This document shows, piece after piece, positions 1 through 64,000 of a stretch of 64,000 bases of DNA. The notes beneath the pieces were generated by a model. It saw nothing but the letters and a program-made list of their open reading frames with translations. It did no database searches and was not told the DNA's origin. Each line of letters begins with the position of its first letter. Position 1 is the stretch's first letter. This DNA is from Alphaproteobacteria bacterium (GTDB lineage Bacteria > Pseudomonadota > Alphaproteobacteria > UBA6615). The stretch is taken from the NCBI GenBank assembly GCA_039980135.1, contig JBDXCV010000003.1:310001-374000 (forward strand), read 5' to 3'. A program made the position numbers and the translations under genes.

Positions 1-531
1 AACAACCTGGCTGCGGTGCCGTCGATCGTCTTCGGTCTGCTCGGTTTGGCCGTGTTCCTGAATTTCTTCGGGCTGCCCCGCTCCGCACCGCTTGTCGGCG
101 GCCTCGTGCTGGCCCTGATGACCCTGCCGACCGTGATCATCGCCGGGCGCGCGGCGTTGCAATCCGTGCCGCCCTCCATCCGCGAAGCCGCGTTGGGTGT
201 CGGCGCATCGCCCCTGCAGACGGTCTCGCACCATGTCCTACCCCTGGCGATGCCGGGCATCCTGACCGGCACGATCATCGGTATGGCCCGTGCGCTGGGT
301 GAGACCGCGCCGTTGCTCATGATCGGCATGGTCGCATTCATCGTCGATATCCCGCGCGGCTTCACCGATGCGGCGACGGTGTTGCCCGTCCAGGTTTTTC
401 TCTGGGCCGATGCCCCCGAGCGCGCCTTTGTCGAACGCACATCGGCCGCGATCATGGTGCTGCTGGCCTTCCTGATTCTGATGAACCTCGCCGCCGTACT
501 TCTGCGGCGGAAATTCGAAAGGCGGTGGTAG
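1..531 (+). CDS. pstA: Phosphate ABC transporter permease PstA (5' truncated by window edge)
   Basis: Inner-membrane permease subunit of the high-affinity phosphate transporter PstSCAB. The reading frame is open to the left edge, so only the C-terminal 176 residues are present (family members are about 280-300). Hydrophobic segments alternate with the cytoplasmic EAA-type loop ([13 protein letters not shown], about 184-222), which in this family contacts the ATPase PstB. The sequence ends in a basic tail. The stop at 529-531 is one base before the pstB start, so the two genes are cotranscribed. pstS and pstC are expected to the left. Family assignment rests on the loop motif and on the pstB-phoU-phoB context. 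Confidence 0.95.
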
Positions 532-532
532 T

Positions 533-1399
533 ATGACCGAGGCGTTTCATGTTGAAGGCAAACCACAGTCGGGCGAAGAAGGCGTAATTGGAATGAGCGA
601 AGTAATCGAAGCGGGGGCGCCCGAAATCGAACCGACGCCCGCCCCCACAAAGGTGAAGGCGGACAAAGTCGACGTTTTCTATGCGGAGAAACAGGCGCTG
701 TTCGGTGTCTCGCTCGACGTTCTGGAGAACCAGGTCACCGCGCTGATCGGGCCTTCGGGCTGCGGCAAATCCACCTTCCTGCGCTGCATCAACCGTATGA
801 ACGACACCATCCCGATCTGCCGCGTGACCGGCGACATCGCGATCGACGATCAGGACATTTACGACCCGGCCATCGATGTCGTGCAGCTGCGCGCCCGGGT
901 GGGCATGGTCTTTCAGAAACCCAATCCGTTTCCGAAATCGATCTACGAGAATGTCGCCTATGGCCCGCGGATCCACGGCATGGCCCAGGGCAAGGCCGAC
1001 CTCGATGATCTCGTCGAGTCGAGCCTGCAGCGCGCCGGCCTGTGGAACGAGGTCAAGGACCGCCTGGGCGAGCCCGGGACGGGCCTGTCGGGCGGCCAGC
1101 AACAGCGCCTGTGTATCGCCCGTGCGATCGCCGTGAACCCCGATGTCATCCTGATGGACGAGCCCTGCTCGGCGCTCGATCCGATCGCCACCGCGCGTAT
1201 CGAGGAACTGATGGACGAGCTGCGCCAGAACTACACGATCGTGATCGTGACCCATTCAATGCAACAGGCAGCCCGGGTCAGCCAACGCACCGCTTTCTTC
1301 CATCTCGGCTATCTCGTCGAGTCTGGTGCCACCGAAATGATCTTCACCAATCCGGCAGACGAACGCACCCAGGACTACATCACGGGGCGGTTCGGCTAG
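533..1399 (+). CDS. pstB: Phosphate ABC transporter ATP-binding protein PstB
   Basis: ATPase that powers phosphate import through PstA/PstC. In the 288-aa reading the Walker A motif GPSGCGKST is at residues 73-81, the Q-loop Gln at 128, the signature LSGGQ at 185-189, Walker B VILMDE at 205-210 and the switch His at 241; all are intact. PstB is usually 250-265 aa. The first 20 residues lack similarity to the family, and a second ATG at 594 (MSEVIEAG, preceded by GAAGAAGG) would give 268 aa, so the start is ambiguous. The nominal ATG follows the pstA stop directly. PhoB control is expected, but the operon promoter lies outside the window. Confidence 0.97.
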
Positions 1400-1431
1400 T
1401 CCGGCCCCGGCCTTCAAACGGAGCGCATCTG

Positions 1432-2142
1432 ATGAGCACCGACCATATCGTGACGTCCTTCGACGAGGAGCTCAGCCGGCTGAGCGACCTTCTCAGCCGC
1501 ATGGGCGGTCTCGCCGAATCCCAGCTCGAGAATTCCATCGAGGCCCTGCAAAAACGCGATTCCTCGCTAGCAGAATCGGCCATCGAGAATGATCGCCGGA
1601 TCGATCAACTCCATGTGGAAGTCGATGAGCTGGCCATTCGGCTCCTGGCCCTGCGCCAGCCCATGGCGACCGATCTGCGCCACATCGTGACCGCGCTGAA
1701 GGTCGCGCCCATTGTCGAGCGGATCGGCGACTATTCGAAGAATGTGGCCAAGCGCACCATCGCGCTCAATCAGATGCCGCCGGTCAAACCGCTTTTCACC
1801 ATCCCGCGCATGGGTCGCCTGGTGCGCGAGATGATCAAGGACGTGCTTGACGCCTTCTCGAACAATGACGTCGCGATGGCGCGCGAGGTCTGGGTCCGGG
1901 ACAAGGAAGTCGACGATATGTACGACAGCCTGTTCCGCGAACTTCTCACCTACATGATGGAGGATGCGCGCAACATCACGGCATGCACCCACCTGCTGTT
2001 CGTGGCACGCAACATCGAGCGGATCGGCGACCTGGCAACGAACATAGCCGAACTGATCCATTACCAGGTCGAAGGCCGCGCGCTCGATGAGGATCGCCCG
2101 AAGGCGGACGAGGCGAGCGTGACCGTCGTCGAGCCCAGCTGA
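1432..2142 (+). CDS. phoU: Phosphate signalling regulator PhoU
   Basis: Negative modulator linking Pst transport to the PhoR-PhoB two-component system. The protein has 236 aa and two repeated three-helix PhoU domains. Each carries the family's metal-binding E-R-I-G-D motif (ERIGDYSKN near residue 100, ERIGDLATN near 200). The open frame continues upstream inside pstB, but ATG 1432 follows the pstB stop by 32 bp, is preceded by CGGAG, and starts exactly where PhoU homologues start (MSTDHIVTSFDEEL). It lies between pstB and phoB, the normal alphaproteobacterial order. Confidence 0.97.
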   Translation: MSTDHIVTSFDEELSRLSDLLSRMGGLAESQLENSIEALQKRDSSLAESAIENDRRIDQLHVEVDELAIRLLALRQPMATDLRHIVTALKVAPIVERIGDYSKNVAKRTIALNQMPPVKPLFTIPRMGRLVREMIKDVLDAFSNNDVAMAREVWVRDKEVDDMYDSLFRELLTYMMEDARNITACTHLLFVARNIERIGDLATNIAELIHYQVEGRALDEDRPKADEASVTVVEPS

Positions 2143-2177
2143 TCGCCCCCCAAACGTCGCGCCAGGCAAGGAACCCC

Positions 2178-2885
2178 GTGAACAACCTGCAACCCAGCGT
2201 CCTGATTGTCGAAGACGAGCCGCCGCTCGTCGAGCTTCTCTCCTACAATCTGGAGAAGGCCGGTTTCCAGGCACAAATCGCCCGTGACGGCGACGAAGCC
2301 ATGCTGGCGGTCGAGGAACACAAACCCGACCTGGTGCTGCTCGACTGGATGCTGCCCTATGTGTCGGGCATCGAGATTTGTCGCCGCATCCGGCGCAACC
2401 CCGAAACCCGCGACCTGCCGATCATCATTCTCACCGCGCGCGGCGAGGAAGACGACCGCATTCGCGGGCTCGACGCCGGGGCCGACGATTATGTGGTCAA
2501 ACCCTTCTCGCCGAGCGAGCTGATCGCACGCGTGCGCGCCGTCCTGCGCCGCACCCGGCCGGCCTTCGACAAGGATCAGCTGACCTATGGCGACATCGCC
2601 ATGGACCTGACGACCCACCGGGTCAGCCGCGCCGATGCGCCGGTTGATCTGGGGCCCACGGAATTCCGGCTGCTGCGGTTCATGATGGAGCATCCCGGCC
2701 GCGTCTTCTCGCGCGAGCAGTTGCTCGATTCGGTCTGGGGCCACGACGCCTATATCGAGCCGCGCACGGTCGATGTGCATATCCGGCGACTGCGCAAGGC
2801 GATGAACCTGCCCGGCACGGATGACCTGATCCGGACGGTGCGGTCCGCGGGCTACGCCCTCGATCTCAAGAACGAATACGCCTAG
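2178..2885 (+). CDS. phoB: Phosphate regulon response regulator PhoB
   Basis: OmpR/PhoB-family transcriptional activator of phosphate-starvation genes, 235 aa from a GTG start. The receiver domain has the acidic pair E12/D13, phospho-acceptor D56 (LLDWMLP), the conserved Thr at 86 and Lys at 108 (KPF). A C-terminal winged helix (about 135-232) includes the EPRTVDVHIRRLRKA recognition region. The gene closes the pst-phoU-phoB operon. No phoR histidine kinase is in the window; in related genomes it lies upstream of pst. The stop codon overlaps that of the convergent ald gene by four bases (CTAG). Confidence 0.96.
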   Translation: MNNLQPSVLIVEDEPPLVELLSYNLEKAGFQAQIARDGDEAMLAVEEHKPDLVLLDWMLPYVSGIEICRRIRRNPETRDLPIIILTARGEEDDRIRGLDAGADDYVVKPFSPSELIARVRAVLRRTRPAFDKDQLTYGDIAMDLTTHRVSRADAPVDLGPTEFRLLRFMMEHPGRVFSREQLLDSVWGHDAYIEPRTVDVHIRRLRKAMNLPGTDDLIRTVRSAGYALDLKNEYA

Positions 2886-3997
2886 ACAAGAATCTCTTCC
2901 GCATCGGTGAGCGGCAGGGCCAGCGCGTCGGCGACGGCACGATGGGTCACCGCCCCACTTGCCACGCTCAGGCCGCCGCGAAGTCCCGCATCGTCGCGCA
3001 GCGCCCGGGAGAACCCCTTGTCCGCCAGCGCCAGCACATAGGGCAGGGTCGCGTTGTTCAACGCCGCCGTCGACGAACGCGCCACCGCGGCGGGCATATT
3101 CGTCACGCAGTAATGCACCACCTCATCCACGATATAGGTCGGCGCGTCATGGGTGGTGGGCCGCGAGGTCTCGAAACAACCGCCCTGGTCGATCGCGATA
3201 TCGACGACGACCGCGCCCCGGCGCATACCCCGCACCGTGTCGGCCGTCAGCAGCTTCGGCGCCGCGGCTCCCGGCACCAGGACCGCACCGATCACCAGGT
3301 CGGCATTCAGCGCGAAGCGCTCGACCGCATCGACCGTCGAATAGATCGTGTTGAGGGTGGGGCCGAACTGCATGTCGAGTTCGCGCAACCGGTCGAGGGA
3401 CCGGTCGAGCACCGTCACCTTCGCCTCCATGCCCATCGCCATGCGCACCGCGTTGGTGCCCGATACGCCGCCGCCGATGACCAGCACATCGGCTGCCTCG
3501 ACACCGGGTACACCGCCCATCAAGACCCCACGTCCGCCCGCTTCCTTTTCGAGATAATGCGCGCCGACCTGGATCGACATGCGGCCGGCCACCTCGCTCA
3601 TCGGCGCCAGCAGCGGCAGCCCGCCATGCCGGTCTGTCACCGTTTCATAGGCGATGGCCACCGCGCCCGCGTCGATCAGGGCCTGGGTTACGTCTCGCTC
3701 GGCGGCGAGGTGCAGGTAGGTGAACAGGATCTGGCCCTCACGCAGCAGGCCGAATTCCTCATGCTGGGGTTCCTTCACCTTGACGATCATCTCCGCCGCG
3801 CCGAACACCGCGGCCGCGTCCGGCGCGATCTGCGCCCCCGCCGCCATATAGTCTTCGTCGGCGAAGTTCGCACCCAGCCCCGCTGCGGACTCAACCATCA
3901 CCTGATGCCCGTGATGCACCAGGTCACGCACCGACGCCGGCGTCAGGCCCACCCGGTACTCACGATTCTTGATTTCACGCGGCACGCCGATCAGCAT
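2882..3997 (-). CDS. ald: Alanine dehydrogenase
   Basis: NAD-dependent L-alanine dehydrogenase (pyruvate + NH4+ to L-alanine and back), 371 aa, full length for the family. The N-terminal signature [20 protein letters not shown], the catalytic Lys in VKVKEPQ, the catalytic His in YLHLAAE, and the Rossmann motif [15 protein letters not shown] followed by the NAD-ribose-binding Asp of TVLD are all visible. ATG 3997 is preceded by GGTGGCGAG. Divergent from the solute-binding-protein gene, with a perfect inverted repeat between them. Convergent with phoB, sharing a CTAG stop overlap. Confidence 0.96.
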
Positions 3998-4062
3998 CTC
4001 GCCACCCCATCACGTCTGTTTTCGGTTCGGTCGTAATTTCGACTCATGTCCCGCAGTATATT

Positions 4063-4085
4063 TGGGGTGTCGTATCAACACCCCA
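4063..4085. promoter_or_regulatory. Perfect inverted repeat in the ald / solute-binding-protein divergent region
   Basis: TGGGGTGT (4063-4070) and ACACCCCA (4078-4085) are perfect reverse complements separated by 7 bp, in the 106-bp gap between two divergent starts. Symmetry and position fit an operator for a dimeric regulator. ald genes are often controlled by Lrp/AsnC-type proteins, but the cognate regulator cannot be named from sequence. An RNA hairpin in the leader of the + gene is an alternative. Confidence 0.45.
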
Positions 4086-4103
4086 GTAAAGATCGCTTGA
4101 GCC

Positions 4104-5936
4104 ATGCGCCAATTCCGCCCCTCCCCGTGCCGCAGATTCGCCGCCGCGCTCTTCTTGCTGACCGGGACGCTCGCCGCAAACGGCCATGCCGCCGCCGCGC
4201 CCGAAAGCGCCATCGCCATGCTGGGTACGACGAAATATGCCGCCGATTTCGCCCATTTCGACTATGTGAACCCGGACGCGCCCAGGGGTGGCAGCTTGCG
4301 TCTGCATGCCATCGGCAGCTTCGATTCCCTCAACCCCTACATCATTCGCGGCAAACCGGCGGCCGGCCTGCATCACGGTTTCGGAATATATTTCGAGACC
4401 CTGGCGAAACGCAGCCGCGACGAACCCTTCTCCCTCTACGGACTTCTCGCCGAGACCATCGAGACACCGCCCGACCGCGCCTGGGTGGAGTTTACGCTGC
4501 GCGCAGAAGCGCGCTTCTCCGACGGCGCCCCGGTCACGGTCGACGATGTCATCTTCAGCTGGGAGACCCTCAAGGCCAAGGGCAGCCCGAATGCGCGGGC
4601 GACCTGGGCGCGCGTGGTCACGGCCGCGGAAACCGGCCCCCGGCGCGTCCGCTTCACCTTCGTCGACAACTCCGACCGGGAGTTGCCGTTGCTCATCGCC
4701 GGCTTCATGCCGATCCTGTCGAAGAACTGGTGGGCGGGCCGCACCTTCGACGCGACCACATTGGAGCCGCCCCTGGCGAGCGGGCCCTACACGATTGCCG
4801 CCGTCGATCCGGGCCGGGGTCTGTCGTTCCGGCGCAACCCTAACTACTGGGGTGCGGAACTGGCGGTAAACCGGGGGCAGTATAATTTCGACGATATCCG
4901 GTTCGATTATTTCCGTGATGCCGCCATTGCGCTCGAGGCCTTCAAGGCCGGCAACTATGATTTCCGCTTCGAGGGCGACGCCGCGCGCTGGGCCACCCAG
5001 TATGACATTCCCGCCGCGCAGACCGGCGCGGTCGAACTGGACGTGCTGCACACCGGCACCCCGTCGGGGCTGAGTGCGCTGGCGTTCAACCTGCGGCGCG
5101 ACAAGTTCGCCGACATCCGGGTGCGCGAGGCGCTGACCCTGGCCTTCGATTTCGAGTGGCTCAACAAGACGCTGCTTCATGACGGCTATACCCGCACCCG
5201 GAGCATGTTTTCCGGGTCCGACATGGCGCCGACCGCCCCGCCCCGGGGGCCGGAGCTGGCGTTGCTCGAACCCTGGCGGGGCAAGGTCCCCGATACGGTG
5301 TTCGGACCACCCTACGTGCCGCCGGTCACCGACGGTTCGGGCCGCCCCCGGGCGAACCTGAAACGCGCGGCCGAGCTTCTCGCGGCGGCCGGATGGCGAA
5401 TAGAAAACGACACCCGCGTCGACGGCGACGGCAACCCCTTCCGGATCGAAATCACCATCCGCCGGCCATCCAACGAGCGCATCGCGCTCGCCTATGGGCG
5501 CAACCTGAAGCGCCTCGGAATCGCGACATCCGTCCGGCTGGTCGAATCCGCTCAGTTCCAGGGACTGATCGATTCCTATGATTTCGACATGGTCTTCGGC
5601 TTCTGGGGCGTGACCCTGTCGCCGGGCAACGAGCAGCAAAACTACTGGAGCGCGCAAACGGCCCGACAACCCGGCGGGCGCAACTGGGCCGGCGTTTCGG
5701 ACCCGGCCGTCGACGCCATGATCGCGGCCCTGGGTGCGGCGCGCGACCGGGCAGAACTGGTCGCCGCGGCGCGCGCGCTTGATCGGATCCTGATGTGGAA
5801 TCACTATGTGATGCCGCTCTATCACGATGCGGGCCAGCGCATCGCCTACTGGACGCGTATCCGGCGCCCGGCGACGGTACCCGTCTACGGGCTCAGGCTG
5901 GAAACGCTCTGGTTCGAACCCGGCGCGCGAAACTAG
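4104..5936 (+). CDS. Extracellular solute-binding protein, family 5 (YejA-like oligopeptide binder)
   Basis: Periplasmic substrate-binding protein of a peptide/nickel-type ABC importer, 610 aa. It starts with a signal peptide (RRFAAALFLLTGTLAANGHAAA, cleavage about residue 30). The mature N-terminus (FAHFDYVNPDAPRGGSLRL, then GSFDSLNPY) is typical of the YejA/microcin-C branch. Inner SBP_bac_5 features such as VTVDDVIFSWETLK and LSFRRNPNYWG are present. No permease or ATPase genes are adjacent, so the rest of the transporter must be elsewhere. ATG 4104 has only a weak ribosome site. Substrate unknown; YejA homologues bind short peptides. Confidence 0.88.
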   Translation: MRQFRPSPCRRFAAALFLLTGTLAANGHAAAAPESAIAMLGTTKYAADFAHFDYVNPDAPRGGSLRLHAIGSFDSLNPYIIRGKPAAGLHHGFGIYFETLAKRSRDEPFSLYGLLAETIETPPDRAWVEFTLRAEARFSDGAPVTVDDVIFSWETLKAKGSPNARATWARVVTAAETGPRRVRFTFVDNSDRELPLLIAGFMPILSKNWWAGRTFDATTLEPPLASGPYTIAAVDPGRGLSFRRNPNYWGAELAVNRGQYNFDDIRFDYFRDAAIALEAFKAGNYDFRFEGDAARWATQYDIPAAQTGAVELDVLHTGTPSGLSALAFNLRRDKFADIRVREALTLAFDFEWLNKTLLHDGYTRTRSMFSGSDMAPTAPPRGPELALLEPWRGKVPDTVFGPPYVPPVTDGSGRPRANLKRAAELLAAAGWRIENDTRVDGDGNPFRIEITIRRPSNERIALAYGRNLKRLGIATSVRLVESAQFQGLIDSYDFDMVFGFWGVTLSPGNEQQNYWSAQTARQPGGRNWAGVSDPAVDAMIAALGAARDRAELVAAARALDRILMWNHYVMPLYHDAGQRIAYWTRIRRPATVPVYGLRLETLWFEPGARN

Positions 5937-5943
5937 GCGGCCG

Positions 5944-6732
5944 CTACAGCCAGAGTGCGACCAGTGCCATGACCGCGAGACCCGCCGTCAGCGCCCCGAG
6001 CTTGGCCCCGCTCCGGTCATTCTCCCGGAACTCCGGCCCGATAATCTCCAGGGTCGCCACATAGACGAATGTCGCCGCCGCGAAAGCATCGAACAGCGCC
6101 TCGCTGACCCTGGCCGCATCCCCGTCGAGGATTTCCTGCAAACCGGTCCCGAGTAAAATCCCCAGCGGCGTCATCAACGCGAACACGACGAGAAGGCCCC
6201 AGACCGAACGCGCGGACGCTGAATCCCCGGCGGGCGTCCGCAGCAAGCCCGACGTCAGCGCGAAGGCCGCGCTTCCCTTGTGGGCCACGACCGCCAGCAA
6301 CAATATGATCGAGTTCGCCGCCGAATCCTCCGCGCCCAACGCAGCGCCCGCGAGAATCGAATGAAACGACAGGACGACGAGCAGGATCATCGCCGAGGTG
6401 CCGCCCGCGTCGGACATTTTGCCATGCGTTCGCGCCTGCAGCCGGTGGCCCAGCCGGTCCACGGCAAGCACCGCGATCAGGCCCAGGGCGGCGATGCCGA
6501 ACGGGGCCGGATAGTCGAGTTCGGGATAAAGGCGCGCAAACAGGTCGACCGAGTCCGGCAATACATGGATCAGACCGGCACCCAGAAAAACACCCGCGCC
6601 GAACAATGATCCCAGCGCGAAAAGCCGGTCGGCATGGCGGGATTGCTTGGTCCGCACGGCCGCAAAACTGCCGAGGAGCGCGGTCAACAGGATGACCAGA
6701 ATGGCGACCGCCTTGATCGCGAGCAGGCTCAT
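5944..6732 (-). CDS. ZIP-family divalent metal transporter
   Basis: Predicted inner-membrane ZIP (zinc/iron permease) protein, 262 aa with about eight hydrophobic segments. The diagnostic metal-site helices are visible: segment IV with SFHSILAGAALGAE and segment V with VVAHKGSAAFAL. The latter reads HKG where canonical zinc ZIPs have HKIPEG, so metal preference may differ. The segment III-IV loop is short and has two His (GHRLQARTHG). Convergent with the solute-binding-protein gene (7-bp gap) and downstream of the sugar/nucleoside kinase on the same strand. Confidence 0.85.
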   Translation of the reverse strand: MSLLAIKAVAILVILLTALLGSFAAVRTKQSRHADRLFALGSLFGAGVFLGAGLIHVLPDSVDLFARLYPELDYPAPFGIAALGLIAVLAVDRLGHRLQARTHGKMSDAGGTSAMILLVVLSFHSILAGAALGAEDSAANSIILLLAVVAHKGSAAFALTSGLLRTPAGDSASARSVWGLLVVFALMTPLGILLGTGLQEILDGDAARVSEALFDAFAAATFVYVATLEIIGPEFRENDRSGAKLGALTAGLAVMALVALWL

Positions 6733-6765
6733 GTCCGAAAGATCCTCGTTCTTTGCCCCGCCACC

Positions 6766-7776
6766 CTATCCGGCGAGGCGCGCCGTCACCAGTTCCGCGA
6801 GACTGACCCGCGGTCGCGGCCCGACATGATCGATCACCTCCGCCGCCGTGATCGCGCCAATCCGCGCGCAAGTGGCCAGATCGCGCCCCTGAGTCAGGCC
6901 GAACAGGAAGCCCGCGGCAAACTGATCCCCGGCACCCGTCGTATCGACAACCTGCGCCACCGGCACGGCATCGACCACATGCACCTCGTCACCCGACACG
7001 ACCACGACACCCTTCTCCGACCGCGTCAGCGCGGCAATGCGGCAGTCTTCCCGGACATGCTGGAGTGCATCGTCGAAGCTTCCGACCTGATAGAGCGACA
7101 TGATCTCGTCTTCATTCGCGAACAGGACATCGACATGGTCTCGTATGAAGCCGCGAAATGAATCCCGATGCCGGTCGACACAAAACGGATCCGACAGGCT
7201 GAGCGCGACCAGCCGCTCGTTCGCGGCGGCGAGCGCGGCAGCCTTCAGGAAAGCCGCCTTGGCCTCGTCCCGGTCCCAGAGATAGCCCTCCAGATAGGTC
7301 ACCTGGGCGCGCGCAATCATGTCACCGTCGATATCATCAGGATCCAGGTTGACGCTCGCGCCGAGAAACGTGTTCATGGTGCGCTGGGCATCCGGCGTGA
7401 TCAGGATCAGGCAACGCGCGGTCGGCGGGCCGTCGGTCGCCGCCGGGGTATTGAACTCCGCGCCCACCGCGCGGATGTCATGGGCGAAGATATCCCCGAG
7501 CTGGTCATCGCGAACCTTGCCGATAAACGCGCAGTCCGCCCCCAAAGAAGCGAGTCCGGCCGCCGTGTTGCCGGCGGATCCGCCCGAGGTCTCGATCCCC
7601 TCCGGCATCGCCGCATACAGTGCCTCGGCCTGACCGGCATCTATAAGGGCCATGGTGCCTTTTACCATGCCGTGCGCCTCGATCACGGCATCGTCGGCCT
7701 GGGCCAGTACATCGACAATCGCGTTGCCGACGCAGACAACATCAAGCGCGCCTTCGGCGGGATGGGATTCGGTCAT
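6766..7776 (-). CDS. PfkB-family kinase, adenosine-kinase-like
   Basis: Ribokinase/PfkB-fold sugar or nucleoside kinase, 336 aa. The N-terminal pattern VVCVGNAIVDVLAQ and the GGSAGNTAAGLASLG substrate loop match the alphaproteobacterial adenosine-kinase subgroup. The C-terminal PfkB signature DTTGAGDQFAAGFLFG contains the catalytic Asp and the anion hole. In that subgroup the reaction is adenosine + ATP to AMP + ADP; a ribokinase-like substrate cannot be excluded. It lies 33 bp upstream of the ZIP gene on the same strand, so the two may be cotranscribed. Confidence 0.85.
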   Translation of the reverse strand: MTESHPAEGALDVVCVGNAIVDVLAQADDAVIEAHGMVKGTMALIDAGQAEALYAAMPEGIETSGGSAGNTAAGLASLGADCAFIGKVRDDQLGDIFAHDIRAVGAEFNTPAATDGPPTARCLILITPDAQRTMNTFLGASVNLDPDDIDGDMIARAQVTYLEGYLWDRDEAKAAFLKAAALAAANERLVALSLSDPFCVDRHRDSFRGFIRDHVDVLFANEDEIMSLYQVGSFDDALQHVREDCRIAALTRSEKGVVVVSGDEVHVVDAVPVAQVVDTTGAGDQFAAGFLFGLTQGRDLATCARIGAITAAEVIDHVGPRPRVSLAELVTARLAG

Positions 7777-7926
7777 GGGAACTCCTGGCCAGACTTGGCG
7801 GCGGGATAGATCTGGGATGAAGCGCGCGAGTATAGCGACGCCAGAGGCTCACGCAATCCGCCGGCGCGGTGGATTTGGCGCTTTTCGAATGGTGTTCACG
7901 AACCCGAGACGTTATGACAAAGCACC

Positions 7927-8622
7927 ATGATTTCAGCATTCTTCAAGGCACTCGGCGACTTCAGCGACCCGCGCATGCGCGCGGTTCTCTGGCAGTCGAT
8001 CGGCCTCAGCATCATCACCGCCATGCTCCTGTGGGGCGGCCTGTCCTGGCTCCTGTCGAGCACCCAGTTGATCGGCAACGTACCGTTCGTCGGCGGCTGG
8101 CTCGAGACCGCCGTGGACTGGCTTGGCTCCATCGCCGTCTTCGTCCTCGTTATTCTGCTGCTGCCCGCATTCCTGGGTATCTACGCAAGTCTTTACATCG
8201 AGACCATCTGCCGGGCCGTCGAGGCCCGCCACTATCCGCATCTCGCACCGCCCCGCAATCAGTCGATCGTGGAGGCGGTGATCATCGGCCTCAAATTCGG
8301 CGGGCTGCTGATCGTCTTCAATCTGCTGCTGCTGGTGTTGATCTTCTTCCCGCCGATCTACTTCATTGCCGGCTGGGCGGTGAACGGCCACCTGCTCGGC
8401 CGCGAGTATCTGGAAATGGTCGGGTTCCGTCGCATGGACCCCACACAACTGCGCGACTACCGGCTCAGAAAGCGCACCCCGATCTTCATGTCCGGCCTGA
8501 TGTTGGCGGTGGTCGTCTCGATCCCGGTCGTGAACTTGATACTGCCTTTGTTCGGAACGGCCATGATGTTGCACGTTTTCGAAGCAACCCGAGACCATGA
8601 TTCTGTTAATATCGTTGTATAA
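7927..8622 (+). CDS. EI24-domain (CysZ-like) membrane protein
   Basis: Integral membrane protein, 231 aa, of the EI24/CysZ superfamily. Several long hydrophobic segments are visible (about 25-45, 70-95, 120-155, 190-220). The characteristic PPIYFIAGWAVNGHLLGREYLEMVGFRRMD block follows the third. CysZ members import sulfate, but no cysteine-biosynthesis genes are nearby, so transport function is unproven. Divergent from the PfkB kinase with a 150-bp gap. Confidence 0.8.
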   Translation: MISAFFKALGDFSDPRMRAVLWQSIGLSIITAMLLWGGLSWLLSSTQLIGNVPFVGGWLETAVDWLGSIAVFVLVILLLPAFLGIYASLYIETICRAVEARHYPHLAPPRNQSIVEAVIIGLKFGGLLIVFNLLLLVLIFFPPIYFIAGWAVNGHLLGREYLEMVGFRRMDPTQLRDYRLRKRTPIFMSGLMLAVVVSIPVVNLILPLFGTAMMLHVFEATRDHDSVNIVV

Positions 8623-8623
8623 C

Positions 8624-8666
8624 AGCGCATTAAACAACATTGTGGACATTTTAATATAAATGCGCT
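8624..8666. promoter_or_regulatory. Inverted repeat with AT-rich spacer upstream of bactofilin
   Basis: AGCGCATT (8624-8631) and AATGCGCT (8659-8666) are perfect 8-bp reverse complements flanking a 27-bp AT-rich spacer, immediately after the EI24 stop and 91 bp before the bactofilin start. It could be an operator around a promoter (TAATAT lies in the spacer) or an attenuator-like hairpin. It has no T-run, so a simple terminator is less likely. Confidence 0.35.
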
Positions 8667-8757
8667 ATCCAAGCAATTGAGAGTCGCAATAATCTCGGGT
8701 GTGGGCTTCGAATCCCAGACCCGTTTGACGATTCTGGGGTCCAAACAGGGGGCAACC

Positions 8758-9255
8758 ATGAGCGCAGATGCCGAAGACACCGGCGAGGATGCAGGCAAGA
8801 ACAAGGCCGGTAACACCGAACCGCGACCGGAACTCGATCTGAGTTTCCTCGACCGCCAACCGGCGCGGGCAACCGATATTCCCAATTTCGGGGACCATCT
8901 CGAGCGGACAGACGACAACGAGCCCCGCCGCGTATCGGAGACCAAAACCCTGACGGTCGGGCGCGACATTTCGCTCAAGGGCGACATCACCGAATGTGAT
9001 TCCTTGATCGTCGAAGGACGGATCGAAGCAAAACTCGATAGCGCCCGCGCGCTGGAAGTCTCCCGCGGCGGCCGGTTCGACGGCAGTGCCAAGGTCGAGA
9101 CCGCGATCATTAGCGGGCGGTTCGACGGCGACCTCGACGTGGCGCGCGCGCTGCGCATCACCGCGTCGGGAAAAGTGACCGGCACGGTGTCCTACGGGCG
9201 CCTCGAGATCGAAAACGGAGGAGAAGTCGATGGCGATGTTTCGATACATCGCTAG
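8758..9255 (+). CDS. Bactofilin family cytoskeletal protein
   Basis: Bactofilin, a polymerising beta-helical cytoskeletal protein that scaffolds envelope enzymes; 165 aa. A disordered charged N-terminus (residues 1-55) precedes the repeated beta-helix core: TLTVGRDISLKGDITECDSLIVEGRIEAKL, then RGGRFDGSAKV, GRFDGDLDVARALRI, GKVTGTVSYGRLEI and NGGEVDGDVSI. ATG 8758 is chosen over an upstream in-frame TTG because CAGGGGG precedes it and the extra residues look unlike the family. The 3' end overlaps a 45-codon ORF by 26 bp, followed by a lipoprotein gene. Confidence 0.92.
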   Translation: MSADAEDTGEDAGKNKAGNTEPRPELDLSFLDRQPARATDIPNFGDHLERTDDNEPRRVSETKTLTVGRDISLKGDITECDSLIVEGRIEAKLDSARALEVSRGGRFDGSAKVETAIISGRFDGDLDVARALRITASGKVTGTVSYGRLEIENGGEVDGDVSIHR

Positions 9256-9367
9256 GCTCGCCGGCAGCACAAGCAGCACGCAGACCACGGACGGACCGTC
9301 CCGTGTGGCCGTTCTGTCCGCGGCCGGCATCACATTCCTGGTAACGATTTTCGTCTTCTCGGCCTGA
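9230..9367 (+). CDS. Predicted 45-aa single-pass membrane microprotein
   Basis: Short ORF (ATG 9230, TGA 9365-9367) overlapping the last 26 bp of the bactofilin gene in another frame. It has a strong Shine-Dalgarno sequence, GGAGGAG at about 9217-9223, six bases before the ATG. The product has a basic N-terminus (MAMFRYIARLAG), a polar linker (STSSTQTTDGPSR) and one hydrophobic helix (VAVLSAAGITFLVTIFVFSA) ending the protein. The lipoprotein ATG follows the stop by 4 bp, so it bridges bactofilin and lipoprotein in a coupled set. I do not recognise a family. A membrane anchor or assembly partner for the bactofilin is inference. Confidence 0.6.
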   Translation: MAMFRYIARLAGSTSSTQTTDGPSRVAVLSAAGITFLVTIFVFSA

Positions 9368-9371
9368 GTTC

Positions 9372-9806
9372 ATGGTTTTTCGCGGCGCATTCATGCTGGC
9401 GGCCATGCTTGCGCTCACCGCTTGCGCCGACGCATTCGCACCTGCGCCTGCAGAGCGACAAACCACAACCGCGCCGCCACCCGCCCGCACGGCACCCGGG
9501 GCTACCGGGGTCGCACCGGCGCGTCAGGCACCATCGGCACCGGCACCCCGGATATCGGATTTGATCGGGCTTGCGACCGCGCAGATCGATGCGCGGATCG
9601 GGACCCCCGAACTGATCCGGCGCGAAGGCGATGGCGAGGTCCGGATTTACCACAACGCGGCCTGTATCCTGCATGTCTTCGCCTACCCGCGCCGCGCCGG
9701 CAGCGCGGACCGCCAGGCAACCCATATCGAGGCGCGCACACCCGACGGCCAGATCGTCGGCGACGAAGCCGACGACTGTCTGGCGCGCTTCACGAAAAGC
9801 GGATGA
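9372..9806 (+). CDS. Small predicted lipoprotein of unknown function
   Basis: 144-aa protein with a lipoprotein signal peptide (MVFRGAFMLAAMLALTAC, lipobox LTAC, lipidated Cys at 18). A Pro/Ala-rich low-complexity linker (about 22-60) is followed by a small globular domain (DLIGLATAQIDARIGTPELIRREGDGEVRIY) with two later cysteines (AACILHVF, DDCLARF) that could pair in the periplasm. The ATG follows the microprotein stop by 4 bp, implying coupling with the bactofilin operon. The domain's LxxLxxxxGxPxxxRREG pattern recalls outer-membrane SmpA/OmlA-like modules, but this is weak. Confidence 0.75.
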   Translation: MVFRGAFMLAAMLALTACADAFAPAPAERQTTTAPPPARTAPGATGVAPARQAPSAPAPRISDLIGLATAQIDARIGTPELIRREGDGEVRIYHNAACILHVFAYPRRAGSADRQATHIEARTPDGQIVGDEADDCLARFTKSG

Positions 9807-9844
9807 AACCGGCCGGATACGCGGCCGCCTGAAGGCGCCGAACT

Positions 9845-10489
9845 CTAGGCGGTGACCTTCGCCTTGTAGCGGCACAGATCCTCAACCGCACACGACATAC
9901 AGTCGGGCTTGCGCGCCTTGCACACATAGCGGCCGTGCAGGATCAGCCAGTGGTGGGCGTGACGCAGATAGTGTTCCGGCACCCGCTTCATCAACCCATC
10001 CTCAACCTTGCGGACATCCTTGCCCGGCGCCAGGCCCGTGCGGTTCGACAGCCGGAAGATATGCGTATCCACGGCCATTGTCGGCTCGCCGAAGGCCGTG
10101 TTGAGGACAACATTCGCCGTCTTCCGGCCCACACCCGGCAGCGCCTCCAGCGCTGCCCGGTCCGCCGGGACCTCGCCATCATGCTCGGCCAGCAACCGTT
10201 CGCTCAGCGCGATCACGTTCTTCGCCTTGTTCCGGAACAGGCCGATCGTGCGGATGTGGCCGATCAGCGCGTCTTCGCCCAGCGCCACCATTTTCGCCGG
10301 CGTATCGACGGTTTTGAACAATTCGGCCGTCGCCTTGTTCACCCCGACATCCGTCGCCTGGGCCGACATCACGACGGCAACCAGCAGGGTGTACACATTG
10401 GTGTATTCAAGCTCGGTGGTCGGATGAGGATTCGCGGCCGACAGGCGGGCGAAAAACTCCTCGATCTCGTCTTTGGTCATGCGGGCCAT
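9845..10489 (-). CDS. nth: Endonuclease III (DNA glycosylase/AP lyase)
   Basis: Base-excision repair enzyme that removes oxidised pyrimidines and cuts at abasic sites; 214 aa, typical length. The helix-hairpin-helix LPGVGRKTANVVL carries the catalytic Lys, and the catalytic Asp lies in VDTHIFRLSNR. The [4Fe-4S] ligands are complete with spacing C-X6-C-X2-C-X5-C at the C-terminus (CKARKPDCMSCAVEDLC). Convergent with the lipoprotein gene. A short dyad (TCATGC-AAG-GCATGA, 10506-10520) lies just upstream of its start. Confidence 0.97.
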   Translation of the reverse strand: MARMTKDEIEEFFARLSAANPHPTTELEYTNVYTLLVAVVMSAQATDVGVNKATAELFKTVDTPAKMVALGEDALIGHIRTIGLFRNKAKNVIALSERLLAEHDGEVPADRAALEALPGVGRKTANVVLNTAFGEPTMAVDTHIFRLSNRTGLAPGKDVRKVEDGLMKRVPEHYLRHAHHWLILHGRYVCKARKPDCMSCAVEDLCRYKAKVTA

Positions 10490-10649
10490 AAAATCTCATC
10501 GTCGATCATGCAAGGCATGATGGGAAATTACCCTGTTTCCGGTCGCGGGGCAGCCACAGAACGCGGAACAATAACCAGGCCGATCACAAAGCGGCGACTG
10601 CGACAAAGCGTATCTTTTCGTGTCCCTTCCCGCAGCCTAGACTTCGGCC

Positions 10650-11138
10650 ATGGATCATGTCCGTTCGGAGCCGATCTTCGATGCCGTGCTCACCCCGCAC
10701 CGCAGCCTGAGCCCCCAGGGGGTCCGGTATCTGCTGTTCGGGCTGGCCGGGATGCTGAGCCTGGTCGGCCTGTTCTTCGCCGCCCAGGGTGCCTGGCCGG
10801 TGCTGCCCTTCTTCGGCTGTGAAATTCTGCTGTTCGCGTGGGCCTTTCGCGCCAATGCACGCGACGGACGGCGGTTCGAGCATCTGTGCCTCACCCCCGA
10901 GGCCATGACGGTCGCCCGCGTGCGCCCGTCGGGACAGGCGCATGAGCATAAATTCGCACCGCCCCACTGGTTGTCCGTGGAACTTTCACCGCGCCCCGGG
11001 GGTGACAATGAATTACGGCTCGCGAGCCATGGGCGGTCACTGTCGGTCGGGGGCTTCCTGACGCCCGAAGAACGTGGCGATCTGGCGAATGCACTGCGCG
11101 ACGCCCTCGGAAAACTGCGCGCGTCCCGGAACGCCTAG
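10650..11138 (+). CDS. DUF2244-domain integral membrane protein
   Basis: 162-aa protein of the DUF2244 family, common in alphaproteobacteria and of unknown function. Two hydrophobic helices near residues 27-45 and 50-67 (YLLFGLAGMLSLVGLFFAAQ, then VLPFFGCEILLFAWAF) are followed by a cytoplasmic beta-rich domain with the family-like LTPEAMTV and PPHWLSVEL. No clear ribosome-binding site precedes the ATG. The stop overlaps that of convergent dapB through a CTAG tetranucleotide. Confidence 0.8.
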   Translation: MDHVRSEPIFDAVLTPHRSLSPQGVRYLLFGLAGMLSLVGLFFAAQGAWPVLPFFGCEILLFAWAFRANARDGRRFEHLCLTPEAMTVARVRPSGQAHEHKFAPPHWLSVELSPRPGGDNELRLASHGRSLSVGGFLTPEERGDLANALRDALGKLRASRNA

Positions 11139-11959
11139 CCGCCGCCCAGCCCCAGTACATCCATCATCGAGTAGAGACCCGGCTTCTGCCCACCGGTCCA
11201 GTTCGCCGCGCGGACGGCACCACGCGCGAAAATCCCCCGGTCGGTCGCCCGGTGGGTCAGCTCGATGCGCTCCCCCGCGGCCGCGAACACGACGCTGTGC
11301 TCGCCCACGACATCACCGCCGCGCAAGGTGGCGAAACCGATATTCCCGCGCTGGCGCTCCCCGGTGATGCCCTCGCGCGAAAGCACTTTCTCCGTGTCGA
11401 AATCGACGCCGCGTCCGCGCGCCGCCGCCTCGCCGAGGCTCAACGCCGTGCCGGACGGGGCATCGACCTTGTGCTTGTGATGCATCTCGACGATCTCGAT
11501 GTCGAAGTCAGGATCGAGCGCACGTGCCACCTGCTCGGTGATCGCGAACAGGAGGTTAACCCCGCTCGACATGTTCGATGCCCAGACGACCGGAACCTTT
11601 GCGGCCGCCGCGTCGAGCGCGGCGCGATGCGCTGCCTCCAGGCCGGTCGTACCGGCGATCAACGCACAGCCCGCCTCGGCTGACATGGCGGCATGGGCGG
11701 CGGTCGCCGCGGGGACCGTGAAATCAATCACGGCATCGACACTGGCAAAAACGGCCGCCGCGTCATCGGTGATCGCGACACCGCTCTCGCCGACACCCGC
11801 CAGCAGGCCCGGGTCGGCCCCGAGATGCGTCGAGCCGGCCACTTCGCTCGCGCCGGCGAGCACGCAGCCGTCGGTTTCCGCCACGACGCGCACGAGCATC
11901 TGGCCCATGCGCCCGCCGGCGCCGACAATGCCAATTTTCCGTTGATCGACCATCTTCAT
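11135..11959 (-). CDS. dapB: 4-hydroxy-tetrahydrodipicolinate reductase
   Basis: Reduces hydroxytetrahydrodipicolinate with NAD(P)H in the diaminopimelate/lysine pathway, supplying peptidoglycan and lysine. 274 aa; nucleotide-binding loop IVGAGGRMGQML at residues 10-21, GTTGL loop, and catalytic/substrate block EMHHKHKVDAPSGTAL are intact. Two candidate starts (ATG 11959 or 11953) share the GAGGGTGG ribosome site. It lies downstream of dnaJ on the same strand (83-bp gap), the dnaK-dnaJ-dapB order common in alphaproteobacteria. Confidence 0.97.
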   Translation of the reverse strand: MKMVDQRKIGIVGAGGRMGQMLVRVVAETDGCVLAGASEVAGSTHLGADPGLLAGVGESGVAITDDAAAVFASVDAVIDFTVPAATAAHAAMSAEAGCALIAGTTGLEAAHRAALDAAAAKVPVVWASNMSSGVNLLFAITEQVARALDPDFDIEIVEMHHKHKVDAPSGTALSLGEAAARGRGVDFDTEKVLSREGITGERQRGNIGFATLRGGDVVGEHSVVFAAAGERIELTHRATDRGIFARGAVRAANWTGGQKPGLYSMMDVLGLGGG

Positions 11960-12042
11960 CCACCCTCAACCGGCGGCATGCCGGAACGGCGGCGACCATA
12001 GCATTTCACGCGCCCGGGTAAACGCACCCCGGCGCAAAAGCG

Positions 12043-13179
12043 CTAGTCCTTCAGGTCGTCCCAGAACTCTTTCACCTTGGTGAAAAAGCCTTCGGATTCG
12101 GGGCTGTGTTTTGTGGACCCGCCGCCCGCATCCGAGAATTTCTTGAGCAGGTCGCGCTGCTCCTTGGTCAGGTTGACCGGCGTCTCGATCTGCGCCTGCA
12201 CATACATATCACCGCGCGAATTCGCCCGCAGGACCGACATGCCCTTCGAGCGGAGCCGGAATTGCTGGCCGGTCTGGGTGCCGGCGGGAATGTTCACCCG
12301 TGCGCGTGCGCCATCAATCGTCGGCACCTCGATCGAGCCGCCCAGCGATGCCGTCGTCATCGGGATTGGCACCCGGCACTGGATGTCGGCCCCGTCGCGC
12401 CGGAAAAACCGATGCGGCCGGATGGTAACGAAAATATACAGATCGCCCGGCGGCCCACCGCGCAGCCCCGCCTCGCCCTCGCCCGCGACGCGGATCCGGG
12501 TGCCATCCTCGATCCCCGCCGGCACGTTGACCGACAGGGTTTTCTCCTTGTTCATGCGCCCCGCACCACCGCAGGAGCCGCACGGGTTGTCGACCATCCG
12601 GCCCGCACCATGGCAGGTCGGACAGGTGCGCTCGACGGTGAAGAAGCCCTGCTGCGCCCGCACTTTCCCCGCGCCCTGACAGGACGGGCAGGTGACCGGC
12701 TCGGCCCCGCCAGCCGCGCCCGAACCGTGGCACGAATCGCACGCTGCCGAGGCATTCACCCTGACCCGGGTTTGCTTGCCGGCGAAGGCATCCTCAAGAC
12801 TGACGTCGAGATTGTATCGCAGGTCGGAGCCGCGGGTGCTGGCCTGCCGACGCCCGCCGCGGCCGCCCATGCCGAACATTTCATCGAAGATGTCCGCGAA
12901 ACCGCCGCCCGAGAAATCGAACCCGCCGCCGCCTTGTCCGGCACCCGCACCGCCTTCGAACGCCTCATGCCCGTAGCGGTCATAGGCGGCGCGCTTGTCG
13001 TCATCCTTCAGGATGTCATAGGCCTGATTGATTTCCTTGAACTGGCGCTCGGCGTCCGCATTGTCGGGGTTGCGGTCCGGGTGCAGCTCCTTGGCGAGCT
13101 TGCGATAGGCGCTCTTGAGCGCCGCGGCATCCGCGCCGCGGTCTACACCCAGTGTTTCGTACAAATCTTTATCAGCCAT
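12043..13179 (-). CDS. dnaJ: Chaperone protein DnaJ
   Basis: Hsp40 co-chaperone that stimulates DnaK ATPase and delivers unfolded substrates; 378 aa. J-domain at residues 3-70 with the HPD tripeptide ([12 protein letters not shown]), then a Gly/Phe-rich linker ([18 protein letters not shown]). The zinc region has four CxxCxGxG repeats ([32 protein letters not shown]), followed by the C-terminal substrate domain. Located 97 bp downstream of dnaK, with hairpins in the gap. Confidence 0.98.
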
Positions 13180-13227
13180 GGACGTTCCCCACCCCTACAC
13201 CGAATGAAGAGGGACGAACCCGCCGGC

Positions 13228-13263
13228 GGCCGGCGTTTCGGCGCCGGCCCCGGGTTCGAACCC
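13228..13263. other. Tandem palindromes in the dnaK-dnaJ gap
   Basis: An 8-bp perfect stem GGCCGGCG (13228-13235) / CGCCGGCC (13242-13249) with a 6-base loop is followed by the perfect 12-bp palindrome GGGTTCGAACCC (13252-13263). Both lie between the dnaK stop and the dnaJ start on the minus-strand transcript. They lack a T-run, so a partial attenuator or an mRNA-stabilising structure that lowers dnaJ relative to dnaK is more plausible than full termination. Confidence 0.5.
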
Positions 13264-13276
13264 CTCCAGGCCCCGG

Positions 13277-15241
<1,965 letters not shown>

Positions 15242-15346
15242 GAGTTCCTCACTTTTCAGCAGACCTGCCCGGCCCAAACGGCACCGGCACAGGCCCCTGT
15301 ATTTCAAATGGGTGGGCCCACATCACGAGCCCTGTATTGTTCGACG

Positions 15347-15377
15347 CACATATAGGGAGGGCGCAACCCGTGTGCAA
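15347..15377 (-). promoter_or_regulatory. Predicted RpoH (heat-shock sigma) promoter of dnaK
   Basis: On the minus strand a -35 TTGCAC (15377-15372) is followed 16 bp later by the -10 region CCTATATGTG (15356-15347), which fits CYTATNTNNG, the alphaproteobacterial RpoH -10 consensus as I recall it. It lies about 105 bp upstream of the dnaK ATG, facing dnaK. The -35 has G rather than C before TTG. Supports heat-shock control by RpoH. Confidence 0.55.
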
Positions 15378-15433
15378 CCGCTAGGCTGTGGCGTTTTTCA
15401 GGTTTCCGACCGCGATATTTGCCCCGACACGCC

Positions 15434-16366
15434 ATGACGATCATCTCCGCGAGCTACAAGACCGATATTCCGGCCTTCTACGGCGACTGGTTCCGGGCCC
15501 GACGCATGGCTGGGTCGTGCGATGTGCGTAACGTGTGGAACGGCAAAACCTTCCGGGTTTCATTGCGTGACGCCGATTGCAGCGGCTTCGTGTTCTGGAC
15601 CCGAAATGCCAAACCGTTTCTCGCGGAACTCGCACGAACCGCACAAACCCGCCCCTTCGTCGTCCAATACACGGTCACGGGCTATCCCCGCGCGCTCGAA
15701 CGTGCGGTTGTGGCGCCGGACGCGGCCATCGACAATCTTCGTTTTATTTCAGATGTTTATGGATCACGCGCGGCGGTCTGGCGCTATGATCCGGTGGTGA
15801 TAACCGACGCGACCCCGGCCGCCTGGCACATCGACAATTTCACCCGCATCGCCGGCGCGCTCGCGGGCCATCTTGACGAGGTCGTCGTCAGTTTTGCCCA
15901 GATTTACCGCAAGACCCGGCGCAACCTCGACCGCGCGGCGGTTGAAACCGGAAATAGCTGGGCCGAGCCCGACGACGCGGCAAGACGGGAATTGCTCGCA
16001 CAGCTTCGCGATATCGCCGGACAAAACGGCCTCAACCTCACGGTCTGCGCGCAGCCTGCCCTCGAAATCGATCACGAACCGGCCCGATGCATCGACTCGG
16101 CACGCCTCGATGCGGTCGCCGCATTTTTGGGCCACCCGCCCGTGAGCGCCCGCACACCGCCGGCGAACAGAGCCGCAAGACCCGGCTGCCTGTGCGCCGA
16201 ATCCCGGGATATTGGCGCCTATGAGACCTGCCCCCATGGTTGTGTTTACTGCTACGCGGTGAGCCGGCCCGAAAAGGCCAGACAGGCCCACAAGACCCAC
16301 GACCCGAACGCCGCGATTCTGGGCCTCGCGACGGTAACCGCCCCGAAAGAGAATCTCCCGGCATGA
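15434..16366 (+). CDS. DUF1848 protein with C-terminal cysteine cluster
   Basis: 310-aa DUF1848-family protein of unknown function. The N-terminus has ISASYKTDIPAFYGDWF and FVFWTRNAKPF, the middle has VVQYTVTGYPR and AVWRYDPVVI. A C-terminal cluster (CLCAESRDIGAYETC, then PHGCVYCYA) gives C-x-C...C-x3-C-x2-C spacing, like Fe-S binding in radical-SAM proteins such as spore photoproduct lyase; a redox or SAM role is inference. ATG 16363 of the next gene overlaps the TGA (ATGA), so the two are coupled. ATG 15434 preferred over an in-frame TTG at 15419. Lies between dnaK and grpE on the opposite strand. Confidence 0.82.
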   Translation: MTIISASYKTDIPAFYGDWFRARRMAGSCDVRNVWNGKTFRVSLRDADCSGFVFWTRNAKPFLAELARTAQTRPFVVQYTVTGYPRALERAVVAPDAAIDNLRFISDVYGSRAAVWRYDPVVITDATPAAWHIDNFTRIAGALAGHLDEVVVSFAQIYRKTRRNLDRAAVETGNSWAEPDDAARRELLAQLRDIAGQNGLNLTVCAQPALEIDHEPARCIDSARLDAVAAFLGHPPVSARTPPANRAARPGCLCAESRDIGAYETCPHGCVYCYAVSRPEKARQAHKTHDPNAAILGLATVTAPKENLPA

Positions 16367-17274
16367 ACGCTCCCGCGACACCCCCCGCCCATCCGGTCGA
16401 CATCCTCGATTTCCTCGACAAACAGGGCGTCATGTTACCGCCGCTGAAGATCGTCGATGTCGGGGCGATGGATGTCGGCGAAGGCGAGCCCTGGGCACGT
16501 CTGGTCGAATCCGGGGCTGCCCGCCTCGTGGGATTCGAGCCCAATGCCGACGAGTACAGGAAACTCACCGCGGCGGGCCGGCCCAACACGGACTACCTGC
16601 CCCACGCGCTCGGCGACGGCGCGGCCCACACGCTCTATGTGGGTGCGGTACCGATGACGTCGTCCCTGTTTGCACCCGACCCGAAGGTGATGCAGCAATT
16701 CCACAGCCTTTGGGAGTTGTGCGAGACGGCCGAGGAAATCCCGGTCGACACGGTCCGCCTCGACGATATCGCCGATGTGCGGCCGATGGATTTCCTGAAA
16801 CTGGACATCCAGGGCGCCGAACTCATGGCGCTCGGGGCCGCCACATCGGCGCTCGCCGACACCGTTGCGATCCAAGTCGAGGTCGCCTTCCTGCCGATCT
16901 ACAAGGACCAGCCGCTGTTCGCCGATGTGGATACATTCCTGCGGGCACACGGGTTCGCGTTCCACACGATGGTCGGCGTGGGATCGCGACCGTTCCGCCC
17001 GCTGATCAAGGACGCCAATCCCAACCGCGGCTTCGCACAAGTCATCTGGAGCAACGCACTGTACTTCCGCGACACGACCGATTTCCCGCGTCTGGTACAT
17101 GAAAACCCGGACGCCGTGCTGAAAATCGCGATCCTCGCCCACGAGATGTATGGCGCCTTCGACCTCGCGGCGGTCGCCCTGCAGCATTACGGTGCCGCGC
17201 AAAAACAGGGCCTGGCGACGGCCTACATCCGCACGCTGACGGCGGCCGACCCCACGATCACCGCGCAGAAATAA
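16363..17274 (+). CDS. FkbM-family SAM-dependent methyltransferase
   Basis: 303-aa protein with the FkbM-type Rossmann methyltransferase fold. Motif I is KIVDVGAMDVGEGEPW (about residues 27-42), the SAM-ribose acidic position is in LVGFEPNADEY, and FLKLDIQGAELMALGAA is the strongly conserved FkbM block. FkbM enzymes O-methylate sugars or polyketides; the acceptor here is unknown. The start overlaps the DUF1848 stop (ATGA) and the stop abuts the convergent grpE stop. No glycan-synthesis genes are adjacent. Confidence 0.88.
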   Translation: MNAPATPPAHPVDILDFLDKQGVMLPPLKIVDVGAMDVGEGEPWARLVESGAARLVGFEPNADEYRKLTAAGRPNTDYLPHALGDGAAHTLYVGAVPMTSSLFAPDPKVMQQFHSLWELCETAEEIPVDTVRLDDIADVRPMDFLKLDIQGAELMALGAATSALADTVAIQVEVAFLPIYKDQPLFADVDTFLRAHGFAFHTMVGVGSRPFRPLIKDANPNRGFAQVIWSNALYFRDTTDFPRLVHENPDAVLKIAILAHEMYGAFDLAAVALQHYGAAQKQGLATAYIRTLTAADPTITAQK

Positions 17275-17958
17275 TCAGGAACCGGGTTCGGCGTTCGGGT
17301 CGGGTGCCGCTTCGGGTGCCGGCGCGGCCGCCGGCGGGGCCGCCGATTTCGCGACCCCGACCCGGGCGGGGCGCAGCAGCCGGTCGTGCAGCCTGTAGCC
17401 CGCCTGCATCACCTGGGCGACGCTGCCATTGGGCAAGTCGCTGTCCGGCACTTCGTACATGGCCTCATGCAGGTTGGGGTCGAACGGTTCGCCCGTCGGG
17501 TCGAGGCGTTCGATCTTGTGCGCCGCAAGTGCGCCCTGGAAATCATTCTGCACCGCGATTACACCTTCAAGCAGGGTCTGCAGCAGCTCATGCTCACCAC
17601 GCCGCTCCTCGGGCACCGCGAACAGCGCGCGTTCCAGGTTGTCGCCGATGGACAGGATGTCCCGCGCGAACCCGGTCACCGCATAGCGGTGCGCGTCCTC
17701 GATCTGGCGTTCGGCGCGCTTGCGCACATTCTCGGTCTCGGCCATAGCGCGCAACAACTGGTCACGCAGCTGCGACACCTCGCCCTCGAGCTCGACGATG
17801 CGCGCGGCATGCTTGCCGCCGCCCCAGCGGTTGCCGTCCGCGTCGGTCGGCGACGGCTCGGCCGCCTCCGCCTCGCCGGGCGCCGCGGGTGCCGCGTCAT
17901 TCGCAGGGGCGCCGGTCTCCGGGCTCTCGGGGGTACCGTTTTCGTTTTCTTCGCTCAT
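17275..17958 (-). CDS. grpE: Nucleotide exchange factor GrpE
   Basis: Exchange factor for DnaK, 227 aa. A disordered acidic/Ala-rich N-terminus (1-50) precedes the long dimerising coiled coil (RIVELEGEVSQLRDQLLRAMAETENVRKRAERQIEDA). The C-terminal beta domain has the family block FDPNLHEAMYEVPDSDLPNGSVAQVMQAGY. A Pro/Ala-rich tail follows. ATG 17958 is used because family similarity begins there; the frame is open further upstream. It lies 64 bp after hrcA on the same strand, forming an hrcA-grpE heat-shock operon. Confidence 0.97.
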   Translation of the reverse strand: MSEENENGTPESPETGAPANDAAPAAPGEAEAAEPSPTDADGNRWGGGKHAARIVELEGEVSQLRDQLLRAMAETENVRKRAERQIEDAHRYAVTGFARDILSIGDNLERALFAVPEERRGEHELLQTLLEGVIAVQNDFQGALAAHKIERLDPTGEPFDPNLHEAMYEVPDSDLPNGSVAQVMQAGYRLHDRLLRPARVGVAKSAAPPAAAPAPEAAPDPNAEPGS

Positions 17959-18022
17959 CTGTTCGCTTTCTTTCCAGCGTGCGTGCCGGTCGTTGTAATT
18001 CGAAACCAGGGGATTGTCGCGC

Positions 18023-19066
18023 TTATCCGACCAGCCGGCCGACGATCTGCGCCGTGTAGTCCACCACGGGAATGATCCGGGCATAGTTGATCCGGGTCGG
18101 GCCGATCACGCCGACCGCCCCGACGATTTGTTGCTCGCTGTTGTGATAGGGCGCGACGACGACCGAACATCCGGCGAGCGAGAACAGGTCGCTCTCCGCC
18201 CCGATGAAGATCTGTACGCCCTCACCGCCCCGCGCCATGTCCAGGAGCTTGATCCAGGATTCCTTCGTCTCCAGCGCATCATAAAGGCTGCGCACATGGG
18301 CCAGGTCCTCGACGGCCTGCACGTCGTCGAGCAGGCGTTCCGCGCCGCTCACGATCAGGGCGGCCTCGGCACCGTCGCCGGTGGCGGTCGCCATCCCGGC
18401 CTCGACAAGCTTCTGGGTCACCACATCCAGGTCGCGGCGATGAAGCTCCAGTTCCGCCGCGATTTGCCCCTGGGCCTCCTCAATGGTCTTGCCGACCATG
18501 CGCGCAGACAGGAAATTCGAGGCCTCGACCATGGCCGACGCCGGCATGTCGTTCGGCATCTCGATGACCCGGTTCTCGACGCTGCCGTCTTCCGTCACCA
18601 GGACCACCAGCGCCCGGCCCGGCGCCAGCGAGACGAACTCGATGTGGCGCAAGGCCGAATCACTCTTCGGCGCCACGACGAGCCCGGCACAGTTGCTCAG
18701 GCCCGAAAGCACGCGGGTGGCCTCCGACAGCGTCTGCTGCACACTGCGGCCTTCGGCGGCGCATTGCGCCTCGATCGTCTGGCGTTCCGCCTCGGTCAGG
18801 TGCCCGACCTCGAGCAGCCCGTCAACGAACAGGCGCAGGCCTGCCTCGGTCGGAATACGCCCCGCCGATGCATGCGGCGAGAACAGCAGGCCGGAATCCT
18901 GAAGGTCGGCCATCACATTGCGGATCGTCGCCGGTGACAGCTCCATCCCCAGATTGCGCGACAGGGTGCGCGATCCGACCGCCTCACCCGTTTCCAGATA
19001 GGCGTCGATGATCTGCCGAAGAACTTCGGAGCTGCGCTGGTTGAGCTGTGGGATCGCCCGGCTCAT
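18023..19066 (-). CDS. hrcA: Heat-inducible transcription repressor HrcA
   Basis: Repressor that binds CIRCE operators, 347 aa. The N-terminal winged helix (QLNQRSSEVLRQIIDAYLETGEAVGSRTLSRNLGMELSPATIRNVMADLQDSGLL) is followed by HASAGRIPTEAGLRLFVD and a GAF-like regulatory domain ending GVIGPTRINYARIIPVVDYTAQIV. ATG 19066 is chosen by homologue length. No CIRCE repeat is visible here or near dnaK, so its targets (probably groESL) must lie elsewhere; the operon itself seems RpoH-controlled. Confidence 0.96.
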   Translation of the reverse strand: MSRAIPQLNQRSSEVLRQIIDAYLETGEAVGSRTLSRNLGMELSPATIRNVMADLQDSGLLFSPHASAGRIPTEAGLRLFVDGLLEVGHLTEAERQTIEAQCAAEGRSVQQTLSEATRVLSGLSNCAGLVVAPKSDSALRHIEFVSLAPGRALVVLVTEDGSVENRVIEMPNDMPASAMVEASNFLSARMVGKTIEEAQGQIAAELELHRRDLDVVTQKLVEAGMATATGDGAEAALIVSGAERLLDDVQAVEDLAHVRSLYDALETKESWIKLLDMARGGEGVQIFIGAESDLFSLAGCSVVVAPYHNSEQQIVGAVGVIGPTRINYARIIPVVDYTAQIVGRLVG

Positions 19067-19122
19067 CGACGTTGAATATCCGCTTTTGCGCGACCGGAAT
19101 CGACGGTCGTCAGGTCCGCAGA

Positions 19123-19151
19123 ACTTAGGCACGCCCCGGCGCCTAATCAAG
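19123..19151 (-). promoter_or_regulatory. Predicted RpoH promoter of hrcA-grpE
   Basis: Minus-strand CTTG (19151-19148), an 18-bp spacer and CCTAAGT (19129-19123), about 57 bp upstream of the hrcA ATG. This matches the RpoH pattern CTTG-N17/18-CYTATNT with one mismatch in the -10. Correct orientation and position support it; the divergent rph gene shares the region. Confidence 0.42.
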
Positions 19152-19269
19152 AACGACGGCGACAGGAGATCAACGTCGGGCCGCCACGTGATTCCGCGTC
19201 TGGACGCAACCCCACCGCAAAGACTAACGTCGCCGCCTCACAACCGACCCTAGCCGCACTGGAACCCCG

Positions 19270-20004
19270 ATGCCCAAATCCTCGATCCGCCCGTCCCGGC
19301 GCGCACCCGCCGAAATGCGCAAGGTGCGCCTCAAACCCGGCGCCGCCAAATATGCGGAAGGGTCCTGCCTGGCAATGTTCGGCAACACCCATGTGCTCTG
19401 CGCCGCCAGCATCGAGGAGCGCGTGCCGCCCTGGATGCGCGGCAGCGGCGAGGGCTGGGTCACGGCGGAATACGGTATGCTGCCCCGCTCGACCCACACC
19501 CGCACGGGCCGCGAGGCCGCACGTGGCAAGCAATCCGGCCGCACCCAGGAAATCCAGCGCCTGATCGGACGCTCCCTGCGCGCGGTCACCGACATGGAGA
19601 TGCTCGGCGAACGCCAGATCAGGCTCGACTGCGACGTCCTGCAGGCCGACGGCGGGACCCGGACAGCCTCCATCACCGGCGCCTGTGTGGCACTGCACAT
19701 TGCCTGCCAGGGCCTGGTCAAGTCCGGCGCCATCGCCGAGAACCCGGTGCGCGAGCTTGTCGCCGCCGTGTCTTGCGGCCTGTATCAGGACACCGCCGTG
19801 CTCGATCTCGACTATCCGGAAGATTCCAATGCCCAGGCCGATTCCAACTTCGTGCTGACCGAGCGTGGCCAGATCGTCGAAATTCAGGGCACCGCCGAGG
19901 AGCGCCCCTTCTCGCGCGCGCAGTTCATCCGGCTGCTCGACCTGGCCCGAGACGGCACCGAGGAATTGTTCGCCCATCAACGCAAGGCCCTCGGAATCAA
20001 ATAG
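19270..20004 (+). CDS. rph: Ribonuclease PH
   Basis: Phosphorolytic 3'-5' exoribonuclease that trims tRNA 3' ends; 244 aa. Family blocks are [77 protein letters not shown], and [14 protein letters not shown] with phosphate-binding residues. The order hrcA< >rph-rdgB-hemW is widespread in alphaproteobacteria. It is followed 29 bp later by rdgB on the same strand. Confidence 0.98.
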
Positions 20005-20033
20005 GCGTTGTCCTAAAAAAAGGCCCGCGCATC

Positions 20034-20645
20034 ATGTCCCGTCGCTTCAATGACACCCGGCTGGTAATCGCCAGCCACAACGCCGGCAAGGTCCGTGAAA
20101 TCGCGGATCTGCTCAAGCCGTTCGAGGTGACGGTGCAGAGCGCCGGCGAACTTGGCCTTCCCGAACCCGAGGAGACCGGCAGCACCTTCGCGGAAAATGC
20201 CATCCTCAAGGCCCGCGCATCGGCCGACGGCAGCGGGCAAGCGGCATTGGCCGATGATTCCGGGTTTTCCGTCGCGGCGTTGGGGGGTGCCCCGGGCATC
20301 CATGCCGCCCGGTTTGCCGAGCGCGCGGACGGGGTGCGGGATTTCGACTGGGCCATGGAACAGCTGCACGAGGCGAGCGTTGACGCCGCCGACGATCTCG
20401 CCTGGTTTACCTGCGCGCTCGCACTGGCCTGGCCCGACGGGCATGTCGAGGTCTTCGAAGGCAGGGTCGACGGCAGCCTGACCTGGCCGCCGCGCGGCGA
20501 CCGGGGCTTCGGCTATGATCCGGTTTTCTTGCCGCAGGGCGCCACCGAGACCTTCGCCGAGATGGACCCGGACGCCAAACACGCGATATCGCACCGGGCG
20601 ATTGCTTTCCGCGCCCTTATCGACGCCTGCTTCGCACCGGCCTGA
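20034..20645 (+). CDS. rdgB: dITP/XTP pyrophosphatase (RdgB/Ham1)
   Basis: House-cleaning enzyme that hydrolyses dITP, ITP and XTP to monophosphates, preventing incorporation of deaminated purines; 203 aa. Landmarks are [14 protein letters not shown] (substrate phosphate loop), [38 protein letters not shown] and the C-terminal [14 protein letters not shown]. The ATG follows the rph stop by 29 bp and the TGA overlaps the hemW ATG (TGATG). The frame is open upstream inside rph, but family similarity begins at this ATG. Confidence 0.97.
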
Positions 20646-21808
20646 TGAACGACAGCGCGGGTGATATTGCGCTTTATGTGCACTGGCCGTTCTGCCTCTC
20701 GCTCTGCCCCTATTGCGACTTCAACAGTCATGTCCGCGACACCATCGACCAGGGCGCATGGCGCGACGGGCTGCTGCGCGAGCTCGAACATTATGCCGCC
20801 CGCGTGCCGGGGCGACGGCTGACCAGCATATTCTTCGGGGGCGGCACGCCGTCCCTGATGCCGCCGGAGACGGCGCGCGCGGTCATCGCCCGGGCCCGGG
20901 AGCTGTTCGCGCCCGACCGGGACATCGAGATCACCCTGGAGGCCAACCCGACCTCCGCCGAACTGGCGTCTCTCGCCGGCTTCGCCGATGCCGGCGTCAA
21001 CCGCCTCAGCCTCGGGGTCCAGGCGCTGGACGACGCGGCCTTGTCCGCACTCGGCCGCACCCACGCGGTGGCCGATGCTCGCGCGGCGATCGCGAGCGCC
21101 GCCGACATCTTCGCGCGCTTCTCGTTCGACCTGATCTATGCCCGCCCGGGCCAGACGCCGGAGGGCTGGATGCGCGAGCTCGAGGGCGCATTGGCGCTCA
21201 CGCGCGGGCATATTTCGGTCTATCAGCTCACCATCGAGGCCGGGACCCCCTTCTTTCTTGCCCAGGCGCGCGGCGATCTGCAACTGCCCGACGAGGCCGA
21301 CGGCGCCATCATGTTCGAGCAGACCCAGGACGTGCTGGCCGCCGCGGGCCTGCCTTCCTATGAAATCTCGAACCATGCCGCGCCGGGCCAGGAATCGCGC
21401 CACAACCTCACATATTGGCACTACCGGGACTATCTCGGGGTAGGGCCTGGCGCCCATGGCCGCATCACAATCGACGGGGAAATTCGCGCCACCCGGCAAC
21501 ACCGCGCCCCGGAAATCTGGCTAAAACAGGTGCTCAAGGATGGCCATGCCACCCGGGAAAATGCGGTACTACCGCGTGATACCCGAATCGGCGAACTGGT
21601 GATGATGGGGCTGCGTCTGACGGCTGGCATCGACGCGGGTGAATTCGCCCAACGAATCGGCGCGCGCCCGGATGAAATCTTCGCCCCGGCGGCGGTCGAA
21701 CGCCTTGTCGGCGCTGGCTATCTGGACTGGCGCGATGACGGGTTCAACGCAACCCCGGCCGGGCGTCAGCGCCTGAATGCGGTCGTCGACGCGCTTCTGA
21801 ACTCGTGA
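20645..21808 (+). CDS. hemW: Radical SAM heme chaperone HemW
   Basis: HemN-like radical SAM protein, 387 aa; HemW proteins bind heme and are thought to insert it into respiratory enzymes rather than act as coproporphyrinogen dehydrogenase. The [4Fe-4S] motif CLSLCPYCDF (C-x3-C-x2-C) is near residue 18. FFGGGTPSLMPPE and LEANPT are conserved in the family. The C-terminal winged-helix-like region includes GPGAHGRI and MMGLRLTAGID. Coupled to rdgB by a TGATG overlap. Confidence 0.94.
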   Translation: MNDSAGDIALYVHWPFCLSLCPYCDFNSHVRDTIDQGAWRDGLLRELEHYAARVPGRRLTSIFFGGGTPSLMPPETARAVIARARELFAPDRDIEITLEANPTSAELASLAGFADAGVNRLSLGVQALDDAALSALGRTHAVADARAAIASAADIFARFSFDLIYARPGQTPEGWMRELEGALALTRGHISVYQLTIEAGTPFFLAQARGDLQLPDEADGAIMFEQTQDVLAAAGLPSYEISNHAAPGQESRHNLTYWHYRDYLGVGPGAHGRITIDGEIRATRQHRAPEIWLKQVLKDGHATRENAVLPRDTRIGELVMMGLRLTAGIDAGEFAQRIGARPDEIFAPAAVERLVGAGYLDWRDDGFNATPAGRQRLNAVVDALLNS

Positions 21809-21837
21809 ACCGCCCCGGCAGAAACCGTCGCTAACGC

Positions 21838-23217
21838 CTAGTTCGTAACCGGCGGTGCAAAGCTGGTCGGCGCCGGGTCGATCTCCTGCGGCGCGTCGCG
21901 GCGCACTTCCAGCACCGCCAGTCCACGCTCAACCGCGCCGTTGTCCCGCAGGCGGAAAATCCCGTCCACCCCGGCAAACCCGTCGGGGTTTTCCAGCCGC
22001 GCGCGCCCATAGGGCTCGGGCACATCGCCGCGCGCCAGCACGGCCGCCAGCGCCACACCGTCATAGGCCAGTGTCGACAATCGGTCCGGTTTGCGCCCGA
22101 ACAATTCGGCGAACCGCTCCACGAAACGCGCGCGCGCACCGGGCGGCGGCGCGGCAAACCAGGCGCCGAGCATCGCCGGCTCCTTGCCCAGCGCGGGGTC
22201 GTCCCAGACCCATGTGCCGAGCAGCTTGACCTGTTGCGGGTCCACATCGAAAAAGGCGAGCAGCGGGGCGATCTGGAGTACCTCCTCGCCCCCGGCCGGG
22301 AGCATCAGCGCCTCGAAGCCAACTTCGCCCAGGGTGTCGCGCGTCGACAGCCTTTCGAGCGCACGTTTCGAAAACGAATCGTCCCGCTCGGCGAGAAGTT
22401 GCCGCTCGGCCTTGAGCGCCTCGACCCGTTCGTCATAGCGCGCCAGAATCCGGACGGTCTCGGTCAGCGCCTCGACCCCACCGGGATAGAATGCGGTCGC
22501 CGCCACGCCGGCGCCGCGACGGGCCACAACGTCCGAGAGGATCCGCGACATGCGGCCCCCGAACCCGTCATCGGGCACCAGGGCCGCGAACTGACGCAAC
22601 CCGCGGCGCGTGGCAAAGGCGACAACCCGATCGATCTGAGCCTCGGGTGAAAATCCCGCCGCATAGACCCCGTTGCCGGCGATCAGCTGATCATTCGAGA
22701 ACGCGAACACGGGGATACCGGCCGGGCGGCTGACGCTCGATGTACCCGCAACCGCCTCCGAGAAAAGCGGGCCCAGCATCACGCGCGCGCCTTCGGCCTG
22801 GGCGCGCGCCGCAGCGGTGCGCGCGGTCTGGGCATTCCCGCCGGAATCGTATATTCGCAGCTCGAATTTCGGGACCGCAAAGTCGAACAGAGCCATCTGT
22901 GCGGCATCCGCAAGATCCCGGCCGATCGCCGCGGCCGGGCCGCTCAGGGGAATGATCAGCGCCGCACGCGTGATGTCGGGTGCCACTGCCGCCGGCGGCG
23001 GCGTCACCGGGACCGGCGTCACGTTCCGCGGCACGGCCGGCGCGGCGGCGGACGGCGCAGGTGCCGGCGTGGCTTCTTGCGTTTCGGCCGGTGGCGCCGC
23101 TACGTTGGATTGCGCGCACGCGGCCAGCAACAGGCCCGCCGCCGCGAATACGGCATACCGGCGAAAACCGGTAAAAAGAGGTGCGCGGGGGCGCAGAAGG
23201 ACAACCGGTCGTGGCAC
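21838..23217 (-). CDS. Penicillin-binding protein activator-like lipoprotein
   Basis: Lipoprotein with a periplasmic type I binding-protein fold (Peripla_BP_6), annotated in alphaproteobacteria as PBP activator (LpoA-like); 459 aa from GTG 23217. The signal peptide ends in the lipobox LLAAC, then comes a Pro/Ala linker (about 40-75) and the binding fold (AALIIPLSGPAAAIGRDLADAAQMALFD). The GTG is preferred over ATG 23238 because GAGGAAGG sits 7 bp before it. The divergent rsmI GTG (23211) is inside this reading frame, so the two genes overlap head to head. Lpo proteins activate peptidoglycan synthases; this role is inferred. Confidence 0.82.
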   Translation of the reverse strand: MPRPVVLLRPRAPLFTGFRRYAVFAAAGLLLAACAQSNVAAPPAETQEATPAPAPSAAAPAVPRNVTPVPVTPPPAAVAPDITRAALIIPLSGPAAAIGRDLADAAQMALFDFAVPKFELRIYDSGGNAQTARTAAARAQAEGARVMLGPLFSEAVAGTSSVSRPAGIPVFAFSNDQLIAGNGVYAAGFSPEAQIDRVVAFATRRGLRQFAALVPDDGFGGRMSRILSDVVARRGAGVAATAFYPGGVEALTETVRILARYDERVEALKAERQLLAERDDSFSKRALERLSTRDTLGEVGFEALMLPAGGEEVLQIAPLLAFFDVDPQQVKLLGTWVWDDPALGKEPAMLGAWFAAPPPGARARFVERFAELFGRKPDRLSTLAYDGVALAAVLARGDVPEPYGRARLENPDGFAGVDGIFRLRDNGAVERGLAVLEVRRDAPQEIDPAPTSFAPPVTN

Positions 23218-24149
23218 GAAAAATCCTTCCTCAAACATCCCAAACGGATTCAGACGCGCGCGAACCTAACCGCGCGGACCGGCATGGACAAGCGCCGGAT
23301 ACGGCGCGGGCCGCACCGGGCCTCCATCTTGTCGCCACGCCGATCGGAAATCTGGGCGATATTACGCTGCGGGCTCTCGATGTCCTCACGGGCGCGGACG
23401 CAATCATCTGTGAGGACACCCGCGTCACCCGCAAGCTGCTCTCCCGATATGCCATCGCTACCTCCGCCCTCGCCTACAATGATCACAACGCGCGGCGCGT
23501 GTTGCCGGGCCTGATGGAACGCCTGAAAAATGGCGATTCTCTGGCCCTCGTGACCGATGCCGGCACGCCGCTTGTTTCCGACCCGGGTTATCGGCTGGTC
23601 GCGGCCGCCATCGAGGCCGATATTCCGCTTCACACGCTGCCCGGGGCGAGCGCCGCGCTCGCCGGACTTGTCCTGTCGGGTCTGCCGACCGATGGCTTCT
23701 TCTTCGCCGGCTTCCCGCCCCCGCGCCAGGCCGCCCGGCGGCGGCGATACGCCGAGCTGGCCGCCGTCCCGGGAAGCCTCATCTTCTTCGAATCGGCAAA
23801 ACGCCTCACGGCGAGCCTGTCGGACCTGCACATCTCGCTCGGTGACCGCCCCGCCGCCATCGCGCGCGAGATCACGAAGCTGCACGAAGAAGTCCGACGC
23901 GGCACCCTGTCCGAACTCGCTGAACACTATGCACAAGCCGGCCCCCCGCGCGGCGAGATCGTCATCATTGTGGCCCCGCCCGTGGCGCAGAAAATCGATA
24001 CCGAAACCCTCCGCGCGGCCCTGACCGATGCGCTCGGCGAGGTCAGCCTGCGCGACGCCGTGGCCCGGGTCGCTGCCGACACCGGCCACCCGCGGCGGGA
24101 AATCTACCGCCTGGCGCTCGAAATCACCGGCGACGGGGCCGATCGTTGA
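23211..24149 (+). CDS. rsmI: 16S rRNA (cytidine-1402-2'-O)-methyltransferase
   Basis: Tetrapyrrole-methylase-fold enzyme methylating C1402 of 16S rRNA; 312 aa from GTG 23211. Core motifs are LHLVATPIGNLGDITLRAL, AIICEDTRVTRKLL, VTDAGTPLVSDPG, LPGASAALAGLVLSGLP and FFFAGFPP. There is no in-frame ATG before the conserved core, so a GTG start is needed; 23211 has AGAAGGA upstream and a 35-residue non-conserved leader. Overlaps the divergent lipoprotein gene at its start codon. Confidence 0.95.
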   Translation: MARKILPQTSQTDSDAREPNRADRHGQAPDTARAAPGLHLVATPIGNLGDITLRALDVLTGADAIICEDTRVTRKLLSRYAIATSALAYNDHNARRVLPGLMERLKNGDSLALVTDAGTPLVSDPGYRLVAAAIEADIPLHTLPGASAALAGLVLSGLPTDGFFFAGFPPPRQAARRRRYAELAAVPGSLIFFESAKRLTASLSDLHISLGDRPAAIAREITKLHEEVRRGTLSELAEHYAQAGPPRGEIVIIVAPPVAQKIDTETLRAALTDALGEVSLRDAVARVAADTGHPRREIYRLALEITGDGADR

Positions 24150-24159
24150 GCGCCCGGCC

Positions 24160-24528
24160 GTGACTGCAACAAACCACCGGCAGGCCGCCGAGCAACGCGG
24201 CCATCGCGCCGAACGCCGGGCCGCGCTTCTCCTGCGCCTCAAGGGATTCCGGTTGTTGGCGCGCCGCTACCGAAGCCCCGTCGGGGAGATCGACATCGTC
24301 GCGCGGCGCGCGCGGCTCTTGATTGCGGTCGAGGTCAAGGCGCGCAGCACCCTCGAGACCGCGGCCGATGCCATCGACAAGCGCCAGCGCGCCCGCATCG
24401 CGCGCGCGACCGACCATTTTCTTGCCGCAAACCCATCCTATTCTGATTTTCAAATTCGATTCGACGCGATTCTGGTCACACCCGGTAAACTGCCGCGCCA
24501 TATCCCCGACGCATGGCGAATCGAATAG
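24160..24528 (+). CDS. YraN/UPF0102 family endonuclease-fold protein
   Basis: 122-aa UPF0102 protein with a predicted Holliday-junction-resolvase-like nuclease fold. Motifs are AAEQRGHRAERRAALLL, FRLLARRYRSPVGEIDIVARR (catalytic-type E and D) and AVEVKARS (E-x-K). The family usually follows rsmI, as here (10-bp gap), and its biological role is unsettled. GTG 24160 is the only reasonable start; the frame upstream runs inside rsmI. Confidence 0.92.
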   Translation: MTATNHRQAAEQRGHRAERRAALLLRLKGFRLLARRYRSPVGEIDIVARRARLLIAVEVKARSTLETAADAIDKRQRARIARATDHFLAANPSYSDFQIRFDAILVTPGKLPRHIPDAWRIE

Positions 24529-24599
24529 TCTGTGGCCACGCGCCTGAAAACCTTCGCCCCGCAGCCGGCGCCCGAACAACCGGCGCCAAGGAGCTCGAC

Positions 24600-25295
24600 A
24601 TGTCGACAGACAATACCCGGACCCCCCGCACAGACCCGCGCGCGGGCCGATCGCAGAACGGCCATCTGGCTGTTGCACTCGTCGCGGGGCTTCTTGCGCT
24701 CGTCGCCTGCACCCCCGCCGGAGTTGTCGTCGGCGGGGCCGCATCGGCCGGCGTCGCCGCCTCCGAAGAGCGCGGGATCAAGGGCGCGGCGAATGACACG
24801 CTGATCCGGGTCAAGATCAACGAAGCCTGGGTGTCGGAGGATTTTGACACCTTCAAGCGGCTCGAATTGCAGATCTACGAAGGCCGGGTGCTCGTGTCCG
24901 GCCGCCTGCCGAACCAGGCTCAGGCCGACAAGGCGATCCGGGCGGCCTGGCAACCCGAGGGGGTGCGCGAGGTGATCAACGAGATCGAGATTGCCGAGGG
25001 CGGCGGCATCAAGGACTTCACCAACGACACGTTGATCAATGCGCGCCTTGACGCCGACCTGCTGTTCGACGGCGAAGTGAACTCCATCAACTATTCCACC
25101 CGCTCGATTGGCGGCACGGTCTATCTTCTCGGCGTCGCCCAGGACCGGGCCGAACTCGACCGGGTGTTTCGGATCGCGCGCGACATCCCGAATGTAAAAC
25201 GGGTGATCAGCCATGTGATCATGGTCGACGACCCGCGCCGCATCGCCTCTCCCGGCGGAACGTCGGAGAGCGGCAAGCCGGCCGCGAGCCAGTAG
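24600..25295 (+). CDS. BON-domain outer-membrane/periplasmic lipoprotein (OsmY/DolP-like)
   Basis: 231-aa protein with a long polar n-region and a hydrophobic segment (HLAVALVAGLLALVAC) ending in a lipobox-like LVAC at about residue 37. Two BON domains follow (about 60-130: NDTLIRVKINEAWV...; about 135-210: NDTLINARLDADLLFDGEVNSIN...). BON modules bind phospholipid; DolP-type proteins guard outer-membrane integrity. ATG 24600 has AAGGAG seven bases upstream, so it is preferred over an in-frame start at 24513. The unusually long n-region leaves lipidation somewhat uncertain. Confidence 0.85.
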   Translation: MSTDNTRTPRTDPRAGRSQNGHLAVALVAGLLALVACTPAGVVVGGAASAGVAASEERGIKGAANDTLIRVKINEAWVSEDFDTFKRLELQIYEGRVLVSGRLPNQAQADKAIRAAWQPEGVREVINEIEIAEGGGIKDFTNDTLINARLDADLLFDGEVNSINYSTRSIGGTVYLLGVAQDRAELDRVFRIARDIPNVKRVISHVIMVDDPRRIASPGGTSESGKPAASQ

Positions 25296-25303
25296 ACATC
25301 CCT

Positions 25304-26125
25304 GTGGCCGGCGACACGGACCGGTTGCTGCGCGGCCTCGCCGGCCTCGACGATGCCCGGATCGATCTTGCGGATGCAGCACTCGCCCTGGCCGCGCGGG
25401 AGCGGCCCGGCGTCTCGGCTGACCGTTACCGCGCGCACCTCGCCGAGGTTGCGGCAGCCGTGGAAAAAGAATGTGCGGACGACAGCCTCGCAGCGAGACT
25501 TAACGCCCTGACCGGTGTCCTGCACGAGCGTTTCGGCTACATCGGCGACGCCCAGTCCTATGACGATCTCCAGAACGCCAACCTGATGCGGGTCATCGAC
25601 CGGCGAAAGGGTCTGCCGATCGCTCTCGGAATCCTCTACATCCAAAGCGGGCGCGCCCTCGGCTGGGATATTTGCGGGCTGAACTTTCCCGGTCATTTCC
25701 TCGTCCGCCTCGACGACGGCCCTGCACGCCTGATCCTCGACCCCTTCGCCGGCGGCAAAGAGATCGACGCAGCCGGGCTGCGCGCCATGCTCAAATCGAC
25801 CCTCGGATCCGATGCCGAACTCAGCCCCGCACACTATGCGCCCGCCAGCAACCGGGACATTCTCATACGCCTGCAGAACAACCGGAAGATCCGCCTTCTC
25901 AAGGCGCAGCAGTTCACCGAAGCGCTGGCGGTCGTCGAGGACATGCTTCTCTTCGCCCCGGGCGAAGGGGCGCTCTGGCACGAGGCCGGATTGCTCAACA
26001 CTCATGTCGGCAATCTGCGCGCCGCCCTGATCGCCTTCGGGCATTGCCGCGACCTCACCGCCAATCCCGCCGACCGGGCCCGGGTCGACCAGCTCATCAG
26101 CGATATTCGTGGCCGCCTGAACTGA
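25304..26125 (+). CDS. SirB1-type transglutaminase-like / TPR protein
   Basis: 273-aa protein of the SirB1 family: an inactive-looking transglutaminase core followed by a TPR-like C-terminus. Visible blocks are [44 protein letters not shown] and [12 protein letters not shown]. The C-terminal helical repeats are [22 protein letters not shown] and [21 protein letters not shown] 25304 lies 9 bp after the BON-protein stop without a strong ribosome site, so coupling is probable. Function unknown. Confidence 0.8.
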
Positions 26126-26225
26126 GCCGCCCGCAATGGCCGGCCCGGCGTTTGCCAAACGGGCGAAAACACTTAGATTAGCGGCGATCAGCCACCCGTA
26201 TTCATCTCGCCGGAGCGCGACCCCC

Positions 26226-27179
26226 ATGAGCCTAGCCGTAGCAATCCAGATGGATCCGATCGACGCCATCGATATCGAAGGCGATTCCACCTTCGCCCTG
26301 GCGCTCGAGGCCCAAACCCGCGGGCACGGCCTGTATCACTATTTGCCCGAGGATCTGTCCCTGCGCGACGGGCGCGCTGTCGCCAAGGCGCGGCCGCTCC
26401 TGGTACGCCGCGAGGCCGGTAACCATTTCAGCTTCGGCGCCGCCGAGACCCTCGATCTGGCCGGGGTCGATGTGGTCCTGATGCGCCAGGACCCGCCGTT
26501 CGACATGGCCTACATCACCGCCACCCACATCCTCGAGCATATCCACCCCCAGACCCTGGTGGTGAATGACCCGGTGTCGGTCCGCAACGCGCCGGAGAAG
26601 CTGTTCGTCACCCATTTCGACGGCGTCATGCCGCCGACCCTGATCACCTCGTCGCGCGAGGAGATCGCCGCGTTCCGCGCCGAGCACCAGGACATCATCG
26701 TCAAGCCGCTCTACGGCAATGGCGGCGCCGGGGTCTTCCACATCAAGCCCGACGACGAGAATCTGAACTCCCTGCTCGAGATGTTCGACGGCATCCATCG
26801 CGAACCGGTCATCATCCAACGCTACCTGCCCGAGGTGCGCCTGGGCGACAAGCGCATTATTCTGGTCGACGGCGAGGCCGTGGGCGCCATCAACAGGGTG
26901 CCTGCGGAGGGCGAGGCCCGGTCCAACATGCATGTCGGCGGCCGGGCCGAGAAGATCGGACTCACATCACGCGAGCAGGATATCTGCGCCGCCATCGGCC
27001 CCGCTCTGCGCGAGCAGGGGCTGATCTTCGTCGGCATCGACGTGATCGGCGACTACCTGACCGAAATCAACGTCACCTCGCCCACGGGTATCCAGGAAAT
27101 TGATCGGTTCGACGGGGTCAACCTGTCGGCCCTGATCTGGGACGCCATCGAGAAGCGCCGCATCGATATCGCGGACTGA
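26226..27179 (+). CDS. gshB: Glutathione synthetase
   Basis: ATP-grasp ligase joining gamma-glutamylcysteine and glycine; 317 aa. The N-terminus is [30 protein letters not shown], the ATP-grasp core includes [18 protein letters not shown], and the C-terminal block [25 protein letters not shown] carries the Mg2+-binding Glu and Asn. ATG 26226 matches family length; the frame is open 30 codons upstream without similarity. The gene is followed by REP palindromes and a bidirectional terminator. Confidence 0.98.
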
Positions 27180-27221
27180 CAGGCGCAATCAGGAAACCAA
27201 ACGCCAGACGACCCAGCCAGA

Positions 27222-27310
27222 GATGGCCGGGTCGAGCCCCGGCATGACAATCGAGCAAGACGAAGCCGACAACATTAATCGTCATGCGCGGACTTGATCC
27301 GCGCATCTCG
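27222..27310. repeat. Inverted pair of REP-type palindromes
   Basis: The right element (27281-27310) has arms ATGCGCGGA (27284-27292) and TCCGCGCAT (27298-27306) around CTTGA. The left element (about 27222-27248) is the same family in opposite orientation with arms GGCCGGG / CCCCGGC. A third copy downstream of hslU (49998-50020) has arms ATGCCCGGA / TCCGGGCAT. The base change between copies occurs in both arms, preserving the stem. Typical REP/BIME-like intergenic repeats. Confidence 0.75.
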
Positions 27311-27353
27311 TTCGCTCCGGCACGGCCGGGTGGTTTGGCCACGAAAGTGAAAA

Positions 27354-27386
27354 GGCCTCATCCTGAGCGTGCCGCAGGACGAGGCC
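27354..27386. terminator. Bidirectional rho-independent terminator
   Basis: GGCCTCATCCTG (27354-27365) pairs with CAGGACGAGGCC (27375-27386) with one mismatch and a 9-base loop. AAAA precedes the stem and CTTATTGTT follows, giving U-rich tails on both strands. It lies between convergent gshB and the VOC gene and can serve both. Confidence 0.7.
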
Positions 27387-27440
27387 CTTATTGTTCATGC
27401 TCCGACGCGCCCGGCTTGGGGTGGGTCGGCGGTACGCCGG

Positions 27441-28046
27441 TCAGTTGACAGGGAACTCGCTCAGATCCGGCGGTACACCGTCGGGGCGCTTCAGCAGCAC
27501 CTCTTCGGGTTCACCCGCCGCGAGGCGCGCCGAGAGCTCATCGGGATCGAACTTGATGCCGATCGGATTGTCCGTGAACTCGCCCGAATCGAAATACTCG
27601 CCGAATTTTTCCTCGGGAATGTTGTCGACCTGCAGCTCGATCTGGTTCTTGTCCGGGTCGAAATAATACATCGACGTGGTCGGGCCATGGTTGATGCAGA
27701 ATTCCGGCGTGATGTCATGCTCGTCCTTCAGCCGCTTGTAGGTTGTCAGCAGATCGCCGAGATTCTCGTAGGTGAAGGCGACATGGTGCAGGCCGCAAAC
27801 ATTGTCCACATGCTCCTGCACGCCCGGCAGCGCCAGCACCGCAACCCGGTGATGCTCGGTATCGTAGGTCACGAAGCCAATCATCGGATTCTCGTACATG
27901 GCCTCGCCTTCCAGCACCTTCTTGTACCAGTCGAGGACCAGCTCGACGCGGCCCTCCTGAGTACGCAGCACCATATGCGCGAGTTTCGCTGGCGCAATCT
28001 TCCCGCGTTCCCGGGCCGTTTTCGGCATCTTCGCGACAGCGTTCAT
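27441..28046 (-). CDS. VOC-family (extradiol dioxygenase-like) metalloenzyme
   Basis: 201-aa vicinal-oxygen-chelate protein. Putative Fe/Mn ligands follow the 2-His-1-Glu pattern: H24 (KLAHMVL), H88 (GLHHVAF) and E137 (DKNQIELQ); INHGPTTSMYYFDPDKN is typical of biphenyl-diol/catechol 2,3-dioxygenases. The protein is shorter than two-module extradiol enzymes, so it resembles one catalytic module. ATG 28046 is preferred over 28052 because the CGGGGAG ribosome site is 6 bp before it. Divergent from an amidohydrolase with a dyad between, suggesting a shared aromatic pathway. Substrate unknown. Confidence 0.8.
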   Translation of the reverse strand: MNAVAKMPKTARERGKIAPAKLAHMVLRTQEGRVELVLDWYKKVLEGEAMYENPMIGFVTYDTEHHRVAVLALPGVQEHVDNVCGLHHVAFTYENLGDLLTTYKRLKDEHDITPEFCINHGPTTSMYYFDPDKNQIELQVDNIPEEKFGEYFDSGEFTDNPIGIKFDPDELSARLAAGEPEEVLLKRPDGVPPDLSEFPVN

Positions 28047-28126
28047 CTTCATCTCCCCGTTGGTGGCGTCTCATTGGCGAACGCACTTTCACGGGTATTG
28101 TTGCGCCGGAGGCGAAAAGATTCAAT

Positions 28127-28141
28127 CGTGATCGCATCACG
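28127..28141. promoter_or_regulatory. Operator-like dyad between VOC and amidohydrolase genes
   Basis: CGTGAT (28127-28132) and ATCACG (28136-28141) form a perfect inverted repeat with a 3-bp spacer. It is the only clear symmetry in the 118-bp divergent region, 24 bp upstream of the amidohydrolase ATG. Likely a regulator site for both genes. No regulator gene is adjacent. Confidence 0.4.
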
Positions 28142-28164
28142 TCAAACAGGGGGAGAATTCGATT

Positions 28165-29025
28165 ATGACCGAACGCCTGAAGTCACCGCCGCCGCGTCGC
28201 GACACCAAGACACCCAAACTCAAGACGCCGCCCGGTGCGACGGACACACATTTCCATCTCTACGGCCCAGGCAAGCGCTTCCCCTATCACCCGGACGCGC
28301 CGCTGCTGGTGGAGGATTCGACCCTCGACGACATGCTCAAACTGCACGAAACGCTCGGCATCGAACGCGGTGTGATCGTCCATTCGGTCGTCCAGGGCAA
28401 CACCTATGAGTACCTGCTCCACGCCCTGTCACGCGAACCCGAGCGGCTGCGAGGCATCGCCCTGCCCGCCCCCGACATCACCGACCGGGAGCTCGAAATC
28501 CTCACCAACGCCGGCGTCGTCGGCGCGCGGTTTGCGTTTCGCGCCAACCCCGAGATCAATACCGACATCATCGCGCGCACCCACGAATTCGGCTGGCACC
28601 CGCAATTCTGGTTCCGCGGCCCCGACGAGGCGGCGGCCTGGCGCGACACCATGCTGGCCACGCCGGGCAATTTCGTGATCGACCATATGGGCTGGCAGCC
28701 CGCCGAACTCGGCATCGATGCGCCTGGCTTTCGGACCGTTCTCGACTGCATCGACACGGGGCGCTGTTGGGTCAAGCTCTCGGGCCCGATGCGGTTTACC
28801 CAGGAACCCCGACCCCCATACTCCGATACCGTGCCATTCGCCAGGGCGCTCATCGAACGCAACCCAGACCGGGTGATGTGGGGCTCGGACTGGCCCCACC
28901 CGGACCATTTCGAGGAAATGCCCAACGATGGTGACCTCCTCGACCTGCTCCTCGACTGGGAGCCCGATGAGGCACAACGGCAGAAGATCCTGGTCGACAA
29001 TCCGGCCGAACTGTTCGGGTTCTAG
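28165..29025 (+). CDS. Amidohydrolase family 2 (2-pyrone-4,6-dicarboxylate hydrolase-like)
   Basis: 286-aa TIM-barrel metal hydrolase. The metal motif DTHFHLYG is at about 27-34; later landmarks are RGIALPAPDIT, IDHMGWQP, WVKLSGPMRF and the C-terminal VMWGSDWPHPDH with the catalytic Asp. The overall pattern resembles LigI (PDC lactonase) and related COG3618 enzymes of aromatic or lactone catabolism. The ribosome site AGGGGGAG is strong. Divergent from the VOC dioxygenase-like gene, which fits ring cleavage followed by hydrolysis, but the substrate is not deducible. Confidence 0.86.
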   Translation: MTERLKSPPPRRDTKTPKLKTPPGATDTHFHLYGPGKRFPYHPDAPLLVEDSTLDDMLKLHETLGIERGVIVHSVVQGNTYEYLLHALSREPERLRGIALPAPDITDRELEILTNAGVVGARFAFRANPEINTDIIARTHEFGWHPQFWFRGPDEAAAWRDTMLATPGNFVIDHMGWQPAELGIDAPGFRTVLDCIDTGRCWVKLSGPMRFTQEPRPPYSDTVPFARALIERNPDRVMWGSDWPHPDHFEEMPNDGDLLDLLLDWEPDEAQRQKILVDNPAELFGF

Positions 29026-29035
29026 GGCGTATCGG

Positions 29036-29230
29036 ATGTTGAGACACATACTTTTCACGATATCCGCGATAGCCATCCTCGGGGTTTCCCCGCCCGCAAT
29101 TGGCAATGGCACACCGCCGCCCGGAGTCTGGAAGGAAACCGTCGAACATGGCGGCGGTTGCCGCAAAAGTTCGCCGCCCGGGCAGTGCTGTCACATGGAA
29201 ACGCGGACCGGAACTGTGCATTGTCATTGA
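29036..29230 (+). CDS. Small secreted Cys/His-rich protein, family not recognised
   Basis: 64-aa ORF starting 10 bp after the amidohydrolase stop. A signal peptide is evident (MLRHILFTISAIAILGVSPPAIG). The mature part is short and rich in Cys and His: VEHGGGCRKSSPPGQCC followed by HMETRTGTVHCH, giving four Cys and four His. This suggests metal binding or disulfides in the periplasm. No strong ribosome site is visible (GGGCG only), so expression would depend on coupling. Downstream DNA is unusually AT-rich and contains a terminator. It may be a real orphan or a chance ORF. Confidence 0.45.
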   Translation: MLRHILFTISAIAILGVSPPAIGNGTPPPGVWKETVEHGGGCRKSSPPGQCCHMETRTGTVHCH

Positions 29231-29320
29231 AATTATGAAAATTGACAGCACTACAAAAGTAACCCCAAAAATATCTGTAAAAACAACGCTATAATTAACC
29301 GTATACCCGGTATGGCTCTA

Positions 29321-29350
29321 CCGGCATACGGCTGTTCAAGCCGGTTTTTG
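29321..29350 (+). terminator. Rho-independent terminator after the amidohydrolase unit
   Basis: CGGCT (29330-29334) pairs with AGCCG (29340-29344) around GTTCA, within a wider ACCGGC / GCCGGT arrangement (29321-29346), followed by a run of five T (29346-29350). It sits in an AT-rich stretch 70 bp before comM. Confidence 0.6.
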
Positions 29351-29421
29351 TTCATTTTTTGTTCTGACCTGCGGAAAGAGGCGTTATAGTCGGCGTCCAA
29401 ACCGGTGGGGATAATGAGATC

Positions 29422-30948
29422 ATGGTCGCGCATGTCAGTACGGTCGCCTTCCAGGGCGTCGATGTGGTCGATGTGGATGTCCAGGTGCAGATGGGTACCG
29501 GCCTGCCTGCCTTCACCATCGTCGGCCTGCCGGACAAGGCGGTGGGCGAATCCCGCGAGCGGGTCCGGGCCGCCCTGCAGGCGCTGGGCCTATCCCTGCC
29601 CCCCAAGCGGATCACGGTCAATCTTGCACCCGCCGACCTGGCCAAGGAGGGCAGCCATTTCGATCTGCCCATCGCGCTGGGGCTCATGGCGGCCATGGAC
29701 GTCGTCTCGGGCGATCTTCTGGCGCCGTACACCGCTTTGGGCGAACTTGCCCTCGACGGCGCCCTGGCGGCCGTCGCCGGGGTCCTCCCGGCCGCGATCG
29801 ATGCCTCGGCCCGTGACCGCGGCCTGATCTGCCCTGCCGCCCAGGGTGGCGAGGCGGCCTGGGCCGGAGAGATCGATATTCTGGCCGCTCCCGACATGCT
29901 GGCGCTGGTCAATCACTTCAAGGGTACGCAATTGCTGTCCCGGCCGGTCACGCGGCGACTCGATCAGGCGCGGTCATACCCGGACCTACGCGATATCAAG
30001 GCCCAGGAATCCGCCAAAAGAGCCCTCGAAATCACGGCCGCCGGGGGCCATAACCTGCTGCTCTCGGGCCCGCCCGGGGCCGGCAAATCGATGCTCGCCC
30101 AGCGCCTGCCCGGCATCCTTCCGCCGCTTTCGCCCCCCGAAACGCTCGAGGTCTCCATGATCCATTCGATCTCGGGCGCGTTGCCGGAGGGCGGGTTGAT
30201 GACCGAAAGGCCGTTCCGTGACCCCCACCACTCCGCCTCCCTCGCCGCTCTCGTGGGCGGCGGTGCGCGCGCCAAGCCCGGCGAGGTGTCCCTCGCCCAT
30301 CGCGGAGTGCTGTTTCTCGATGAACTGCCCGAATTCAGTCGCCAGGCGCTGGAATCCCTGCGCCAGCCCCTGGAAAGCGGCCGTGCGGTGGTCGCGCGGG
30401 CCAATCATCACGTCGCCTATCCGGCCCGTTTTCAGCTGATCGCGGCCATGAACCCCTGCCGTTGCGGCCATCTGGACGATCCGGGCCTGGCCTGCTCGCG
30501 GGCGCCGCGCTGCGCAACGGACTATCAGGCGCGGCTTTCCGGGCCGCTGCTTGACCGGATCGATCTGTTCGTGGATGTACCGGCGGTTTCCGCGGCGGAT
30601 CTGGCCCTACCGCCGCCCGCAGAGGGTAGCGCGGAGGTCGCCGCGCGGGTCGACCGGGCCCGCGCCGTCCAGACCGCGCGGTATGGGGATACGGGCGTTC
30701 TCACCAATGCGGAAGCTGACGGAAAATTACTCGAAGCCGTGGCCACACCCGACGCGGCGGGGGCGGAATTGCTGGCGCAGGCGGCCGACAAACTGAAACT
30801 TTCCGCCCGGGGGTATCATCGTGTGCTGCGGGTGGCGCGAACATTAGCGGATCTTGATGTAGACAATAAAACACCCCAGGAACCGACGATCGGGTGGTAC
30901 TACATCGCCGAGGCCCTGAGCTACCGCCGGGTAGTGCCCGGGAATTGA
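29422..30948 (+). CDS. comM: YifB/ComM family Mg-chelatase-like AAA+ ATPase
   Basis: 508-aa protein with an N-terminal Lon-protease-like fold (FTIVGLPDKAVGESRERVRAAL), a central AAA+ domain (Walker A GPPGAGKSM near residue 215, Walker B LFLDELPEF near 300, NPCRCG zinc-like loop) and a C-terminal Mg-chelatase domain (SARGYHRVLRVARTLADL). ComM is a hexameric branch-migration helicase that aids recombination during natural transformation. It stands alone between accessory enzymes; no competence genes are nearby. Confidence 0.95.
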   Translation: MVAHVSTVAFQGVDVVDVDVQVQMGTGLPAFTIVGLPDKAVGESRERVRAALQALGLSLPPKRITVNLAPADLAKEGSHFDLPIALGLMAAMDVVSGDLLAPYTALGELALDGALAAVAGVLPAAIDASARDRGLICPAAQGGEAAWAGEIDILAAPDMLALVNHFKGTQLLSRPVTRRLDQARSYPDLRDIKAQESAKRALEITAAGGHNLLLSGPPGAGKSMLAQRLPGILPPLSPPETLEVSMIHSISGALPEGGLMTERPFRDPHHSASLAALVGGGARAKPGEVSLAHRGVLFLDELPEFSRQALESLRQPLESGRAVVARANHHVAYPARFQLIAAMNPCRCGHLDDPGLACSRAPRCATDYQARLSGPLLDRIDLFVDVPAVSAADLALPPPAEGSAEVAARVDRARAVQTARYGDTGVLTNAEADGKLLEAVATPDAAGAELLAQAADKLKLSARGYHRVLRVARTLADLDVDNKTPQEPTIGWYYIAEALSYRRVVPGN

Positions 30949-31150
30949 CCGGCAAGGCGCCGAAACGCGTCGTTTTCCGGTCTCGAAACCGCATTTCCAG
31001 CGACATCCGGGTCGGATCGCCGGCACAATTCCGTTTGTGATGCATGGACGTGCGGGCGCGCGACGGATACGATTGCGGGCTTCGTCGCGCGGCGGCCTCG
31101 TCGCTCGACCCACGAGATCATCGACATCATTCCCATTCCAGGAGGATAAC

Positions 31151-31687
31151 TTGGCTGAATTGGTCCCAACACGCGCCGAGATCGAGGAAAAATACGTCGC
31201 CCGCTACGAAAATGTTGTCCCGAGCGCGGCGTTCTTCCTCGACACGGCACTTCCAGAATACGAACGACAGGTCAAGAACGTCATCGGCGCGGCGGCGGGC
31301 GAGGATCCATCCACCAGCCCGGCGATTGCGGCGCCGGCGGGGGTCAACTTCAACTATATCGTCACCGATCCCGGCAAGGGTTCGGCCCTCCATGACCACC
31401 CGGTCTGGGAAATCTTCGTGCCGGTCGACGGGCGCTGGTCGATCTTCTGGGGCACCGAAGACCGGCAGGAGGTCGAGCTCGGCCCGCTCGACGTGATCGC
31501 CGTACCGCCGGGTGTCATGCGGGGATTCAGCAATATCGGCGACAAGACCTCGATCCTGATCGCCATGCTCGGGGCCGACGATGTCGGCCAGGTGACCTGG
31601 GCGCAATCCCTGCTCGACGCCACGAAAGGCAAGGGCATCCAGCTCGACGAGAACGGCCAGCTGGTGACCGATGGCGCCGGGGACTAG
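31151..31687 (+). CDS. Cupin-domain protein
   Basis: 178-aa single-cupin protein from TTG 31151. The start is chosen because a perfect AGGAGG (31140-31145) lies 5 bp upstream; the frame is open earlier but without similarity. Cupin motif 1 is GSALHDHPVWEIFVPVDGRWSIFWG with metal-type His and Glu. Motif 2 is LDVIAVPPGVMRGFSNIG, where the usual second His is replaced by Arg/Gly, so metal binding may be altered. The end overlaps the alpha/beta-hydrolase gene by 17 bp. Function unknown. Confidence 0.82.
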   Translation: MAELVPTRAEIEEKYVARYENVVPSAAFFLDTALPEYERQVKNVIGAAAGEDPSTSPAIAAPAGVNFNYIVTDPGKGSALHDHPVWEIFVPVDGRWSIFWGTEDRQEVELGPLDVIAVPPGVMRGFSNIGDKTSILIAMLGADDVGQVTWAQSLLDATKGKGIQLDENGQLVTDGAGD

Positions 31688-32537
31688 TCGGGCCGGCGAG
31701 GGCGCTCGCCTGGAGCCCTACCCGCCTCAGGAACCGCTTGACGGACGGATGTATGAGTATCAGGCCGAATTGTTGGCGCGCGGCCTCGGGATCGTCGGCG
31801 AGGAACACGCCTATGGCCCTTCGCGGTTGCAACGGATCGAGGTCTTCGCGCCGCGCCGGCCGAACGGGACCATCCTCGTCGCGTTCCCCGGCGGCGGATG
31901 GACGAATGCCTACAAGGAGTTCATGTCCCACATGGCGCCGGCCATGGTCGAGAGCGGCGCCATCCTGGTCACCGCGGGCTACCGCCTTGCGCCCGATGAT
32001 ATTTTCCCCGCCTGTGCCGACGACTGCGGTGCCGCGGTCGTCAAGGCGCGCGATGCCGCCGCGAAGCTCGGGGGTGACCCGGACCGGATATTCCTGACCG
32101 GGCACTCGGCGGGCGGGCATCTGGCGGCCCTGCTCGCGGTCACGTCTTCCGGCACAGAGCCCACCGAAACCGGGGCGTTTGGTCTATCACCGGGCGATAT
32201 CCGCGGATGCATGCCGATCTCCGGGAGTTATGACCTGACCCCTGCCGGCGGCTATTCGAACCGGCCGAGATTCCTCGGCCGCCCGGGCAATGAACGGCTC
32301 GCGAGCCCGATCCACAGGATCGGGGCGTCCGCGCTCCCCTTCCTCCTCGCAATCGGTGAGAACGACTTTCCGCACCTCGTCGCGCAGGCCGATGCGTTTG
32401 CGGCGGCACTCGACGCACGTGGCGTCGACCTGGAACGGATCACGCTGGCCGGCGAGGATCACTTCACCGCCGGCTGGGCGGGCATGCCCGGCAGTGTCTG
32501 GACCCGAGCCGCGATCGACTGGATGGCGCGGAAATAG
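31671..32537 (+). CDS. Alpha/beta-hydrolase (kynurenine-formamidase/HSL-like)
   Basis: 288-aa serine hydrolase. The oxyanion-hole signature FPGGGW (about residue 69), nucleophile elbow TGHSAGGHLAA (about 142-152), a late Asp (GENDFPH) and the catalytic His (GEDHFTAGW) make a complete triad. The GGGW and GHSAGG combination matches the hormone-sensitive-lipase and arylformamidase groups. The start overlaps the cupin gene, so the pair is an operon. Substrate unknown. Confidence 0.86.
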   Translation: MAPGTSRAGEGARLEPYPPQEPLDGRMYEYQAELLARGLGIVGEEHAYGPSRLQRIEVFAPRRPNGTILVAFPGGGWTNAYKEFMSHMAPAMVESGAILVTAGYRLAPDDIFPACADDCGAAVVKARDAAAKLGGDPDRIFLTGHSAGGHLAALLAVTSSGTEPTETGAFGLSPGDIRGCMPISGSYDLTPAGGYSNRPRFLGRPGNERLASPIHRIGASALPFLLAIGENDFPHLVAQADAFAAALDARGVDLERITLAGEDHFTAGWAGMPGSVWTRAAIDWMARK

Positions 32538-32648
32538 GCCCTGATCCCGTTGCCGCGCGCTATTGGGCGAATACCGCTGCGCGACCACGTGAAAACGCGT
32601 CGGCGCCAACCGCGGGAAACACACGCGAATACGACCCCACAGGTAGCG

Positions 32649-32704
32649 GTACTACTTTTCCATAACCCGTGGTGACAAACGGGTAGTGCCATACAAGTAG
32701 TGCC
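32649..32704. repeat. Paired inverted repeat, copy 1
   Basis: GGTACTACTT (32649-32658) is the inverse, with one mismatch, of AAGTAGTGCC (32695-32704). An inner GGGTAGTGCC (32681-32690) repeats the right arm in direct orientation. Copy 2 has the same arrangement at 32888-32944. No coding sequence is convincing across 32538-32969, and the composition is more AT-rich than the flanks. Confidence 0.6.
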
Positions 32705-32887
32705 AACGCAGACGGCGCGCAACGGTCCGAGAATACCACGAAGTACGCGTCCGATATGCCCTGATAAAGGGGTCCTGAAACAGCAATTTCGTCGGCGCCC
32801 AGAATACACCCTCGAGCGGGGCCATTTCGGCGCCGCAGACCGCGTCCGTTTGGGGCTGGACAACCCGAATTATGGAGATAACATGTC

Positions 32888-32944
32888 GGCACTACTTTCG
32901 CGCAAAGCCCTGGAAACAATAGGGTAGTGCCACAAAAGTAGTGC
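32888..32944. repeat. Paired inverted repeat, copy 2
   Basis: GGCACTACTTT (32888-32898) faces AAAGTAGTGC (32935-32944), with an inner GGGTAGTGCC (32922-32931). The three-part arrangement and spacing match copy 1, 239 bp upstream. It lies 25 bp from the end of the RimK operon. The 183 bp between copies has no recognised gene. Confidence 0.6.
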
Positions 32945-32969
32945 TTTGAAATTACCGCGCGGAGCCGCC

Positions 32970-34022
32970 CTAGAAGATCTCGTCTTCGTCGAAGATCGGG
33001 TCAGAAATCACATTCTCTTCGAGCGCGTCGATGGCCTGGCCGAGTTTCTTCGGCGCCGCCACGCTGGCCACATGAAACAGCGCATCTCCCTGGTTCACCA
33101 CCGGCAGGTTCGTGCGGCCGATGATCAGGCCGGAAAGCGCCGACCGCACCTCCGTCTCGACGTCGCCGAAGGGGTCGGATATCAGGCCGAGAACATCGTT
33201 CTTCAACACAGAATCGCCGGTCTTGCGCAGCGACCGGAGGATGCCTCCCTCAGGCGCGCGCTGCCACTGGCTGCCGCTCGCCATGGGCGAATCGATAACC
33301 GTTTTCTTGATGGTCCGTGACGACGTCATGCCCGCATATTGCAGACACTGCAGAACGCCCTTCACCCCGACGCGTATGGCGATTTCGTCGAACCGCAAAG
33401 CCTCGCCTGCCTCATAGACCAGGATCGGCACGCCCTTGTCGCTCCCGGCCTTGCGCAGGGAACCGTCACGCTGGGGCGATTCGATGATGATCGGAGCGCC
33501 GAACACGCCGGCGAGCTCACGCGAGCGCACATCATTGGTGTTGATGCGTATCTGGGGCAGATTCACGCGATTCACCGCTGCCGAATGCAGATCGATGCCG
33601 AATTCGCAGCGCAACACGACATCGTCCAGGAACCGGTGGGCGAGCTGGCTGGCCAGCGAACCCTTCTGACTGCCCGGGAACGATCGGTTGAGGTCGCGCC
33701 GGTCGGGCAAATAACGACTATGGGAGATGAATCCGTAGGCGTTCACGATCGGCACCAGCAGCAACGTTCCCGCCAACCGCCGCAGCGCCGGGGTGCGGGC
33801 GATCCGGCGGATGATCTCCACACCGATAATCTCGTCGCCATGGACCGCGGCGCTGACAAACGCCGTCGGACCATCCCGGCGACCATGGATGACCTGCACC
33901 GGCAGGGCCATCGGCGAGTGGTTGGAGAGTACACTCATCGGCAGATCGACCGTCATCCGCTCACCGGCGCGAACCGATTTCCCGCCGATTTCGAACGGTT
34001 TTCTTTTTTTGACCTTTGCCAT
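32970..34022 (-). CDS. Succinylglutamate desuccinylase/aspartoacylase-like metallocarboxypeptidase
   Basis: 350-aa zinc deacylase of the AstE/AspA branch of the M14 carboxypeptidase fold. Zinc and catalytic positions are in AAVHGDEIIGVEII (H-x2-E) and EFGIDLHSAAVNRV (third ligand His), with RDLNRSFPG as the conserved substrate-binding loop. A C-terminal beta-rich module (GGILRSLRKTGDSVLKNDVLGLISDPFGD) is typical. It is the last gene of the four-gene RimK operon, overlapping rimK by one base (TGATG). Probably removes an acyl or amino-acid group opposite to the RimK ligation; this is inference. Confidence 0.88.
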   Translation of the reverse strand: MAKVKKRKPFEIGGKSVRAGERMTVDLPMSVLSNHSPMALPVQVIHGRRDGPTAFVSAAVHGDEIIGVEIIRRIARTPALRRLAGTLLLVPIVNAYGFISHSRYLPDRRDLNRSFPGSQKGSLASQLAHRFLDDVVLRCEFGIDLHSAAVNRVNLPQIRINTNDVRSRELAGVFGAPIIIESPQRDGSLRKAGSDKGVPILVYEAGEALRFDEIAIRVGVKGVLQCLQYAGMTSSRTIKKTVIDSPMASGSQWQRAPEGGILRSLRKTGDSVLKNDVLGLISDPFGDVETEVRSALSGLIIGRTNLPVVNQGDALFHVASVAAPKKLGQAIDALEENVISDPIFDEDEIF

Positions 34023-34942
34023 CAGGCCTTCCGCCGCTTCCGGGTGCTGCGGGTCTGAGTCCGGCCGGGCTTCGCGTTTTTCTCGATGAATTCGATGATC
34101 TTGCCGGCCACGTCGATCCCGGTGGCGTTCTCGACCCCCTCAAGGCCCGGTGACGAGTTCACTTCCATGACCACAGGGCCGTCATTTGAGCGCAGCATGT
34201 CCACGCCGCACACGTTGAGGCCCATCGCACGCGCGGACTTGACCGCCGTGGCGCGTTCCTTGGCCGTGATCTTGATCGATTCGGCGGATCCGCCGCGATG
34301 CAGATTGGAGCGGAAATCGCCTTCCTTGCCGCGCCGGATCATGGCCGCGACCACCTTGTCGCCGACCACAAGACAACGGATATCCTCGCCGTTGGCTTCC
34401 TTGACGAACTGCTGCACCAGGATGTTGGTCTGAACGCCGCCGAAGGCCTGGATTATGGATTCCGCCGCACGGGGTGTTTCGCCCAGGATCACGCCGATCC
34501 CCTGGGTGCCCTCCAGAAGCTTGATCACCACCGGCGCGCCGCCGGCCAGCTTGAGGAGTTCTGCGGCATCGGACGTCCGATGGGCGAACACCGTCACCGG
34601 CAATCCAATGCCTTCGCGCGACAGGAGCTGCATCGAGCGCAGCTTGTCCCGGGAGCGCGATATCCCGACGGATTCGTTGACCGGATAAACGTCCATCATC
34701 TCGAACTGGCGCAAAACCGCCGTTCCGAAGAAGGTCACCGACGCGCCGATTCGCGGTATGACCGCGTCATACCCTTTGAGGGATTCGCCCTGATAGTGAA
34801 TTTCGGGGTCACTCGAGGCGATGTCGATATAGCAACGCAGGTGGTCGATGACATCGATGTCGTGACCGCGCTCTTCCGCGGCCTCGACCAGACGTTTATG
34901 GGAATAAAGATCGGCATTGCGGCACAGCAGAGCGAGTTTCAT
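34022..34942 (-). CDS. rimK: RimK-family ATP-grasp ligase
   Basis: 306-aa ATP-grasp carboxylate-amine ligase; RimK adds glutamate to the C-terminus of ribosomal protein S6 in enterobacteria. The N-terminus has [22 protein letters not shown], the RimK block [24 protein letters not shown]-binding [18 protein letters not shown], and the Mg2+-binding [13 protein letters not shown] basic C-terminal tail ([12 protein letters not shown]) follows. ATG 34942 is preceded by AAGGA and overlaps the preceding protease stop (ATGA). Substrate here could be S6 or a peptide; unproven. Confidence 0.93.
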
Positions 34943-35493
34943 CGTATTTTCCTTTTGCTGGGACGGCTGCTGGTGATGTCCGCATAGTTGCGGCCGTCGA
35001 GGTAGGAGTGACTCGTGTCGATCAGGCAACGGCCCCGGATGGCCTGGCGCCCCAACAACATCCGGAACCCCATGGGATCCCGGTCTGCGAGGGTCAATTC
35101 GATCGGCCAGACGCGGCCACCGAGGGACAAACCTGTTTCAATCACGTAACGCACTTGCTTGTGGCCGGTGGAACTCTTTATCACGCGCTCGTCGCGGATC
35201 TCGGCAACACACTCGACCGGGGCGACCTTTCCGCGCTGGCCCGGCCGGACCATGAACGCGACGTGGGGGGTGCCCTTCTCGAAGGTTACGCGCTCGCGAA
35301 AGGCATGAATGGCGGATGTGCGCGCGCCGCTGTCGATCTTGGCCTTGATGGGGTCGATCCCGAGGTCGGGGAGGCCGACCCACTCGCGCCATCCGACGAT
35401 GGGAATCTCGTCCGCCAGCCGCAGCCGCAGAACCGGCGACTTCCTTGGTTTGTCGACATGCTTGCTGCGCCGGCGCTTGGGTACATCGCTCAC
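34939..35493 (-). CDS. Retropepsin-like putative ATP-dependent zinc protease (RimB-type)
   Basis: 184-aa protein of the family annotated 'ATP-dependent zinc protease', now seen as a retropepsin-like aspartic protease. The active-site signature is [15 protein letters not shown] (catalytic Asp in DSG) after [35 protein letters not shown] is the second conserved block. Both termini are basic. In Pseudomonas a homologous gene (rimB) lies next to rimK and modulates S6 glutamylation. Overlaps both neighbours by ATGA. Confidence 0.88.
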
Positions 35494-35834
35494 GCGGACC
35501 CCTGGGCGGGGTCGCGCGCGTCGAGGGTATGGCCGGGCCCGTCCGGCCGGTTTTCCAGCGCGGCCTCGTTCACGCGGCGATAGTTTGCGAATGTCTTGTG
35601 GCTCAGGACCACCAGATAACTATCCATGTCGATCGACACATAGCCGCGCTCGTAGAGCGCGCGGGCGACGGCCTCGATGTCCTCGGGCCAGAGGCGGCGC
35701 TTGCCGAGATACTTGCCCAACAGCTTCATGGACACCCGAAAACGACCCCTGGGCTTGCCGCCGAACGGGCAGTCGTAGAGGTCCACCAACTCATCAGCGA
35801 GTGTTTCGATCCGCGCGTGCTTTTTCTGGTGCAA
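35490..35834 (-). CDS. First gene of the RimK operon, family not recognised
   Basis: 114-aa basic protein whose end overlaps the protease gene by ATGA, making it the head of the rimK unit. Residues about 20-95 look globular and helical (LGKYLGKRRLWPEDIEAVARALYERGYVSIDMDSYLVVLSHKTFANYRRVN), reminiscent of a small winged-helix or adaptor, but I cannot name a family. The start is uncertain: TTG 35834 has no strong ribosome site, and in-frame TTG/GTG codons lie 13-14 codons later. An AT-rich dyad lies immediately upstream. A regulator or substrate adaptor for RimK is a guess from position. Confidence 0.68.
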   Translation of the reverse strand: MHQKKHARIETLADELVDLYDCPFGGKPRGRFRVSMKLLGKYLGKRRLWPEDIEAVARALYERGYVSIDMDSYLVVLSHKTFANYRRVNEAALENRPDGPGHTLDARDPAQGSA

Positions 35835-35840
35835 GGTTAG

Positions 35841-35885
35841 TTATTTTCCATATAGAAACTATTATTTATCTATAGTCGAAAATAA
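35841..35885. promoter_or_regulatory. AT-rich 45-bp dyad upstream of the RimK operon
   Basis: TTATTTTC (35841-35848) and GAAAATAA (35878-35885) are perfect inverse repeats, with an inner pair TATAG (35851-35855) / CTATA (35870-35874). The element stands out from the GC-rich surroundings, lies 7 bp before the first operon start and 23 bp after the VIT1-like gene. It fits an operator over a promoter; an AT-rich terminator for the upstream gene is less likely. Confidence 0.5.
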
Positions 35886-35907
35886 TCTTTCTTACAAGAA
35901 CGGCCTT

Positions 35908-36609
35908 CTAGATCGCCGCCCCCACGAGGCTGCCGATACCCGCCGTGAGTGCCATCGCGAAGGCGCCCCACAAAGTCACGCGGGCCGTCGCGCGCGCCAC
36001 CGGCGCACCGCCGACCTTCGACGACACCGCACCCAGAAGCGCCAGGCTCACCAGCGATGCCACGGCAACCACCGGAATGGCCTGACTCACCGGCGCCAGG
36101 GCGACGGCGATCAAAGGCAGCCCCGCGCCGATGGAGAACATCGCCGCGGAGGTCCACGCGGCCTGCATCGGTCGTGCAGCGCCGGTTTCGTGCATCCCCA
36201 GCTCGTCGCGGGCATGGGCGCCGAGCGCATCATGGGCCATGAGTTGGGTGGCCACTTCGCGCGCGAAGTCCTGTTCAAGGCCCCGCTCTACATAGATTTG
36301 CGCAAGCTCTTCGCGCTCGGTTTCCGGCGACGCCTCAATCGCCTGCCGCTCGGTCTCCAAATCCGCGCGCTCGGTGTCGGACTGGGAACTGACGGAGACA
36401 TATTCGCCGGCCGCCATGGCCGTCGCGCCGGCCACCAGCCCCGCAATCCCGGCGATCAGGATGGTCTCCCGGTCGGCCGAGGCGGCGGCCACGCCGACGA
36501 TCAGACTCGCCGTCGAGACGATCCCGTCATTGGCCCCGAGGACGGCGGCGCGCAGCCAGCCGATCCGGTGGACGAAGTGATGCTCGGGCTGATGGCTTGC
36601 TTGGCTCAT
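35908..36609 (-). CDS. VIT1/CCC1-family transporter
   Basis: 233-aa membrane protein of the vacuolar-iron-transporter (DUF125) family. The N-terminal GWLRAAVLGANDGIVSTASLIVGVAAA block is diagnostic. AAGEYVSVSSQSDTERADLETER leads into a cytoplasmic charged helical region rich in Glu and two Asp/Glu-His clusters (metal binding). Three hydrophobic helices close the C-terminus. Likely exports or sequesters Fe2+/Mn2+. ATG 36609 is chosen because AAGGAT sits 7 bp upstream. Confidence 0.9.
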   Translation of the reverse strand: MSQASHQPEHHFVHRIGWLRAAVLGANDGIVSTASLIVGVAAASADRETILIAGIAGLVAGATAMAAGEYVSVSSQSDTERADLETERQAIEASPETEREELAQIYVERGLEQDFAREVATQLMAHDALGAHARDELGMHETGAARPMQAAWTSAAMFSIGAGLPLIAVALAPVSQAIPVVAVASLVSLALLGAVSSKVGGAPVARATARVTLWGAFAMALTAGIGSLVGAAI

Positions 36610-36810
36610 TTGCATATCCTTTCGCGCCGGAATTGTACGCCCGCAATACCGACCAGACATACCCCGTCATGCCGCGCCAGAACAGCCTCCGGGCCATTTT
36701 CCGCTTCGGTCGTATCGGTGGCGGCGCATTCCGTGAGACATCCGACGGCCATTGTGGGCGCACGGGCGCGGGGTCGTTATGGTAGCCGGAACCAAAGCGA
36801 GGATGCCCCC

Positions 36811-38046
36811 ATGAGCGACATCTACATCGTCGGCGTCGGCATGACGCCCTTCGGCCGGTATCTCGATCGCCCGATCAAGGAGATGACCCGCGCGGTCGTC
36901 ACCGACGCGCTGGCCGATGCGGGCGCAGACGTCGCGGACGTCGAGGCGGCATGGTTCTCCAATGCCGCCCAGGCGATCCTCGAGGGGCAGGGGTCGATCC
37001 CCGGCGAGATCGCGCTGCGCAACATGGGCATCCAGGAGATTCCGGTCACCAATGTCGAGAACGCCTGCGCCAGCGCATCCACGGCGCTGGACATGGCCGT
37101 CACCTGGCTCCAGGCCGGGCGCGGCGGCGTGGCGCTGGCGATCGGGGCGGAGAAGATGTTCCACGAGGACCGGGTGAAGATGTTCTCCGTATTCGACGGC
37201 GGCTGGGACGTCCATGACGTCGCGGCGGCAACCGAACGCCTGCTGGCGCTGGGGCAGGGGGTCGCCGACCCGGACGGCGAAGAAGACACCGGCCAGCGCA
37301 GCGTGTTCATGGACGTCTACGCCGCGCTCGCCAAGTTCCACATGAAGTCCTTCGGCACCACCCAGGCGCAACTCGCCGCCGTGGCCGCCAAGAACCACGC
37401 CCATTCGGCCCACAATCCGTTGTCCCAGTACCGCGAAGCCATGACCGTCGACGAGGTCATGGCCGGCCGTAAGGTGAGCTGGCCGCTGACCCTACCCATG
37501 TGTTCGCCCATTTCCGATGGCGCGGCGGCAGCGATCATCTGCCGCGAGGAAGAGCTCGACCGTTTCGACCGGTCCCGCGCCGTGAAAATCCACGCCACCG
37601 CCCTGCGCACGGGTTCCGACCGCGAGCCCCAGGACTTCGACCGGCACATCACCCATCTGGCCGCCCGCGACGCATACGAACGCGCCGGCCTGGGACCCGA
37701 CGACATGGACGTGGCCGAGGTCCACGACGCGACCGCATTCGCCGAGATCCAGCAGATCGAGAATCTCGGCTTCTGCGACTTCGGAGAAGGGGGCGCGCTG
37801 ACCGAGAGCGGCGCCACAAGTATCGGCGGCCGGATTCCGGTCAACCCGTCCGGCGGCCTCGAATCCAAGGGCCACCCGGTCGGCGCCACGGGCCTCGCCC
37901 AGGTGTTCGAGTTGACGGCCCAGCTGCGCGGCGAGGCCGGTGCGCGGCAAGTGGCCGACGCCAAATTCGCGATCGCGGAAAATGGCGGCGGGTTCCACGG
38001 CATCGAGGAGGCCGTGGCCTGCGTCACCATTCTGGGGCGAATTTAA
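36811..38046 (+). CDS. Thiolase-superfamily protein (SCP2/lipid-transfer-like acetyl-CoA acetyltransferase)
   Basis: 411-aa thiolase-fold enzyme. The active Cys is in VENACASASTALDMA (near residue 89), the HDATAFAEIQQIE block replaces the usual NEAF motif, and PSGGLESKGHPVGATG supplies the His loop. The C-terminal second Cys of classical thiolases (CxG) is not evident; the tail reads NGGGFHGIEEAVACVTIL. This fits SCP2-type thiolases that act on branched or steroid acyl-CoAs, sometimes with a DUF35 partner, which is absent here. ATG 36811 has GCGAGGA upstream. A terminator follows the stop. Confidence 0.9.
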   Translation: MSDIYIVGVGMTPFGRYLDRPIKEMTRAVVTDALADAGADVADVEAAWFSNAAQAILEGQGSIPGEIALRNMGIQEIPVTNVENACASASTALDMAVTWLQAGRGGVALAIGAEKMFHEDRVKMFSVFDGGWDVHDVAAATERLLALGQGVADPDGEEDTGQRSVFMDVYAALAKFHMKSFGTTQAQLAAVAAKNHAHSAHNPLSQYREAMTVDEVMAGRKVSWPLTLPMCSPISDGAAAAIICREEELDRFDRSRAVKIHATALRTGSDREPQDFDRHITHLAARDAYERAGLGPDDMDVAEVHDATAFAEIQQIENLGFCDFGEGGALTESGATSIGGRIPVNPSGGLESKGHPVGATGLAQVFELTAQLRGEAGARQVADAKFAIAENGGGFHGIEEAVACVTILGRI

Positions 38047-38065
38047 AATCGGCACTCCGTTTGCC

Positions 38066-38089
38066 GCGCATATATTGCGCAGCATTTTT
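38066..38089 (+). terminator. Terminator after the thiolase gene
   Basis: GCGCA (38066-38070) and TGCGC (38076-38080) form a perfect stem around TATAT, followed by AGCA and a run of five T (38085-38089), 20 bp after the thiolase stop. Confidence 0.6.
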
Positions 38090-38155
38090 CCGTCAATTTG
38101 AAATATTGCGTCGCACAAATTACCTTGTAAGGGTCTGTTCTTCCTGCTATTTATG

Positions 38156-38174
38156 TTTTGTGCACTGCAACAAT
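38156..38174. promoter_or_regulatory. TGC-N3-GCA dyad upstream of the 72-aa gene
   Basis: TTTTGTGCACTGCAACAAT (38156-38174) is a near-dyad (TTGTGC-ACT-GCAACAA). A cleaner copy lies downstream at 38582-38599. It resembles sites bound by the polyhydroxyalkanoate regulator PhaR as I recall them. It is 59 bp before the small gene's ATG in an AT-rich leader. Confidence 0.4.
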
Positions 38175-38232
38175 ATTTATACACAGGTGCACGGAGGCGA
38201 CGCCGTTATCAGATACGACAACGGAGTCAGCT

Positions 38233-38451
38233 ATGACCACAGACAACAATGACACAACCGACCGCGACGCCGCCGCGCGCCGCGCAGTGGAACTCACACC
38301 CCAGGCAATCAACGAAATCTACGAGGAAGCCAGCCGTCTGCGCGCAGAAGCGCTGCATGACGGGACCGTCCGCGCATTTCGCATCGCAAAGCGGGCGATC
38401 GTGGCGGTCTACCGCGCGCTCTTCACGAGCGAAGCTCGCCGCCACGCCTAG
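38233..38451 (+). CDS. 72-aa charged helical protein, family not recognised
   Basis: Small cytoplasmic protein. The first 20 residues are polar (MTTDNNDTTDRDAAARR), then comes an amphipathic helix (LTPQAINEIYEEASRLRAEALHDGTVRAFRIAKRAIVAVYRALF) and a basic end. ATG 38233 is preceded by ACGGAG. The gene stands alone with its own AT-rich leader, a dyad motif and a strong terminator, which argues for a real, regulated transcript. The RLRAEA...AFR pattern recalls short alphaproteobacterial helical proteins such as the DUF1127 and RSP_7527 groups, but I cannot assign it. Confidence 0.65.
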   Translation: MTTDNNDTTDRDAAARRAVELTPQAINEIYEEASRLRAEALHDGTVRAFRIAKRAIVAVYRALFTSEARRHA

Positions 38452-38478
38452 GCCAACGTAAACGCCATAGAGAAACAA

Positions 38479-38517
38479 CGCGGGGCCGGCCCACCCGTTG
38501 GCCCCGCGCCTGTTTTT
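38479..38517 (+). terminator. Strong rho-independent terminator after the 72-aa gene
   Basis: CGCGGGGCC (38479-38487) pairs perfectly with GGCCCCGCG (38500-38508) over a 12-base loop, followed by CCTG and five T (38513-38517). Starts 27 bp after the stop codon. Confidence 0.85.
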
Positions 38518-38581
38518 CCGCGCTACCACTATAAATCAACCGCGCGGCGGGACGCCGCAAATGCGGACGAACGGTCTTGCC

Positions 38582-38599
38582 TTTTGTGCGCTGCACAAT
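38582..38599. promoter_or_regulatory. Second TTGTGC-N3-GCACAA dyad, upstream of panB
   Basis: TTGTGC (38584-38589) and GCACAA (38593-38598) are perfect inverse repeats with a 3-bp spacer and the same TTTTGTGC...CAAT frame as the dyad at 38156-38174. It lies 126 bp before panB, after the terminator of the small gene. Probably a second site for the same regulator. Confidence 0.4.
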
Positions 38600-38724
38600 T
38601 AGCGTTCGGGTCGTAACAGTGCCGGCGCTTTGGTGAACTCGGGGGCCAACCCGAGGCCGAGCCTGGCCAGTCGAGGATAATCCCGGAAACTGCCGGGCAT
38701 AAATCCTGTCGGGGGACAGCGACC

Positions 38725-39573
38725 ATGAGCACAGCTTCGCAAGCGAACACGCCGGCGCAGGGCAGGCGCATCGGCGTTCCGGACCTGCGCAATCGCAAGG
38801 GCGGGGACCCCATCGTCAGCCTGACAGCCTATACCGCGCCCATGGCCGAAGCCCTCGACCCGCATGTGGATTTCCTGCTGGTCGGCGATTCCCTGGGCAT
38901 GGTGCTGTATGGCTTCGAATCCACGCTGCCCGTCACCCTCGACATGATGATCGCGCATGGGGCGGCCGTGGTGCGCGGCAGCACACGCGCCTGCGTCATT
39001 GTGGATATGCCGTTTGCATCCTACGAAGCGTCGCCCGCCGCCGCTTTCGCGGCCGCCTCGCGGGTGCTGACCGATACCGGTTGCGCCGCCGTCAAGCTCG
39101 AGGGCGGGGTCGCGATGGCCGAGACCATCGCTTTTCTGGTCGCCCGCGGCATCCCCGTGCTCGCCCATATCGGCCTGACCCCGCAATCGTCGAACACCTT
39201 TGGCGGATTTCGGGTTCAGGGGCGCGACGCGGCCCGCGCCCAGCAGATTCGCGACGACGCCCGGGCCGTCACGCAAGCCGGCGCTTTCGGCGTCGTGATC
39301 GAAGGGGTCCCGGAAGCCCTTGGGCGAGAGATCACCGAGGACATCGCCATTCCGACCATCGGCATCGGCGCGTCGCCGGCCTGCGACGGGCAAATCCTCG
39401 TCACCGAGGACATGGTCGGATTGTTTGGCACGTACACCCCCAAATTCGTCAAACGCTACGCTGAGCTTAACCCTTTGATCCAGTCCGCCGCCGCAGAATA
39501 TGCCGGAGACGTACGCGCGCGTACGTTTCCCGGCCCGGAACATTGTTTCGGCGACGCGAAGCCCGGCGCCTGA
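38725..39573 (+). CDS. panB: 3-methyl-2-oxobutanoate hydroxymethyltransferase
   Basis: First committed enzyme of pantothenate synthesis, adding a hydroxymethyl group from methylene-THF to ketoisovalerate to give ketopantoate; 282 aa. Conserved blocks: [41 protein letters not shown] (Mg-binding Asp), [13 protein letters not shown]-like, [18 protein letters not shown] and the C-terminal [25 protein letters not shown]. panC starts 15 bp after the stop; together they make pantoate and pantothenate for CoA (coaE is further along the window). Confidence 0.98.
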
Positions 39574-39587
39574 GCGCGGCCGCCGAT

Positions 39588-40457
39588 ATGTCCGATCTGC
39601 CCGCGCCCGGCCTGACAATTGTCCGCACCGTCCGTGAACTGCGCGAAACCGTCGCGGCATGGCGGACCGCCGGCGAGACCGTCGGCCTGGTCCCGACGAT
39701 GGGGGCGCTTCATTCGGCCCACATGGCGCTGGTCGAGGCGGCCCGCGAACATGCCGACCGGGTGGTGGCGACGATTTTCGTCAACCCGACCCAGTTCGGC
39801 CCGGACGAGGATTTCTCCAGCTATCCGCGCCGCGAGGCCCGTGATGTCGAGACCCTGCGCGATCACGCGGTGGACCTCCTGTTTGCACCGGGGGTCGAGG
39901 AAATGTACCCGGACGGATTCGAGACCGTCGTCAACGTGCCGGAGATCAGCCAGGGCCTGTGCGGCGACCATCGGCCGGGCCATTTCGCGGGGGTCGCGAC
40001 CATCGTCACCAAGCTGCTCCTCCAGGCGCTGCCCGATTGCGCGGTGTTCGGCGAGAAGGACTATCAGCAGCTCCAGATAATCCGGCGGCTTGCCCTGGAT
40101 CTGGATATCCCGGTCCGGATCATCGGGCTGCCGACCGTGCGGGAGGCCGATGGTTTCGCGATCTCGTCGCGCAACGCCTATCTGAGCGCCGTCGATCGTG
40201 CCAACGGGCCGAAACTGCACGCCACCCTGCAAGACGTCGCGGGGCGGATCCGGGACGGCGAAGCCATATCCGTCGCCTGCGCCGCGGGTCACGAGGCCCT
40301 CGCGGCCGCGGGATTCTCGCCGGTCGAGTATCTGGAAGTGCGAACCGCCGACACGTTGCTGCCCGCCGACCAGGCCCCGGCAGGCACGCCCCTGCGCGCG
40401 CTGGCCGCCGCCTGGCTGGGCAAGACGCGGCTGATCGACAATATTCCGGTCGCGTGA
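39588..40457 (+). CDS. panC: Pantothenate synthetase
   Basis: ATP-dependent condensation of pantoate and beta-alanine; 289 aa. Nucleotidyltransferase-fold landmarks are GLVPTMGALHSAHMALVEAA (HxGH-type nucleotide site, here HSAH), ATIFVNPTQFGPDEDFSSYPR, GHFAGVATIVTKLL, FGEKDYQQLQIIRRL and DGFAISSRNAYLS. The usual HxGH reads HSAH, a small departure. The ATG is 15 bp after panB; an in-frame upstream codon inside panB is rejected. Confidence 0.97.
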   Translation: MSDLPAPGLTIVRTVRELRETVAAWRTAGETVGLVPTMGALHSAHMALVEAAREHADRVVATIFVNPTQFGPDEDFSSYPRREARDVETLRDHAVDLLFAPGVEEMYPDGFETVVNVPEISQGLCGDHRPGHFAGVATIVTKLLLQALPDCAVFGEKDYQQLQIIRRLALDLDIPVRIIGLPTVREADGFAISSRNAYLSAVDRANGPKLHATLQDVAGRIRDGEAISVACAAGHEALAAAGFSPVEYLEVRTADTLLPADQAPAGTPLRALAAAWLGKTRLIDNIPVA

Positions 40458-40468
40458 CCGTGCGCGGC

Positions 40469-41332
40469 CTATTCGTGGGGCACGTCGCCCTGGATGACGA
40501 TGCGATGCATCAGCCGGTGTTCGGTGTAGTCGAACAGGGCGTAGTGCAGCGATAACCGGTTGTCCCAGACCGCCAGATCGTTGGTCCGCCATTTGTGCCG
40601 ATAGTTGAACTCCGGCGTGCGCAGATAATCGAACAGGTAGCGCAACAGGAAGTCGCTCTCGCGGCGGTCCATGTCCTTGATGAAGCTGGTCATGGACTCG
40701 TTCACGAACAGCCCCTTCTTGCCCGTCACGGGATGGGTCCGCACGACCGGATGGAGTGCGGGCACATTTTCGGCGCGCTTGTTGCGGATGTAATCGGTCC
40801 CCTTGTCGCCCTCATACATCTCGGGGCGGACGAACTCGGAGTAGGGCTGATAGGAATCGTGATACGCCCACAGTCCGTCCACGTGGGCCCGCATGCGGTC
40901 CGACAGGGCGTCATAAGCGGCCACCATGTTGACCCAGACCGTGTCACCGCCGCGCGGCGGGATGTCCTTGGCATAGAGCACCGTGCCCATGGTCGGCCGC
41001 GCGGTGCCGACAAAATCCGTATGCCACAGGTCGCGGGTCACATGGGGCGGGTTGTCCACGTCATATTCGAGGATGTCGATTTCCGGATTGTCCTTGCTCT
41101 TCTCGAACCCGGACACGGCGGAGGGCTGCGGCTCGCCGAAGCGGCGCGCGAAGGTGACCTGTTGGTCCGGCGTGATGTCCTGATCGCGGAACACGATCAC
41201 CGTGCGGTCGAGCAGAGCCTCATGAATCTCGTCGAACTGCCGGTTGGTCAGGTCTTTGGAAAGGTCGATGCCCTCGATGATGCCACCGCACGCCGGCGAC
41301 ATCTCGTGCAGATCAAAACTTTCATAGCTCAT
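40469..41332 (-). CDS. TauD/TfdA-family 2-oxoglutarate dioxygenase
   Basis: 287-aa Fe(II)/2-oxoglutarate oxygenase. The facial triad begins with H104-x-D106 in LWHTDFVGTARP; the distal His and 2OG-binding Arg lie near the end (SLHYALFDYTEHRLMHR). GGDTVWVNMVAAYDALSD is typical of the family, which hydroxylates taurine, alkyl sulfates, phenoxyacetates and others; the substrate here is unknown. ATG 41332 has CGGAG 9 bp upstream. Convergent with panC. A TTGTACAA palindrome (41362-41369) upstream might be an operator. Confidence 0.9.
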   Translation of the reverse strand: MSYESFDLHEMSPACGGIIEGIDLSKDLTNRQFDEIHEALLDRTVIVFRDQDITPDQQVTFARRFGEPQPSAVSGFEKSKDNPEIDILEYDVDNPPHVTRDLWHTDFVGTARPTMGTVLYAKDIPPRGGDTVWVNMVAAYDALSDRMRAHVDGLWAYHDSYQPYSEFVRPEMYEGDKGTDYIRNKRAENVPALHPVVRTHPVTGKKGLFVNESMTSFIKDMDRRESDFLLRYLFDYLRTPEFNYRHKWRTNDLAVWDNRLSLHYALFDYTEHRLMHRIVIQGDVPHE

Positions 41333-41394
41333 GGCGTATCTCCGTATTCCCCACAATTATCTTGTACAAACGAGGCAGGCGGAGCAAGGCCCGC

Positions 41395-41775
41395 CTATGC
41401 TTCGGGCGGTTTGATCATCCGGCCCAGATTCTGGCCACCGAAAATATGGACATGAAAGTGGGGGACTTCCTGGCCGGAGTCCGTGCCGTGGTTGGCCAGG
41501 ATTCGGTATCCGGGGTCTGCCAGTCCGAGTTCGCGCGCGACCTGCCCGACGGCGCGCATGAACCCGGCGATCTCGCCATCCGACGCGCGCGCCGTGAAAT
41601 CCTCGTTCGACACATAGGCGCCCCTCGGGATGACCAGCACATGCACGGCGGCCTGAGGGTTGATGTCATGGAAGGCCAGCGCGTGTTCATCTTCAAAGAC
41701 CTTGTCGCAGGGAATTTCCCCGCGCAGGATTTTCGCGAAGATGTTCTGGTCGTCATAGGTCATGTCATCGCTCAT
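41395..41775 (-). CDS. HIT-family nucleotide hydrolase (HinT-like)
   Basis: 126-aa histidine-triad protein that typically hydrolyses adenosine phosphoramidates. The motif HFHVHIFGG is near the C-terminus and the N-terminal core is IFAKILRGEIPCDKVFEDEHALAFHDINPQA. It lies 13 bp after hisE on the same strand, a position common in alphaproteobacteria. Start at ATG 41775 or ATG 41763 (four codons later); neither has a decisive ribosome site. Confidence 0.94.
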   Translation of the reverse strand: MSDDMTYDDQNIFAKILRGEIPCDKVFEDEHALAFHDINPQAAVHVLVIPRGAYVSNEDFTARASDGEIAGFMRAVGQVARELGLADPGYRILANHGTDSGQEVPHFHVHIFGGQNLGRMIKPPEA

Positions 41776-41788
41776 ATCGGGGAACGCC

Positions 41789-42121
41789 TCAGCTCTGCCG
41801 GTTGGCTTTCTCGTCCAGCCCGGACATGCCCTGGCGTTCGGCCAGCTTTGCCCAGACATCCTCGGGCCGGATGCCGGCGTCGGCCCAGAGCACACAGAGA
41901 TGATAGATCAGGTCGGCGCTCTCGGCCGCCAGCGCTTCCGGCCCCTCGCTCAACGCCGCAACAACGGTCTCGACCGCTTCTTCCCCGACCTTTTCCGAGA
42001 TCTTGCCCGTGCCGCGCGCAAGGAGTTGCGCGGTATAGGACGAGTCCGGGTCGCCGCCGCGCCTCGATTCGATCACCGCAAAGAGCGCGTCGACGATTTC
42101 CGCATTCGGTTTTTCGGCCAT
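41789..42121 (-). CDS. hisE: Phosphoribosyl-ATP pyrophosphatase
   Basis: Second step of histidine synthesis (PR-ATP to PR-AMP + PPi), 110 aa as a stand-alone HisE. Conserved acidic helices are KISEKVGEEAVETVVAAL and ESADLIYHLCVLWADAG. The start overlaps the hisF stop by one base (TGATG). hisI is not in the window and must be elsewhere. Confidence 0.97.
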   Translation of the reverse strand: MAEKPNAEIVDALFAVIESRRGGDPDSSYTAQLLARGTGKISEKVGEEAVETVVAALSEGPEALAAESADLIYHLCVLWADAGIRPEDVWAKLAERQGMSGLDEKANRQS

Positions 42122-42924
42122 CAGATGCCTTCCTTCCCGTCTTCAGCCAGCACCGGCCGGACCGGCACACCTGCCGCCGCCATATGCGCCTTCGCCTCGC
42201 CAAGGGAGTGCTCGCCGAAATGGAATATCGATGCCGCCAGCACCGCCGAAGCATGACCGTCACGCGCGCCTTCCACAAGATGGTCCAGCGTGCCGACCCC
42301 TCCCGAGGCAATGACCGGAATGGAAATCGCATCGGCAATCGCGCGGGTCAATGCGACATCGAAGCCCGCCTTGGTGCCGTCCCGGTCCATGGATGTGAGC
42401 AATATCTCGCCCGCGCCATAGGCCTCCATCTTCTGCGCCCATTCGACCGCATCGAGACCCGTCGGATTTCGGCCGCCATGGGTGAAGACCTCCCAGTTAC
42501 CGGCCACGCCTTCCGATTCCACCGCCTTGGCATCGATTGCCACGACGATGCATTGCGTGCCGAACTTCTCCGCCGCCGCGCGCACGAAATCGGGGTCATT
42601 CACCGCGGCGGTATTGATCGAGACCTTGTCGGCCCCGGCGAGCAGAAGCTTGCGGATATCCTCGACCGTGCGCACGCCGCCGCCGACCGTCAGCGGCATG
42701 AAGCAGGCCTCGGCCGTCCGTGCGACCACGTCGAAGATGATGGCGCGGTCCTCATGGCTCGCGGTGATATCGAGGAAACACAATTCGTCGGCCCCGGCGC
42801 GATCATAGATCTGCGCCTGCTCGACCGGGTCACCCGCGTCGCGCAAGCCGACGAAGTTGACGCCCTTCACGACACGTCCGTCCTTTACGTCGAGACAGGG
42901 AATGACACGCACCTTGAGCATCAC
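42121..42924 (-). CDS. hisF: Imidazole glycerol phosphate synthase, cyclase subunit
   Basis: TIM-barrel cyclase partner of HisH that makes imidazole glycerol phosphate and AICAR; 267 aa. The catalytic Asp near residue 12 is in [18 protein letters not shown] and the second catalytic Asp in VVAIDAK; phosphate-binding loops GGVRTVEDI and [10 protein letters not shown] are intact. It overlaps hisA by ATGA and hisE by one base. A long C-terminal extension ([16 protein letters not shown]) follows the barrel. Confidence 0.98.
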
Positions 42925-43661
42925 GCGGCCTCCCGCAAGCGGGCCAGCGCAGCGGTCAGGTCGATCCGCCCGTCATAGATTGCGCGGCCCGAAATGACCC
43001 CGGCGATTCCGTCGCCCGCATGGGGCAGGAAAGCCTCGATATCGGCGAGCGACGACACCCCGCCCGAGGCGATGACCGGGATCGAGACGGCCCGCGCAAG
43101 CGCCACCGTTGCGTCCACATTCGGGCCCTGCATCGCCCCGTCGCGGTCGATGTCCGTATAGATCAGCGCCGCCACGCCCGCATCTTCGAACCGGCGCGCG
43201 AGTTCGTCCGCTTCCAGGTCCGAGGTCTCGGCCCAGCCCTCGACCGCGACCCGGCCGCCGCGCGCGTCGATGCCCACCGCGACCCGGCCCGGATGATCAC
43301 GGCAGGAATCGATCACCAGCGTCGGGTCCTTGACCGCCGCGGTGCCGAGGATCACCCGGTCCACACCGTCGGCCAGCCAGACGGCGACATGTTCTGGCGT
43401 ACGGATACCGCCGCCCAGCTGCACCCGGACGCCGGCCGCGCGGGTGACATCGAGGATGCCGCGCACGGCATCACCATTGACCGACTGGCCGTCGAAGGCG
43501 CCGTTAAGGTCGACAATATGCAGCCAGTCCGCGCCGGCGTCGACGAAGGCGCGCGCCTGGTCGGACGGGCTGTCGTTGAACACCGTGGCCGCGTCCATGT
43601 CGCCACGCAGCAGCCGCACGCAGGACCCGTCTTTCAAATCGATCGCAGGAAACAAAATCAT
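42921..43661 (-). CDS. hisA: ProFAR isomerase
   Basis: Amadori isomerase of histidine synthesis (ProFAR to PRFAR), 246 aa TIM barrel. The N-terminal Asp base at residue 8 ([20 protein letters not shown]), [13 protein letters not shown] and [15 protein letters not shown] (catalytic Asp) are conserved. Start ATG 43661 follows the GNAT stop by 24 bp. It overlaps hisF by ATGA. Confidence 0.97.
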
Positions 43662-43685
43662 GGTCAGCCCGTTCGAGGATCCCGG

Positions 43686-44201
43686 TCAGAGATTCTTGGT
43701 GTAGAAATAGCCTTCAATATACTCGCCCGCGACCCGCACATATTTGGGGTGGGTGCCCCAGCGCACATAGCCGCTTTCCTCGAAGACCTGGATCGCGCGG
43801 TCCTGGGTCGCGCGGACATCCAGATTGAGGACCGTATAGGCCTCGCGCCGGGCCAGCTCCTCGCAGGCGACGAGAATGCCCGGCGCCAGGCCGTGACCGC
43901 GCGCCCAGGGCGCGACGAAGAAGGTCGATACATTAACGGCGAAGGACTGGGATTCGCTGCTCGCGCGCGGCCGGTTGAGCTGTGCGGCCCCGGCGATCAC
44001 CCCGTCGAGCCGGCCGACAAAAACCGTGCGCCCCGGTACCAGAAGGTTGCCGCGCCAATAGGCCTCCATCACGTCGCGCCGCGGCGGCGTCAGCCAGCCA
44101 AAGCCGCCGCCGCCCATGATCGCGGCCTCCGCCGCGTCACACAGATCCGCCAGATCGTTGCCCCGCAACTCCGAGAGTCGTTCGACCGCGGTGTCCGTCA
44201 T
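43686..44201 (-). CDS. GNAT-family N-acetyltransferase inside the his cluster
   Basis: 171-aa acetyltransferase with the GNAT fold. The acetyl-CoA pyrophosphate loop is in [22 protein letters not shown] (Q/RxxGxG/A-like: RGHGLA) and a core strand precedes it (VNVSTFFV). The start is fixed at ATG 44201 by the ATGA overlap with the hisH stop. Translational coupling on one side and a 24-bp gap to hisA on the other place it firmly in the histidine operon, though it is not a histidine enzyme. Substrate unknown. Confidence 0.85.
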
Positions 44202-44848
44202 GGGGTCCACCTCAGGAATGCATCGATCAGCGCCAGACCCGTTTGCTGGCTCTTCTCCGGATGAAATTGCGTCCCGACCATGTTGTCACGCCCGACCGCC
44301 GCCGTGATCGTGCCGCCATAATCAACCGTGGCGAGCAAATCGCCCGCATTCTCCGCCGCCAGTTGATAACTGTGCACGAAATAGGCGTGCGGACTCCCGC
44401 CGCCGAATGCCGAAAACAACGGATGGTCGGGCGCGGCGATGGCGAGTTCGTTCCAGCCCATGTGGGGGATCTTGAGGGCGGCGTCCGACGGCGCGATCGG
44501 CACCACCTCGCCGGGGATCCAGCCGAAGCCCGGTGCCTCGCCATGTTCGAGGCCACGCGTGGCCATCAGCTGCATGCCGACACAGATCCCCAGAAACGGC
44601 TGCGCGCGCGTACGCACCGCCGCATGAATCGCGTCGAGCAGGCCATCGCGCGCTGCCAACCCGTCGCGGCAATCGCGAAACGCGCCGACGCCGGGCAGCA
44701 CCACACGGTCGGCCCCGGCCACGATGTCGGCATTCTCCGTGACGACGATCTCCCGGGCCAGGCCGGCCTCGGCGGCCGCGCGCTCGAACGCCTTGGCCGC
44801 CGAGCGCAGATTGCCCGAGCCGTAGTCGATGATGGCAACGGTCTCCAT
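44198..44848 (-). CDS. hisH: Imidazole glycerol phosphate synthase, glutaminase subunit
   Basis: Class I amidotransferase partner of HisF, 216 aa. Triad: nucleophile Cys at residue 89 ([11 protein letters not shown]) and the His/Glu pair in [10 protein letters not shown]. The N-terminal [17 protein letters not shown] is diagnostic. ATG 44848 is chosen by similarity; the frame upstream runs into the DUF2628 gene region without similarity. The end overlaps the GNAT gene by ATGA. Confidence 0.98.
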
Positions 44849-44852
44849 CGGC

Positions 44853-45239
44853 CTAGGCCACTCCCGCCATGTGGCGTCGCAGATATCGTCGCTCGGCATC
44901 GCGCAGCCGCCGGGCGGCGACGGTCCCGCGCTCCAGCATGGAGCGCCGCGCCAGCACATGGCGGCGCCAGTCATTCGCCCACAGGCCGATCGCCGCCTGC
45001 AGCCCCAGCGAGACGGTAAGGTCGCCCGCCTCGGCGAGACCCACGACCAGGCCGATCCCGCTGACGGCACCGGACAGTAGCGCCAGCCCGATCGCCGTGC
45101 GCCACATGCCGTGCCACAGGGCCCAGAACGGCCCGAAAAGAAAGGCCGGCCAGCAGAAACCTTCCTTGATCAGGATCGCGTCGCCGTCGGGTGCGGCCGA
45201 CCAGCTGTTCGTGTGCACCGTGAAGATTTTCGTGCCCAT
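44853..45239 (-). CDS. DUF2628-domain membrane protein
   Basis: 128-aa protein of the DUF2628 family, often found between hisB and hisH in alphaproteobacteria. [24 protein letters not shown] is the family signature, followed by two hydrophobic helices ([20 protein letters not shown]). The C-terminus is Arg-rich. It is separated by 2 bp from the upstream gene and 4 bp from hisH, so it is part of the his transcript. Function unknown. Confidence 0.88.
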
Positions 45240-45241
45240 CT

Positions 45242-46132
45242 CTAGTTTTCCGACTTCGAATCTTCGCGCGCCATGCGCAGCTTCAGTTCCGTGGTGGCGA
45301 ACAGCCGCAGATCCGGCAGGAAGGATTCCTTCCGCAGGAAGCGCACATCATGCCGGGTCACCGGGCCGACGAACATCAGCTTGTGGCTGACGCTGTAGCG
45401 CGCATGCGCGATGCCGAACACCTTCTGCAGGATGTAGAAGGTCAGATAGTGATTGTCGACCACCGCGCGCACCGGCAGGTCCGACCGGGCGACCACATGA
45501 ATCAGGTCGAGATTGAACAGCTTGTCGCCGTTCACCGGCGAGTGGCGGTCGGGCCCGTCGGAGAAGACGAAGTCAAAAGCCCGGTCGGGCAGGGTTTCAT
45601 ACTGTACGCCCCGGAAACATTTGTAGAAGCCGTCGCGCTTGGGGCTGTGGATCAGGTCCACCACCTCCCGGACCTCGTCGGGAAGGCGCGCGCCGGCGAT
45701 GTCGAACCAGGCCTTGTCGTCTTCCATGGAGGTCACGCGGCCAGGATTTCCGCCGTCCTCGCGCGCATTCTCCATCAGCGCATAGGCCAGCACGACGGTC
45801 GAGATACCGGTCCCGCATTCGAGAATTTCGCGCGGCCGGAACGCCCGCACCTGCTCATACAGGGTGAGGTAGTCCGAAAACGACGCGCCGGTCACCGCCG
45901 TGCCTGCGGCGGCCCGGGTCATCAGGTCCCAGAGGGGCCCGTTGGCCCGCAGCACCGCCTCGGCGCGCCGCGCACGTTTGGCGACCATGCGGTCGACCAT
46001 CCACTTGCGGAAGCGCACGAGCGGGCCATAGGCCGCCGCGCTCACCGCCGTGGGCAGGGCGCCCGGTGTGGATTCGTCGCGCTTTTCCGGGCGCCCATCG
46101 CCGCGCCCGTTCTCGTTTCCGCTGTCGCTCAT
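45242..46132 (-). CDS. Class I SAM-methyltransferase-like protein in the his operon
   Basis: 296-aa protein with a Rossmann methyltransferase core. Motif I is ILECGTGISTVVLAYALM (about 105-122), followed by the acidic SMEDDKAWFD strand and FDFVFSDGPDRHSP. The N-terminus is polar and disordered; a basic block (RKWMVDRMVAKRARRAEAVLR) precedes the core. ATG 46132 is used; GTG 46144 is possible. Located 21 bp after hisB and 2 bp before the DUF2628 gene, so cotranscribed. Target unknown; the core resembles FkbM/TylF-type small-molecule methyltransferases. Confidence 0.78.
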   Translation of the reverse strand: MSDSGNENGRGDGRPEKRDESTPGALPTAVSAAAYGPLVRFRKWMVDRMVAKRARRAEAVLRANGPLWDLMTRAAAGTAVTGASFSDYLTLYEQVRAFRPREILECGTGISTVVLAYALMENAREDGGNPGRVTSMEDDKAWFDIAGARLPDEVREVVDLIHSPKRDGFYKCFRGVQYETLPDRAFDFVFSDGPDRHSPVNGDKLFNLDLIHVVARSDLPVRAVVDNHYLTFYILQKVFGIAHARYSVSHKLMFVGPVTRHDVRFLRKESFLPDLRLFATTELKLRMAREDSKSEN

Positions 46133-46153
46133 GTCTGCCGCCACATGGCCGAT

Positions 46154-46789
46154 CTAGTCGATCGAGCCGCCCAGCACACCCTTGGTCGACGGCACATCGT
46201 CGGCGCGGCGCGGATCGATCTCCACGGCGATGCGCAGGGCGCGGGCGAGACCCTTGTAGCAGGACTCCACCATGTGATGGTTGTTCTCGCCATACAGCGT
46301 CTCGACATGCAGGGTCAGCCCGGCCGACTGGGCGAAGGCCCGGTACCATTCCTGGAACAGCTCGGTGTCCATATCGCCCAGCTTCGGGCGCGTGAACGGG
46401 ACCTTCCACACCAGGAAGGGGCGGTTCGACGCATCGAGCGCGACCCGGGTCAGGGTCTCGTCCATCGGCACCAGCGCATCGCCGTAGCGGCGGATGCCCC
46501 GGCGGTCGCCCAGCGCCAGGCTGATCGCCTCGCCGACGGCATAGCCGGAATCCTCGGTCGTGTGGTGGAAATCGATGTGCAGGTCGCCCTTCGCGCGCAC
46601 CGTCAGGTCGATCAGGCTGTGGCGCGAGAGCTGTTCGAGCATGTGGTCGAGAAATCCGATGCCCGTTTCCACGTCATAGGCGCCGGTGCCGTCGAGATTG
46701 ACCGCGACGGAGATGTCGGTTTCCTTCGTCGTGCGCACGACGTTGGCTACACGTCCTTCGCCGCGCTCGGCGAGTTCCTGAACACTCAT
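46154..46789 (-). CDS. hisB: Imidazoleglycerol-phosphate dehydratase
   Basis: Manganese dehydratase of histidine synthesis, 211 aa, monofunctional. The metal-binding repeat motifs [14 protein letters not shown] and [19 protein letters not shown] and the substrate block [26 protein letters not shown] are conserved. ATG 46789 is preferred over an in-frame GTG at 46798 because CAGGAG is 9 bp before the ATG but abuts the GTG. First gene of the his cluster; divergent from the FHA-fusion gene. Confidence 0.98.
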
Positions 46790-46957
46790 GGTTTTCACTC
46801 CTGCAAACCGGCCCGGGGCCGGATTCGGCGCCTAGATAGCAGGCGCGGCCGCCCGGCGCCATCCCGCGACGCATACGACTGCGTGTAATTCGGATTGGCC
46901 TACCGGGCGGATTTCGGCATCATACGTCAATTCGGCCCCATCACGCCTCGCTTGACG

Positions 46958-47833
46958 ATGAACACTTTGCCCGGACGCACCCGCGTCTTTACAGATCAGG
47001 ATTTCCTGCTCCGTGCCGGCGAGAACCCGGACACGGGCTTCGTGATCGTGACCGGGCGGGTCGAGCTGCGCAATGCCGCCGGCACCCTGCTGGGCGACGC
47101 GCGCCAGGGCGATGTCATCGGCGCGGCGAGCCTTTTGTTCGGCGGGCGCCAGGATCTGAGCGCCATTGCCGCCGGGCCTGTCGAGGCGGCAATGGTCGAC
47201 CGGGGCACCGTGGCGGCGCAACTGGCGCGAAATCCCGAGCTGGTCCGCCGCGCGGCCACGCAGCTGCTGGCGGGCCTGGACCTGGTGCCGGCCGCGGAAT
47301 CGGGTGCGGACACGCGCGTCGATATCTTCGCCGAGGCCGATACCAGCCCTGATTCGAGGGATGAATCCGCCGACGATTCAAACGTCGTCCCGATCACCGG
47401 GAAACGCACACGCCGGCCCGCCGCCCATCCGGGCGAGGTCGCCGCGCTGGGCAGCTGGTCCGCGATCTGGCTCAAACCCGCCAGCGACGCGACACGCAGC
47501 GGCATGCCCCGGCGCGGCGTCAAGATCAAGGAGACGCCTTTCGGTGTCGGGCGCAAGCCGAAGCGCGGCGAGCAGATCCCGCGCACCGATATCGTCCTGC
47601 AGTTTTCCGACGCGCGGCCCTACAATCTCTCGCGGCTCCATTTCATGATCGAACTCGGGCGGCCCGGCCTGATGATCCGCGATGCCGGCAGCCAGCTCGG
47701 CACTCTCGTCAACGGCGAGCGGATCGGCCTCGATGAGCCGCGCAACGCCGTGCCCCTTCACATTGGCGAGAACGAGATCGAGGCCGGCGGCTACAACACG
47801 CCGTTCCAGTTCATCATCGATATCCGGCCCTGA
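46958..47833 (+). CDS. Cyclic-nucleotide-binding-like / FHA domain fusion protein
   Basis: 291-aa protein. Residues about 8-90 look like a cAMP-receptor-type beta-roll (DFLLRAGENPDTGFVIVTGRVELRNAAGTLLGDARQGDVIGAASLLFGG). A disordered linker with an Arg-Lys-rich part follows. Residues about 175-285 hold an FHA-like domain: FGVGRKPKRGEQIPRTDIVLQF, YNLSRLHFMIEL and AGSQLGTLVNG carry the GR...S..H...N positions that bind phosphothreonine. The pairing suggests nucleotide signalling linked to Thr phosphorylation. No kinase gene is adjacent. ATG 46958 chosen; upstream residues lack similarity. Confidence 0.75.
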   Translation: MNTLPGRTRVFTDQDFLLRAGENPDTGFVIVTGRVELRNAAGTLLGDARQGDVIGAASLLFGGRQDLSAIAAGPVEAAMVDRGTVAAQLARNPELVRRAATQLLAGLDLVPAAESGADTRVDIFAEADTSPDSRDESADDSNVVPITGKRTRRPAAHPGEVAALGSWSAIWLKPASDATRSGMPRRGVKIKETPFGVGRKPKRGEQIPRTDIVLQFSDARPYNLSRLHFMIELGRPGLMIRDAGSQLGTLVNGERIGLDEPRNAVPLHIGENEIEAGGYNTPFQFIIDIRP

Positions 47834-47872
47834 GCGCGGCTTTTCCGCCGTCAGATCGCCCCGGCGGGGCAG

Positions 47873-47907
47873 GGTCGCCTTGATCCAAAAGGGCGACCGC
47901 CCCACAT
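47873..47907 (+). promoter_or_regulatory. Hairpin overlapping an RpoH-like promoter upstream of hslVU
   Basis: CTTG (47879-47882), 17 bp, then CCCCACAT (47900-47907) resembles a heat-shock -35/-10 pair about 92 bp before hslV. It is overlapped by a perfect stem GGTCGCC (47873-47879) / GGCGACC (47892-47898), with flanking GGGGC / GCCCC. Either reading is possible: heat-shock promoter, or a stem without T-run after the FHA gene. The -10 match is poor. Confidence 0.3.
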
Positions 47908-47998
47908 GGAGGGGTCTCGGCCATTGCGCCCACCGCCCGGATGCGGCAGGACTCGGGGGCCGCCCTGACGGCCCAATGAATCAATCTGGAACGCGACC

Positions 47999-48559
47999 AT
48001 GAACAATTTCCAAGCCGACGATCGCATCCCGTCCTGGCACGGCACCACGATCCTGTCTGTGCGCAAGGGCAACGACGTGGTGATCGCAGGCGACGGGCAG
48101 GTCACCCTGGGCCAGACCGTGATCAAGGCCACCGCGCGCAAGGTCCGCCCGCTGGGCGACGGCAGCGTGATCGCCGGCTTCGCGGGCGCGACCGCCGACG
48201 CGATGACCCTGTTCGAACGCCTCGAATCCAAGCTCGAGCAGCATCCCGGCCAGCTCACCCGGGCCTGCGTGGAGCTCGCCAAGGACTGGCGCACCGACCG
48301 GTATCTGCGCCGCCTGGAAGCCATGATGGCGGTCGCCAGCAAGGACACGTCGCTCGTGCTGACCGGCACCGGCGACGTGCTGGAGCCCGACGACGGCATC
48401 ATCGCCATCGGCTCGGGCGGCAACTATGCGCTGGCCGCGGCCCGCGCGCTTGTCACCCGCGATGAGCTCACCCCGCGCGAGGTTGCCGAGCAGGCAATGG
48501 CCATCGCGGCGGACATCTGCGTCTACACCAACACCAATGTGACGATCGAAAGCCTATGA
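47999..48559 (+). CDS. hslV: ATP-dependent protease proteolytic subunit HslV
   Basis: Threonine peptidase of the HslUV (ClpQY) complex, 186 aa. The catalytic Thr is probably T16 ([11 protein letters not shown]) after removal of a 15-residue propeptide, longer than in E. coli, as in other alphaproteobacteria. Other blocks are [24 protein letters not shown] and [17 protein letters not shown]. The stop overlaps hslU by ATGA, ensuring coordinated synthesis. Confidence 0.98.
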
Positions 48560-49866
48560 GCAATTTTTCCCCGCGCGAGATCGTCTCCGAGCTCGACCGC
48601 TTTATCATCGGCCAGAACGACGCCAAGCGCGCCGTCGCCATCGCACTACGCAACCGCTGGCGACGCCAGCAGCTGACCGGCGATATGCGCGAGGAGGTGC
48701 TGCCCAAGAACATCCTGATGATCGGCCCCACCGGTGTCGGCAAGACCGAGATTTCCCGCCGCCTGGCGCGGCTCGCCAACGCGCCCTTCATCAAGATCGA
48801 GGCGACCAAGTTCACGGAAGTCGGCTATGTCGGCCGCGACGTGGAATCGATCATCCGCGACCTGGTCGAACAATCGATCCTGATGACCCGCGAGACGCGC
48901 CGCAAGGAGGTCGTGGCCCAGGCCGAGTTCAACGCCGAGGCGCGTGTTCTTGATGCGCTTGTCGGCGAGAATGCGGGCGAGTCCACCCGCGCCTCGTTCC
49001 GCGAGAAACTCCGCGCCGGCGAACTCGACGACAAGGAGATTGAGGTCCAGGTGGCGGATTCCGGCGCCGGCGGCATGCCGACCATGGACATACCCGGTAT
49101 GCCCGGCGGTCAGATGGGAATGATCAACCTCAACGATATGCTGGGCAAGGCTTTCGGCCAGCAGACCAAACCCCGGCGTATGACCGTCGCGGAGAGCTAC
49201 GAAGTGCTGATCGCCGACGAGGCCGACAAGCTTCTCGACGACGAAAAACTGGTCCGCGAGGCGCTCAAATCGGTCGAGGATGACGGTATCGTCTTCCTGG
49301 ATGAGATCGACAAGATCACGGCCCGCTCGGACCGCCAGGGTGCGGATGTCAGCCGCGAGGGCGTACAGCGCGACCTGCTGCCGCTGATCGAGGGCACGAC
49401 CGTCGTCACCAAACATGGTGCGGTGAAGACCGACCACATCCTGTTCATCGCCTCGGGTGCTTTCCACCTGGCCAAGCCGTCGGACCTGCTGCCCGAGCTC
49501 CAGGGCCGGCTCCCGATCCGGGTCGAGTTGCGGGCGCTCACCCAGGAAGACTTCGGCCGCATCCTGCGCGAGCCGGAGAACAGCCTGATCCGGCAATATG
49601 TGGCGCTGATGGGCACCGAAGGCGTCACCCTCAACTTCACCGAAGGCGCGATCGACACGCTCGCGGAGATGTCGGCCCAGATCAATCAGTCGGTCGAGAA
49701 TATCGGTGCGCGCCGCCTGCACACGGTGCTCGAGCGCCTGCTCGACGAGATCAGCTTCTCCGCCCCCGACCGGGACGGCGAGGAGATCGAGATCGACGAG
49801 GCGATGGTCAGGGACCGGCTGGAAGAACTCACCAAGAACGCCGATCTGTCGAAGTTCATTCTGTAG
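48556..49866 (+). CDS. hslU: ATP-dependent protease ATPase subunit HslU
   Basis: AAA+ unfoldase that feeds HslV, 436 aa. Walker A is [13 protein letters not shown] near residue 57, the pore loop [17 protein letters not shown] follows, Walker B is [10 protein letters not shown], and the I-domain (about 130-220) includes a Gly/Met-rich stretch ([17 protein letters not shown]). The C-terminal [15 protein letters not shown] supplies the HslV-activating tail. Followed by intergenic repeats and then a cyclase gene. Confidence 0.99.
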
Positions 49867-49890
49867 GCGCCAGCAGCCCGCACCCATATT

Positions 49891-49984
49891 CGTCACCCCC
49901 GCGAAGGCGGGGGTCCATAAACACCAGTGCAGGCCCGGGCTACCTCCCGTGACTATGGATGCCCGCCTGCGCGGGCATGACGAC
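49891..49984 (+). repeat. 94-bp intergenic repeat, copy A
   Basis: Begins CGTCACCCCCGCGAAG and ends GCGCGGGCATGACGAC. The first 32 and about the last 30 bases are identical to copy B (50986-51079) while the middle differs. Each end is itself a hairpin (CCCCCGC/GCGGGGG and GCCCGC/GCGGGC), and TCCATAA / TATGGA link the halves. The same type of dispersed palindromic element is common in alphaproteobacterial intergenic DNA. Confidence 0.85.
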
Positions 49985-49997
49985 CAAAAGAAACACC

Positions 49998-50020
49998 ATG
50001 CCCGGACTTGATCCGGGCAT
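49998..50020 (+). repeat. REP-type palindrome
   Basis: Arms ATGCCCGGA (49998-50006) and TCCGGGCAT (50012-50020) around CTTGA. Same family as the inverted pair at 27222-27310, with compensating changes in both arms. Confidence 0.7.
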
Positions 50021-50103
50021 CTCATGCTCCCGCTTCCCCACCTGCGCACCGCGTCGTAGACTGGCGCCAACCAACAACACGCTCTTCAGGGGGAGACACC
50101 ACC

Positions 50104-50889
50104 ATGCAGATACCCACCAAGATCGTCGATCTCTCGATGGCACTCGACAATGAGACCGTCGTCGATCCCGAGATCATGCGCCCGCAAATCCAGTATGTGA
50201 GCCAGGCGGAGAACGCCGAGGCGATGGCCGGCTTCTTCCCCGGCATGAAGGCGGTCGATCTGCCCGACGGCGAGGGCTGGGCCTGGGAGATCGTCACGCT
50301 CACCACCCATAACGGCACCCATATCGACGCGCCGTGGCACTATCATTCCCACGACAAGGACGGGAACCCGATGAAGACCATCGACGAGCTGCCGCTCGAC
50401 TGGTTCTACCGCCCGGCCGTGAAGTTCGATTTCCGCGACATGCCCGACGGCTATGTCGTCCAGGTGTCCGACATCGAGGCCGAGCTCAAGCGCATCGACT
50501 ATGCGCTCCAGCCGCTCGACATCGTCCTCGTGAACACCAAGGCATCAGAGCATTACGGCACCGAAAAATACCTCTCCAGCGGCATCGGCATGGGCAAGGA
50601 GGCGACATTGTTCCTGACCCAGGATCACGGCGTGCGCGTGACCGGCATCGACGCCTGGGGATGGGACGCACCCTTCTCGCTGCAGCAGGAAAGCTATGCG
50701 CGCGACAAGGACGCGCTCGCCGTCTGGCAGGGCCACTGGGCGGGCATCGAGCAGCCCTATTGTCACATGGAGAAGCTGCTCAACCTCGAGACCCTGCCCG
50801 ATCACGGCTTCATGGTCAGCTGCATGCCATACAAGATCAAGGGCGCGTCCGGCGGCTGGATCCGCTGCGTCGCGATGATGTTCGACTAG
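50104..50889 (+). CDS. Cyclase-family metal hydrolase (kynurenine-formamidase-like)
   Basis: 261-aa protein of the cyclase superfamily (Pfam Cyclase). The zinc motif HNGTHIDAPWHYHSHD (HxGTHxDxPxH) is near residue 76. Other conserved parts are VDLSMALDNETVVDP and FLTQDHGVRVTGIDAWGWDAPF. Family members include KynB, isatin hydrolase and polyketide-like cyclases; substrate unknown. ATG 50104 has CAGGGGGAG upstream. The gene is bracketed by direct 94-bp repeats, suggesting a mobile or recently inserted segment between hslU and the smr unit. Confidence 0.88.
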   Translation: MQIPTKIVDLSMALDNETVVDPEIMRPQIQYVSQAENAEAMAGFFPGMKAVDLPDGEGWAWEIVTLTTHNGTHIDAPWHYHSHDKDGNPMKTIDELPLDWFYRPAVKFDFRDMPDGYVVQVSDIEAELKRIDYALQPLDIVLVNTKASEHYGTEKYLSSGIGMGKEATLFLTQDHGVRVTGIDAWGWDAPFSLQQESYARDKDALAVWQGHWAGIEQPYCHMEKLLNLETLPDHGFMVSCMPYKIKGASGGWIRCVAMMFD

Positions 50890-50924
50890 GCGTTCGACAT
50901 TACAGATTTGAAAAGTTCGTAGGA

Positions 50925-50941
50925 GCGGGTTTGAAACCCGC
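50925..50941. repeat. Short palindrome after the cyclase gene
   Basis: GCGGGTTTGAAACCCGC (50925-50941) is a perfect 17-bp palindrome preceded by GTAGGA and followed by CCCTGC. It has no T-run, so a REP-like unit or stabilising hairpin is more likely than a terminator. Confidence 0.55.
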
Positions 50942-50985
50942 CCCTGCTGCTTTTCGGGACAGGACACGGTCACTCAATCAACAAT

Positions 50986-51079
50986 CGTCACCCCCGCGAA
51001 GGCGGGGGTCCATAAACGCCGATGCACAATCAGGCACGCGCCTGTGATTATGGATGCCCGCCTGCGCGGGCATGACGAC
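50986..51079 (+). repeat. 94-bp intergenic repeat, copy B
   Basis: Same orientation and length as copy A (49891-49984), 1,095 bp away, with identical ends and a divergent middle. It ends 11 bp before the end of the HTH-regulator gene. Together the copies flank the cyclase gene. Confidence 0.85.
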
Positions 51080-51089
51080 AAAAATATCC

Positions 51090-51449
51090 CTAATACAAAT
51101 CGCCCCGCAGCCGGGCCAGGATCGCCGCGGCGTCCTGGTCCGACAGGTCGCGGATTTTTTCGGCGAGCGTGTTGGCCAACTCCGTATGGGTCTCGCTGAG
51201 CCCCGACGTGTCGACCGTGATCTTGGGATGGGACAGTGCGGCGAGGCGGTGCATTTCCTCATAATCGTCCCAGATCAGGTTGAAATACTCGCAGACCTGT
51301 ACCACCAGCGCCTCGGACGGGCGGCCCCGATGGCCGTGTTCCAGCGAGGAGAGATAGGCCTCGGAAATCTCCAGATCCGACGCCATCGTCTTCAGGGTGA
51401 TGCCCCTGTCTCCACGCAAGGCCCGCACCTTGCTGCCGAACGGCGTCAT
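51090..51449 (-). CDS. XRE-family helix-turn-helix regulator
   Basis: 119-aa DNA-binding protein. The HTH is at about residues 8-62 (KVRALRGDRGITLKTMASDLEISEAYLSSLEHGHRGRPS), followed by WDDYEEMHRLAALSHPKITVDTSGLSETHTELANTLAEKI. This architecture, and its place directly after smr with an ATGA overlap, is recurrent in alphaproteobacteria. A strong GGGGAGGTG ribosome site precedes ATG 51449 inside smr. Targets unknown. Confidence 0.9.
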   Translation of the reverse strand: MTPFGSKVRALRGDRGITLKTMASDLEISEAYLSSLEHGHRGRPSEALVVQVCEYFNLIWDDYEEMHRLAALSHPKITVDTSGLSETHTELANTLAEKIRDLSDQDAAAILARLRGDLY

Positions 51450-52024
51450 GCCCCACCTCCCCGGCGGTCGCCTCTTTTCCGGCGCAGCAGCACATAAAAC
51501 GCCCCGTCGCGTCCGTGCTGTGGGCGCGCGGGCGTAAACGCCAGAACATGCGCGCGACACGGCGGCTGGTTCAGCCATTGGGGCAGGCGCTCGCGCAAGA
51601 CGCCCGAGCCCTCGCGCGACCCGCGCCCGGTGATCACCAGCACACAGCGGCGGCCCCGCGCCGCACATTCCGTGATGAACCCGGCCAGCGCATCATGGGC
51701 CGCATCCTGATAATGACCGTGCAGGTCGAGGCGCGCCTCGATGGGCAGCTTGCCCCGGCGGAACCGTTCTGCCGTGCGGCGGTCCATGCCCGCCGTGTCG
51801 CCGGCGGAAATATCCCGAGGCGGCCTGGGCGGGGCGACGGGCACCGGACGGGGGGCCGTGACGGACGCTGCCTTTTTCTTCACGGTTTTTTTCGCCGGAG
51901 GCGTCTTCGGTTTCGGCGCGGGTTTTACAGGCTGCGAGCGCCGGCGCTTCAGGGGCTCGGCGTCGGCGAGCGCGCGGCGAAACAAATCCTTGTCGTCATC
52001 ATCCCTGTCGCCGGATGTCTCCAT
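51446..52024 (-). CDS. Smr/MutS2-like domain protein
   Basis: 192-aa protein with a long Lys/Pro-rich disordered N-terminus (about 25-75) and a C-terminal Smr domain: LDLHGHYQDAAHDALAGFITECAARGRRCVLVITGRGSREGSGVLRERLPQWL. The LDLHG and TGRG motifs are the Smr nuclease signature. Start is ATG 52024 or an upstream GTG at 52033; neither has a clear ribosome site. In related genomes it follows mltA directly; here lutCBA separates the two. Confidence 0.92.
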   Translation of the reverse strand: METSGDRDDDDKDLFRRALADAEPLKRRRSQPVKPAPKPKTPPAKKTVKKKAASVTAPRPVPVAPPRPPRDISAGDTAGMDRRTAERFRRGKLPIEARLDLHGHYQDAAHDALAGFITECAARGRRCVLVITGRGSREGSGVLRERLPQWLNQPPCRAHVLAFTPARPQHGRDGAFYVLLRRKRGDRRGGGA

Positions 52025-52041
52025 CGCCGACACGGGCCCGC

Positions 52042-52761
52042 TCAGTCGTCCTCGACGATGACAATGTGCAGCCGCCGGGGACCATGGGCGCCCAGCAGGA
52101 GCGTCTGCTCGATATCCCCCGAGCGCGACGGCCCGGTGATGAAGTTCACCGTGCGCGGCGGCAGGCCGCCCCGACCGGAATCGGGGTCGGCAGCCAGGTC
52201 GCGGACCGCGTCGAACACATCCTCGTAGGATTTGACGACCCGGCTGGCCGGCAGCACCACCACATGGGTCTCGGGAACGAAGTTCAGGGTCGAGGGATGC
52301 GCCGGGCCGGAATACATCGCCAGGGTCCCGGTCTCGGCCACGGCGGATGGTGCCGAGGTGATGCTCACCTGGTCGGGCTCACCGGGTACACCACGCCGGA
52401 TGTCGAGCAGCGAATTGTCGGCCCAGGGCGCGGCGTCCAGATCCGTGTCCGGCGCCATCACCACCTCCGAGGGCAGGTTCTCGCCGCGCAGATAGTCCGA
52501 CACCGCGCCGGGCACCTCGGCCATGTTCGACACCCGCGCGGTGGTCGCGAACACCTTGGTTGCCATGGTCTCGAACAGATCGACGAGGCCGGACTGATCC
52601 GTGTCGGTGCGCGCGGGCACGATGTTGCGCCCGTGCCCGGCGATCCTGGCCCGCAGGGTTTCGGCCGTCGCGGCGTCGACCGGCCCGTCCCGCCCCTTCG
52701 CCCGGCGAAGGGATGCCAGGATCTGGTTTTTTCCGTTGTCGGGCCCGCCGCTGGCGCTCAT
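52042..52761 (-). CDS. lutC: Lactate utilization protein C
   Basis: 239-aa LutC/YkgG subunit (LUD domain) of the LutABC L-lactate dehydrogenase complex. SAPSAVAETGTLAMYSGPAHPSTLNFVPETHVVVLPASRVV and NFITGPSRSGDIEQTLLLGAHGP are the conserved LUD blocks. The ATG overlaps the lutB stop (TGATG), which fixes the start. Confidence 0.95.
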   Translation of the reverse strand: MSASGGPDNGKNQILASLRRAKGRDGPVDAATAETLRARIAGHGRNIVPARTDTDQSGLVDLFETMATKVFATTARVSNMAEVPGAVSDYLRGENLPSEVVMAPDTDLDAAPWADNSLLDIRRGVPGEPDQVSITSAPSAVAETGTLAMYSGPAHPSTLNFVPETHVVVLPASRVVKSYEDVFDAVRDLAADPDSGRGGLPPRTVNFITGPSRSGDIEQTLLLGAHGPRRLHIVIVEDD

Positions 52762-54197
52762 CACACACGCTCCCCGGATCGCCAGCGCGACTGGAAGGTC
52801 CGGCCCTGGGGCGCGGGCAGCTCGCGATACTTTGTCCAGCCCCCGGCCAGCGGCAGCGACGACAGGCGTCCGCGTTTGCGGCCCATCCAGGCGAGCATCC
52901 GCATCTGCAGGCCTGTTGCCAATTGATAGAGCTTCGGCCGGCGGGCGAAGAATGCCCAGACGCCAAGGCCGACCCGCGCGGAGCCCGGCGAGAGATGGCT
53001 CTCGAACTCCCGCTCGCGCCAGTGGCGCATCATCTTCGGCAACGGGATGCGCATCGGACAAACTTCTTCGCAGCGCCCGCAGAAGGACGAGGCGTTCGGC
53101 AGGTGCCCGGCCTCATCGACCCCGAGGAGCCCCGGCGACAGGACCGAGCCCATCGGCCCCGGATACACCCACCCATAGGCATGCCCGCCGACCGACTGAT
53201 AGACCGGGCAGTGGTTCATGCAGGCACCGCAGCGAATACAGCGCAGCATCTCCTCGAACTCGGTGCCGAGCATGTCGGTGCGGCCGTTGTCGAGCAGGAT
53301 CACGTGATACTGCTCGGGACCGTCCGGGTCCTCTTCGCGTTTCGGCCCGGTCGACAAGGTCGTGTAGCTGGAGAATTCCTGGCCCGTGGCCGACCGCGCC
53401 AGCACCCGCAGGATGGTGGCCGCGTCTTCCAGGGTCGGGACAATCTTTTCCAGGCTCGCCAGCACGATGTGCACCTTGGGAATCAGCTGGGACAGATCGC
53501 CATTGCCCTCGTTGGTGACGATGATCGAGGACCCGGTCTCGGCAATCAGGAGATTGGCCCCGGTGATGCCGACCTCGGCCTCGAAATACTTCTTGCGCAG
53601 GATGGTTCGCGCCTCGTTCAGAAGCATCGGTGGTTCTTCCAGCACCCGGTCAGGGTCGAGCTCGGTGTGGTTCTCGCGGAAGCTCGCCTCGACCTGCGCC
53701 TTGGTCAGGTGCACCGCCGGCGCGATGATGTGGCTCGGACGCTCGCCGCGCAGCTGGATGATGTACTCGCCGAGATCGGTCTCGACCGGCCGGATGCCGT
53801 GCGCCTCGAGCGCCTCGTTGATCTCGATCTCCTCGCCGATCATCGACTTGCCCTTGTTGACCGTCCTGGCGTCGACCGATCGGCAGATGTCGAGGACGAT
53901 CCGCTGGGCGTCCGCCGCCGTGCGGGCCCAGTGAACATGGCCGCCACTCTCGACGACCTTTTCCTCATAGGCCTCGAGATAGAAATCGAGATGTTCGAGC
54001 GTATGGTTCTTGATGTCCCGGGCCTGGTCGCGCAGATCGTCGAACTCGGGGAGGTTGTCCCGCGCCGTCGCACGGCCGTCGACGAAGTGACCCCGCGCCT
54101 TGTTCAGGGCGGCCTGCAGATCCGCGTTGGCGAGCTGATCGCGGGCGTTGTTCTTGAAATTGCGACTGGTGGAATGAGCGGTGGGGTTCGTCGACAT
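52761..54197 (-). CDS. lutB: Lactate utilization iron-sulfur protein B
   Basis: 478-aa LutB subunit: N-terminal LUD domain (GKSMIGEEIEINEALEAHGI, GANLLIAETGSSIIVTNEGNGD) and a C-terminal ferredoxin-like region with two Fe-S motifs, CIRCGACMNHCPVY and CGRCEEVCPMRIP. It transfers electrons within LutABC. ATG 54197 is used because similarity begins there; the frame is open upstream over lutA. The gene lies 5 bp after lutA and overlaps lutC. Confidence 0.96.
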   Translation of the reverse strand: MSTNPTAHSTSRNFKNNARDQLANADLQAALNKARGHFVDGRATARDNLPEFDDLRDQARDIKNHTLEHLDFYLEAYEEKVVESGGHVHWARTAADAQRIVLDICRSVDARTVNKGKSMIGEEIEINEALEAHGIRPVETDLGEYIIQLRGERPSHIIAPAVHLTKAQVEASFRENHTELDPDRVLEEPPMLLNEARTILRKKYFEAEVGITGANLLIAETGSSIIVTNEGNGDLSQLIPKVHIVLASLEKIVPTLEDAATILRVLARSATGQEFSSYTTLSTGPKREEDPDGPEQYHVILLDNGRTDMLGTEFEEMLRCIRCGACMNHCPVYQSVGGHAYGWVYPGPMGSVLSPGLLGVDEAGHLPNASSFCGRCEEVCPMRIPLPKMMRHWREREFESHLSPGSARVGLGVWAFFARRPKLYQLATGLQMRMLAWMGRKRGRLSSLPLAGGWTKYRELPAPQGRTFQSRWRSGERV

Positions 54198-54202
54198 CGC
54201 AC

Positions 54203-54991
54203 TCAGTCCTTTCCACCAGAGGGAGAGACGGCTGGCGGTTCGCCGATAGAGGGTTCGTCCCCCATCCCGGCCAGCACTTCCGCGACATGGCGTACACGTA
54301 CATTCGCACCGTCGCGCTGCAGCTTGCCCGCCATGTTCATCAGGCACCCCATGTCACCGGCCAGAAGTGTCTCGGCACCCGTGGCGACAATCTTCTCCAT
54401 CTTGTTGGAGACCATGTTGTTGGAAATATCCGGATACTTCACACAGAAAGTGCCGCCGAAACCGCAGCACACATTCGCGTCTTCGAGTTCGCGCAGATGC
54501 AGCCCCTCGACGCCGGCGAGCAGCGCGCGCGGCTGACCATGGATGCCGAGCTCACGCAGGCCCGAGCAGCTGTCGTGATAGGTAACCGTGCCCGCAAAAG
54601 CCGCCTCGACCGATTTGATTTCCAGCACATCCGTGAGGAACGAGATCAGCTCATGGGTGCGCGCGCCGAGTGCCGTGGCACGCGGCGCCCATTCCGGATC
54701 ATCGGCCAGCAGCTCGGCGTAATGTTTGGCGATCATGCCGGCACAGGACCCCGACGGCGCGACCACATAATCATAGCCCTCGAAGGCCGCGATCACCTGG
54801 CGGGCGATCGCGATCGTGTCCTTGCGGTCGCCGGAATTATAGGCGGGCTGGCCGCAACAGGTCTGCGCCTCGGGCACCTCGACGGTACAGCCGGCATCCT
54901 GCATCAGCTTCACCGCCGCAAAGCCGACGCTCGGGCGGAACAAATCCACCAGGCAGGTTACGAATAGTGCCACGCGCGGGCCGTCGCTCAT
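54203..54991 (-). CDS. lutA: Lactate utilization protein A
   Basis: 262-aa LutA with two CCG domains (QTCCGQPAYNSG near residue 45 and NVCCGFGGTFC near 173), each supplying Fe-S/heterodisulfide-type ligands together with the HDSCSGLRELG loop. LutABC oxidises L-lactate to pyruvate and is an alternative to LldD. ATG 54991 chosen (GTG one codon upstream is also possible); GGGGGAAG lies upstream. No lactate permease or LutR-type regulator is adjacent. Confidence 0.95.
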   Translation of the reverse strand: MSDGPRVALFVTCLVDLFRPSVGFAAVKLMQDAGCTVEVPEAQTCCGQPAYNSGDRKDTIAIARQVIAAFEGYDYVVAPSGSCAGMIAKHYAELLADDPEWAPRATALGARTHELISFLTDVLEIKSVEAAFAGTVTYHDSCSGLRELGIHGQPRALLAGVEGLHLRELEDANVCCGFGGTFCVKYPDISNNMVSNKMEKIVATGAETLLAGDMGCLMNMAGKLQRDGANVRVRHVAEVLAGMGDEPSIGEPPAVSPSGGKD

Positions 54992-55099
54992 CACTCTCTT
55001 CCCCCAACTTTTCCATTCTGTTTAGCACATTCGGGCCGTCTTCAAAGACAGCCCGGGCCCGCAGCGCAGCCACCGGCAGATCATGCGGCCGGCCTGCCG

Positions 55100-56326
55100 T
55101 CAGCTTTGCGGCATGAGCGCGCGGGGAACAAGAATATAATAGCTGCCCCGGCTCTTCATGCGGCCGGCCTTGTCCAGCGCCGCGCGGCCTGTGCCCCAGT
55201 AGAAATCGCCGCGTACCGCCCCCCGGATAGCGTTGCCTGTGTCTTGCGCCAGCATCAGCCGTTGCAAACGGCGGTCGTCGTCGGCCCCGGCATCCGGATG
55301 CTCCGCGTCCAGCCAGACCGGTACGTTCAGCGGAACATGCTTCGGGTCGACGGCCATGGACCGTTCGGCGGTCAACGTCACCCCGGCCGCACCTGTCGGT
55401 CCGTCACCATCAATCTCGCGGAAGAAAATGTACCGCCGGTTCACCGCCAGCGTGTCGCGCATGATCTCGGGGTTCGCCTCGAGCCAGGCGCGGATGTCTT
55501 CCCAGCCCGCGCGACCCGCGTCGAGCTCGCCATTCTCGATCAGCCAGCGCCCGACCGAGCCGTAATTGTGACCGTTATGTCCGGCGAAGCCGATCCGTGT
55601 GCGTGACCCGTCGGGCAGGGCGGCGATTCCGGAGCCCTGGACCTGGAGGATAAACACATCGAGGATATCGCGCGCCCAGAACAGGATATCGGCGCTGTCA
55701 CTGATGGCCCCGGCCTCGATCTCGCCGCGCTGACGATAAGGGACCAGCCGACCGGCCTCGACCCGGCCGACGATGCTCCGCCCCTTCAGTTCGGGATCGA
55801 ACGCCTCCAGACGCACCGACACATGATCGCGCGGCAGCGCGTAGATCGGCTCGTGATAATCCGCCGAGCGTTCACGCGAGACCTCGATGATCGGCTCGAA
55901 GTAGCCGGTGAAAAGACCCGGGTCGTCCGCAGCGGCCCGCACCCGCAGCGGCACCAGGTTGGCCTCGATGAAGTTTCGCAAGGCGTCGGTGTCGCCCCCG
56001 GGGAGCGCCAGAACCCCGGCACAGACCACCCGCCAATCCGCGACGGTACCCACCACTTTTCCGGTCGCCTCGTTCAGTGACGGGCCAACCGGCCTGTCGT
56101 CGGGCCGGGCCGACAGGTGCGCGCAGGATTGCCGCCAGGCCGGCAGTGCCTCGGCAAGATCGTCCGCACTCCAGCCGGGAAGTTCGCCGAAGGCGACAGG
56201 CGTGTAGGTCGTTCCGGTCTCTGCGGCTGGCTCTTTTTCGGAATCACAGGCCGTGAGCGCGATCATGCCGGCGAGCAGCACAGAGCGCGTGATGGCTGTT
56301 CCGGGGACATATCGCGCGGCAAGCAC
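55100..56326 (-). CDS. mltA: Membrane-bound lytic murein transglycosylase A
   Basis: 408-aa outer-membrane lytic transglycosylase that cleaves peptidoglycan with anhydro-muropeptide formation. A lipoprotein signal ends at lipobox LTAC (about residue 24-27). MltA/3D blocks are GLFTGYFEPIIEVSRE, QVQGSGIAALPDG, GHNGHNYGSVGRWLIENG and, at the end, MLAQDTGNAIRGAVRGDFYWGTG with the catalytic Asp. Start is a GTG at 56326 with a weak ribosome site. 11 bp downstream of the Tim44-like gene, likely cotranscribed. Confidence 0.95.
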   Translation of the reverse strand: MLAARYVPGTAITRSVLLAGMIALTACDSEKEPAAETGTTYTPVAFGELPGWSADDLAEALPAWRQSCAHLSARPDDRPVGPSLNEATGKVVGTVADWRVVCAGVLALPGGDTDALRNFIEANLVPLRVRAAADDPGLFTGYFEPIIEVSRERSADYHEPIYALPRDHVSVRLEAFDPELKGRSIVGRVEAGRLVPYRQRGEIEAGAISDSADILFWARDILDVFILQVQGSGIAALPDGSRTRIGFAGHNGHNYGSVGRWLIENGELDAGRAGWEDIRAWLEANPEIMRDTLAVNRRYIFFREIDGDGPTGAAGVTLTAERSMAVDPKHVPLNVPVWLDAEHPDAGADDDRRLQRLMLAQDTGNAIRGAVRGDFYWGTGRAALDKAGRMKSRGSYYILVPRALMPQS

Positions 56327-56337
56327 CGGCGTCCGGC

Positions 56338-57054
56338 TCAGTTCGGCGCTTCGGTGGCGACGAGCGTCCAGTTCGGATTACGCGACCGCGTGTTGCGCGC
56401 AAAAGTCCAGATATCGGTCACCGTCGAGACCTTTGTGGGATCGCCCGATACCGGCTCTCCCGCCGCGTCGCGCACCACTTCGATCTGTTCGGAGACGATC
56501 TTCGCGGTCACGAAAGCCACGCGTCCGTCCATGCTCGCCTCGAGCACCTCGGCTTCGCGGATGCCGACAAGGGTCATCTCCATCGTCTCGCTGCGGGTTT
56601 CCCGTTCAACGATCGCGCCGGCGAAATTCTCGTAGACCTCGTCGCTGAGCAGCGGCCGCAGGGTCTCTCGATCGCCCGCGGCAAACGATGTCACGATCAT
56701 CTCGAACGCCATACGCGCGCCCTCGACAAATTCGTTCACGGAGAAATTCGAGTCCGCGGCCTGAATAGCCTTCAGCCCGTCCGCAGCCGGAGTCCCGTCG
56801 GGAATGTCGCTTGACGCATCATTTTGTGCATCGGCTTGTGCATCGGCTTGGGTGCTGCGATCCGGCAGGCTGACGACGGTCGAATCGTCGTTTGCGTCCT
56901 GCGGGTCGACGCGACCGGGGGCCTGATCGTCGCGGCCGGCATAGGGGTCATGGGGCGGGCGTTCGTTCCCGGTCCGCTTGCCCAAAACGCTGCGCAGGCG
57001 AAACACCAGGAAGGCCGCCACCATTGCCAGAAGAATTATGTCTAAGAATGCCAC
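56338..57054 (-). CDS. Tim44/TimA-like inner-membrane protein
   Basis: 238-aa protein with an N-terminal membrane helix (MAFLDIILLAMVAAFLVFRLRSVLG) and a C-terminal Tim44-like NTF2-fold domain (about 95-236, e.g. FEMIVTSFAAGDRETLRPLLSDEVYENFAGAI). Bacterial TimA proteins are ancestors of mitochondrial Tim44; their function is unsettled. The disordered linker contains a hexanucleotide-repeat tract (QADAQADAQNDA). Divergent from fxsA. mltA follows on the same strand. Confidence 0.93.
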   Translation of the reverse strand: MAFLDIILLAMVAAFLVFRLRSVLGKRTGNERPPHDPYAGRDDQAPGRVDPQDANDDSTVVSLPDRSTQADAQADAQNDASSDIPDGTPAADGLKAIQAADSNFSVNEFVEGARMAFEMIVTSFAAGDRETLRPLLSDEVYENFAGAIVERETRSETMEMTLVGIREAEVLEASMDGRVAFVTAKIVSEQIEVVRDAAGEPVSGDPTKVSTVTDIWTFARNTRSRNPNWTLVATEAPN

Positions 57055-57269
57055 GCGCCGTCCGTTCTGCCGTCGGTTTCACTGAAGGACCGCCCCCTGA
57101 AGATCGCAAATCTTTGCAAATGCGACCGGAAGCGGGTTGCTCGCCGTCTCAACCGTACCAACATTACGTTCTTGCTTCGCCCGATACCAGCGGCGGTTGC
57201 AAGGCCGGTCGCCCGGCGGTGCGCTGTCTGGTAACTCCTAGATAGGGGTAACATGATGAAAGAACAAGA

Positions 57270-57818
57270 ATGCCGATCCTGATTCTCGCCCTGTTCATCG
57301 GCATCCCGTTGATCGAGATCTATCTGTTTATCCAGGTCGGCGGCGCGATCGGTGTCTGGTCGACGATCGGCCTGGTCGTCCTCACCGCATTCATCGGTAC
57401 GGCACTCCTGCGCCAGCAAGGCATGGCGACCCTGGCCCGCGCCCAGGCGGAACTCGACCAGCAGCAATTGCCGGTGCGTGAGCTGTTCGACGGTGTGTGT
57501 CTGCTGATCGGCGGGCTGCTTCTGCTGACGCCGGGATTTCTGACCGACGCGCTCGGCTTCGCACTGCTGATTCCCCCGTTGCGCGCCATCTTCGGGCGCG
57601 GGGTCTGGGCGGCGCTTGCGCGCTCCCGCAATGTTCATTTTTCCGTGTATGGCGCCGGCGGTGGCCAGGCTGGTGGACATGGCAACACCCGGGGGGACGG
57701 CCCGGGCGGTGGCGGACCCGTGCTGGACGGCGAGGAGTTCGGCGTACGCAGGGACGAGGACGCAACCGGCAACGATCCGGGCCCGTCCGATCCGGCACCG
57801 CGCATCGGCAAGGAATAG
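57270..57818 (+). CDS. fxsA: FxsA family membrane protein
   Basis: 182-aa FxsA-like cytoplasmic-membrane protein; E. coli FxsA suppresses phage T7 exclusion by F. The N-terminal FIGIPLIEIYLFIQVGGAIGVWSTIGLVVLTAFIGTALLRQQG block with two helices is typical. A third helix (GLLLLTPGFLTDALGFALLIPP) follows, then a Gly-rich cytoplasmic tail (about 130-182) unlike the family core. AAAGAACAAGA precedes the ATG. Divergent from the Tim44-like gene; 95 bp before secB. Confidence 0.92.
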   Translation: MPILILALFIGIPLIEIYLFIQVGGAIGVWSTIGLVVLTAFIGTALLRQQGMATLARAQAELDQQQLPVRELFDGVCLLIGGLLLLTPGFLTDALGFALLIPPLRAIFGRGVWAALARSRNVHFSVYGAGGGQAGGHGNTRGDGPGGGGPVLDGEEFGVRRDEDATGNDPGPSDPAPRIGKE

Positions 57819-57913
57819 GCGCGCGCGGTTGTCGTGCAGCGCATGTCCGTGTTAGCCAATGCGCGAACTTTTCAAGCGCGTTTGCGCGACCATGAAAACG
57901 ATATGGAATTGCC

Positions 57914-58507
57914 ATGAGTGACGAGAACGCAGGACAGCCCCAGCCGAATCCGGACGGCACGGACGCCACCGGCGCACCGATGATGATTGTCAACGCTCAG
58001 TATGTGAAGGATCTCTCCTTCGAGAACCCGAATGCGCCCCAGTCCCTGAGCCAGCAGACCGGCGAACCGAATGTGCAGATCGCCATCGACGTCAATGCGG
58101 ACCAGATCGCCGACAAGTCGTTCGAGGTCTCCCTGACCCTGCGCGCGGAAGGCACGTCCGGCGAAGACGCGTTGTTCATCGTCGAGATCGTCTATGCGGG
58201 CATCTTCACCCTGGGCGAGGTGCCGGACGAATATGTCCCGCCGATGCTTTACATCGAAGCCCCGCGCCAGCTCTTCCCCTTCGCCCGCGCCATCATCGCC
58301 GATGCCGTGCGCGACGGCGGGTTCCCGCCGCTGCTCGTGCAGCCGATCGACTTCATGTCGATGTACCAGCAGCGGATCGCCCAGATGCAGGCCGAGGGCG
58401 GCGAAGGGAATGCCCCGGCACCCGGCGCGACGGGTGCCCCGGGTAACGGCGATGCCGGCAACCCGGATGCAGGCGGCGACAAGCAGAAGTTCGAGTTCGA
58501 ACTCTAG
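57914..58507 (+). CDS. secB: Protein-export chaperone SecB
   Basis: Tetrameric chaperone that keeps preproteins unfolded for SecA; 197 aa. SecB core blocks are VNAQYVKDLSFENPNAPQSL, LTLRAEGTSGEDALFIVEIVYAGIFTL, LYIEAPRQLFPFARAIIADAVRDGGFPPLLVQPIDF. The C-terminal Gly/Ala/Pro-rich tail (about 155-197) is longer than usual and ends in DKQKFEFEL. The tail in other SecBs contacts SecA; this one lacks an obvious zinc-binding signature. Convergent with dnaQ. Confidence 0.97.
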   Translation: MSDENAGQPQPNPDGTDATGAPMMIVNAQYVKDLSFENPNAPQSLSQQTGEPNVQIAIDVNADQIADKSFEVSLTLRAEGTSGEDALFIVEIVYAGIFTLGEVPDEYVPPMLYIEAPRQLFPFARAIIADAVRDGGFPPLLVQPIDFMSMYQQRIAQMQAEGGEGNAPAPGATGAPGNGDAGNPDAGGDKQKFEFEL

Positions 58508-58532
58508 ACGTCCGCCTTCGACGAATCCCTAA

Positions 58533-59225
58533 TCATCGGCCCTGGTCGTCAGGGGCCGACCAGACCGGGTCATTCAGGCTCTCGACGAGCGTCGCATGCG
58601 CGGCCAGTTCCTCGGCCGAAGGCGCGTGCGGGCGCGCGGGCCGGGCCTGGCGCTGGATGATCGCCGGACCATCGTCGGATTTCTTCTCGCCGCCGGCCAG
58701 CGCCAGATCGGGCTGACGGCCGCCGCGCAGCTGCAGATACACCTCCGCCAGCAACTCCGCATCGAGCAGCGCGCCATGCTTCTCGCGCCGGGACAGGTCG
58801 ATCTCGAAACGCCGGCACAGCGCATCGAGGCTGGCCTGCGCGCCGGGGAAAGTCCGCCGGGCCAGCGCCACCGTGTCGATCGAGCGATCCATGGGAAGAA
58901 TGGGGAAACCGAGCCGCTTGAGCTCGGCGTTGAGGAACTTCATGTCGAAACCGGCATTGTGGATGACCAGTTTCGCGTCCCCGATGAATTCGAGGAATTC
59001 GCCGACGACTTCCGCGAAGACCGGCTTTTCGGCCAGGAACTCCTCGCTCAGCCCATGCACGTTGAATGCCTCGACCGGCATGTCGCGTTCGGGATTGACG
59101 TAGACATGGTAGGTCTCGCCGGTCGGGATATGGTGCTGCGCCTCGACGCAGCCGATCTCCACGATGCGATCGCCGTTGGCCGGGTCGAGACCCGTGGTTT
59201 CGGTATCGAGAATAATTTCGCGCAC
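58533..59225 (-). CDS. dnaQ: DNA polymerase III epsilon subunit (proofreading exonuclease)
   Basis: 230-aa 3'-5' exonuclease of the DEDDh class. Exo I is [11 protein letters not shown] (D7/E9), Exo [13 protein letters not shown], Exo III has H and D in [19 protein letters not shown]. The C-terminal 50 residues, which bind the alpha subunit, are basic and Pro/Ala-rich. It begins the dnaQ-coaE-aroE-maf-ppsR run on the minus strand; 17 bp after coaE. Confidence 0.97.
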
Positions 59226-59242
59226 GTGTGACCCCGTCCTGC

Positions 59243-59872
59243 TTAGTTGGTGCCGGGCGGGCCAGACTGCGCGGCGGTCCGGATCGCCATGACGATCCGT
59301 TTCAATCGGCGGAAAGTATAGGCCTTGCCCAGGCCGGTCTCTACGACAAAGTCGGCGCGCGCCCGTTTCTCGCGATCGGGCATCTGGGAGGCGAGTATCC
59401 CGGCAAAACGTTCGCCGTCCATGCCGGGTCGCACCATCACACGGCGGCGCTGCAGCCAGGCCGGCGCGCTGACAACGATCACCCCGTCGACCCGGTCTTC
59501 GCCGCCGGTTTCGTACAATAGCGGGATATCCAGCACGACCAGGGGCCTGCGCTGGCGTCTGTGCAATCGCAGGAAGCCTTCCGTGGCGGCCCGTACGCGG
59601 GGGTGAATGATCGCCTCGAGATCGCGCCGCGCGGCCGCATTGCCGAACACGGCGGCCCCCAGCGCCTGGCGATCGACCCCGCCTTCGCCGGCGGGATCAG
59701 CCACCGCGTAAGGGAAACGCGCGGCGATTGCCGCGCGCATGTCCCGGTCCCGGGCAAACAGCGCGTGCACCGTCGCATCGGCATCATGGACCGGCACCCC
59801 CATCACCCGCAGCATATCTGCGGCAGTGGATTTTCCCATGCCGATCGAGCCGGTGAGTCCGAGCACGATCAT
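59243..59872 (-). CDS. coaE: Dephospho-CoA kinase
   Basis: Last step of CoA synthesis, 209 aa. P-loop [17 protein letters not shown] at residues 5-21, then [37 protein letters not shown] and the LID-region [33 protein letters not shown]. The start overlaps the aroE stop by ATGA. The pantothenate genes panBC are also in this window, about 20 kb away. Confidence 0.98.
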
Positions 59873-60744
59873 GTTCGCGCCCCGCCGTGCGCATCACGCG
59901 CCTGCAGGACCGCGGTCCGCAAATCCGCATCGACTTCGGGATCGACGCCGAACCACGCGTGGAACCCCGCGCGCGCCTGATGCAGCAACATGCCAAGTCC
60001 ATCAACGACGATATTGCCCCGCGCCCGCGCCGCACTGAGCAGCCCGGTTTCCAGCGGGGCGTAGACGATGTCGTTCACCACGGCATCGACGGGCAGGCGG
60101 GTCAGGTCCAGTTCGAGCGGCGGCTGACCCGCCATCCCCAATGTGCTGGTGTTGATCAGGAGTCCCGCATCCGACAGCGCGGGCACCGCTTCGCTCCATT
60201 CGTGGGCGCTGATGGTCGCGCCCGTATCGCCGACCAGTTCCGAGAGCGCCGTCGCGCGGGACAGGGTCCGGTTGACGATGCGGATCTCCTGCACACCGGC
60301 ATCCGCCAGGCCGACCACGGCGGCGCGCGCGGCACCCCCGGCACCGAGGATCACCGCCGGCCGGCCCCCGAACCGTGCCGCCAGCGCCGCGCCCGCGCGG
60401 GCGCGGATATTCTCGATCAGACCGTAGGCGTCTGTGTTGGTTGCCGCGAGCGCGCCGTCCCGGTCCACGATAATCGTGTTTATCGCGCCGATCCGGCGCG
60501 CATTGCTGTCGATCGAATCCACGATCCCGAGCGCGGCCTCCTTGTGGGGGACCGTCAGGTTCACGCCCGCAAACCCGCTTTCCGCCAGTGTCGCGAGAGC
60601 GGCGGGCAATGCATCCGGTTCGACCGGAATCGCGTCGTAGCTGCCGGCGATGCCGTACCGCGCGAGCCAATGGCCGTGCAGTATCGGCGACAGGGAATGT
60701 GCGACCGGCCAGCCCATGACGCCGGCCTTCAGAACCTCTGTCAT
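59869..60744 (-). CDS. aroE: Shikimate dehydrogenase
   Basis: NADPH-dependent reduction of 3-dehydroshikimate; 291 aa. Substrate site residues are in GWPVAHSLSPILHGHWL and NLTVPHKEAAL (catalytic Lys); the dinucleotide fold is VILGAGGAARAAVVGLADAGV with the NADPH-type VNRTLSRA. It overlaps coaE and maf by ATGA on both sides. Confidence 0.97.
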   Translation of the reverse strand: MTEVLKAGVMGWPVAHSLSPILHGHWLARYGIAGSYDAIPVEPDALPAALATLAESGFAGVNLTVPHKEAALGIVDSIDSNARRIGAINTIIVDRDGALAATNTDAYGLIENIRARAGAALAARFGGRPAVILGAGGAARAAVVGLADAGVQEIRIVNRTLSRATALSELVGDTGATISAHEWSEAVPALSDAGLLINTSTLGMAGQPPLELDLTRLPVDAVVNDIVYAPLETGLLSAARARGNIVVDGLGMLLHQARAGFHAWFGVDPEVDADLRTAVLQARDAHGGART

Positions 60745-61409
60745 GTCATCACCACATCTTCGTTGCGCAGGAATTCCAGCACCGGCAACAGCGGCAGGCC
60801 CAGAATATCGAAGAAATCGCCGTCGATCGTCGAAAACAGGTGCGGCCCCATGCCCTCCATCTCGTAGGCGCCGACCGACCGGCAGGCGGCCGCGCCGGCG
60901 GTCGCCACATAACGCTCGATAAAGCCCTCACTGAGCGTACGCATACGCAACGTCGCGCTGGAACCATGATGCCAGATCACCTCGCCGCCACGCACCGCAC
61001 ATACCGCGACGTGCAGCGTGTGGTCCTTGCCCATGAGCTGCTTCAGATGCCCGCGTACGCCTTCGAGGCCGACCGGCTTTTCGAACAACACGCCCTCGCA
61101 CGACAACACCTGGTCGGCACCGAGTACGATCGCGTCCGGCGCGACATCCGTGGCCACATGCAGCGCCTTGAGTTCCGCGAGGACCTCGGCGATCGAGCCA
61201 TGGGTCGCATCCTCCGCCAGGAGCCGGTCGCGCACCTCGGCCTCGTCGATATCGGCCGGGACGATGTCGTGAGGCACGCCCGCCGCGGTCAGGAGCCGGG
61301 TCCGGACCGCGCTGGCCGACGCCAGCACGATGCGCGCGCCATCCCGGGCCATCGCGGCGCCCGGCGCCGGGCCCGCTTCCGAACCGATCCGATCAGCCGG
61401 CGCCGTCAT
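60741..61409 (-). CDS. maf: Maf-family nucleoside-triphosphate pyrophosphatase
   Basis: House-cleaning NTP pyrophosphatase of the Maf/HAM1 fold, 222 aa from ATG 61409. The core starts at RIVLASASAVRTRLLTAAGV; the usual SASPRR reads SASAVR, a small change in the phosphate loop. ADIDEAEV, VLGADQVLS (catalytic Asp) and YEMEGMGPHLFSTIDGDFFDILGLPLLPVL are conserved. A shorter start at ATG 61352 (203 aa) is possible. The long start overlaps the ppsR end by 17 bp. Overlaps aroE by ATGA. Confidence 0.93.
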   Translation of the reverse strand: MTAPADRIGSEAGPAPGAAMARDGARIVLASASAVRTRLLTAAGVPHDIVPADIDEAEVRDRLLAEDATHGSIAEVLAELKALHVATDVAPDAIVLGADQVLSCEGVLFEKPVGLEGVRGHLKQLMGKDHTLHVAVCAVRGGEVIWHHGSSATLRMRTLSEGFIERYVATAGAAACRSVGAYEMEGMGPHLFSTIDGDFFDILGLPLLPVLEFLRNEDVVMT

Positions 61410-62274
61410 TGTCTTTTTCGGCATTCTCCGCGGCTTCTTCCAGCCACCGGTTGTAGACATTGACGATCGCTGCGGCCGTCTCCTCGATCGACCGCCGGGT
61501 CACATCGATGACGGGCCAGTTGTTGCGGGCAAAATAGCGCCGCGCCTGGGTGATTTCCGCGCGCACCACCTCCGGATCCACATAGTCGGTCTCTTCATGT
61601 TCGTGCAGGGACGACAGCCGCGCCCGGCGCAGCTCGACCAGGCGCTTGGGATCGTTGGTCAGCCCGATCACAAGCGGGTGAGTCAGATGTTCGAGAATCT
61701 CGGGCAGCGGCACACCAGGCACCCAGGGCACGTTCGCGGCCTTGATTCCCCGGTTGGCGAGGTACAGGCAGGTCGGCGTCTTTGACGTGCGCGACACCCC
61801 CACCAGGACGATGTCCGAGCCGTTGAGCTCTTCCGTGCGCTGCCCGTCGTCATGGGTGAGCGACCAGTCCATCGCCTCGATTCGGGCGAAATAGGCGTCG
61901 TCGAGCTCATGCTGGCCGCCGACCCGGTGGGTCGGCTGCTGGCCCAGATAATTGCCGACCGCGTCGATCACCGGATCGAGCACGGAAATGCACGGCACCT
62001 TGCGCAGCCGGCAGCCGCGGATCAGCTGTTCGCAAAGATCGTCGTCCACGAGGGTAAAGATCACCGGGCCGGGATTCTCGTGGATTTCCTCGAGCACGAG
62101 GTCCATCGCCTTGGGGGTGCGCGCCATCGGCCAGAAATGCTCGACCGACGGCGTATCGGAAAACTGGGCCAGGCAAGCGCGTGAGACCGACCGAATGGTC
62201 TCGCCGGTGGAGTCGGACACCAGGTGCAAGTGAAAGACATCACCTGTTGCAGCAGTTTTTTCGGTTTTGGCCAT
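61393..62274 (-). CDS. ppsR: Pyruvate, phosphate dikinase regulatory / PEP synthase regulatory protein
   Basis: 293-aa DUF299-family bifunctional serine/threonine kinase and phosphorylase that controls PPDK or PEP synthase. The conserved GVSRTSKTPTCLYLANRGIKAANVPWVP P-loop-like block, HLHLVSDSTGETI near the N-terminus and NNWPVIDVTRRSIEETAAAI at the end are diagnostic. ATG 62274 is chosen by family length. It is the ortholog of C. crescentus CC_0001 (RP001-like), the gene next to that organism's origin. Confidence 0.95.
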   Translation of the reverse strand: MAKTEKTAATGDVFHLHLVSDSTGETIRSVSRACLAQFSDTPSVEHFWPMARTPKAMDLVLEEIHENPGPVIFTLVDDDLCEQLIRGCRLRKVPCISVLDPVIDAVGNYLGQQPTHRVGGQHELDDAYFARIEAMDWSLTHDDGQRTEELNGSDIVLVGVSRTSKTPTCLYLANRGIKAANVPWVPGVPLPEILEHLTHPLVIGLTNDPKRLVELRRARLSSLHEHEETDYVDPEVVRAEITQARRYFARNNWPVIDVTRRSIEETAAAIVNVYNRWLEEAAENAEKDNDGAG

Positions 62275-62728
62275 CGGCGGCACCATCTGGGCTGGGAGCG
62301 AATGCAATGACAACGGGGATAAGTCACGCCTTGGCGCAGCGCAAAATATTTGTTCAACCTTATGCCGTTCGCAAAGCCCCCTGTCATCCCACGGCGAACA
62401 AAGTTTCCAACAGCCGGTATGCATTCCCGCCCGCAGGCATTCATCCTTTTGCACGCTGCAAGTGATCCACATGCAACGCCGGCACGAATATATTTCAGAA
62501 CAATGCACTGGGAGATTTGCGAACAGCGTGTCCCATCGTCCATGCACAAACCACGACCACACTGTACGGATTTGTGAGCAACGAATTATCCCTCGGATTC
62601 ACCGCACATCTACAACTACAGTTCACTTTTCACTACGTTCAATTACTTATTTTTAGGATGCGCCAGGATAACCGGATCGGCATAGTCGGCGCGCATTCAG
62701 CTCAGCCCAAACGTCAGCTTTCAAACCC
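62275..62728. other. Predicted chromosomal replication origin (oriC)
   Basis: 454-bp non-coding gap between ppsR and hemE, both transcribed away from it. In Caulobacter and Rickettsia the origin lies between these two orthologs. On the + strand TGATCCACA (62463-62471) matches the Caulobacter G-box DnaA site. TTATCC cores occur at 62586-62594 (+), 62314-62322 (-, TTATCCCCG) and 62663-62671 (-); TTTTGCACG is at 62447-62455. An AT-rich stretch (62624-62657) could be the unwinding element. One GANTC (CcrM-type) site is at 62596-62600. No GC-skew calculation was made. Confidence 0.7.
62463..62471 (+). promoter_or_regulatory. DnaA-binding box (G-box type) TGATCCACA
   Basis: Exact match to the moderate-affinity G-box DnaA site described for the Caulobacter origin (one base from the E. 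coli TTATCCACA box). Central in the ppsR-hemE gap. Confidence 0.6.
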
Positions 62729-63778
62729 GTGTCCAACCTGTTTCTCGATGCCCTGTCCGGCCGACATCCCGGCAAGCCCGTCACCCGGCCGCCCTTCTGG
62801 TTCATGCGCCAGGCCGGCCGGTATCTGCCGGAATACCGGGAAATCCGGGCTCAGGCCGACGGATTTCTGGATCTCTGCTACACCCCGGAACGTGCGGCCC
62901 GGGTCACCCTGCAGCCCATCGAACGCTTCCGGCCCGATGCCGCGATTTTGTTTTCCGACATTCTCGTCATCCCCGACGCCATCGGCCAGGAGGTCGGCTT
63001 TGTTGAGGGCACCGGCCCTGTCCTCACCCCGGTAACGAGCGGCGCGGATCTGGCGAAATTCGATCCCGGCCGAACACTTGATCATCTCGCGCCGGTATTC
63101 GAAACCGTCTCCCGGGTCCGCGCGGAATTACCCGACGACGTGGCGCTCATCGGGTTTGCCGGCGCGCCCTGGACGGTCGCGACCTACATGGTCGAGGGCG
63201 GCTCCAGCCGGGACTTCAATGGGGTCAAAAGCTGGGCGGTGCGCGAACGCGCGGACTTCGCCGCCATGATGGATATCCTGGTCGCATCGACCACTGATTA
63301 TCTGGTCGCCCAGGTCGATGCGGGCGCGCAGGCGCTGCAGCTCTTCGACACCTGGGCCGGGGCGGTGCCGGCGGGTGACTTTGATGACTGGGTGATCGCG
63401 CCGACCGCGCGCATCGTCGCCGGGGTGAAGGCGCGCCAGCCCGATGTCCCCATCATCGGTTTTGCGCGCGGGATCGGCGATCGGCTCAAGGGGTATGTCC
63501 GCGGTACCGGTGTTGATGCCGTCGGGCTCGATGCGTCCATGACCGCGGCCGACGCGGCGGCCAGGGTGCAACCGATCTGTCCCGTGCAGGGAAATCTCGA
63601 CCCGGCTTATCTGATGGTCGGCGGCGACGAGATGGAGCGCGCGGCGCGGGAGATTCTCGACAGCCTCGGCGCGGGCCCGTTCGTCTTCAACCTGGCCCAC
63701 GGCATCCACAAGGACACACCCTTTTCCCATGTCGAACGGCTCGCCGACATTGTCCGCGAATGGTCGCCGAATTCATGA
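62729..63778 (+). CDS. hemE: Uroporphyrinogen decarboxylase
   Basis: Decarboxylates uroporphyrinogen III to coproporphyrinogen III in heme synthesis; 349 aa from GTG 62729. The active-site signature [40 protein letters not shown] and [26 protein letters not shown] are conserved. hemH begins 10 bp after the stop, so the two heme genes are cotranscribed. As in Caulobacter, hemE sits beside the presumed origin. Full length for the family. Confidence 0.98.
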
Positions 63779-63788
63779 GCGCGAGACC

Positions 63789-64000
63789 ATGACCACCGCC
63801 GTTATTCTCTACAATCTGGGTGGCCCCGACGGGCCGGATGACGTCCGGCCGTTCTTGTTCAACCTGTTCAACGACCCGATGATCATCGGCGCGCCCGCAC
63901 CCATCCGCTGGCTGCTGGCACAGGTCATCTCGCGCAAGCGCGCCCCCATCGCCCGGGAAATCTACGCCAATATCGGCGGCGGTTCGCCCCTGCTGGCCAA
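63789..64000 (+). CDS. hemH: Ferrochelatase, N-terminal part (truncated by window edge)
   Basis: The last 212 bases encode the start of ferrochelatase, which inserts Fe2+ into protoporphyrin IX. The N-terminus [27 protein letters not shown] and the early block [13 protein letters not shown] are typical of HemH. The gene begins 10 bp after hemE, the standard hemE-hemH arrangement in alphaproteobacteria. Only about 70 residues are in the window; active-site residues further on are not visible. Confidence 0.93.

Follow-up and report, generated by a model that had tools for sequence, protein, structure and literature searches.

Conservation in 16 genomes and the pattern of substitution in its own reading frame identify a 45-codon open reading frame (ORF), which straddles the 3′ end of a bactofilin gene in the 64,000-nucleotide stretch of DNA analyzed here (the window), as a genuine protein-coding gene; judged from sequence, its product is an undescribed, lineage-restricted membrane protein. 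At a probability slightly short of even, this microprotein would be a C-tail-anchored inner membrane protein that serves in trans as an anchor or adaptor of the bactofilin encoded by the overlapping gene. Most bactofilins are thought to carry their own means of membrane attachment; were the anchor role true, a tiny gene for a separate anchor, overlapping that of the filament, would show that attachment can move to a second, regulatable component, and the microprotein would be a very small membrane anchor, open to testing. The locus contains the following features.

7927 to 8622, forward strand: EI24/CysZ-like membrane protein, conserved upstream neighbor.
8758 to 9255, forward strand: bactofilin, 165 amino acids (PF04519, E=1.2e-21; nearest solved chain, Caulobacter BacA 2n3d), with neither a canonical N-terminal membrane-targeting sequence nor a C-terminal tail.
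9217 to 9223, forward strand: Shine-Dalgarno-like GGAGGAG, 6-nt spacer to the ATG at 9230, inside the bactofilin codons N-G-G-E.
9230 to 9367, forward strand: microprotein ORF, 45 amino acids; an in-frame ATG at 9236 (43 amino acids) is about equally conserved.
9296 to 9304, forward strand: codons of the juxtamembrane P23-S24-R25; P, S, R, and A27 do not vary among the 15 homologues that bear the motif.
9305 to 9364, forward strand: codons of the predicted single transmembrane helix (residues 26 to 45) at the C-terminal end, supported by an AlphaFold2 helix and small residues at 27, 31, 32, and 35.
9372 to 9806, forward strand: small lipoprotein, 144 amino acids, lipobox LTAC, possible weak BamE/OsmE-like fold.
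9845 to 10489, reverse strand: endonuclease III (nth), conserved convergent neighbor and synteny marker.

The gene layout proposed in the sequence-only reading is exact as read from the DNA: the ORF (ATG at 9230, TGA at 9365 to 9367; translation MAMFRYIARLAGSTSSTQTTDGPSRVAVLSAAGITFLVTIFVFSA) shares 26 bp with the bactofilin ORF, which ends at 9255, follows a GGAGGAG site, and stops 4 nt ahead of the lipoprotein ATG at 9372. The same reading had described tight coupling to the bactofilin and the lipoprotein, and this is borne out by the 26-bp overlap, the 4-nt gap, and the synteny shared in relatives. GGAGGAG alone counts for little, because it is made of the bactofilin codons N-G-G-E, a point in favor of a chance open frame. 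The choice of these codons among relatives is more informative. In genus g1, the second Gly codon of N-G-G-E is GGA (GGG once), which places GGAG ahead of the ATG at position −26 or −20; in genus g6, that N-G-G-E codon is GGC, and GGA is shifted to the next Gly, ahead of the g6 start at −8, in all six genomes. In other alphaproteobacteria, GGA accounts for 5 of 53 Gly codons at the first of these two positions and 3 of 55 at the second. In g7 and g9, where both are GGC, a ribosome-binding site is harder to recognize. Synonymous change over the last nine bactofilin codons is lower at the 26-nt overlap (0.29 versus 0.51 in g1; 0.30 versus 0.46 in g7/g9) and is not lowered at the 8-nt overlap of g6 (0.63 versus 0.68). 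Codon placement and synonymous constraint thus lend support to the microprotein start, as supporting evidence drawn from small numbers of related genomes. The start itself may be either 9230 or 9236, since both ATGs are about equally conserved and one genome (G006) has ACG at −26, with 9236 corresponding to its nearer usable ATG.

A different product could arise from the same DNA if a +1 frameshift at the bactofilin end fused the transmembrane tail to a fraction of the bactofilin, anchoring it in cis. Relative to the bactofilin, every intact homologue does use this +1 frame; however, neither a slippery site nor a stop context is conserved, the ATG and an upstream GGAG-like codon are conserved in g1 and g6, and in one genome (G017) an in-frame stop stands 6 nt ahead of the ATG. 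For lack of a slippery site, we set this very improbable reading aside.

Relatives were found by a genus and family search, and every locus was read individually; they are alphaproteobacterial metagenome assemblies, mostly draft and several of them marine by isolate names, in which assembly error is possible. Of 19 related genomes in which the locus is preserved, 16, from five genera, have an intact microprotein homologue at the same syntenic position. The gene order EI24-like, bactofilin, microprotein, lipoprotein, nth is found in g1 and g6 and largely also in g7, g9, and g4. Homologues measure 42 to 46 residues in g1, 31 in all six g6 genomes, 45 to 47 in g7/g9, and 31 in g4, where the sequence is divergent. 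Over the last 23 microprotein codons, pN/pS in the microprotein's own frame is 0.32 (g1), 0.42 (g6), and 0.09 (g7/g9), compared with 0.69 to 1.02 and 4.5 to 7.0 for the same codons in the two shifted forward frames, and second codon positions show almost no change. The sequence-only reading had named a broken ORF beside an intact bactofilin and lipoprotein in close relatives as the observation that would speak against the gene; such a locus occurs in one of seven genomes of the genus (G005), where the microprotein is frameshifted and stopless and the bactofilin intact, and the others do not show it. That one broken copy also favors a chance open frame, an explanation that conservation in 16 genomes, own-frame pN/pS values of 0.09 to 0.42, and a background of 1 in 66 for a transmembrane microORF at this place refute unless the alignments are wrong.

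The sister genome of G005, G001, has the reverse arrangement, with an intact microprotein and most of the bactofilin core deleted. At this locus (L006, about 1345 to 1526), about 59 bactofilin codons are left, in frame and mainly from the C-terminal part, and the overlapping microprotein is intact. Either the bactofilin-microprotein pair would be nonobligate in that sublineage, or the module would be decaying there.

AlphaFold2 predicts a helix over residues 25 to 44 of the 45-residue microprotein (pLDDT about 92 to 96) and an N-terminal helix of low confidence. The C-terminal helix is kept across homologues, in agreement with the single transmembrane helix suggested from the sequence at the outset. 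With one helix at the extreme C terminus and nothing beyond it, the predicted architecture is that of a C-tail-anchored protein. Fifteen homologues share the core P-S-R-x-A-x-x-[S/T/G/A]-[A/G]-[A/G] followed by a hydrophobic tail; positions 31 and 32 are Ala or Gly in all 15 motif-bearing sequences, and T35 is found in 14. R5, R9, and R25 precede the helix and no charged side chain follows it, a placement suggesting a putative cytoplasmic N terminus. Searches of Pfam-A and NCBIfam with the microprotein gave no family up to E = 1, which agrees with the earlier view of the gene as overlooked. Profile searches across the class, in 289 and 385 genomes, gave no convincing homologue outside the family, and a plasmid search gave no match; a profile match in G149 (E=9e-4) was rejected, as it lies on a contig different from that of the bactofilin of that genome. 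Our literature search on bactofilin and microprotein found nothing, and that on bactofilin and small membrane protein found one review only. The microprotein illustrates how marine bacteria can have overlapping genes of fewer than 50 codons that go undescribed; the family is real, and missing from Pfam and NCBIfam, whether or not the anchor role holds.

The neighboring bactofilin is a clear PF04519 member (77.2 bits versus a gathering threshold of 27.9, residues 66 to 161) with an unusual N terminus. The membrane-targeting consensus at the N terminus of Pseudomonadota bactofilins is close to MFSKKKK, and an N-terminal peptide of this kind takes most bactofilins to the membrane (PMC12448750). 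By a fixed pattern, an MFxKK-type start was found neither in the bactofilin of the window nor in that of any microprotein-bearing relative (0 of 16); their first residues are MSADAED, MTSTND, or similar, and they have no long C-terminal tail of the usual kind. We surveyed 66 alphaproteobacterial bactofilin loci outside the family, many of them syntenic with the window, calling the targeting sequence by the same kind of fixed pattern: 57 carry an MFxKK-type start (MFGRKK, MFFKKK, MFRRKK, etc.), and a C-terminal transmembrane microORF lies downstream of the bactofilin in one. Six microprotein genomes have a second bactofilin, which starts (GTG)FRKTQ, FRKSQ, FRKKQ, FLKRK, or FLKRR and has no microORF; the MFRK/MFLK start of these proteins indicates that the ordinary targeting mode is still used elsewhere in these cells. 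The one in the genome of the window (G000:C3:151017-151412, L075) lies outside the window and is GTG-started, MFRKTQ, so that it is missed if only ATG is considered. Two genomes inside the family (G019, G013) and nine outside loci have neither targeting sequence nor microprotein; a missing targeting sequence therefore need not entail a microprotein.

Two observations concern the surveyed bactofilins. At L129 (G099), a 34-residue transmembrane ORF overlaps the bactofilin by 26 nt, with a lipoprotein just after; the targeting sequence is present there and P-S-R is absent. Considered as a parallel case, this ORF was rejected as a probable chance occurrence, for it lacks P-S-R, lies in AT-rich DNA, and has no relative for comparison among the genomes analyzed. 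In addition, about half of the targeting-sequence bactofilins (L086 to L111, L122 to L161) have an internal start codon with a 4- to 7-nt Shine-Dalgarno match, often of the form (K/R)GxxM(S/T/N) and about 35 to 65 codons in, which is suggestive. An internal start could yield an isoform without the targeting sequence, and the bactofilin of the window resembles such a short form.

In the nth tree, g1, g6, g7, and g9 share one clade that also includes g2, in which the microprotein is missing; the position of g4, elsewhere in the tree, is poorly supported. Because the four groups share this clade, the correlation between microprotein presence and loss of the targeting sequence may reflect a single event, and the genome counts are accordingly not independent. 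Given this shared ancestry, Fisher tests on the pattern, which counted 14 microprotein loci and so fewer than the final 16, carry no weight here; the complementary pattern probably represents one evolutionary event. A possible history, which we hold with some doubt, is that in one marine alphaproteobacterial lineage the filament lost its membrane-binding peptide and a dedicated tail-anchored microprotein of 31 to 47 residues, originating over the 3′ end of the filament's own gene, took on its attachment in trans.

In the anchor model, translation of the microprotein would begin within the last part of the bactofilin message, through a ribosome-binding site of its own, by termination-reinitiation, or by both, and the microprotein would thereby be made alongside the bactofilin. 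The P-S-R segment, which is conserved, would lie on the cytoplasmic side and the C-terminal helix in the inner membrane. The most likely role of the microprotein would be that of a trans membrane anchor or adaptor to a bactofilin without a targeting sequence. Many anchors along one filament would provide avidity, and the small-residue patch of the helix may pair anchors with one another or with another membrane protein. We infer expression, topology, bactofilin binding, and an effect on localization from the sequences and their distribution.

Precedents make trans anchoring physically plausible. The overproduced membrane anchor of PbpC restores, in trans, the localization of Caulobacter BacA without its targeting sequence (PMC12448750), and the recruitment of CcmA to the H. 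pylori envelope is the work of a transmembrane protein, Csd5 (PMC9507126). The Caulobacter BacA targeting peptide, MFSKQAKS (PMC12448750), has the job proposed here for the microprotein, to keep bactofilin polymers attached to the inner membrane; however, it acts in cis and has about 8 residues, whereas here the transmembrane helix comes from a separate gene, next to that of a bactofilin with no such peptide. PbpC is likewise bitopic and can replace the targeting sequence in trans if overproduced (PMC12448750), but it is a cell wall synthase with a recognizable N-terminal binding peptide, and the microprotein has no other domain. Helicobacter pylori Csd5, a single-pass protein whose cytoplasmic N terminus brings the bactofilin CcmA to the envelope (PMC9507126), may be likened to the microprotein by analogy; unlike the microprotein, which has no periplasmic part, it has a periplasmic SH3 domain that binds peptidoglycan. 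Built-in transmembrane helices, present in about 3% of bactofilins (PMC12448750), use a helix as the anchor, as is proposed here, although theirs is N-terminal and in the same polypeptide, and the helix at our locus belongs to a separate protein.

Several observations count against the anchor role. The conserved part comprises the P-S-R segment and the helix only, which would be a very small surface for filament binding; G005 keeps an intact bactofilin beside a broken microprotein, and G001 keeps the microprotein beside a 59-residue bactofilin remnant. That the G001 microprotein survives the loss of most of the bactofilin core also speaks for a small membrane protein of independent function that shares the operon and does not anchor, for instance one regulating the lipoprotein, the EI24-like protein, or a cell wall enzyme. 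Two further points favor such a protein, which we consider rather unlikely: the face of the helix that carries the small residues (A27, A/G31, A/G32, T35) is conserved beyond the need of a generic anchor, and the microprotein is linked to the lipoprotein as closely as to the bactofilin. However, the lipoprotein and the EI24-like gene accompany the bactofilin in many alphaproteobacteria without the microprotein. Because those genes persist without it, the distribution of the microprotein tracks the altered bactofilin rather than the lipoprotein or the EI24-like gene. For the same reason, the lipoprotein need not share the function of the microprotein.

The short distance to the lipoprotein gene could also mean that the main task of the ORF is to hand ribosomes on from the bactofilin to the start of the lipoprotein through termination-reinitiation, with little importance for its peptide. 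Most g1 and g6 lipoprotein starts lie about 3 to 8 nt from the microprotein stop, and the lipoprotein of the window has no obvious Shine-Dalgarno sequence of its own; on the other hand, the amino-acid-level constraint, the invariant P-S-R-x-A core, the retained helix, and lipoprotein starts tens of bases downstream in g7 and g9 make a mere coupling role improbable.

The sequence-only reading had envisaged a cytoskeleton-membrane-envelope link formed by the three coupled genes. Its cytoskeleton-membrane half gains from the finding that this bactofilin lacks a targeting sequence; the envelope half, in which the lipoprotein would take part, is possible on the grounds of synteny. A Pfam search with the lipoprotein gave no match, and a search of its sequence profile against the PDB matched a cap-repeat protein over a short length only and otherwise gave matches of the signal-peptide type. 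The lipoprotein model is confident over residues 51 to 140; the structure search gave, among its best matches, several BamE/OsmE chains at Z scores of 5 to 6 over about 60 to 70 residues, with unrelated chains scoring equally, and Foldseek E values no better than 0.025. The lipoprotein family is conserved between the bactofilin and nth in many alphaproteobacteria and has two invariant cysteines besides that of the lipobox.
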